NCBI GenBank assembly: GCA_030611015.1
Contig: JAUWQP010000007.1
Span: 1-35,151 of the forward strand
Source: Chloroflexota bacterium
GTDB taxonomy: Bacteria > Chloroflexota > Dehalococcoidia > GIF9 > AB-539-J10
Direction of reading: 5' to 3'
Length of the DNA stretch: 35,151 bases
A program made the translations under genes and the position numbers. Below, one piece after another: positions 1-35,151 of the stretch. The notes under the pieces were generated by a model. It worked only from the letters and a program-made list of their open reading frames with translations, ran no database searches and had not been told where the DNA came from. Every line of letters begins with the position of its first letter. Position 1 is the stretch's first letter.

Positions 1-173
1 CCCTTGAGGCGCTCGATAACCTTCAGGAAATCGAGCCTGCATAGTTTCCCGAAAGGAATAATTTCATCCTTCTGCAAGTTCAGTTTTTCCCGCCAATCAT
101 CGGGGGTCGGCATGTTTTCTTCGGATGCTTCAGAAATCTGCCAGTCTTTTAGTTTTGTTGCATCATAAGCCAT
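1..173 (-). CDS. fhs: formate--tetrahydrofolate ligase, N-terminal part (runs off window start)
   Basis: Reverse complement reads [57 protein letters not shown], typical of the formyl-THF synthetase N-terminus; next to folD. Confidence 0.8.
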
Positions 174-194
174 GATAACCTCCTTTATAATTTA

Positions 195-1103
195 TTATTT
201 TCTTATGCGCTCGACCCTGCGCTCGGCCGCTACTACGGTGTTGACCATAAGCATGGTGATAGAAATGGGGCCAACACCTCCCGGCACAGGGGTAATAGCG
301 CTGGCTTTCTCTTTGACCGTCTCGAACTCTACATCTCCCCTGAGGTCAGCGACCTGCTTGCTGGGGTCCTTCTTGCTGGGTTTCCATCCCACTCGGTTTA
401 CACCTACATCGATAACGACTGCCCCTTCCTTTACCATGTCCGCTTTAATGACTTCCGCAGAGCCCATTGCAGCAACCAGAATATCCGCCTGCCTGGTGAT
501 TTCAGCCATGTTTTTGGTTCCCGTGTGGACGACGGTCACGGTGGCATTGGCACGCTTGTTTTTTTGCACCAGCATGGCCATGAGAGGCTTACCTACTATG
601 TTGCTCCGACCGCATATGACCACATGCTTGCCTTCAGGGGGATTGCCGCTGCGAATCATTAACTCCACTGCGCCATGTGGCGTGCAGGGCATGAAATAGG
701 GGTCCCCGATGAGCATCTTGCCCACGTTGATGGGATGGAAGCCATCCACATCTTTGGCCGGATCGATGAGAGTTAGCACTTTATCCGCATTGATGTGTTT
801 TGGCAAGGGTAATTGAACTAGTATGCCGTCAACATGCTCCGCCTTGTTCATTTCCTCTGCTTTGGAGAGGAGTTCCGCCTCCGAGGCGACCTCGGGCAGG
901 ACGATGGTTTGTGACCACACGCCTATCTCCTCCGCTGCCTTTTCCTTGCCCGAGACGTAGGAAACTGATGCCGGGTCCTCTCCCACGCGAATCATAACCA
1001 GGCCTGGTGTTACGCCCCGTTCTTTGAGCTTGGATACCCGCTCTTTTAACTCAACCCGTATCTCCTTGGCTACCTCGGTTCCAGAGATTATCTTTGCCGT
1101 CAT
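195..1103 (-). CDS. folD: bifunctional methylenetetrahydrofolate dehydrogenase/cyclohydrolase
   Basis: Motifs VQLPLPKHIN, DVDGFHPINVGKM, CGRSNIVGKP, TPVPGGVGPIT-like; 302 aa. Confidence 0.95.
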   Translation of the reverse strand: MTAKIISGTEVAKEIRVELKERVSKLKERGVTPGLVMIRVGEDPASVSYVSGKEKAAEEIGVWSQTIVLPEVASEAELLSKAEEMNKAEHVDGILVQLPLPKHINADKVLTLIDPAKDVDGFHPINVGKMLIGDPYFMPCTPHGAVELMIRSGNPPEGKHVVICGRSNIVGKPLMAMLVQKNKRANATVTVVHTGTKNMAEITRQADILVAAMGSAEVIKADMVKEGAVVIDVGVNRVGWKPSKKDPSKQVADLRGDVEFETVKEKASAITPVPGGVGPISITMLMVNTVVAAERRVERIRK

Positions 1104-1125
1104 CTAACTCTCCTTTCTTAAATTC

Positions 1126-1920
1126 TTAAGTTATCGGCTCACCGACACTTCCCAACTTAATGGCACTCAGGCATGCCGCAATATCCTGCACTCGGTTGAC
1201 GACATCCAGACTTGAATTGATGAGAGGCCAATTGCCAAGACCGGCTTCTATTACGCTCTGGTCGTAGGGGATAAAGCCTAGAAATTCAAAATCCGGCATG
1301 GATGCAACAAGAAAATTCCTGTCCTGTTCATTCCGAATCTTGTTAGCTACCGCTTTAATGTTTTCTAAACCTATATCTTTTGCCAGCTCTCTTATCCTGT
1401 GGGCTGTTTCTACACTTCCTTTGCTTGGCTCTATTACCACTATCAACTCATCTACCGCCTTTGCTGTCGCCCGCCCCAAATGCTCTATCCCCGCCTCCAT
1501 ATCCATTATGACGACCTCTTCCCTTTTCAGGAGCAAATGAGCAACTAAAGCCTCCAGCAAGGCATTTTCGGGACAATAACACCCCGTGCCTCCCCTTTTT
1601 AACCGTCCCATTACCATTAATTTAATTCCCTTATGCTCCACCCAATACTTTTCGGGAATATCATCAACCTTGGGATTTAATTTGAAATAAGGTGCTAACT
1701 GGCCAGGGCGTGCCCCTGTCCTTTCTTCAATCAAGTCTGCCATCTCAGATATGGGAGTTATCTTGTCCGGGTGAGGAAAACCGAGGGCGTTTGCCAGAGT
1801 AGCATTGGGGTCGGCATCTATGGCCAGAACAGAATAGCCGGATTTGCTAAATGCAGTAGAAAGGAGGGAAGCTAACGTTGTTTTGCCCACCCCTCCTTTA
1901 CCACTAACGGCAATTTTCAT
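1126..1920 (-). CDS. cooC: CooC-like CODH accessory ATPase (MinD/ParA family)
   Basis: MKIAVSGKGGVGKTTLASLL deviant Walker A; start set at internal Met near 1920; GCYCPENALLEALV typical of CooC; beside fhs/folD. Confidence 0.8.
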   Translation of the reverse strand: MKIAVSGKGGVGKTTLASLLSTAFSKSGYSVLAIDADPNATLANALGFPHPDKITPISEMADLIEERTGARPGQLAPYFKLNPKVDDIPEKYWVEHKGIKLMVMGRLKRGGTGCYCPENALLEALVAHLLLKREEVVIMDMEAGIEHLGRATAKAVDELIVVIEPSKGSVETAHRIRELAKDIGLENIKAVANKIRNEQDRNFLVASMPDFEFLGFIPYDQSVIEAGLGNWPLINSSLDVVNRVQDIAACLSAIKLGSVGEPIT

Positions 1921-1994
1921 TCCCAAACGGCAAATTATATCCCGCATCAACAAGAGAAATCAAGTCAGAAGCAACTATTATTCCAATGGGGTCA

Positions 1995-2071
1995 ACTCTA
2001 TTTTTCCAACGAGATTGCTTCGGCTGACTTCGCTAGCCTGGCAACGACGTAAAGGCGAAGCAAAATAGAGT
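1995..2071. repeat. intergenic palindromic element
   Basis: ACTCTATTTT (1995-2004) and AAAATAGAGT (2062-2071), with internal gagattgcttcggc...gcctggcaacgac. Confidence 0.4.
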
Positions 2072-2187
2072 CGCCCACAACAGTTTGCTCGCAGAACGCA
2101 AACGGTGATAGAATGCAAAGTCAGGGCTGCACCAGCCGGTCTACTTGGTTCATCTGGGTGCCATGTATGCTTTTAAGGGAGGGCGAT

Positions 2188-2871
2188 ATGCCGTACGGAT
2201 ACGAGATAAATGAACTGGCCAAGGAAGAATCGTGGCGGATGTTTCGAATATTAGGCGAACTTGTAGAGGGCTTTGATAATCTCTCCGGTATCGAGCCGGC
2301 AGTGACCATCTATGGTTCGGCCAGATTGGGAGTGGATGACGAGCTATATGGGGAGACGGAAGAAATAGCCTATCAGCTTGGACAATTGGGCTTCTCAATT
2401 GTAACTGGTGGGGGACCGGGCGTAATGGAGGCAGCCAATAAAGGTGCACGGAAGGCTGGGGTTACATCGGTCGGGCTGAATATTTCCCTTCCCGAAGAAC
2501 AGGTCTGTAATGCCTACGCCACAAAGTCGATAACGTTCGATCACTTCTTTACTCGTAAAGTCATGCTGGTGAAATATGCCATTGCCTTTGTCATAATGCC
2601 GGGTGGCTTAGGCACGCTTGATGAACTGACAGAGGTACTAACCCTGATGCAGACCCACAAGATAAAACCTTTTCCCGTGGTATTGTTCAACAGCGAATTT
2701 TGGAAGGGATTTCTGGATTGGCTGCAGAGCTCCGTCTTATCCAGAAAGTATGTCTCTGAGAATGATTTCGACCTATTGAGAGTCCTGGATCGCCCTGAAG
2801 AGGTAGTTGAGGCTATCCGGAGGTGGTATGTTGGGCATGAGGTTGTTGGCAGGAAAGCCCTGCTCAAGTGA
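2188..2871 (+). CDS. LOG family protein (TIGR00730-type Rossmann fold)
   Basis: GGGPGVMEAANKGA and PGGLGTLDE motifs; start at Met26 of the ORF with upstream GGGAGGG. Confidence 0.85.
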   Translation: MPYGYEINELAKEESWRMFRILGELVEGFDNLSGIEPAVTIYGSARLGVDDELYGETEEIAYQLGQLGFSIVTGGGPGVMEAANKGARKAGVTSVGLNISLPEEQVCNAYATKSITFDHFFTRKVMLVKYAIAFVIMPGGLGTLDELTEVLTLMQTHKIKPFPVVLFNSEFWKGFLDWLQSSVLSRKYVSENDFDLLRVLDRPEEVVEAIRRWYVGHEVVGRKALLK

Positions 2872-3054
2872 GTGTCAGTCTACATTTTTAGCTTTTCATT
2901 TCCTGACATGAGGTTGGGGAAGGTTACGATCCTTGGTTCGTTTCTCCTGTTGATATGTCTAATTGCCCCTGGAAGACCCAATAACCTTCTTCGTTAGCTT
3001 GACACCGGGCAATTTGGGGTGCTAGAATTCCCTTTTCTGTATGGAGGTGAGTAG

Positions 3055-3378
3055 ATTTACGCTATTATCGAAACAGGTGGCAAACAGTACAAAGTAGCCC
3101 CAAAGCAAACACTGGAAGTTGAGCTTTTAGATGTCCCTGAAGGCGACGTAGTTGAGCTGGATAAGGTATTATTTATTGGGGAAGATAAAAATACCATTGT
3201 AGGGAATCCTGTTATTAAGGGGGCTAAGGTTGTGGCTACTGCTTTGGGAGAAGCTAAGGGAGAAAAGGTTATCGTATTTAGATATAAGTCCAAAGTTCGC
3301 TACCGAAGCAAGAGGGGACACCGCCAGGCTTATACTAAAATATTGGTGAACGAAATTATTAAAGGTGCAGGAGAATAG
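3055..3378 (+). CDS. rplU: 50S ribosomal protein L21 (apparent ATT start)
   Basis: Translation (M)[30 protein letters not shown]...[35 protein letters not shown] at 3043-3050; in-frame TAG at 3052-3054 then ATT; followed by rpmA. Confidence 0.9.
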
Positions 3379-3380
3379 GG

Positions 3381-3632
3381 ATGGCACATAAAAAAGGCGG
3401 TGGTAGCACAAGTTACGGGCGGGATAGCCAAGCTAAGCGCCTGGGAGTTAAAAGGTATGGAGGGGAACAGATCCGCGCTGGAACTATCTTGGTTCGGCAA
3501 CGCGGGACCCGTATACTTCCGGGTAACAATGTTGGCCTGGGCAAAGATTATACCCTCTTTGCCTTGATAGATGGCTATGTTAAATATGAGCCGGCAACCA
3601 GATACAAAAAGAAGGTGAGCGTTTACAAATGA
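3381..3632 (+). CDS. rpmA: 50S ribosomal protein L27
   Basis: [43 protein letters not shown]. Confidence 0.97.
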
Positions 3633-3832
3633 AGGATAAAATCCATCCTAAGTTTTATGATGATGCCAAGGTCTCTTGCCTGTGTGGTAATACCTTCACC
3701 AGTGGTTCAACTAAACCAGAAATCAGAGTAGAAGTATGTGGTAAATGCCACCCCTTTTATACTGGTGAACAAAGGATAGTTGACTCCATGGGAAGAGTGG
3801 AGCGGTTTAAGAAACGATACAAGATGAAGTAG
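3629..3832 (+). CDS. rpmE: 50S ribosomal protein L31
   Basis: [10 protein letters not shown]...CLCGNTF...[10 protein letters not shown]; overlaps rpmA stop. Confidence 0.96.
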
Positions 3833-4104
3833 AATGTATTCATCGCTCTATCCCAGCTTTCTATCTCTTCATCTATGTCAGGCCGGAGCCCCAGGGGCCT
3901 GTTATTTCTAGTAGTGGCTGAATACAAAGCAACAAATGTTTACCTTCGAGATTATCTTGGGGAACTAGCAATGCATTCATCGCCGCTGTCTTAGGAGATA
4001 AACTTTATCTTTTCAGCCACTTTTATCATAATATGATGGGGTTTTCCCATGGTGAGACAAAATTACAGCCTTCGCTTTAGACAGCCAGGGAGATTGAGGC
4101 GCTG

Positions 4105-5001
4105 ATGGCAGAGCCTTTTCATTACGGTGGCCAGGCAGTTATTGAGGGGGTGATGATGCGGGGGAAGGAAGGCATAGCTATATCTGTGCGGCAGCCTAAT
4201 GGAGAATTAAACGTAGTGAAGCGGTCCCTGTCCGGCATATACACAGGGCGTCTCAGAGAAATACCTTTAGTAAGAGGAATCATCGTTCTCGTTGAAACCT
4301 TGGTTTTGGGCACGCGGTCATTGATTCACTCTGCTCAAGTTGCTTCAATAGAGGAGGGAGAAGAAAAAATACCTGCAGCGCTTTTGTGGGGAACCGTAGC
4401 CATGAGCCTTGCTTTGGGCGTAGCCCTCTTCTTCATGGTTCCTCTCTTCGCCACCCGTTACCTTATTGACCCTTATATCAATTCTGCCTTATTGAGTGTT
4501 GTCCTTGAGGGACTCATCCGTATTGGCATTTTCATCACCTACCTCAAGATGATAAGTTTCATACCTGATATTAAGAGGGTCTTTGCTTATCACGGAGCCG
4601 AGCATAAAGTAGTGAATGCCTATGAGGCAGGCGTGCCTTTGGAAGTGGAGTCAGTTAAGAATTATTCTACTGCCCATGCTCGCTGTGGCACCGCCTTTCT
4701 ATTCATAGTTCTAATCATAGCTATCTTTATCTTCGCCCTGGTTGGTCGGCCGCCCCTTTGGATACGCGTACTGTCCCGTATAGCCCTCATCCCGGTGATT
4801 GCGGTTATTAGCTATGAAATCATGAAATTTGGGGCAGGCCATGCTAAGAACCCCATAATGCGAATTCTCCTGGCCCCAGGCCTGTTGTTGCAGGCTATAA
4901 CCACCAGAGAACCTGACGATAGCCAACTAGAGGCTGCTATATCGGCACTAAATGAAGTCATCGAGATTGACCAGACTGCTGACTCCGGCCATATTGCTTA
5001 A
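4105..5001 (+). CDS. DUF1385 family membrane protein
   Basis: GGQAVIEGVMMRG, YHGAEHKVVNAYE, HARCGTAFLFIV motifs. Confidence 0.9.
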   Translation: MAEPFHYGGQAVIEGVMMRGKEGIAISVRQPNGELNVVKRSLSGIYTGRLREIPLVRGIIVLVETLVLGTRSLIHSAQVASIEEGEEKIPAALLWGTVAMSLALGVALFFMVPLFATRYLIDPYINSALLSVVLEGLIRIGIFITYLKMISFIPDIKRVFAYHGAEHKVVNAYEAGVPLEVESVKNYSTAHARCGTAFLFIVLIIAIFIFALVGRPPLWIRVLSRIALIPVIAVISYEIMKFGAGHAKNPIMRILLAPGLLLQAITTREPDDSQLEAAISALNEVIEIDQTADSGHIA

Positions 5002-5032
5002 TGAGAGGGACAAGGAAAGGAGGTTATAGACA

Positions 5033-5644
5033 ATGAAAATTAATCCGAGCAATCTAAGCCCCACAGATGCACATCATTTGCTGGTGAGTGTTGTATTGCC
5101 TCGGCCAATTGCTTGGGTATCTACCGTCGACCGCCACGGGATATTCAATCTTGCCCCTTTTAGTGCCTTTTGCATCGTAAGTGTTGAACCAGCTATGGTT
5201 GGTTTCAGTGTCGGCACGAGAAGAGACGGACAGAAGAAAGACACTCTCGGAAACATCGAGACTACCAAGGAGTTTGTTATTAACGTTGTAGAAGAAAGCT
5301 TGGCCAAAGCCATGAATATAACCTCAGCACCTTATCCCAGTGATGTCAGTGAAATGGAAGAAGCGGGATTAACACCAGTGAAAGCTGACCTGGTTAAAGC
5401 ACCGCTGTTAGCTGAGTCACCTATCAATATGGAATGCCGTTTGAAACAGGTCTTGAAATTTGGGGAAACAGCGACAACGGATAGCTTCATTATTGGCGAA
5501 TTACTTCTGATTCATGTGAGAGATGAGTTATACGCCAATGGCGAGGTGCAAGTGTCTAAACTTAAAGTGATTGGTCGCCTCGGGGGGAATATGTACTGCC
5601 GTATTCAAGATATGTTTGAAATGAAGAGACTCACAACCGAATGA
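5033..5644 (+). CDS. flavin reductase-like (FMN-binding) protein
   Basis: LPRPIAWVSTVDRHGIFNLAPFSAF...KDTLGNI...FVINVV. Confidence 0.88.
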   Translation: MKINPSNLSPTDAHHLLVSVVLPRPIAWVSTVDRHGIFNLAPFSAFCIVSVEPAMVGFSVGTRRDGQKKDTLGNIETTKEFVINVVEESLAKAMNITSAPYPSDVSEMEEAGLTPVKADLVKAPLLAESPINMECRLKQVLKFGETATTDSFIIGELLLIHVRDELYANGEVQVSKLKVIGRLGGNMYCRIQDMFEMKRLTTE

Positions 5645-5660
5645 CTTACTACAACCAGAT

Positions 5661-5689
5661 AAAAAAGCTGCCCAATTTATGGGGCAGCT
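5661..5689 (-). terminator. Rho-independent terminator of the hisA-hisI unit
   Basis: AGCTGCCC (5666-5673) / GGGCAGCT (5682-5689); aaaaaa on + strand gives a U-tract on the minus strand, downstream of the hisI stop. Confidence 0.75.
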
Positions 5690-5756
5690 ACAAGAGATGG
5701 GGGGTGAACTTCAGCTGAAGGAGGGAGCAGGCTGGCGACGATACCTCCACTGGCTA

Positions 5757-6077
5757 CTATGCTGTATCTTCGCTCTCTAGTCGCTGGAAGAAGCAAGTTC
5801 GATTGCCGGTGTGACATACTGGACCTGTAGGCTCAGCCTTTATAAGAAGGACATCGCTATCACAATCCTTGCCGATGGATTTCAGTCTGAGGAAATTGCC
5901 CGAGGTTTCTCCCTTGTGCCACAATTCCTGCCGACTACGGCTATAGAACCAGACGTCTCCGCTGGCTAATGTGCGATTTAGCGCCGCTTTATCCATATAG
6001 CCCAGCATCAACACTTCACCATTCCTGGCATCTTGGACAATAGCTGGAATCAAGCCCTTATCATCAAAATTTAGCAT
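5757..6077 (-). CDS. hisI: phosphoribosyl-AMP cyclohydrolase
   Basis: [40 protein letters not shown]. Confidence 0.95.
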
Positions 6078-6084
6078 TTGCCTC

Positions 6085-6801
6085 CTAAATTCCGAAATTT
6101 ATTATAGCTTCCCCCAAAGCAATATCCCCGGTATAAAGAGCTTTGCCTATAATAGCTCCTTCCACACCGAGCTCCTTAAGCCTCCGTAAATGCTCCAGCC
6201 TGGAAACCCCCCCGGCCACAATGACGGGGACATTTGTTTCAGTAAGCAATCTATTTATCATGTCAAAGTTAGGCTCGGTAAGGGTGCCATCCCTTTTTAT
6301 ATCAGTATAAATGAAGCGCCTCACTCCGGCATCAACCAGCTCTCGGCTTAACTGGAGAACCTCAAAAACCGTATTCTTCTGCCAGCCATGGATGGCTATC
6401 TTGCCATCTCGGGTATCAAGGCTGACTGCAATAGCTTCACCGAATTGCTGGCATAGCTTTTTTACCAGTTCCCTGTTCTCTATCGCCGCAGTTCCCAAAA
6501 TTATCCGGCTTACCCCCTGACGCAACAGTTTTTCTGCCACCTCTTCTTGCCTGATACCACCACCTAATTCTATTAACAGGCCACTCTCTTTTATTATCTC
6601 CTCAACCACCTCCATATTTTTGGGCTCACCGGCAGCCGCTCCGTCCAAATCGACAATATGGAGCCATTGTGCCCCCTGGGAATACCAGGTCAAGGCTGCT
6701 GTCACAGGATTCTCATCAAAAACAGTCTGTTGGTTATAGTCACCCTGGTATAGCCTGACGCACTTGCCGCCCCTGATATCAATAGCTGGGATTATCTCCA
6801 T
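6085..6801 (-). CDS. hisA: phosphoribosylformimino-5-aminoimidazole carboxamide ribotide isomerase
   Basis: [22 protein letters not shown]; (beta/alpha)8 motifs [11 protein letters not shown]; start placed at MEIIPAID. Confidence 0.95.
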
Positions 6802-7394
6802 CTTCGATCTTCTCCTGGTTTCTCCAACCTCTACACTATCTCTCGCCTGATTATTTTTTGTTGAATGTCTTACTAACCTATGCCCGGCCAATCAAGTTTT
6901 AACCCATGATACAACACCCTACATAATCGGACAAGCCAAAGAAGTAACACCTAAGCCTCAATCATCAGGCATATCTTGTCTTGCGATAACTCCTGCTTTT
7001 CTGCCAATCTGACGAAAATCTTGGAAAAACGCTTGACGGCGGGAGGATATACTGCGGGTTAGAATTGTGGAAAGCTAAACTGTTTCTGATCGGGAAGAAA
7101 CCCCTCAATGGCAGAGTCAGTTTGCCTGAGAAGTACAGCAAGCGCATTGAAGAGGCTGTGCGGGCATGCAGAGGGAAGGACAAACAATTGACTTTGGTTG
7201 GAACTGAGGCGTGAAATCAGTCCTGAAAGCGAACAAAGTAGCCGAAAGGTGGTGCTAGCTTTCAAGAGAGCAACGGTTAAAAGGTGCCGGAGACAATCTA
7301 TGGTCAGTCATGAACCTCCGGCTAGAGAAGATTTTTAGACAGCCTGTTTTGGATAGCGAACAGGTCTCGTAGGCAAATTGATGGAGGCATTTTC

Positions 7395-7547
7395 ATGAAA
7401 GGAATTGACAGAGCAAGAATCAAAATGCTGCTGCAGCGTGAGGAGGCACGCTACATCAAGGAGCGGCCAAAGTCACGGGCATTGTTTGAGAAGGCGAAGG
7501 ATTCACTTTATGAAGGTGTTCCTTGCCGTTGCCGAAGTAGTAGCTGA
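7395..7547 (+). pseudogene. N-terminal remnant resembling glutamate-1-semialdehyde aminomutase / class III aminotransferase
   Basis: ATG after GGAGG; MKGIDRARIKMLLQREEARYIKERPKSRALFEKAKDSLYEGVP then frame lost. Confidence 0.55.
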
Positions 7548-8272
7548 AGCAGACCATACACTGGTGGTCTTCTGGGGCCATGGAGGCCCAACCCGCGCAG
7601 CCGGCTTGAGCCACGAAGTCATAGTAGAGCTTTGCAAAGACTTGGATATTCTGGCTTACGATGCCTGTATGGTTTGGACAGATTAAGGCGGTGCGGTTTT
7701 ACGCCCTCGGTGGTTTTGAAGGCTACATGGTGGCGAACCTGGGATACATTGGGTAGAGGGGTTTCCCCTACCGCTTCATCTTGCCACGATTACTGGCTGA
7801 AGCCCCGGACCCAGAAGAGCTTGCCATAATCATGGTTGAAGAATTCAGTAATTATCTGAACCGGCCGCCATACATGTCCGAGGTGCAAACTTCCCAAGCT
7901 GTCATAAACGCGAAGGAACTTGGTGACGCAGTTGAGAGCTTTGAGGCACTCGTTGGTTTGTTGACAGAGGGCATGAAAGACTACCGCCCCCAGATACGTA
8001 ATGCCAGAAGCTTGGCCAGTCAAGCTTGGGGAAATAACATATATATTGACCTGCAAATTTTTGTTGAAGAAATACGTGAGGGAATCAAGGTGGACGAAAT
8101 CAAGGACGCCTGCGATGACTTAGTCGAGGATATCGAGGAGATGATTTTGGCGGTAGGCACCACCATGAAAACGGAAGGCAAGGTTTTAAGCGTCGGGATT
8201 TACTTCCCTAGTGGCCATAACCAGGTTTCCCAAAGCAGACTGGACATGTATGAGGAGGTCGACTTGGGTTGA
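7511..8272 (+). pseudogene. clostripain-like (peptidase C11) protease remnant with frameshifts/stops
   Basis: Pieces in different frames: DHTLVVFWGHGG, LDILAYDAC, GYMVANLGYI, FPYRFILPRLLAEAPDPEELAIIMVEEFSNYL, VGIYFPS. Confidence 0.6.
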
Positions 8273-8353
8273 TGGGTGGATTTCTTGGTGGCCTACTACA
8301 CGGCCGGAGGGCATCTATAATCTTGGAGCCGTCTTGCAGCCAGGGTGACTAAT

Positions 8354-8385
8354 CAGCCCCTTGTCAGTGAACTGGCAGGGGGCTG
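8354..8385. other. strong hairpin (possible terminator)
   Basis: CAGCCCCTTGTCAGT / ACTGGCAGGGGGCTG pair with only G-U deviations; no clear T-tract. Confidence 0.45.
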
Positions 8386-8706
8386 TGTAAATAGGAGGCA
8401 ACCCACCCGCGCAAAGCCGTGAGGATTTACCTGCTTACTATAGGCATAGGCAGATAGCACACACCATTGGCAGGGCAAACCTGCATGTTTCCGCTGTGAA
8501 ACCACTATGGCGTGAATTCTGCACTTTGAGCTGCTACGCCTTCCGGGGCCTGGGATACCCTCGAACCTGGAGAGAGCACAGCGTAGCGTCTGGGTAGACC
8601 ATATTCTAATCGAGGGGAAAAAGAGAAAAGTGATATTTTGGTGGAACAAGTAGAGAAATATCGCTCGAACGGGTTAACTATGCAGGTCAGTTGAACCTGT
8701 AAGGCG

Positions 8707-9708
8707 CTACCTGGGTCGCTTCAAATCGGCACGTTGAAGGAGCTTCATTTTTTCTTTAACCTCACCTATAGTTTCTTTGGCTATAGCTTCGGCTCGATCG
8801 GCTCCATCGGCAAGGACTTGGGTGACATAACCAGGTTTGGAGGCTAAACTAGCTCGTCTTTCCCGGAAAGGCTCAAGATTTGAAATGATACTCTTAGCCA
8901 GTACCTTCTTGCAGTCCACACATCCGATGCGCGCGCTGCGACACTCTGAAGCAATTTCCTCTACACGAGCCGGCGTGAAAAAATTGTGGAGGCGGAAAAT
9001 ATTACATGCTTCAGGACGCCCCGGATCAGAGCGGTATCTCCGTGATGGGTCTGTGAAGGCGGTCATCACTCGCTCCCGGATTTCCTGGGGAGAAGCAGCT
9101 ATTTCAATATGGTTATCATAGCTTTTGCTCATCTTTTGTATCCCATCCAGGCCCAAAACCGAGGGAAAGTTAGTTAGCTTCGCCTGTGGCTCAGGAAATA
9201 CAAATCCGAAAAGGGAGTTAAACCGACGCACTATCTCCCGAGCCAATTCAAGATGTGGAAGTTGGTCCTCGCCCACAGGAACAACCTCACCCTTATAAAG
9301 GGCAATATCGGCAGTCATAAGCACGGGATACCCCACCAGCCCATAATTGACGTTATGTGGCTGCATCTTAACCTTCTCCTTAAATGTCGGAACGCGCAAC
9401 AACCAACTTAAAGGAGTCAGCATACCGAACAAAGTATGGAGTTCTTCCACTTGAGGAACATGAGATTGAACGAAGATGATGCTCTTCTGCGGGTCAATGC
9501 CGGCCGCCAGCCAGTCAAGTACCATTTCGTAAATATCTTCCCGAAGGGATTCTGTGCTTTCCAGAGTGGTGAGAGCATGAATATCCACCACGCAATAGAC
9601 ACAGTCATACTCATCCTGAAGGACAATGAAATTCTGTACCGCCCCTAGGTAGTTACCAATATGCTGTTTGCCCGTGGGGCGGAAGCCAGAGAAAACGCGT
9701 TTTTTCAT
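8707..9708 (-). CDS. trpS: tryptophanyl-tRNA synthetase
   Basis: FSGFRPTGKQHIGNYLGA and KMSKS motifs; 333 aa. Confidence 0.96.
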   Translation of the reverse strand: MKKRVFSGFRPTGKQHIGNYLGAVQNFIVLQDEYDCVYCVVDIHALTTLESTESLREDIYEMVLDWLAAGIDPQKSIIFVQSHVPQVEELHTLFGMLTPLSWLLRVPTFKEKVKMQPHNVNYGLVGYPVLMTADIALYKGEVVPVGEDQLPHLELAREIVRRFNSLFGFVFPEPQAKLTNFPSVLGLDGIQKMSKSYDNHIEIAASPQEIRERVMTAFTDPSRRYRSDPGRPEACNIFRLHNFFTPARVEEIASECRSARIGCVDCKKVLAKSIISNLEPFRERRASLASKPGYVTQVLADGADRAEAIAKETIGEVKEKMKLLQRADLKRPR

Positions 9709-10182
9709 TTGTTTAAGGCAAAGTTTAGCACACAGTGAAAACAGCTAACAAGGCTAAAGGAAATTAGTAAAAAGTGCTTAATGCCAAATTCGGTTTATCA
9801 TATGCCTCTTAACGTTTTGCCAGCTTGAAGTGAGGGAAAATGCTGTTTGCCGATAGAAAGGAGCATCGTAACACACGCCGTAAGGAGGGATATTGCCAGC
9901 TATAGATTCATGAGATGGGCTGAACCTAGAGAATTAGGCATACTGGCTCAATATGACCAAATACGATATGAGGACATAGACAGGCAAGTGTTGAGTGTTC
10001 ACCCTGTAGTGAGGCTCTGGGAAGTGGTCATGCCATACCTACTTGACATGAACAAAAGTTATAAGCGTTTTTATGATAATCTATATTGTTATCCTTAATC
10101 CTGTGACTCAAGTTGTCGGCTGAGTGAATCAGCAGTATAATCATTTGCAGATGGCCATTTTAATCGGTTTGAGGAGGTCTTA

Positions 10183-10530
10183 ATGTATGTAACCAGGTTG
10201 GATAAAGTCGAGAAAAGTGTTCCTGAAATGGAAGGTGCTAAGGGTATCTATAAGCAGATTCCCTTAGCCAGAAAAGAAGGGGTTCCCACATTCTCATTCC
10301 GAGTATTCACCATTGAGCCAGAGGGGCATACCCCGTTTCATCAGCATGCATTCGAACACATGAATTATGTGATAAGTGGTGAAGGAATTCTGGTCGCTGA
10401 CGATGGGGAACGTGAGTTAAGAGAAGGTGATTTCGCCCTAGTCTTACCTGGAGAGAAACATCAATACAAGAACTCTTCTGAAAACCGGAGTCTGGTCATG
10501 ATCTGTGCTGTCCCGAGAGAATACGAATGA
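10183..10530 (+). CDS. cupin domain protein
   Basis: TPFHQHAFEHMNYVISGEG and GDFALVLPGEKHQYKN cupin motifs; GAGGAGG upstream. Confidence 0.88.
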   Translation: MYVTRLDKVEKSVPEMEGAKGIYKQIPLARKEGVPTFSFRVFTIEPEGHTPFHQHAFEHMNYVISGEGILVADDGERELREGDFALVLPGEKHQYKNSSENRSLVMICAVPREYE

Positions 10531-10716
10531 CAATTCGCGTGGTAACAATCGCTTGCTTTGTCACCCAACATTGCTGACGTTCGTGGAGTGGATTCACGTT
10601 CCACGTGGTGGTGAGCTTGACTGAAAGTAAACCGGCGGTCAGAATTTGGGAGTGTGGAACAGCCTAGCGAACTCTGAGTCTATCTATGGCTGTTATTGGA
10701 AATGACCAAGTAGGGG

Positions 10717-11253
10717 ATGGTGGTTGTGAAGAAAATAATATCGGGTGTCACAATTGAGTGTGTTAAAGGTGATATGGCTTCGCAAGCGGACATTACTGCG
10801 GTTGTGAATGCAGCAAATGCCCAGCTCAGGATGGGAGGCGGAGTGGCAGGTGCGATTCACCGTGCTGCTGGCCCAGGACTTAGCGAAGAATGTCGTTCTT
10901 TAGCTCCAATTGCAGTGGGGGAAGCAGTAATCACCGGTGGGCATAATCTCCCAAACCGTTATGTTATTCACTGCCTGGGTCCAGTCTACGGTACGGATAA
11001 ACCAGAAAACGAACTCTTGGCAAGATGTTATCGGAACGCATTGCGGCTTGCAGAAAAACATGAAATAGATTCAATCGCCTTTCCAGCTATTTCCACCGGT
11101 GCATTTGATTATCCTGTAGAAGAAGCTGCCAGTGTTGCATTTAGCAATGTTTTGGAGATGACCTCGGAGCTAAAATACGTAAAGAGGATTCGCTTTGTCC
11201 TGTATAGTGAGAAGGACCTTGAAATTCATGAAAGGGTATTGTCTGTATTATAG
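10717..11253 (+). CDS. macro domain protein (O-acetyl-ADP-ribose deacetylase-like)
   Basis: VVNAANAQLRMGGGVAGAIHRAAG and FPAISTGAFDYPVEEAA. Confidence 0.92.
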   Translation: MVVVKKIISGVTIECVKGDMASQADITAVVNAANAQLRMGGGVAGAIHRAAGPGLSEECRSLAPIAVGEAVITGGHNLPNRYVIHCLGPVYGTDKPENELLARCYRNALRLAEKHEIDSIAFPAISTGAFDYPVEEAASVAFSNVLEMTSELKYVKRIRFVLYSEKDLEIHERVLSVL

Positions 11254-11381
11254 ATATGCACCGCACATCTCTCGGGAAGGCGTGACGTGTACTCCGTCGA
11301 ACAGGAAGTCAAAAAGACATCTCGGCAACAGCATAGGTGAATCATACTTGTTGACCGACAGTCGACGGAGAACTAAACTAA

Positions 11382-11927
11382 GTGGATGTGAAGAACTGGA
11401 AACATATGCTGTGGATGACGGCTTTGACAATCCTGTGTATCATCTGTTTCCCAGTAAACCCCCTTGTTCTGACAGGAGTATTGGAGCCCGATTTCTGCCT
11501 AGCTTCATTTATTACGGGTTGGGTGGTCTGGGCGATTGGTATGGTGCTAGTCATGGCGCCAATAGTGATGTTCCCAAGACGGGGTGGTGTACCTAAAGGT
11601 AAAGCATTTGTCCATACCACGCAACTGGTGGACACAGGCATCTATGCCATTGTCAGGCACCCCCAGTATTTGGGTGGAATTCTATCAATATTTGTTGCTA
11701 CATTGCTGTTGTATCCTCACTGGCTATTTGCTGTCTTAGGTATACCAGGAGCTGTAATTCTATATTGGAGCAGCAAGGAAGAGGAAGAACGCTTGATAGA
11801 ACGGTTTGGTAACGATTATCGTGCCTATATGCAGAGGGTTCCCAGAATAAATGCCATCTTGGGCGTTATCAGGTTAATGAATAGAAGGAGCCAAAGATCG
11901 CAAGGTACTTGGCGTACATGGGCGTAA
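11382..11927 (+). CDS. isoprenylcysteine carboxyl methyltransferase-like membrane protein
   Basis: GIYAIVRHPQYLGGIL, LYWSSKEEEERLIERFGNDYRAYMQRVP; hydrophobic segments; GTG start. Confidence 0.8.
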   Translation: MDVKNWKHMLWMTALTILCIICFPVNPLVLTGVLEPDFCLASFITGWVVWAIGMVLVMAPIVMFPRRGGVPKGKAFVHTTQLVDTGIYAIVRHPQYLGGILSIFVATLLLYPHWLFAVLGIPGAVILYWSSKEEEERLIERFGNDYRAYMQRVPRINAILGVIRLMNRRSQRSQGTWRTWA

Positions 11928-11963
11928 TGTTGTCACATCTGAATATTCAAGGAGCAGTAACAA

Positions 11964-12594
11964 GTGGCTAAAGAAGTACGCTTCCAGATGGGAAAGGACA
12001 AAATAAGAAAACGTCTCATTAAATATACGAGGGAGGCATTTAGTTTGATCCCACGAATGGAAAAGCCTCGGATTCTCGATATTGGCTGCGGGTTCTGGTG
12101 TCCCAACTCTGGAACTGGCAAGGTTAAGTCGGGGAGAGGTGATAGGAATAGATATAGACCAACCTGCCCTGGATAAATTTGCTGCAATGATTGCAGAGTC
12201 AGGACTCAGCGACCGGGCTAAGGCCTTGAATTGCTCTCTTATTAATATGGATTTCCCGGAGGAGACCTTCGATATTATATGGTCGGAAGGCTCCATATAC
12301 GCCATCGGTTTCGAGAAAGGGCTCAGGGAATGGAAACGGTTTCTCAAACCAGGTGGTTTTATGGTTATACACGACGAGCAGGGTAATATAAGTGAGAAAC
12401 TGGAACAGATATCTAAATGCGGTTATGAACTGCTGGGCTCCTTTTTGTTAAGTAAAGAAACCTGGTGGATTGAATATTTTGCTCCCCTCGAAAAGTTGAT
12501 TACTAAAGCTCAAACAAAATATTTCGGCATTATCCCATTGGAGAACGTATATGGACAAACAGAAAACCGTGAAGGTGAATGCTTTAGTAGATGA
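11964..12594 (+). pseudogene. class I SAM-dependent methyltransferase split by a frameshift
   Basis: Frame 1 ends ILDIGCG; continuation SGVPTLELARLSRGEVIGIDIDQPALD...LREWKRFLKPGGFMVIHDE lies in another frame; one extra base near 12092. Confidence 0.8.
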
Positions 12595-12919
12595 TAGGAT
12601 AGCCGTCTTAATTTCGGCATTGTCGGATTTTGACAATGTATATACCTATGAAAGCTGCGAGAATAGTACATTAGGAGCTTATGTTTGTTTACATTATGGC
12701 TCACCTGCAGAACCACTGCTAATGGATACGGTGCAATTTGCTGATTTTCTAGCGAAAGTCTTGGATGGCATAAATTGCACCGTATCCATTGAATGGCTCA
12801 CAAGATTAACTATTGTCTTGAAACTAAACCCAGATGCGATTTCTGATGTTGCCTCTAGGTTGGTTTGCCATAAGACTGCGTTTGAGTATGACAGGCATGA
12901 CAAAGCACTTGGCAGTTAG
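12551..12919 (+). CDS. hypothetical protein (122 aa)
   Basis: Open frame overlapping the methyltransferase end; contains the inverted repeat listed below. Confidence 0.5.
   Translation: MDKQKTVKVNALVDDRIAVLISALSDFDNVYTYESCENSTLGAYVCLHYGSPAEPLLMDTVQFADFLAKVLDGINCTVSIEWLTRLTIVLKLNPDAISDVASRLVCHKTAFEYDRHDKALGS
12721..12790. repeat. perfect 19-bp inverted repeat, 32-nt spacer
   Basis: AATGGATACGGTGCAATTT (12721-12739) and AAATTGCACCGTATCCATT (12772-12790). Confidence 0.95.
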
Positions 12920-13097
12920 ACAGGACTGGCTTACCAAACTTATTGATATGATGGTATTCAGCATCAGTGTAACTTGAAAATGTGGTCGGACATTTAACTG
13001 TACTATGAGCAGTACAAGTCACTCGGTTACATTGGCATTTATAGTTCGCCTGTTTGCACGCTTCAAGTTTCACGCTCTCAGGGAATGGGTCAGCCAT
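12855..13097 (-). CDS. small HNH-like endonuclease domain protein
   Basis: AEYHHINKFGKPVLSNCQVLCHACHTQTQ; strong SD AAGGAGGTGAT before ATG. Confidence 0.7.
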   Translation of the reverse strand: MADPFPESVKLEACKQANYKCQCNRVTCTAHSTVKCPTTFSSYTDAEYHHINKFGKPVLSNCQVLCHACHTQTQSYGKPT

Positions 13098-13194
13098 AAT
13101 ATCACCTCCTTCATATATGAATTATAACACTAAGTTAGAGGGTGTCAAGATGAATACTATTGTCATTCTATGAGACATGGATTAGAATAGATGT

Positions 13195-13515
13195 GTGTCC
13201 ACAGCAATCGTAGAGCGACATATTAATAGCATGCGGATGGAGTACAGGTGTACAATATGGTTCTGCAAAATACTAATTATTATGCTTATTGGTGGTGGGT
13301 TATTTATTGCATGTATTGCGATAGAACGCCAAGATTGGCTTAAATTGGTTTATGAAGGCTTTATTGTTCCAGTTACAATTGGTCTTATGAAGCTTCACAG
13401 TTGGGAGACAAAGAATTATGTTGACTTCACCAGCAAAGTAAATGATGCTCAGCTTATTGGGAATAGCCAATCAGTTTGGGCAAAATTAATTCGCTTAGCA
13501 AAAATTGGAAGATAG
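13195..13515 (+). CDS. small membrane protein
   Basis: Two hydrophobic segments (ILIIMLIGGGLFIACIAI, VYEGFIVPVTIGLM); GTG or later start. Confidence 0.5.
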   Translation: MSTAIVERHINSMRMEYRCTIWFCKILIIMLIGGGLFIACIAIERQDWLKLVYEGFIVPVTIGLMKLHSWETKNYVDFTSKVNDAQLIGNSQSVWAKLIRLAKIGR

Positions 13516-13531
13516 AAAGGAGGTAATTGCT

Positions 13532-13759
13532 ATGAAATTTCGATTCTTTAGGACTGGAGAGGAGGCATGGGAAAAGGTGAAAGAAAAAATACTAAAGTCA
13601 ATAGAAGAAGAGGAAAGAGAAAAAGCATCCATATTTATTCAGGGTGCTGATAGTACTCTTTTCGCCGATGCAGGGCAAGTAGAAGAGCCTGGTAAGAATA
13701 TCTTGGTGACAGTCAATGCAAGCGATTCTGGACTTGCGGGCAAAGAAGGTGCAAAATGA
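13532..13759 (+). CDS. hypothetical protein
   Basis: AAAGGAGG then ATG (MKFRFFRTGEEAWEKVKE); overlaps the next gene. Confidence 0.6.
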   Translation: MKFRFFRTGEEAWEKVKEKILKSIEEEEREKASIFIQGADSTLFADAGQVEEPGKNILVTVNASDSGLAGKEGAK

Positions 13760-14175
13760 AGCTCTCTGACGCATCCAAGAAAGCTCTCATTGATGAATTC
13801 GGGTATATAGCCCATAGATTAAGGAAGGAAAGTGAAATACCAAACAAACTATATGTTTACTCTGCTGCGTATGGTGTAGCGTATAGGGTCTTAAACATGG
13901 AATTTGACCCTGAGCTTGTACTGATACATAACATTCTACGTAATACCTATACACAAATTAATAGTACATTCGGTAGCATCATAGCGGGACCAGAAAAGGT
14001 AATAACGATTCCTGAAGGTTTATTTAGCTTTCTAGCACAAAGTTTGCAAGATTTAGCAGATATGATATCGAAGGGCGAAGATACCACTATCCCATTGGGG
14101 AAAATCGCAATTGCTGCATATGCTACAACTGGCAACGGTTATTATTTATACCAAAAGGGAATATTGAAACTGTAA
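13756..14175 (+). CDS. hypothetical protein (139 aa)
   Basis: ATGA overlap with preceding CDS; continuous frame. Confidence 0.6.
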   Translation: MKLSDASKKALIDEFGYIAHRLRKESEIPNKLYVYSAAYGVAYRVLNMEFDPELVLIHNILRNTYTQINSTFGSIIAGPEKVITIPEGLFSFLAQSLQDLADMISKGEDTTIPLGKIAIAAYATTGNGYYLYQKGILKL

Positions 14176-14178
14176 ACA

Positions 14179-14301
14179 ATGGCAAAGATAAAGGACTCTA
14201 AAATTGGGGAGGTAGCAACTACAAGGCGAGACTTCAAAGCTCTCCTAAAGAAAGCCTGCGGACAGAAACCTAAATCTTCTCCAAAACAGTCAAAAACATA
14301 G
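14179..14301 (+). pseudogene. small ORF probably truncated by IS insertion
   Basis: MAKIKDSKIGEVATTRRDFKALLKKACG then reads into the IS 3' end. Confidence 0.4.
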
Positions 14302-15156
14302 GCTTCTCGTCTTTGCGGTGATTGTATCTAAACATATATTCGTCAACGTAGCATTGTAAGTATTTCTGGCTCACGGCATGATACACGCCACTAATACCAC
14401 GTTTTAACACACTCCAGAATCCCTCAATGGTATTAGTGTGTGCATCGCCCAAAACCCAGACTTTAGAGGAATGGTACACTCGCTTATGATGGTAGCCTTG
14501 CTTCTTTAATCTCCTGTAAACACGGAATTCGTCAGTGTAAACCATACTACCAGGTATCACATGCTCTTTAATGATAGGATAAACAGTATCTCCTTTTAGG
14601 TTTGGTGTTACAGTGGCGGACACATCGCCCTTGCGTTGAGCTATACCGAGCACTGTCGACTTGCCCTCAGCCCCACGCCCACGCTTGCCATGTTTACGAC
14701 CGCCGATATAGACTTCGTCAACTTCTACCTCTCCAGACATTGAATGTGGCGAATCTTGGTATAGAGTGCGGATTTCCTTAAACATACGCCAGGCTGTCTT
14801 ATAAGTAACGCCTAATTCACGCTGTAATTGCTTGGCTGATATTCCACACCGAGTAGCACTCATTAAGAATATGGCATAGAACCACGAGGTTAACGGTGTT
14901 CTGGAACGCTCAAATATAGTGCCTACCATCGGGTGAACATGAGTACCACAACGATTACATGAATAGACTGGCAAGTTAGATAGCTTGGAATGGTTTGTTG
15001 TTTTACTGCACGTTCTACAAAATATACCGTTAGGGTAACGACAGGTCTTTACCCATTCTAAACAAGCATTATCACCGGGGAATTGTTTGTTAAAATCGGC
15101 TATAGTATACTTATTCATGTTTCACCTCACAATCATACTGTAGCACATCTGTCCAC
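14258..15156 (-). mobile_element. IS1595-type insertion sequence (boundaries approximate)
   Basis: Transposase flanked by short inverted GCGGACAG (14258-14265) / CTGTCCAC (15149-15156); one mismatch, full TIR not determined. Confidence 0.5.
14270..15118 (-). CDS. IS1595 family (ISXO2-like) transposase
   Basis: N-terminal zinc ribbon CRTC...CNRCGTHVHPMVGTIFERS, VEVDEVYIGGRKHGKRG, VYTDEFRVYRRL, HTNTIEGFWSVLKRGISGVYHAVS. Confidence 0.93.
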   Translation of the reverse strand: MNKYTIADFNKQFPGDNACLEWVKTCRYPNGIFCRTCSKTTNHSKLSNLPVYSCNRCGTHVHPMVGTIFERSRTPLTSWFYAIFLMSATRCGISAKQLQRELGVTYKTAWRMFKEIRTLYQDSPHSMSGEVEVDEVYIGGRKHGKRGRGAEGKSTVLGIAQRKGDVSATVTPNLKGDTVYPIIKEHVIPGSMVYTDEFRVYRRLKKQGYHHKRVYHSSKVWVLGDAHTNTIEGFWSVLKRGISGVYHAVSQKYLQCYVDEYMFRYNHRKDEKPMFLTVLEKI

Positions 15157-15342
15157 GGTTGTCAAGGGGATAATAGCGAAATATTTTAATAACCTGGAGG
15201 TTCTTGAAGAGATTCAGCAAGCTCAAGAGGAGCTGGATAATTTCAAGAAAAATCCTGAGCTTAATAGCTCTGTATGCTTTGTTATGAAAAGGAAATATTG
15301 ATGTAATCAATCGGCGGGGACAATCTACAAAGTAGTTACGTT

Positions 15343-15474
15343 ATGGGGATTTTTGAAGCTATACTGCGAAACGCTCAAAGAACCAGAGAAATGTTAAAGC
15401 AGATTCTAACAGATTACAAGAAGGGTCTAATTCACCATCCAGAAGAGAACTTTGCTAACCTTCTAGCAGGCTAG
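15343..15474 (+). CDS. possible 43-aa hypothetical protein
   Basis: ATG...TAG reading MGIFEAILRNAQRTREMLKQILTDYKKGLIHHPEENFANLLAG. Confidence 0.25.
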   Translation: MGIFEAILRNAQRTREMLKQILTDYKKGLIHHPEENFANLLAG

Positions 15475-15489
15475 TAGCGCATACCGGAT
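15474..15489 (+). repeat. 16-bp direct repeat, copy 1
   Basis: GTAGCGCATACCGGAT, identical to 18857-18872. Confidence 0.85.
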
Positions 15490-15702
15490 AAAAGGTAAGA
15501 CTTTGAGAAGACTTTCGCTCTGGCATATTTCAACAAGCTAGACATCGAACTTAGACCCCGTCCAATCAATGCCCGAAGGCTCTTGTTGACTTTTCAAGAC
15601 AATTAGAGTACTTTTCTCAGCATTCCCATGAGACATAAATCACATACATAAGGCTATCTCACGATTTACAATCAACTTAAACAGAGCGAGAGGAAGTATA
15701 CT

Positions 15703-16206
15703 ATGAGTAATACCAGAGATAATTTGGAGACTGCTTTTGCTGGAGAAAGCCAGGCTAACCGTAAATATTTATTCTTCGCTGAAAAGGCTGAACAGGAAGG
15801 GTACAAACAGATAGCAAAGTTGTTTCGTGCCGCAGCCGATGCCGAGACAGTGCATGCCGGAAATCACATGAAGGTTATGCAAGGAATAAAATCAACGAGA
15901 GAAAATCTGCTAGCTGCAAAGGGTGGCGAGAACTATGAGTTTACTGAAATGTATCCTGAATTCATAAAGCAGGCTGAGGCCGAAGGCAACGACAAAGCCA
16001 AAAATAGCTTTGACCTGGCAAATAAAGTCGAGCAGATTCATCATGGTTTGTTTACCGCTGCCCTAAGCAAGATTGAAAAGGGTGAGACTATCGGGGAGAA
16101 ACCAATCTACGTTTGCCAATATTGCGGCAACACGGTTGAGGGGGAAGCCCCTGAAAAATGTCCCATCTGCGGAGCACCCAAGAAAATGCTCAAGCTCATA
16201 GAGTAG
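15703..16206 (+). CDS. rubrerythrin
   Basis: Ferritin-like domain FAGESQANRKY plus C-terminal rubredoxin CQYCG...CPICGAPK. Confidence 0.95.
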   Translation: MSNTRDNLETAFAGESQANRKYLFFAEKAEQEGYKQIAKLFRAAADAETVHAGNHMKVMQGIKSTRENLLAAKGGENYEFTEMYPEFIKQAEAEGNDKAKNSFDLANKVEQIHHGLFTAALSKIEKGETIGEKPIYVCQYCGNTVEGEAPEKCPICGAPKKMLKLIE

Positions 16207-16341
16207 ATTAGCTCGAAAAAATCCCGGTGCGCGGCAGGAAAGCTGGTGGAGGGACTGAGTAAGACGACGCGGTTGGAACAATTCTTTACAGCTCTTCATG
16301 GCTACAGCGGTACCTGCAGGTTTATATGGAGGTGATGCGAA

Positions 16342-16563
16342 ATGGCTGAGATAAAGGTGGATTGCACAGGTGAAACTTGCCCTATTCCTTTAGTTGAGAC
16401 TCGCAAGGCTCTGAGGAAAGCAAAAGAGGGCGATATTGTGGAGGTTATTGGAACGCATCCTGCTTCCAAGAAAGAGATACCGATGGCGGTAAAGGCTTTG
16501 GGACTGGAGCTCATTGGTGTACAGGAGGAAGGTGGGATGTGGAAAATAAAAATACGTAAGTAG
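16342..16563 (+). CDS. TusA/SirA-like sulfurtransferase
   Basis: DCTGETCPIPLVETRKAL, CPxP motif. Confidence 0.92.
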   Translation: MAEIKVDCTGETCPIPLVETRKALRKAKEGDIVEVIGTHPASKKEIPMAVKALGLELIGVQEEGGMWKIKIRK

Positions 16564-16578
16564 GAGGAGGAAGAGACT

Positions 16579-16998
16579 ATGGCTGGCAAAGTTACTATAA
16601 TAGTTCATAGCGGCGACATGGATAAGGTGTATAGCGCCCTTATTGTAGCCAACGGCGCCCTTGCCATGGGGATGGAAGCATCACTTTTCTTCACCTTCTG
16701 GGGTCTCCAGCGCCTCAAGAAAGGTGAGCTGGAAAAGGGGCCTCTATCTAAAATGAACATGCTGGGCATTGGTAAATGGATGGTGAAGCGGAGGATGAAG
16801 AAAGCCGGAGCGGCGTCTCTGGAGAGGCTACTACAGGACTTCCACGAGCTTGGAGGGAAGATACTCGCCTGCGACATGACAATGCAGATAATGGGCATAA
16901 AGAAAGAAGACCTCCGTGATGCCTTGATATCGGATTACTGTGCAGTTGGTACCTACATAGATGAGGCTAAGGAATCAACAATAACCCTCTTTATATGA
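16579..16998 (+). CDS. DsrE/DsrF/DsrH-like family protein
   Basis: MAGKVTIIVHSGDMDKVYSALIVANGALAMGMEASLFFTFWGL; GGAGGAGGAAG SD. Confidence 0.8.
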   Translation: MAGKVTIIVHSGDMDKVYSALIVANGALAMGMEASLFFTFWGLQRLKKGELEKGPLSKMNMLGIGKWMVKRRMKKAGAASLERLLQDFHELGGKILACDMTMQIMGIKKEDLRDALISDYCAVGTYIDEAKESTITLFI

Positions 16999-18194
16999 CG
17001 GGGGAGAAAATGGTAGGCAAACTTATTTACCTGGACAACGCATCGGCTACTCGTTTGGATGAGCGGGTGCTGGAGGCGATGAGACCGTATTTCTTTGATA
17101 CATACGCGGTTGCCACCTCAGAATTTGGCTATTCTCAGGGAATAGAAGCTCGAGAGACGTTAGACGAAGCCAGAGAGGCTCTGGCCAATGCTTTAGGTGC
17201 TGCCCCCGAAGAGTTCATTTTCACTTCGGGAAGTACCGAGTCCTCCAACATTGCCCTCAAAGGAGTGGTACTGGCCTTCGGTAAAAAGAAAGGCAAACAC
17301 ATAATTGTGTCAAAGATCGAGGATTTCCCTGTGCTTCACAGCGCACAAGCGCTGGAAAAACAGGGCTTTCAGGTGACCTATCTGGATGTTGATGGGGAGG
17401 GCTTTGTAAATCTGGACCGGCTCAGAGATTCCATAACCAATGAGACCATTCTGGTTTCCATCCAGCATGCCAACCAGGAAATAGGTACCATCCAGGATAT
17501 CGAAGCTGTCGGTCGTATCTGCCGTGAAAAAGAGGTGCTTTTCCACACTGACGCTACTCATACCTTTAGGCGAGTCCCTCTGGACATGAAGAAGATAGCT
17601 GTGGACCTGGTCACTGTATCGGCACACACCATCCACGGCCCTAAGGGCACAGGAGGCCTGTGCATCCGCCAAGGAACACAAATAGCCAAGTGGATGGATG
17701 GCGGGTTTCAGGAATTCAATCTCCGGGCGGGGCTGGAAAACATACCTGGGGCGGTGGGATTTGCCAAAGCGGTGGGACTGGTCACCCCCGAAGAAACCAA
17801 GCGCCTGCAAGAAATGCGAGACCGCCTTATTGACCGCATGCTTGCCGAGATACCCCACAGCACCCTGAATGGCCCTCGACAGAAGAGGCTCCCACAGAAT
17901 GCCAATATTACCTTCCACTTTGTTGAGGGCGAGTCCATGACCCTGCATCTCGATATGCGTGGTTTTGCCGTGAGCACCGGCTCTGCCTGTTTCAGCCGCT
18001 CTCTGGAGGCCAGCCACGTCATCTCTGGGATAGGCGGCGACCACGAAAGGGCACACGGGTCAATACGCTTCACCTTTGGGCATTATAACACCGTGGAAGA
18101 TGTGGACGCTGTTGTCCGAGCATTAGCTGAGATAGTGAAAGAACTGAGAAGCATCAGTCCTTTAGGAAAAAACGCAGAAAAGGAGGAGGCTTAG
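16995..18194 (+). CDS. IscS/NifS-like cysteine desulfurase homologue lacking the PLP lysine
   Basis: TSGSTESSNIALKG, DATHTF, VSAHTIHGPKG (Thr where Lys expected), STGSACFSRSLE; ATGA overlap with DsrE-like CDS. Confidence 0.9.
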   Translation: MTGEKMVGKLIYLDNASATRLDERVLEAMRPYFFDTYAVATSEFGYSQGIEARETLDEAREALANALGAAPEEFIFTSGSTESSNIALKGVVLAFGKKKGKHIIVSKIEDFPVLHSAQALEKQGFQVTYLDVDGEGFVNLDRLRDSITNETILVSIQHANQEIGTIQDIEAVGRICREKEVLFHTDATHTFRRVPLDMKKIAVDLVTVSAHTIHGPKGTGGLCIRQGTQIAKWMDGGFQEFNLRAGLENIPGAVGFAKAVGLVTPEETKRLQEMRDRLIDRMLAEIPHSTLNGPRQKRLPQNANITFHFVEGESMTLHLDMRGFAVSTGSACFSRSLEASHVISGIGGDHERAHGSIRFTFGHYNTVEDVDAVVRALAEIVKELRSISPLGKNAEKEEA

Positions 18195-18196
18195 AG

Positions 18197-18832
18197 ATGA
18201 AATTTCCATATACCGACATAGTACTGGAGCACTTTCGACACCCGCGCAACGTAGGTAAGATTGAGAATCCCGATGGCAAGGCAACCGAAGGCAGCCCAGC
18301 CTGTGGGGACATGGTGTCTGTCTACATAAAGGTTGACCCCAAGACGAATACTATCGCGGACGTCAAGTTTGAGTCTTACGGCTGTGCTTCCAACATAGCT
18401 ACCGGCTCTATAATTACGGAGCTAGCTAAGGGAAAGACATTGGATGAAGCAAAGAACATTACCTGGAAAGAAGCTTCAGAAGCCCTGGGAGGTCTTCCCA
18501 AAATTAAAGCCCATTGTTCGGTGCTCGCTGTAGAAGGCTTACGCTCGGCCATACAAAACTATGAAGAGCGCCACGGCCTGGTCAAAGAAAAGAAGCCGAC
18601 CACGGTGGAGGTAGTACGTCAGCGCCTCAGGAAAGTCATATACCCTCTGACCGGGTTAAACGTGGTGCGTACAAACCTGGTGCAAGATATTAAGGTAAAG
18701 GACGGAACTGTACGGGTGCTTGTCGATTTGCCTCGAGATCACCAGTTTGCTCACAACATAAAGGACGAAATACTGGAGAAGATAGAGCCCCTATGGGACG
18801 TCAAAGAAGTAGTGGTCGAATTCACGGAATAG
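18197..18832 (+). CDS. IscU-like scaffold fused to C-terminal DUF59/MIP18-like domain
   Basis: SPACGDMV, YGCASNIATGS, KAHCSVLA; then VRQRLRKVIYPLTGLNVVRTNLVQDIKVKDGTVRVLVDLP...WDVKEVVVEFTE. Confidence 0.85.
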   Translation: MKFPYTDIVLEHFRHPRNVGKIENPDGKATEGSPACGDMVSVYIKVDPKTNTIADVKFESYGCASNIATGSIITELAKGKTLDEAKNITWKEASEALGGLPKIKAHCSVLAVEGLRSAIQNYEERHGLVKEKKPTTVEVVRQRLRKVIYPLTGLNVVRTNLVQDIKVKDGTVRVLVDLPRDHQFAHNIKDEILEKIEPLWDVKEVVVEFTE

Positions 18833-18856
18833 CATATCGGCTAAAAGAGGTATCTG

Positions 18857-18872
18857 GTAGCGCATACCGGAT
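18857..18872 (+). repeat. 16-bp direct repeat, copy 2
   Basis: GTAGCGCATACCGGAT, identical to 15474-15489. Confidence 0.85.
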
Positions 18873-18977
18873 TTGCCATTAGGTGTTCAAATAAGCATTT
18901 TACGTTCAAAATAGAACTTTTGTGTCAATAAGGCAAAACCTGTACAGAAAATCAAAATTAAACAGCCTAAAAATTCG

Positions 18978-20402
18978 TCATCCGAGATATCCTATCAACT
19001 CGCGACTGTGACTTGGGTGGCGCAGCTTCGCCAGCGCTTCTTTTTCAATCTGGCGTATTCGTTCCTTGGTGAAACCTAACTCTGTGCCCACCTCTTCTAG
19101 GGTCCGGCTGTATTCATTGCCCAGTCCAAACCTCAACTCAATGATGCGGCGTTCTCGGGGAGTCAGCGACTCTAGGGTTCTGCTCAATTTCGCCTTAAGC
19201 AGGCTCGCAGTAGCCTCCTCCCCCGGGTCTGGAATCGCCAGATCTGCGATGAAATCACCAAGTTGGCTTCCCTCTTCCCCTACAGGTGTCTCAAAGGAAA
19301 CGGACCTACGAGAACTCAGCTTAAGCAGCGATTCTATTTTTTTGGGCGGGAGCCCCGTTTCAGAAGACAATTCCTTCTCGGTCGGCTGGCGGCCGAGCTT
19401 CTGAGACAAGCTACTCTTTGCCCGGGCTAGCTTTGTCAGAGCGCCAACCAAGTGTCCCGGCAGGCGCACGATTCGTGATTGGTCATTAACTGCCCTGTTG
19501 ATTGCCTGCCAAATCCAGGGAATGGCGTAAGTACTGAACTTAAAGCCTCTCCGATGGTCGAATTTCTGCACTGCCTGCATTAGCCCGATATTGCCTTCCT
19601 GGATAAGGTCAGGCAGAGGCACGCCCCGATCAATATGGCCCTTGGCCCCGCTCACCACCAGGCGCAAATTGGCTTGAATCATGCGGTTTGTTGCCTGGCG
19701 CGACCTTTCTCTTACTTGCTCAAAGTGCTTGACAATTTCTGAGCGATGGCGTTCCAGCTCCTCACGGAATTCCGGCGACTGCAACCCTGCCTCAAAACCA
19801 GCTAGGGAACTCCTCTCGCCAGCTCGCTCTATTGTAGGCCGAGGTATCAGCCGACTATCTAGCGACAATTGAATCAGGGCTTGCTCCGTCCTGGTTTGGC
19901 TTGCCCCGGTGATTTGAGCTATAGCACCGGATAAATGCTGATCGATATTGCCATCGATTGCGCGACGCAGGTCTGGGTGCAATACCTTCTCTGCTACATT
20001 CACGTCTAAAGGCAGTTTAAGATACTGATAAAGGGTTTCAAAGAGCAAACGCGCCCGACTCAAGCGCTCCACCAATGCTAGCAATAAATCGATTGCCGAT
20101 GGCTGACCGCCATGTTCGGCAACCCAGTCCTCCTCAAGTCGGACAAGATGCTTCCCCTCTTCTATCTGGCTGCCCAGCACTCTTTCCTCCTCGGCATTGA
20201 GCAGAGGAGTTTGCCCCACTTCAGCGAGGTACAAGTTCAACGAATCCTCACCAAGTTCAAGCTCCAGCTTTGAAGGAGTAATCCCGCGCCCAGAAATCTC
20301 ATCCTCCTGATCCATCTCCTTATTAGCCAAATCTAATTCCTCATCCCGGGAAAAGACTTGTTCTCTATCTTTAACGTTTTCTAAAACCGTTATCATCTTC
20401 AA
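18978..20402 (-). CDS. RNA polymerase sigma-70 family factor (RpoD/SigA-like)
   Basis: Regions 2-4: [75 protein letters not shown]...[13 protein letters not shown]. Confidence 0.93.
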
Positions 20403-20587
20403 CCTCCTTTGTACTCTTCATTCGGCCGACTGCAGCTTTCAAACACGATTATTATATGTACAGAGGCAATCCTTGTATGCGACTTTTATCTCATACAGAC
20501 ACAGCGACGGGACAAGTAAACATGGGATACCGGAAGATTAGCCAGGAAAGCGGGGGAAAATATTGTATAAAAGGTGTTGGTTGATCT

Positions 20588-20794
20588 CTAGGGCTCTTGG
20601 ATAATTATCTCAAAAGGGCAACTTATGGCCCCAGTGAGACAAACGAGTTCGCAGTCTGTGCACCAGTCACACTCCACTGTTTCAATAATGGTAATAATAT
20701 TGTTAACTATCGCCAGAGCATTTAAGTGGCACACGCCAACGCATAACGCACACCCATCACACTTTTGGGGGTCTATAACAGGCATTTCAGCCAC
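20588..20794 (-). CDS. 4Fe-4S ferredoxin-type protein
   Basis: CDGCALCVGVC and CDWCTDCELVC. Confidence 0.88.
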   Translation of the reverse strand: MAEMPVIDPQKCDGCALCVGVCHLNALAIVNNIITIIETVECDWCTDCELVCLTGAISCPFEIIIQEP

Positions 20795-20858
20795 GGCTTT
20801 CAGTCTCCATTCTGATTATTTTAAAAGCAAAGCTTGCCATCTGTCTGTGATATTTGTC

Positions 20859-21530
20859 TCAAGAAGACACCTCCATTATATTTTGGAGAGCTTCTTTATC
20901 CGTAATTATTATGCGATGCCGATCCAACTTGATCGCCCCTTCCTCCTCTAATGCCTTTAGCGACCTACCAACTACCTCCCGAGCAGTACCTGCCATAGCT
21001 GCCATTTCTTGCTGTGTAAGCCGTGGCCCACGGCCCACTTCACCTCCGATGTGCTCAAAGAGTATCTTGGCTACCCTGCCGATGACGTGCTTGAAAGACA
21101 GGTCCTCAACCAGCGATACTAGGTGACGCACTCGCCTTGACAGTACCTTAATTACATTCAATGCTATCTGTGGATGGTCACGGAGGATAGCTTCCATGTC
21201 ATTCTTCTTTATCCCATAAAGAAGAACGGGGCCCATAGCCCGAGCACTGGCGGGATTTGGACCACCATCAAAGATAGGGACATCATTGAAGGACTCCCCG
21301 GGGCGCACGATGCTCAAGATCTGCTCCTTTCCTTCGGCCGAGGTCTTGAACACTTTCACCACCCCCGAAGCGACAAAATACAGATTCGCAGCCGATTCAC
21401 CCTCAAGCAAGACCATCTCTGCTCTGTCAGCAGTTTTCTCAAAGACGAGCTTTCTGCTCGACTCAAGTTCAGCAAGGCCAAGATCGGAAAAGTATAGAAT
21501 GCTCTTCAAAAACTCCAACTGAACAGCCAT
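20859..21530 (-). CDS. Crp/Fnr family transcriptional regulator
   Basis: cNMP-like domain plus C-terminal HTH RLTQQEMAAMAGTAREVVGRSLKALEEEGAIKLDRHRIIITD. Confidence 0.92.
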   Translation of the reverse strand: MAVQLEFLKSILYFSDLGLAELESSRKLVFEKTADRAEMVLLEGESAANLYFVASGVVKVFKTSAEGKEQILSIVRPGESFNDVPIFDGGPNPASARAMGPVLLYGIKKNDMEAILRDHPQIALNVIKVLSRRVRHLVSLVEDLSFKHVIGRVAKILFEHIGGEVGRGPRLTQQEMAAMAGTAREVVGRSLKALEEEGAIKLDRHRIIITDKEALQNIMEVSS

Positions 21531-21671
21531 ACCTCATCTCTGCATAGAACAGAATCGAATCCTTCTCAAAACCAATGCCAACTTCGATGGCCTGTACATT
21601 TGATTGCCAGCTCCAGAAATTCCTTACCGATTGATATTTCAGAAATCTTCTACCTCCTTGAACTCTTTTCC

Positions 21672-21866
21672 TTACCCATGGGAGTGGTGCTTGTCTGAAG
21701 ACCCCTCACAGCACCCTGGCTCTCCCGGATGACCACAACAGTTCTGTCTTCGCCAGATCTTTATAAAGTTATTGCGAAACACTAGTTTCAGCTTCCTTCC
21801 CAGAGGCATGGGCACTGACATATTGGTGAAAAACGCTCTTACAGTTGGCATATTACAACCCCCCAA
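21672..21866 (-). CDS. small Cys/His-rich protein
   Basis: MPTVRAFFTNMSVPMPLGRKLKLVFRNNFIKIWRRQNCCGHPGEPGCCEGSSDKHHSHG. Confidence 0.6.
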   Translation of the reverse strand: MGGCNMPTVRAFFTNMSVPMPLGRKLKLVFRNNFIKIWRRQNCCGHPGEPGCCEGSSDKHHSHG

Positions 21867-21952
21867 AAATATTCCTCGTTCTTCGACCTTAGGTAACGCT
21901 GCATAAGGAAAGGCTTTTCCCTTTCTCTGCTATGAACTGACCTATTCTCATA

Positions 21953-22114
21953 TCACTGACTCCCCTGCTCTTTCTCGTCTTCCACCACCTCACAGCAACC
22001 GTACTCACATTGACCACCGGTAGCACAGGGTTTACAACAGTAAAAAACCCCGTCCCTTTCATAAGCATTAACGGCTAGGTGACAACCGCATGTTGGGCAA
22101 AGTTGTTCCGTCAT
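21953..22114 (-). CDS. metallothionein-like 53-aa protein (absent from ORF track)
   Basis: MTEQLCPTCGCHLAVNAYERDGVFYCCKPCATGGQCEYGCCEVVEDEKEQGSQ; spacing resembles SmtA-type prokaryotic metallothioneins. Confidence 0.65.
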   Translation of the reverse strand: MTEQLCPTCGCHLAVNAYERDGVFYCCKPCATGGQCEYGCCEVVEDEKEQGSQ

Positions 22115-22232
22115 CTTGTCTGACCTTCTTTCCTACCGACAAATTTTCTACTTCAGCTTAATACTGCCATGATACTGGCCCAAATAGTTTGTCTATTCAT
22201 CTTTGGCTAGTATACCAAACATTTCCAATCTT

Positions 22233-22262
22233 TTGACAATAGAAAAATAGGCTGCGTATAGT
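22233..22262 (+). promoter_or_regulatory. sigma70-type promoter of tRNA-Lys
   Basis: TTGACA (22233-22238), 18-nt spacer, TATAGT (22257-22262), tRNA starts 14 nt downstream. Confidence 0.6.
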
Positions 22263-22275
22263 TTTACAAAGTTAT

Positions 22276-22348
22276 GGGCCGTTAGCTCAGTTGGTAGAGC
22301 ACCTGACTTTTAATCAGGGTGTCACAGGTTCGAGACCTGTACGGCCTA
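22276..22348 (+). tRNA. tRNA-Lys (anticodon TTT)
   Basis: Cloverleaf: acceptor GGGCCGT/ACGGCCT, anticodon stem CCTGA-CTTTTAA-TCAGG, T arm ACAGGTTCGAGACCTGT. Confidence 0.95.
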
Positions 22349-22398
22349 CTCTTAAGAATAAGGAATCTGTTAACGATTTTGTTAATGGAATTCTAGCT

Positions 22399-23238
22399 AT
22401 GGTTTACTCTCAGGATGAAACTCCAAAAACCACCGAATATTTGACTATCGGTGGATTAGAACTAGGTACACCCAGAGCAAAACAACAGTGGATAGACGAA
22501 TTCCTCTCAAGCCGACGGCAAGGTTTGTCTATGAGAACTCTTGAGTTTTATAGGGATATTCTCTATCAGGCAGTAGATATCGAACTAACTCCAAAGGGAA
22601 TCAATAACTGGCTCACGAACCTCAATTGTGGTAATGCTAAATTAAGTTATTACCGAGCGATAAAAGTCTTTTGTAATTGGTTATACAAATCAAAGAAGAT
22701 AGTAAAGAATCCCATTAGCCTTGTTGACAAACCAAAGGTAAGCAAGAAACTGCTACCAGCAATAACTAAAGAGCAATTGGTTACTCTAATATATGCTACT
22801 AATAATCCACGGGATGTGTGTATTTTAAGACTTCTTTTTGATAGTGGGTGCAGACTAGCCGAAGTTGTAGGGATTAAAGATACTGACTTTACCTGGGATG
22901 AGGGAACTGTTACTGTCATAGGTAAGGGTAATAAACAAAGAAAAGCACCCTTCACGAAAGAAACAGGAGATTTGTTGAAAAAATGGTTTAGCGAACATAA
23001 GGCGTTTGAGTTAAACCGAGCAGGTATACAAACAATGCTGGTCAGGCTGGAGCAAAAGACAGGCATCACCTGTAATGCACATTGTTTCAGGCGTGGATTT
23101 GCGATTTATCAACTCAAACAAGGTTTATCAACTAGAGTCGTGCAATCATTAGGTGGCTGGGAGAGTATTGCTATGGTAGCAAAGTATTCAGAGCAACTAT
23201 CTCAAGAAGATGCTCTAGAGCAATATGATAGGGGGTAA
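22399..23238 (+). CDS. tyrosine recombinase/integrase
   Basis: Catalytic pattern: SGCRLAEV (R), HCFRRG (HxxR), LGGWES, AKYSE (Y); start at 22399 because the upstream ORF extension lies in the tRNA. Confidence 0.93.
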   Translation: MVYSQDETPKTTEYLTIGGLELGTPRAKQQWIDEFLSSRRQGLSMRTLEFYRDILYQAVDIELTPKGINNWLTNLNCGNAKLSYYRAIKVFCNWLYKSKKIVKNPISLVDKPKVSKKLLPAITKEQLVTLIYATNNPRDVCILRLLFDSGCRLAEVVGIKDTDFTWDEGTVTVIGKGNKQRKAPFTKETGDLLKKWFSEHKAFELNRAGIQTMLVRLEQKTGITCNAHCFRRGFAIYQLKQGLSTRVVQSLGGWESIAMVAKYSEQLSQEDALEQYDRG

Positions 23239-23503
23239 CCTCAACCGAGTAAACCACTAGTCTGAGAAGATAGGCTAAATCCCACTCGTCTATTCCGAGT
23301 CTTTTTTGCCTTAACATCTTCTTATTCATATCCTGAGTTTGGCTGAAGCCAGAGAGAGCCGAAAATTTTGAAAATTTGGACAGAACAGCGTGCCACCGAT
23401 CTATACAAGGTTGTGAACTCATCTGCCTAATTTGCAATAGACCTAATTAGTATATTGTCCGTCGGATACTGGGATAAAGATTAGTATTTTTTGGAGTACT
23501 TTT

Positions 23504-23989
23504 TCAGATTAATTCTTTAGTTTTTACTTGGACAGCTAGCTTGATTACTTCTTCAGCACTTTTGTCTAATCGGCTGAAATATGGGCTAAGTATATCCTCA
23601 AACTTTTCCTCTTTCTTTTTCACAACTTCATTAAAGACTTCGGGTAGTGCATTCAGATTTTGCTGAATTTCTGTAACTTTCTCAGACACTTCTGGAAAGA
23701 AGGTCGCAATATGCTCAATGTAATCTGTTTTCGTGTCTAATCCCCATAGCTGAAAGTATTTACTAACCAATACCCGTTTTCGAGCTGTTATTAGGTCAAT
23801 ACTTCCAACTACAGGTACATTTTCAACACGAATAGCCTTGACAATTTCGGTTGCCCAATCGATTATTTCATTAATAAGCAAGTGCTTGTACTGTCTTTTT
23901 TGTATGCGATTCGTCTGTAGCAGTGCCAAGATACCAATAATTAATGCAATGATAACGGCACCGAGTGTTATCCAATCTCCAATTACCAT
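23504..23989 (-). CDS. membrane-anchored hypothetical protein
   Basis: N-terminal TM WITLGAVIIALIIGILALLQT then charged helical region; start at MVIGDW. Confidence 0.6.
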   Translation of the reverse strand: MVIGDWITLGAVIIALIIGILALLQTNRIQKRQYKHLLINEIIDWATEIVKAIRVENVPVVGSIDLITARKRVLVSKYFQLWGLDTKTDYIEHIATFFPEVSEKVTEIQQNLNALPEVFNEVVKKKEEKFEDILSPYFSRLDKSAEEVIKLAVQVKTKELI

Positions 23990-24094
23990 ATGAGGTATTA
24001 TATCAAAGCAAGGGTGTTCTCGGGACATAAAGCTAGGTAGCAGGTATTCAAAGCTAGATTGTTCACTAGGCAAAGCTAAAGGTTCACAAGGCAA

Positions 24095-24120
24095 GGGGGG
24101 TATCCCCCAGGGACATTGGT
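24095..24120. repeat. GC-rich palindromic intergenic element
   Basis: GGGGGGTATCCCCCAGGGACAT; related to GGGGGTATACCCCTGGGGCAT near 27629. Confidence 0.5.
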
Positions 24121-24234
24121 ACTACCTACGACTAGCCACGAATGTATTGGCTCGTAGAAAAATCCAGTCAGTCTTGGAATCTGGATATTAGATACTCAAA
24201 TATCGGGACTTTTTCGTAGTAAGTTTCAGCATTA

Positions 24235-24897
24235 TTAATTATTCCCCGATGGACTTATCATGAAATCCCCCCATCGGTCAGTAGAAATAAAGCCATATCT
24301 TAAATCACCAATTGCTGTGTCTAGTCTATAATCAGCCAATTGTTCCGCTGTTAAATAGAGAATACCCAGCTCATCTATAACATCAAATGCTTCGTCAAAC
24401 GTCATATCTGGTTCTGTTGCATAAATCGCAGCTAACCAAGATGCTGTAATCATCTCTTCATCAATATCAGGTGTTATGTCCCAACGCACCAAAATTCCAT
24501 CTATATACCCTGTATCATAGCAAATAAATGTTCCTATCCATAGCCAATCCGCAAACTCGTAAATGGAGGACATGAAGTCCATCGCATAATTAACTTCTAC
24601 TTCCTCTATCAATAGCCAAGGTTTTTCAAGATTGTTAACCTCTTCATTCCATCGTTCTACAAAGGTTGCCAAATCATTGCCTTCAATAACACCTCCTATC
24701 GGCTCTCTTGGTTCAATATAATCAGCCCCAACTTCTTCAGGTGGAGGGGGATTTTCTCCTGCTTGTACCGTTACATCAACCCAATCAATGCCATTATCGT
24801 TAACCACTTCCCCTCGTTTTGATGCCCAATCAGCAATTAAGAAAGCCGTAAGTGAAACTAAGCCTACAACAAGTAGAACTATTAATAATCGTTTCAT
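24235..24897 (-). CDS. secreted/membrane-anchored hypothetical protein
   Basis: MKRLLIVLLVVGLVSLTAFLIADWASKRG signal-anchor, then acidic domain. Confidence 0.6.
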   Translation of the reverse strand: MKRLLIVLLVVGLVSLTAFLIADWASKRGEVVNDNGIDWVDVTVQAGENPPPPEEVGADYIEPREPIGGVIEGNDLATFVERWNEEVNNLEKPWLLIEEVEVNYAMDFMSSIYEFADWLWIGTFICYDTGYIDGILVRWDITPDIDEEMITASWLAAIYATEPDMTFDEAFDVIDELGILYLTAEQLADYRLDTAIGDLRYGFISTDRWGDFMISPSGNN

Positions 24898-25079
24898 TTC
24901 ATCCCTTCTTCCACCTCTACGAAGCATACGCCTGAATAACTCACGACACCTAGATTCATCACTACCAGCAACACTACTTTAACCTGCTGTTTTCTGCTTA
25001 GCTCTCCAAATCCGCTGGCTGGGCTACTCTTCCCTGCTTACGCGGGTTAATCGGAACTTGACCGGTGCTTCACATTGTC

Positions 25080-25742
25080 CTACAGATACTTCCCAAGGAA
25101 ATCTCTCACGCCACTGCACATATCTTTGACCGAATCTGCATTATACTCTGAAAATTTACCGTGGTCAGCATTATCTCTGATTTCATTCCACACTTCTACA
25201 TTCCTCTGAACAAGCCTATTATAGATTTTAGCATCGGCAATCTTGTGGTTAAGAGAACTTATGTTTTCCTTGCTTTTGAGTGTAATGTCCTTATTTTTTG
25301 CTATCTTTCTTAGTCCATCTTCCAATACTGCACCAATCAAGGAAGCAGCAGGGTCCTTGTACCCCTGTTCTAGTAGATATTCAGCCATTTCCAGAAAGTC
25401 TGTAAAGACATCCGCCGCAACTAAGTCTTCTAGTTTCTTGAGGTAGCCGCCCTCTATATCTTCTTTGGCAGCCTTCAAAATTGATTGCCCTTGAAGTGCA
25501 TCAGTATAAAAGTGGCCGCGACAACCCTGTTGGAACTCTTGAAAATGGGTGCTGTTATCTCCAAGTACAGCCTTCAAAAAGGATAGAGCTCCTGCTCGCC
25601 ATTGGTAAAAAGGGTCATCCGTAACATAGTAATCGTCAATTTCGCCGGAGATTGGTATTAGACGGGGATGCCTTGTTTTTAATACCTTATCTCCTACTTC
25701 TATCAAGTGGTTTAGTCTATCCACTAGTTTCTTATAAAACAT
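25080..25742 (-). CDS. hypothetical protein with possible HEPN-like C-terminal domain
   Basis: C-terminal AASLIGAVLEDGLRKIA...WNEIRDNADHGKFSEY (R-x4-H). Confidence 0.5.
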   Translation of the reverse strand: MFYKKLVDRLNHLIEVGDKVLKTRHPRLIPISGEIDDYYVTDDPFYQWRAGALSFLKAVLGDNSTHFQEFQQGCRGHFYTDALQGQSILKAAKEDIEGGYLKKLEDLVAADVFTDFLEMAEYLLEQGYKDPAASLIGAVLEDGLRKIAKNKDITLKSKENISSLNHKIADAKIYNRLVQRNVEVWNEIRDNADHGKFSEYNADSVKDMCSGVRDFLGKYL

Positions 25743-25759
25743 AGAGTTCCTTCGCTACG

Positions 25760-25957
25760 CTACTCGTTAAGTCCGCCAGTCCTTGTAATCATTATTGTAG
25801 CACTTGCCGAAGAATTGCTCGCCTTGCTTATACTGCTGGCTATCTCATTATCGGGGATGCTGGTATCAGCAACGGAAATGTCCTTATCACTTGAGCCAAG
25901 CAGGACTAACCCTACTAGAAGGGTTGCAAGGGCTACTATAGTGACCAGCCTCTTCAC
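25760..25957 (-). CDS. small exported peptide, paralogue A
   Basis: GTG start with GAGGGGG SD; MKRLVTIVALATLLVGLVLLGSSDKDISVADTSIPDNEIAS. Confidence 0.65.
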   Translation of the reverse strand: MKRLVTIVALATLLVGLVLLGSSDKDISVADTSIPDNEIASSISKASNSSASATIMITRTGGLNE

Positions 25958-26089
25958 TTCAACCCCCTCTTAAATCAATTATAGGCTTGAATAACCATAG
26001 AAACAATATCCTTGAGGGGTAAATGGGGACAAGTGAAAGGGAAGCACCGCGCCATACTGAACTAGAACTGAGGGATGTCAGTATGCTTT

Positions 26090-26446
26090 TTATTGTTTAC
26101 TAGGTGGTGAAAATCCAATGGTCTTCCGAGGTTTAGCAGTTTTCATATCAAAATATATAAGAATAGCATCTAGCTTAGTTAAGAAATAACTCTTACGCAC
26201 ATATCTATCTCGTGAGTGTGTCTCTCCCTCTAATGAAGAAAATATAGGTTCAATTTCTGAATCTGGTATATAAAATTGGGAAACATTCATACCGATTTCT
26301 TCAAGTGATTTTAAGACGCTATGAAATTCTTCAACGTAAGAGGATTTAATACTGTTGTATTCGGTAATGGATGGCTGGTCAATATTCTTTCTTAGTGATG
26401 AAAGAACTGCATAGGCACGTAAAATTATGTCCTGATTTTCTTCCAT
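26090..26446 (-). CDS. hypothetical protein
   Basis: 118-aa frame in the minus-strand cargo series. Confidence 0.5.
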   Translation of the reverse strand: MEENQDIILRAYAVLSSLRKNIDQPSITEYNSIKSSYVEEFHSVLKSLEEIGMNVSQFYIPDSEIEPIFSSLEGETHSRDRYVRKSYFLTKLDAILIYFDMKTAKPRKTIGFSPPSKQ

Positions 26447-26510
26447 TTGAACTTTACCTTGCGTGATTATTGTACCATAGCTGTTAATACAAATTCGTAT
26501 GGTGTCCCTG

Positions 26511-26528
26511 ATACTACTGCCTTATTTG
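26511..26528. repeat. 18-bp intergenic direct repeat, copy 1
   Basis: ATACTACTGCCTTATTTG, identical to 27592-27609. Confidence 0.85.
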
Positions 26529-26594
26529 AAGGATGAATGGACAAATAGGAAAGGGAGGCACCACACCAGAACCAAGGGAGCGTTACACATCAGC

Positions 26595-27065
26595 CTAGTA
26601 ATTCTCTTGGTGATGCTCAAATAACAACTTGATGTCACGTGGACTAAGTGTGATACCAAATGCTTGCTTTATGCTCTTCGGGGTAGGTTTAAGTTGAGTT
26701 TTGTTTGCATCCTGACAGATTGTAGTCCTGATAAGTAACGCTAGTATACCTTTGTAATACTTCGGAGACAATCTAGTCTGCTCAACCATTAAACTAATAA
26801 GTCTCACCTGTTTTGAAATAGCCTCAACAATACCAGAATCCTTGAGATGCGGGGCTAATTCGTATGAGTTGGAAACAATTAGATTCATTTCCTTGCTAAT
26901 TTCCGAAAGGATTCCTTTTAACTCGCTATTATCACAAGCTTCTAATTTGTAAGTATAGCCCACCAACTTCCCTGTGGATTCAAGAATACCGTCTCGTTTC
27001 TTATATAGCCGATCTATGAGTTCAAGGAAGTGCTGTGGGGGTTGAACATTTGGTACGTTAGACAT
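26595..27065 (-). CDS. hypothetical protein
   Basis: 156-aa frame, ATG start. Confidence 0.55.
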   Translation of the reverse strand: MSNVPNVQPPQHFLELIDRLYKKRDGILESTGKLVGYTYKLEACDNSELKGILSEISKEMNLIVSNSYELAPHLKDSGIVEAISKQVRLISLMVEQTRLSPKYYKGILALLIRTTICQDANKTQLKPTPKSIKQAFGITLSPRDIKLLFEHHQENY

Positions 27066-27090
27066 TCAAAGTTCCTTATGCTCTTTATTG

Positions 27091-27504
27091 TTATTCATAC
27101 CTCTCAATCTCTAATAACTTCTCAATCCCTAGCTCCAAGACTTCATGGAGTAATTTAATGCGACCAGCTATTTTATCTCTACTTTTTGTCTTCCTAGTCT
27201 CATTCAATTTTCTTAATTTGACCAATTCAGCGAACCTTTTAATATCAGTCTCTAGTAGCACGGGGTTATGCAGAAGCTCCTCGTGGCATTCATAGCAGAA
27301 TTCCTCAGTTTGACCTTCAATATTCCAAGGACATTCCTTGAAGATTGGCTCTCTCTGTTCTCCTCTCCGATTTCGTGAACGACCAAGAAAACGTTCTGCA
27401 AGATTGTGATGTTTCGTGGCATGAGAACGTCCTTTAATTGATGGCTTAGCGTATTCACCTTCACGATGGATAATACATCCACAAATCGCACAATTACTTA
27501 TCAT
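27091..27504 (-). CDS. HNH-like zinc-binding protein
   Basis: CAICGCIIHREGEYAKPSIKGRSHATKHHNLAERFLGRS...CYECHEELLHNPVLLETDI. Confidence 0.6.
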   Translation of the reverse strand: MISNCAICGCIIHREGEYAKPSIKGRSHATKHHNLAERFLGRSRNRRGEQREPIFKECPWNIEGQTEEFCYECHEELLHNPVLLETDIKRFAELVKLRKLNETRKTKSRDKIAGRIKLLHEVLELGIEKLLEIERYE

Positions 27505-27591
27505 GTTACCACCCCAATTATTTATTACATTATAAGTTCATTTTAGAATAAGACAAGAGCTAAGTCCAACAAATCGATTAGGTATAATTCT

Positions 27592-27609
27592 ATACTACTG
27601 CCTTATTTG
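27592..27609. repeat. 18-bp intergenic direct repeat, copy 2
   Basis: ATACTACTGCCTTATTTG; followed by palindrome GGGGTATACCCC. Confidence 0.85.
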
Positions 27610-27682
27610 GTGATAAGGTTAAGGAATGGGGGTATACCCCTGGGGCATATAATAACGTAGCATTAACTCTAGGGACAGGACA

Positions 27683-28345
27683 TTGTCTATCATTCAGTTA
27701 GCGAAGGTTCTTCAGTTATCAGGCTTCCTGCTTGCCAGTATATTTGGAGGTATTCTGCTAGACAAGGCGGTAGGAGGGAAAATCGCCGAAGGGTTTATAT
27801 CTCTGTTTGTTGGATTTGTTAATAGATTGAGAAAGTTCATGCAAAAATTGGCAAAATACATAATTCCACCAAAAGAGCCAGAATATCCCACACTCACGTG
27901 GTGGGAAGCTCTAGCCCTTTTCTTCTTCTGGTCAGGCTCGCTCACCGCCCTTATAATAGGTTGGTTAAAACATATCTCAGTTCTGCTATGGACTGGGGTC
28001 GGCCTTTATTCCGCATATGCGTCGTTTTTTCTGTTCGTGGGGCCAGCTTTTATGTTTGTACCATGGGTACAAGCAAGGTGGGGCCGAATCGTTTATGTAC
28101 GAAATGGGCGAGAACTCTCGGCAAAAGAATTCTTCCCTGAATACGCTCTAATGGCTTCGGCAGCCGTGTCTGGTATTGTTTGGCTCGTGGCACTTGCACT
28201 GTTTTTCTTTTCCTATTTTCTCAAAGTATCTAGTTATACCATGAAGATGCTTGCAAATCCCAGAGTGCCGAAAGTTGCTTTCACAGTTCTAGGATTCGTA
28301 ATGCTGCTCGCTGGTCTGATAATTGATACTATAGCAACATTTTGA
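27683..28345 (+). CDS. multi-pass membrane protein
   Basis: Several hydrophobic segments; TTG start after AGGACAGGA. Confidence 0.6.
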   Translation: MSIIQLAKVLQLSGFLLASIFGGILLDKAVGGKIAEGFISLFVGFVNRLRKFMQKLAKYIIPPKEPEYPTLTWWEALALFFFWSGSLTALIIGWLKHISVLLWTGVGLYSAYASFFLFVGPAFMFVPWVQARWGRIVYVRNGRELSAKEFFPEYALMASAAVSGIVWLVALALFFFSYFLKVSSYTMKMLANPRVPKVAFTVLGFVMLLAGLIIDTIATF

Positions 28346-28403
28346 CTAGAACAAGACCCTCATATTTAGCCAAAATGTTACCTTTTCAGGTCAACTTGCT
28401 GGC

Positions 28404-28595
28404 CTACTCATCAGCCACAGCGTACATCGTAATTGTAATGGCAGCAGTTGCGGAGGAATTGCTGCTTACCCTACTAGCTACCTCATTATCGGGGATGTTG
28501 GTATCAGCAACGGAAATGTCCTTATCACTTGAGCCAAGCAGGATTAACCCTGCCAGAAGGACTGCAATGGTGACTACAGTAACCAGCCTCTTCAC
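28404..28595 (-). CDS. small exported peptide, paralogue B
   Basis: MKRLVTVVTIAVLLAGLILLGSSDKDISVADTNIPDNEVAS; identical ~30-bp upstream segment to paralogue A. Confidence 0.65.
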   Translation of the reverse strand: MKRLVTVVTIAVLLAGLILLGSSDKDISVADTNIPDNEVASRVSSNSSATAAITITMYAVADE

Positions 28596-28722
28596 TTCAA
28601 CCCCCTCTTAAATCAATTATATCCCTAACCAATCGTTAATAGAAGACGTCGAGTGGCTACACATTTTCCTACTACAAATTAGGTATTACGTCCCCAGAAT
28701 AATTAGAGAGCTCGCCACCATA

Positions 28723-29601
28723 CTAGAGTTGATCACGCACCTTGTCTCGAGCCGCCTCTACTTGCTGCTTTGTTTTTGTGATGAGCTTCTTTGCGCCTGC
28801 TTGATACTTTAAGAACCATTGCTCCGTCATGTCGGGAGAGTATTCCCAAAGGTTTAGCTGCTCGCACCACGCAACCATACTGTTCACATAAGACTCGATA
28901 GATTTGTAGAATGCCTGGTCTTCATCAATATAACGATTTGTTACCAGCAATTCGGCTGCTGCCACTCTAAAACGACCAGTAGCATAGATACGCTTCTTAG
29001 GCTCTGCTTGGTTTGCTTTGGCTTTATAAATGACATCTTCAAGGACATCCAGATTTCTAACGCATTCTGACAGCATTGCTTCTAGCCGCCGCAGCGCCTC
29101 GTCTCGACGGAAAATCTCAAACAATGTTCCTCGCCCAGCAACGGTCTCCAATACGTGACTATCAGGTTTGTCGGGATTTGACAAACAATCCTCAATAGCT
29201 TCTTTAAAGTCTCTCCTAAATTTTGCTGTTTGTATGTGATCCCCTGGATGATAGAAGAGAGTGCCTTTAACACTAATATCAAAGGGGAGCGATGTACCTG
29301 CTTCTGCAATTGTAACTGTGCCATGTTTGAAACTCTGGCGAATCCCTAGCTCCCAGTACACATTAGGATTCGAATCTGTGAGGTCTGCAACCACTACAGG
29401 AGACACAACAAGATTGGTGATGATTTCCCTTAGAATATCCACACGAAGTGGCTTTGAGCGGTAGGCTCCGAGTTCTGGGTTCTCCTCAATAAGGGGCTTT
29501 AAGAAATCATCAAAATGATCTGTCCAGTAGGTCGTGGTATGGTGCTCTGTCGTCTTGCTAAACGGCATTATTACGAAACAACGCTGTCGCTTATTCGGCA
29601 T
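28723..29601 (-). CDS. nucleotide deoxyribosyltransferase/TIR-like N-terminal domain protein
   Basis: RCFVIMPFSKT...VVADLTDSNPNVYWELGIRQS; ATG at 29601 with GAAGGGGGGTGA SD. Confidence 0.7.
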   Translation of the reverse strand: MPNKRQRCFVIMPFSKTTEHHTTTYWTDHFDDFLKPLIEENPELGAYRSKPLRVDILREIITNLVVSPVVVADLTDSNPNVYWELGIRQSFKHGTVTIAEAGTSLPFDISVKGTLFYHPGDHIQTAKFRRDFKEAIEDCLSNPDKPDSHVLETVAGRGTLFEIFRRDEALRRLEAMLSECVRNLDVLEDVIYKAKANQAEPKKRIYATGRFRVAAAELLVTNRYIDEDQAFYKSIESYVNSMVAWCEQLNLWEYSPDMTEQWFLKYQAGAKKLITKTKQQVEAARDKVRDQL

Positions 29602-29606
29602 GTAAA

Positions 29607-29966
29607 TCACCCCCCTTCTAATCCGATTATACCACCAGCCAACTTGAGAGAGAAGACATGAACAAATAGAGCAAAGAGAAGCGTTGCACTATGATTGACA
29701 CCCACTACTGCTGGGGATACAATCGGGGAGGCAAATATCTCCTCTAAAGCTCGCTCTGATTCCAATCCCCAATGCCAAGTATCTTCAAAAGCGGTTATCT
29801 GAGCCTGCGAAGGTTCACCAGTCTGCTCTTTGTATAGAACATTATAGGTTGCCTTGCTGTTGAATGGCGGATCGAGGTAAACAAGGTCAACAGAGTTATC
29901 AGGAATATATTTCCGCAGGATTTCTAGGTTATCACCATAGTAAAGAACATTGGTATCCATTATCAT
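29607..29966 (-). pseudogene. site-specific DNA methyltransferase, N-terminal fragment
   Basis: MDTNVLYYGDNLEILRKYIPDNSVDLVYLDPPFNSKATYNVLYKEQTGEPSQAQITAFEDTWHWGLESERALEEI then unrelated hydrophobic tail; rest of the family domain absent. Confidence 0.75.
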
Positions 29967-29969
29967 CCT

Positions 29970-30752
29970 CTAGAACGTATTTGACTGCTTCCACCTTCTA
30001 TCAAAATTCTCACTTAATGCTTCGTAAATATTTTTACTGCTTGCTTCATTCAATACAATAGCAAAAGACTCTTTCGCTCCCAAGTTCTTCATACTATGTC
30101 CTAACAAAACAAGGGAGGTAGGGGAAATGATATACCTATCATGTAGGTCTTTGTTTGGATAATCTCTAAATTCAACATCCGCATTCTCAGTCTTGAAATC
30201 CCCAAGTTCACGCAATAGCTTATTTTTCGCATTCATGTTTGTAATGTTTTCTAGCTTAGTTAAGAATTTGATTGGTCTGGCTTTCACGTCCTTGATGACA
30301 TCAAGAGTTCTCTCCCCACAATAAGGGTCTACAATTCTTAGTTTACCTGTAAGTGACTCTAAGATTCTTGTTACTAAAACCCTTTTACTCGAATATCTTT
30401 GTCCAGGTTCAAAGTAAAATACTTCCAACGTACCTTGTGGTTTCAGGGATATTAAATAGCCTTTGCCAGATTTCATTATTTCGTAAAAAATCTGCCCGCC
30501 ATCCCGATAACAATGAACTTTGTCACCTGCTCTATTAAGGGCACGAGCTATGCTTGCTGGGCTTATACTAACTTCTTGGACTTCTCTGAGTATTGAAGAT
30601 ACTTGTTCAGTGTTCATCCTTCTCTGTCTCAGTTCATCTTTTCCTACCCATAACACCCAAAGCGTTTGTTGGATAATGCTTTGACAATCCTCAAACGGAG
30701 GAAAGCCGCTAACATCTGCTCTTGCGAATCTTTTCAGAATTCTAGATTCCAT
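29970..30752 (-). CDS. PLD-like domain protein
   Basis: LRIVDPYCGERTLDVIKD...LHDRYIISPTSLVLLGHSMKNLGAKESFAIVL. Confidence 0.55.
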   Translation of the reverse strand: MESRILKRFARADVSGFPPFEDCQSIIQQTLWVLWVGKDELRQRRMNTEQVSSILREVQEVSISPASIARALNRAGDKVHCYRDGGQIFYEIMKSGKGYLISLKPQGTLEVFYFEPGQRYSSKRVLVTRILESLTGKLRIVDPYCGERTLDVIKDVKARPIKFLTKLENITNMNAKNKLLRELGDFKTENADVEFRDYPNKDLHDRYIISPTSLVLLGHSMKNLGAKESFAIVLNEASSKNIYEALSENFDRRWKQSNTF

Positions 30753-30756
30753 AATG

Positions 30757-31167
30757 TTACTGCTTCTTCAAATCATTATCTACATATTGTATACCCAAAT
30801 TGGTTAAAACCCATGCTTGCTTATTGTCCTTTTTCTCCTCGGCACTCATAATGAATCCCTTACGGATGTTCTTGTTGACTACATCATTGATATTTACAGG
30901 GGGAGGTTCTTTTGCTGACCTAAAGTCCACTTCAATATCGGAACTATTAAACGAAGTGTAGTCTTGGAAGATTTCAAGATAGTAACCAACCAATAGTGTT
31001 TTGTCTACATCTGTTTTTGGTTTCTTAGATATGAAAATTTCCCTGATTGAAAGTTTCTTGGTTGTAGTCTCCCCCTTATCACCAGGTCTCTTTTCTAAAT
31101 AGGCTATTCTCTTCTCGTGATCCTCTAATTGACTTTTTATAGCGTTAAGCATATCCTCAACCGACAT
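30757..31167 (-). CDS. small protein, putative winged-helix-like
   Basis: Coiled-coil N-term then VGYYLEIFQDYTSFNSSDIEVDFRSAKEPPPVNINDVVNKNIRKGFIM; overlaps upstream gene. Confidence 0.55.
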   Translation of the reverse strand: MSVEDMLNAIKSQLEDHEKRIAYLEKRPGDKGETTTKKLSIREIFISKKPKTDVDKTLLVGYYLEIFQDYTSFNSSDIEVDFRSAKEPPPVNINDVVNKNIRKGFIMSAEEKKDNKQAWVLTNLGIQYVDNDLKKQ

Positions 31168-31597
31168 TATCTTTGCCCTCCTTGCTCACTTTCTTGTTTA
31201 TTTCCTTCAGTGTTTTTTCTAGAACATTCAGAGCGATAGCATGATAAGCGTATTTGCCTCTAGTAATCTGATGAATCTTGTTCTCTTCTCGAAGGTCTTT
31301 AAGCCAGGGAAGTAGAGAACCTTTAGGAACTCCCAACTCATCCATCAATTCTTGGTTTCCAACATCGTTCGTTGCACTCAATTCAGCTTCTTTGGCGTAC
31401 ATTTTACCTATCAGATACAAAAGTATGTTCTGTTTCCCAGTCAATTCATCCTTCACAATAACATCAATCTTTCCGTCTTTGGTGATTCGAGTCAGTTGCT
31501 TTGCTAAATTAAAGTTCTTCTCAAGAGCACTGGCATAATCAACCGTCATTTCCTCAATAATTTTTTGCTTGAGATTACCTGCCATTCTGTTCTCCAT
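31157..31597 (-). CDS. small putative winged-helix protein
   Basis: NQELMDELGVPKGSLLPWLKDLREENKIHQITRGKYAYHAIALNVLEKTLKEI. Confidence 0.55.
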   Translation of the reverse strand: MENRMAGNLKQKIIEEMTVDYASALEKNFNLAKQLTRITKDGKIDVIVKDELTGKQNILLYLIGKMYAKEAELSATNDVGNQELMDELGVPKGSLLPWLKDLREENKIHQITRGKYAYHAIALNVLEKTLKEINKKVSKEGKDNVG

Positions 31598-31757
31598 TCA
31601 TTGACTCCTCTTATAATCATAATCTAAGTAACATTATAATCTATGCCAATTTTAAAGTCAAGTCGTAAAGTGGGTAAATAGCTATAAATAAAGCAATATG
31701 ATAATCAAATAATCTTTCACCATAACTTAAGCTATACTCTAGCACTTGGGCACAAAC

Positions 31758-31786
31758 AGAGGGACAGCTTTAGCGGCTGTCCCTCT
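31758..31786 (-). terminator. 11-bp hairpin downstream of the 87-aa gene
   Basis: AGAGGGACAGC / GCTGTCCCTCT, 7-nt loop; no strong U-tract. Confidence 0.5.
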
Positions 31787-31790
31787 TCGA

Positions 31791-32054
31791 TTAATCCCCT
31801 GCCTGATAATACTCTTTTGTGGACACTAACTTATATTCCCCATCAAAATCACCTATGTCAAACTCATTACCAAGATAAATCAATTCTTTATCCTTGAGTG
31901 CTGGCCTTCTTTGTTGGTGCTCATCATTGATACAGCAAGTAATCCAAGACTCTTTATTCAGGATGGCATCATGCCACGCACTCCAACAACGCTTGCAGAA
32001 ATACCCCTTTGGATTCTCGGTTACAAATTCTTGTTGGCAAATACAACAACGCAT
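31791..32054 (-). CDS. small zinc-ribbon protein
   Basis: CCICQQEF...YFCKRCWSAW. Confidence 0.6.
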   Translation of the reverse strand: MRCCICQQEFVTENPKGYFCKRCWSAWHDAILNKESWITCCINDEHQQRRPALKDKELIYLGNEFDIGDFDGEYKLVSTKEYYQAGD

Positions 32055-32263
32055 TCACTTTTATACCTTGTGATATTTGCTTCTGTGTAAAATAACCTCT
32101 CCCTACCTTTAATTAAAAATATTCTGAAAAAGTGATAGAAATGCCGCTGCCAGCGGAAATTTTGCGTTCAAAATGGTGACTCTAGACTCTCAAGCAGGGT
32201 TAAAAAGGGGGTATTTTTACCTATTTGCCAAAGCTAAAGGTGTCATTAAACCACCCAAAAATC

Positions 32264-32437
32264 TTATTTTTGCTTATTTTCGAGCCAATTAAGAACTGCG
32301 TCTCTCAAGAATACTTTTCTATTGCCACCCAACGATACACAAGGCAAACCTTGCTTGGTCAAGCGTGTGAGCTTATTACTACTAATATTTAATAGCTTCG
32401 CCAGATCCATGGAACTCAGAATTGCATTGATTTCCAT
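32264..32437 (-). CDS. excisionase-like HTH protein, 57 aa (absent from ORF track)
   Basis: MEINAILSSMDLAKLLNISSNKLTRLTKQGLPCVSLGGNRKVFLRDAVLNWLENKQK, HTH_17/Xis layout. Confidence 0.75.
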   Translation of the reverse strand: MEINAILSSMDLAKLLNISSNKLTRLTKQGLPCVSLGGNRKVFLRDAVLNWLENKQK

Positions 32438-32440
32438 ATC

Positions 32441-32851
32441 CTACCTCAAGTCGTTCCTACCGCATTCCGTCATTTCCGTCTTTTCAGAAGCGTAGATTGG
32501 TCTAGTATCAACAGGTTCAGGTTTGCAATGGCTACACTCAGAGGATACATCCTTAATAGTCCTGCCCAGTTTCTTGAGGGCAAGGTGATATATCTGCAAG
32601 TGTTCAGGCAGGTATTCCTCAATGATGTCTGGATTCCTCTTGTAATCCTCTGCGCTGACTATTGAGCGTAAAAGCAAATCCTTTTTTGCCTCAAGTAGGT
32701 GTTGTATTCTCAGGCAGCACCCACCACAAATGATTCCCAATGAATTCATTCCTACATCTTTCCTCTCCAACAAGGGACACTCAATATAAGTTTTTCTGAA
32801 CTGCTCTATAATCTTGCTGTGGTCTATCTGTTTTTCTAATTTACACTTCAT
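32441..32851 (-). CDS. Cys-rich hypothetical protein
   Basis: CGGCCLRI...CSHCKP; tightly upstream of the Xis-like gene. Confidence 0.55.
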   Translation of the reverse strand: MKCKLEKQIDHSKIIEQFRKTYIECPLLERKDVGMNSLGIICGGCCLRIQHLLEAKKDLLLRSIVSAEDYKRNPDIIEEYLPEHLQIYHLALKKLGRTIKDVSSECSHCKPEPVDTRPIYASEKTEMTECGRNDLR

Positions 32852-33025
32852 TTCTCACCCTCCAAACGAAGATTTGACAAGCACAAATTGCCTGCCCGAT
32901 TGAGAGCGAAGCAACAGCGGAAGCTCCGCCCTCTACAATTCTAGTAATGGAGTAAAGAACGCACCATTACACTCAAGGAGTGCTGGAGAAGCGGTGCGCC
33001 CGATGTTGAATGAGCTTAATGCTAC

Positions 33026-33478
33026 CTAGGCCACCAAGCTGAATTCCATAACCTTACCGTTTTTTATCAGATTCTTGCTCAAAGCTAATTCACACCCTCG
33101 ATACCATTTCTTACCAATGTAGTAAGCGGCACCACTATTTGTGTAAGGTTCAATCTTTGCTATACCACCAATGTTATGCCAACGACGCGCCCAAACTGAT
33201 GGTTTTTGTTCTTTTACTCCACTAAGCAGACAGTGATAATGCAGGTTATCACCTTCTTCTAACACCCTTACAAAATGAACTTGTCCATTCACTTCCTTTT
33301 CAAGCAAATGTAACCAGTGTTTTCTCCAAAGACGATTTGCTGTTCTAGGTGAGGTTGGATATTTGAAGGTAAAGGTAGCAAACCAATCCCACCTCGCCAG
33401 CGATTCAATCCATTCTCCATATGCATGTTCTGTTCTATTCATTCTATACTCCAATTTTAGTTTGTGGGGATTCCTCAC
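33026..33478 (-). CDS. HUH-type replication initiator-like protein
   Basis: Motif 1 WFATFTFKY, motif 2 LHYHCLLSG (HUH), motif 3 AAYYIGKKW. Confidence 0.7.
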   Translation of the reverse strand: MRNPHKLKLEYRMNRTEHAYGEWIESLARWDWFATFTFKYPTSPRTANRLWRKHWLHLLEKEVNGQVHFVRVLEEGDNLHYHCLLSGVKEQKPSVWARRWHNIGGIAKIEPYTNSGAAYYIGKKWYRGCELALSKNLIKNGKVMEFSLVA

Positions 33479-33544
33479 TTGCTCTCTACCATCAACCTCT
33501 TCATCCCTTCTCTGTGATAATAGACATAGTAATAGCGTTGCCAG

Positions 33545-33599
33545 ACGTGGTAGATGAACGTTGAGAGGGACGTTATGATGGACGTATAGGTAATAACGT
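33545..33599. repeat. iteron-like ACGT array
   Basis: ACGT at 33545, 33558, 33570, 33582, 33596 (spacing 12-14 bp), just upstream of the Rep-like gene. Confidence 0.55.
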
Positions 33600-33681
33600 T
33601 AAGAGAAGAGATTGATGTGATCTATTGAAGGGTATCAGGAGATACAAGTGGATTAGCACCACTCATTCATAATTGTTTATA

Positions 33682-33744
33682 GTGATTGACGACCATAGCA
33701 GGCTACGGGAGCACTCAGTCACTAGGGACTTATAGGTCAATCAC
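33682..33744. repeat. 9-bp inverted repeat
   Basis: GTGATTGAC (33682-33690) and GTCAATCAC (33736-33744). Confidence 0.6.
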
Positions 33745-33937
33745 ATTTGGTAGTTGATGGACTTATTCATTAGGGAAATTTTCCTCTCTACTATATATAT
33801 TACCATCTCAGGCGTAAGTCTTCCCAAAAAATCACGTATGACTTGTAAAAAATTTGCTAAATTTCGTGAAAAATGGCGTTTACATCAAACCCCTACTAGC
33901 GTTATTATAGCCAGGCAGTTCAATAGGAGGTTTGGTA

Positions 33938-34207
33938 ATGAAGAACGAGTATATAACTTTTGAGCAAGCAGATAGATTGAAACGGAGGATGCCAAAGAGT
34001 GAGGTAGCAAAGGAATTTGAGTCCTACGTCAAGGAATTACCGCAGGGACAAGTCGGACAAATCACAGTTGATAAGCAAGACAGCATCAAAGCAAATACTG
34101 CAAAAGCGAGGCTTATTCGGGCAAGTAAAGCACTAGCAGTAACATTGCAAACTAAACGAGTCGGGAATGTAATCCAGTATTGGAGAAAGGGTGAAGAGCC
34201 ACGCTGA
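33938..34207 (+). CDS. hypothetical small basic protein
   Basis: AGGAGG at 33925-33930 then ATG; MKNEYITFEQADRLKRRMPKSEVAKEF. Confidence 0.65.
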   Translation: MKNEYITFEQADRLKRRMPKSEVAKEFESYVKELPQGQVGQITVDKQDSIKANTAKARLIRASKALAVTLQTKRVGNVIQYWRKGEEPR

Positions 34208-34234
34208 GGTTTCCAAAAACACCGAGAGGATATT

Positions 34235-34342
34235 ATGCACAGAACAACACAACAAGACAGCTTTGTAAGAAATCAGGACGGAACTCTAGGATTCTACAGC
34301 AATCCCATAACAGGTTGCCTGAACGGGTGTCCTATACACTAG
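34235..34342 (+). pseudogene. N-terminal fragment resembling a radical SAM (DUF5131/Gp37-Gp68-like) protein
   Basis: MHRTTQQDSFVRNQDGTLGFYSNPITGCLNGCPIH*, lost at the CxxxCxxC motif; GAGAGGA SD. Confidence 0.55.
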
Positions 34343-34360
34343 ATATGATACAGCCTATCA

Positions 34361-34390
34361 GCCTAGCCTATTCTAGCCTAGCCTAGAATA
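34361..34390. repeat. CTAG-rich repeat and hairpin
   Basis: TATTCTA-GCCTAGCC-TAGAATA (34369-34390) with GCCTAGCC direct repeats. Confidence 0.7.
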
Positions 34391-34443
34391 CTACTGTTAT
34401 CGTAGATAACACCACATTTCTATATGTGCTGAAACTCACATCG

Positions 34444-34872
34444 CTACTTCAGTGCTGCAGCCGTACTCTCAAAGAGATAAAGAAAGAAACTCTCAAACGC
34501 TGCGTCAGAGAAGGTATCCATTAAAAATTCAAACTTTTCCGTTAGGACTGGGTCTCCAATAGCCATAATTTGGTCTCGCCATTCAAGAAAATAATTCATA
34601 GCCCCAGCCTCTGTCATTTCATCAAATTCACCTCCAAAAGCTGGTACAAAAATGCCCGCAATAATCTCCATTCTAGCTCTAGCTTCCTCTAGAGTCTCGT
34701 CAATTTCGGTCAGCTCCGCCTCAGTGTCGGTCAGCTCCGCCTCAGTGTTCGCCAGTTCCGCTTCGGTGCTCGCCAACTCAGCCTTGGTGTCATTTAACAT
34801 CCAAAACCCAACACCTGTGGAAGCAGCGAGTAGCACAGCTACGACAGAAACAATTACAAGCCACGTTTTCAT
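34444..34872 (-). CDS. membrane-anchored coiled-coil protein
   Basis: N-terminal TM MKTWLVIVSVVAVLLAASTGVGFWML, then heptads AELASTE AELANTE AELTDTE AELTEID. Confidence 0.65.
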   Translation of the reverse strand: MKTWLVIVSVVAVLLAASTGVGFWMLNDTKAELASTEAELANTEAELTDTEAELTEIDETLEEARARMEIIAGIFVPAFGGEFDEMTEAGAMNYFLEWRDQIMAIGDPVLTEKFEFLMDTFSDAAFESFFLYLFESTAAALK

Positions 34873-34951
34873 TCAATCACCTCCTCTTTGTTTAATATAT
34901 CCTATAAGATATTAGAATAGACGAATGAAGAAGCATTGTCAATAACTCTCT

Positions 34952-35151
34952 TCACTTCAACTTAAGGTTCTCTTGTTTGTTATCTTCATTTGCTAATGTC
35001 TCAATATTGTCAACAAACCATAAGCTATTCTTTTCGTGCCAGAATGTTTCCCCCAATTCGTTTTCGGTTATTTCTCTTATTATGTCTTCACCCTCATGAC
35101 CAAAAGGTGTATGGCCTAAATCATGTCCTATTGCTATAGCATCAGTTAAGT
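34952..35151 (-). CDS. dGTPase-like HD-domain phosphohydrolase, C-terminal-side fragment (runs off window end)
   Basis: Reverse complement reads [65 protein letters not shown]. Confidence 0.8.

Follow-up and report, generated by a model that had tools for sequence, protein, structure and literature searches.

What can a protein with the fold of IscS do once the lysine that forms the Schiff base with PLP has been lost? The question is raised by a gene in the window, as the whole stretch of DNA that was analysed is called here (35,151 nucleotides), and it bears on how Fe-S clusters are built without a cysteine desulfurase in sulfide-dwelling anaerobes. An earlier note on this DNA read SAHT instead of SAHK in the encoded protein and suggested a non-canonical role as a sulfur carrier or scaffold. 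The segment VSAHTIHGPKG is indeed the translation of positions 17616-17648 on the forward strand. In an alignment that takes E. coli IscS (locus L191) as its reference, the ACC codon of Thr212 falls on the Schiff-base lysine, Lys206. The gene and the residues discussed below are as follows, T being the class to which the window protein belongs.

16995-18194, forward strand: lysine-less IscS-like protein of the T class, 399 aa (PF00266, 2.3e-68, 231 bits)
17322-17324, forward strand: Asp110, at the position of the PLP-stacking His104 (Asp in 85/85 T-class rows; His in 60/60 canonical rows)
17559-17561, forward strand: His189, at the position of Gln183 (His in 85/85 T-class rows; Gln in 60/60 canonical rows)
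17628-17630, forward strand: Thr212, at the position of the E. coli IscS Schiff-base Lys206 (Thr in 85/85 T-class rows; Lys in 60/60 canonical rows)
17634-17636, forward strand: His214, at the position of Tyr208 (His in 85/85 T-class rows; Tyr in 56/60 canonical rows)
17988-17990, forward strand: Cys332, the retained mobile-loop cysteine, E. coli C328 (Cys in 85/85 T-class rows)

The joint alignment with E. coli IscS holds 85 T-class rows (84 distinct proteins) and 60 canonical rows. It bears out the other changes that had been pointed out: SKIEDFPVL places Asp110 on His104, DATHT places His189 on Gln183, and SACFS keeps the catalytic cysteine in every T-class row. A different lysine at the PLP position, named in the earlier note as what would speak against its reading, was looked for in the same alignment with E. 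coli IscS, and none occupies that position. The next lysine of the window protein after Thr212 is K217, the ordinary lysine of the GPKG segment (HGPKG). Three further changes were added to those already described: N155 is replaced by Gln161, Y208 by His214 and T243, which is Thr in 60/60 canonical rows, by Leu247. Within the T class, Q161 is found in 83/85 rows, D186 in 85/85 and H211 in 82/85.

K206 and five other PLP-site positions are replaced across the 84 distinct relatives, and D180 and C328 are kept. Being fixed or nearly fixed in 85 rows, this pattern exceeds chance. The phosphate-cup positions behave differently, since S203 is Ser in 66 rows and Ala in 19, and T243 is replaced by Leu, Val, Ile or Met. 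The former PLP ring site is thus held constant, whereas the phosphate cup drifts. Because the Schiff-base lysine is gone and H104, N155, Q183 and T243 are replaced, T-class proteins are very unlikely to retain PLP-dependent cysteine desulfuration, as judged from the established mechanism of IscS.

Sequencing error, frameshift or decay of the gene can be ruled out. Threonine occupies the lysine position in 84 distinct relatives, and dN/dS between the window gene and five relatives lies at 0.07-0.18 (dS is saturated in the two most distant pairs), so that the gene is under purifying selection.

The fold is that of the class-V aminotransferases. In addition to the match to PF00266, the AF2 model (pLDDT 82, pTM 0.84) superposes with Foldseek TM values of 0.87-0.91 on human Nfs1, E. 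coli IscS and A. fulgidus IscS; confidence is low at the N- and C-termini, at residues 40-42 and 235-246 and in the Cys loop 331-340. The closest solved structures are those of A. fulgidus IscS, 4eb5/4eb7/4hvk and 4r5f (1.3e-99). The best NCBIfam matches are NifS/IscS models, all under their curated cut-offs (443.8 against 530.75 for the equivalog TIGR03402; 363.4 against 643.2 for TIGR02006). Compared with canonical IscS/NifS such as E. coli IscS, a type I protein, the window protein shares the fold, the dimer family, the catalytic Cys in a mobile SGSAC loop and the C-terminal SPL segment. It differs from E. coli IscS in having neither the PLP lysine nor most PLP contacts, and no hscAB/iscA/fdx operon accompanies it. 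The fold, the loop Cys and the SPL segment, all kept in the T class, are the features that a platform for IscU needs.

The gene is part of a compact cassette that encodes its own IscU and two small sulfur carriers.

15703-16206, forward strand: rubrerythrin, upstream neighbour outside the core cassette (PF02915/PF21349)
16342-16563, forward strand: TusA-like sulfur carrier, 73 aa, with Cys13 in CPxP (PF01206, 9.7e-24; C13 in 74/74 loci)
16579-16998, forward strand: DsrE-family sulfur carrier (DrsE_2 type), 139 aa, with Cys98, codon 16870-16872 (PF13686, 2.6e-37; PF02635, 8.8e-8; C98 in 74/75 loci)
18197-18832, forward strand: IscU (NifU_N, aa 5-126) with DUF59/FeS_assembly_P (aa 139-206), 211 aa (PF01592, 4.1e-42; PF01883, 5.1e-12)

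The gaps between tusA, dsrE, iscS and iscU are 15, -4 and 2 bp, with dsrE overlapping the start of iscS by 4 bp. Both carriers match their family profiles and have the carrier cysteine, and C36, D38, C63 and C107 of IscU are invariant in 80/80 loci. The nearest solved chain to the window IscU is A. fulgidus IscU, 4eb5_C (2.7e-41), from the same complex as the IscS match. A scan for promoters and terminators gave sites no commoner than in shuffles, and a plasmid search returned only distant matches, below 60% identity.

Twelve close orthologues in the class share 72-94% identity, and identity then falls sharply to about 49% for canonical proteins. Named genomes were scanned as well, and the best 80 of the 170 relatives detected there were taken further. 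In every one of these best 80 of 170, K206 is replaced by Thr, H104 by Asp and Q183 by His, C328 remains Cys, and in nearly all of them TusA, DsrE and IscU-DUF59 adjoin iscS, in the order TusA-DsrE-IscS(T)-IscU/DUF59 seen in the window. Alignment, loci and tree thus agree with the expectation that the change from Lys to Thr would be conserved in an orthologue clade keeping these neighbours.

Among the best 80, the bacterial carriers belong to Dehalococcoidia and other Chloroflexota, Syntrophales and other Thermodesulfobacteriota, Nitrospirota, Atribacterota and Bacillota (Pelotomaculum, Acidaminobacter, Anaerobium and others). The archaeal carriers are Methanosarcina, Methanolobus, Methanomethylovorans, Methanofastidiosum, a Methanomassiliicoccaceae MAG and an Altiarchaeales genome. 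Most T-class genomes are MAGs, so an individual assignment may be mistaken. The groups named so far are all taken here to be anaerobic.

No fifth gene of the cassette was found to be conserved beyond single lineages; rubrerythrin, racemase-like, FdhD and other genes are lineage-bound. Rubrerythrin occurs only in close relatives (L061, L062 and L064 among the best 80 of 170). An Asp/Glu/hydantoin racemase-like gene (PF01177) lies between a T-class iscS and iscU at L093:1424-2086, and near the cassette also in L096, L097, L109 and L117, a Dehalococcoidia subgroup. A gene of the FdhD-NarQ family (PF02634), which serves sulfur transfer to formate dehydrogenase, is found in four loci (L077:437-1258, and near the cassette in L066, L069 and L074).

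Is the association with sulfur carriers peculiar to lysine-less proteins? It was counted in loci flanked on each side by 3 kb or more of sequence, excluding canonical loci beside a lysine-less gene. Within 3.5 kb, tusA is present in 71/73 lysine-less loci (53/54 in the T class, and 8/8 and 10/11 in the Q/E and D classes described below) and dsrE in 65/73, against 0/20 for each in a canonical sample drawn mainly from Dehalococcoidia. Fisher's exact test gives p 2e-18; since the loci are related, this value reflects one to three events, with three independent ones as the upper limit. L074 and L180 are canonical genes that stand beside a lysine-less gene and hence have tusA and dsrE nearby too.

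Lysine-less IscS proteins form three classes: T (the window), D (A. fulgidus and its relatives) and Q/E (Dehalococcoidia). The D class has the motif SSND, with Q183A and H205N, and keeps H104. The Q/E class has the motif AGNQ, again with Q183A and H205N. Neither the D nor the Q class gained the pocket residues of the T class in the alignment. In a tree of 93 rows, each class is a clade of its own with support near 100. A single clade of all three is nevertheless not rejected by the AU test (p 0.21); T with D is weakly rejected (p 0.037), and D with Q/E is not (p 0.42). The lysine has thus been lost one to three times.

The Q/E proteins (L027 and relatives) are a second lysine-less class in the genus of the window. 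They resemble the window protein in having Gln/Glu instead of lysine and in an operon with IscU, TusA and usually DsrE. They differ in keeping H104, in the changes of Q183 to Ala and H205 to Asn, in an upstream ferredoxin that is often present, and in their separate clade. Their operons usually carry a 4Fe-4S ferredoxin, a zinc-ribbon protein, TusA and DsrE. No genome among those examined contained both a T-class and a Q-class gene. Some Q-class operons (L283, L285, L287, L288 and L289) contain a DsrE of the window type (PF13686, 34-41% identity) and not of the Q type, so that this carrier is exchanged between classes.

The best-studied example of a lysine-less IscS is that of A. fulgidus, which the earlier note had brought up. 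It is real: Asp takes the place of Lys (PMC7585200, PMC9769115; PDB 4eb5/4hvk/4r5f), the protein is inactive as a desulfurase, and Cys321 ligates the cluster on IscU (PMC7585200, PMC9769115). Loss of the lysine does not prove loss of PLP, because the A. fulgidus IscS-IscU complex 4EB5 contains PLP despite the Asp (PMC9769115); the pocket of the T class is altered beyond this.

This IscS (AfIscS, D199; 4eb5/4eb7/4hvk) is a relative of the window protein from another subclass and a separate clade. Both have the IscS fold, no Schiff-base Lys, a loop Cys and an adjacent IscU. Asp at the Lys position, the NxD motif and Ala at Q183 in the D class correspond to Thr, His and His in the window protein; A. 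fulgidus IscS also keeps H104, Y208 and mostly T243 (T/S), its IscU has no DUF59 domain, and its DsrE is another, Q-like one. The complete A. fulgidus genome (G544, 2,178,400 bp; 100% match to 4eb5) contains two iscS genes, both without the Lys and both between dsrE and iscU; one has tusA too, in the order tusA-dsrE upstream. No other IscS-type gene is present among the class-V matches of that genome.

Another described protein is M. acetivorans IscS1 (MA0808), which is without the PLP-binding residues including Lys, has the motif STGSACFS, and is clustered with IscU1 (MA0807, 24.2 kDa) and with four genes lacking an assigned function, not identified as TusA or DsrE; IscS1/IscU1 were not purified in soluble form (PMC7585200). 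The Methanosarcina loci examined here belong to the T class, encode TusA, DsrE and IscU-DUF59 alongside, and fit this description. M. acetivorans IscS1/IscU1 probably belong to the same family, MA0808 having been compared by its description.

Given a T-class clade with kept neighbours and an inactive lysine-less IscS in A. fulgidus, the carrier or scaffold role suggested at the outset is the best reading, and each point of the earlier note that sequence could test has held. On balance, the protein is probably a pseudo-desulfurase: a dead IscS that serves as a docking platform for IscU and contributes a relay or ligand cysteine, with sulfur arriving through DsrE and TusA and not from cysteine. 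In this model, the fold would no longer form the PLP Schiff base and so would release no sulfur from cysteine. It would be kept as a dimeric platform on which IscU-DUF59 docks. Persulfide would most likely pass from DsrE to TusA and on to Cys332, directly to IscU, or both. Cys332 could act as a relay, as the fourth ligand during cluster building on IscU in the manner of A. fulgidus Cys321, or as both, and the DUF59 domain may then help to hand over the cluster.

The proposed route resembles the Tus/DsrE relay (TusA, TusBCD, DsrEFH) in that both rely on TusA and on carriers of the DsrE fold whose cysteines are conserved. It differs in that the window carriers are joined to a predicted dead IscS and an IscU-DUF59 scaffold, with no genes for tRNA thiolation or sulfur oxidation beside them. 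E. coli TusA takes sulfur from IscS, so sulfur flow in the cassette could run the opposite way. A further point of comparison is the MIS system (MisS/MisU), described at second hand as a minimal pairing of IscS and IscU in which the desulfurase is active (PMC12442378).

The main rival to persulfide supply by DsrE and TusA is direct supply of sulfide. Here the protein would only hold IscU and lend Cys332, free sulfide would be the source, and TusA and DsrE would serve tRNA thiolation or sulfur homeostasis. A. fulgidus IscS already shows that a protein devoid of desulfurase activity can supply a Cys ligand (PMC7585200, PMC9769115), and in anaerobic, desulfurase-deficient E. coli that has no IscS, sulfide is enough to supply IscU (PMC13015791). 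This explanation is nonetheless rather unlikely, for tusA and dsrE stand in the tight operon of nearly all lysine-less loci and near none of the 20 canonical ones, and no tRNA-related gene is conserved near the cassette.

The constancy of the former ring site suggests another explanation, a pocket repurposed so that D110, D186, H189, H211 and H214 bind a metal or small ligand, making the protein an iron donor, a persulfide reductase or a sulfide sensor. In all 85 rows D110, D186, H189, T212 and H214 are invariant, whereas S203 and T243 drift, as such a site would predict; these constant residues may, however, only keep the fold or a loop, and the D and Q classes have not acquired the same set. 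Such a function is doubtful. Equally doubtful is the broader proposal that the T class is a cross-domain Fe-S system of anaerobes independent of cysteine sulfur, in which DsrE and TusA would charge the pseudo-IscS and a rebuilt metal or ligand site (D110/D186/H189/H211/T212/H214) would take part in feeding IscU-DUF59.

Many T-class genomes also encode a canonical IscS. The cassette may therefore supplement cysteine-derived sulfur and not replace it, and the lysine-less protein could also be a subunit that regulates a canonical IscS from another locus of the genome or forms heterodimers with it. In the IscS homodimer, each subunit receives its T243 contacts from its partner. This arrangement is improbable, however, since A. 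fulgidus has lysine-less IscS only, the operon brings its own IscU, and the genomes G421, G422 and G423 yielded no canonical IscS, nor did the window's assembly, whose completeness of 88.6% leaves absence from that genome unproven.

That the protein is still a desulfurase of altered chemistry, with PLP bound non-covalently and another base, is barely credible: PLP does sit in the A. fulgidus structure despite the Asp (PMC9769115), and Asp180 and Cys328 are kept, but the T class replaces H104, N155, Q183, K206 and T243, whereas the A. fulgidus class keeps H104 and T/S243.

Lysine-less IscS is already known. The cross-domain cassette and its link to tusA and dsrE appear undescribed; the open-access papers searched included none that joins TusA and DsrE to lysine-less IscS or describes such a cassette. 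The rule that lysine-less IscS occurs with TusA and DsrE names candidate sulfur donors, those of A. fulgidus IscS-IscU included, and is directly testable. It also means that the annotation "cysteine desulfurase" is probably wrong for proteins of many anaerobes and methanogens.

Other genes of related function were also noted. The only other desulfurase-like match in the window's assembly, a class-V protein at L189:3691-5265 (G000:C25), was ruled out as an IscS; it is a Lys-bearing TIGR01976 (VC1184-type) protein. The window's genome encodes another IscU-like protein, its second, at L194:3581-4096 (G000:C52), beside an Mrp/ApbC-type ATPase and without IscS. Finally, a 1136 aa frame at L281:1031-4441 (G010:C4) joins a molybdopterin oxidoreductase to a C-terminal, complete, canonical Lys-bearing NifS/IscS domain, and similar long frames occur in G009:C96, G013:C139, G014:C13 and G408:C1. 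The fusion may provide the Mo/W cofactor with a sulfur donor of its own.
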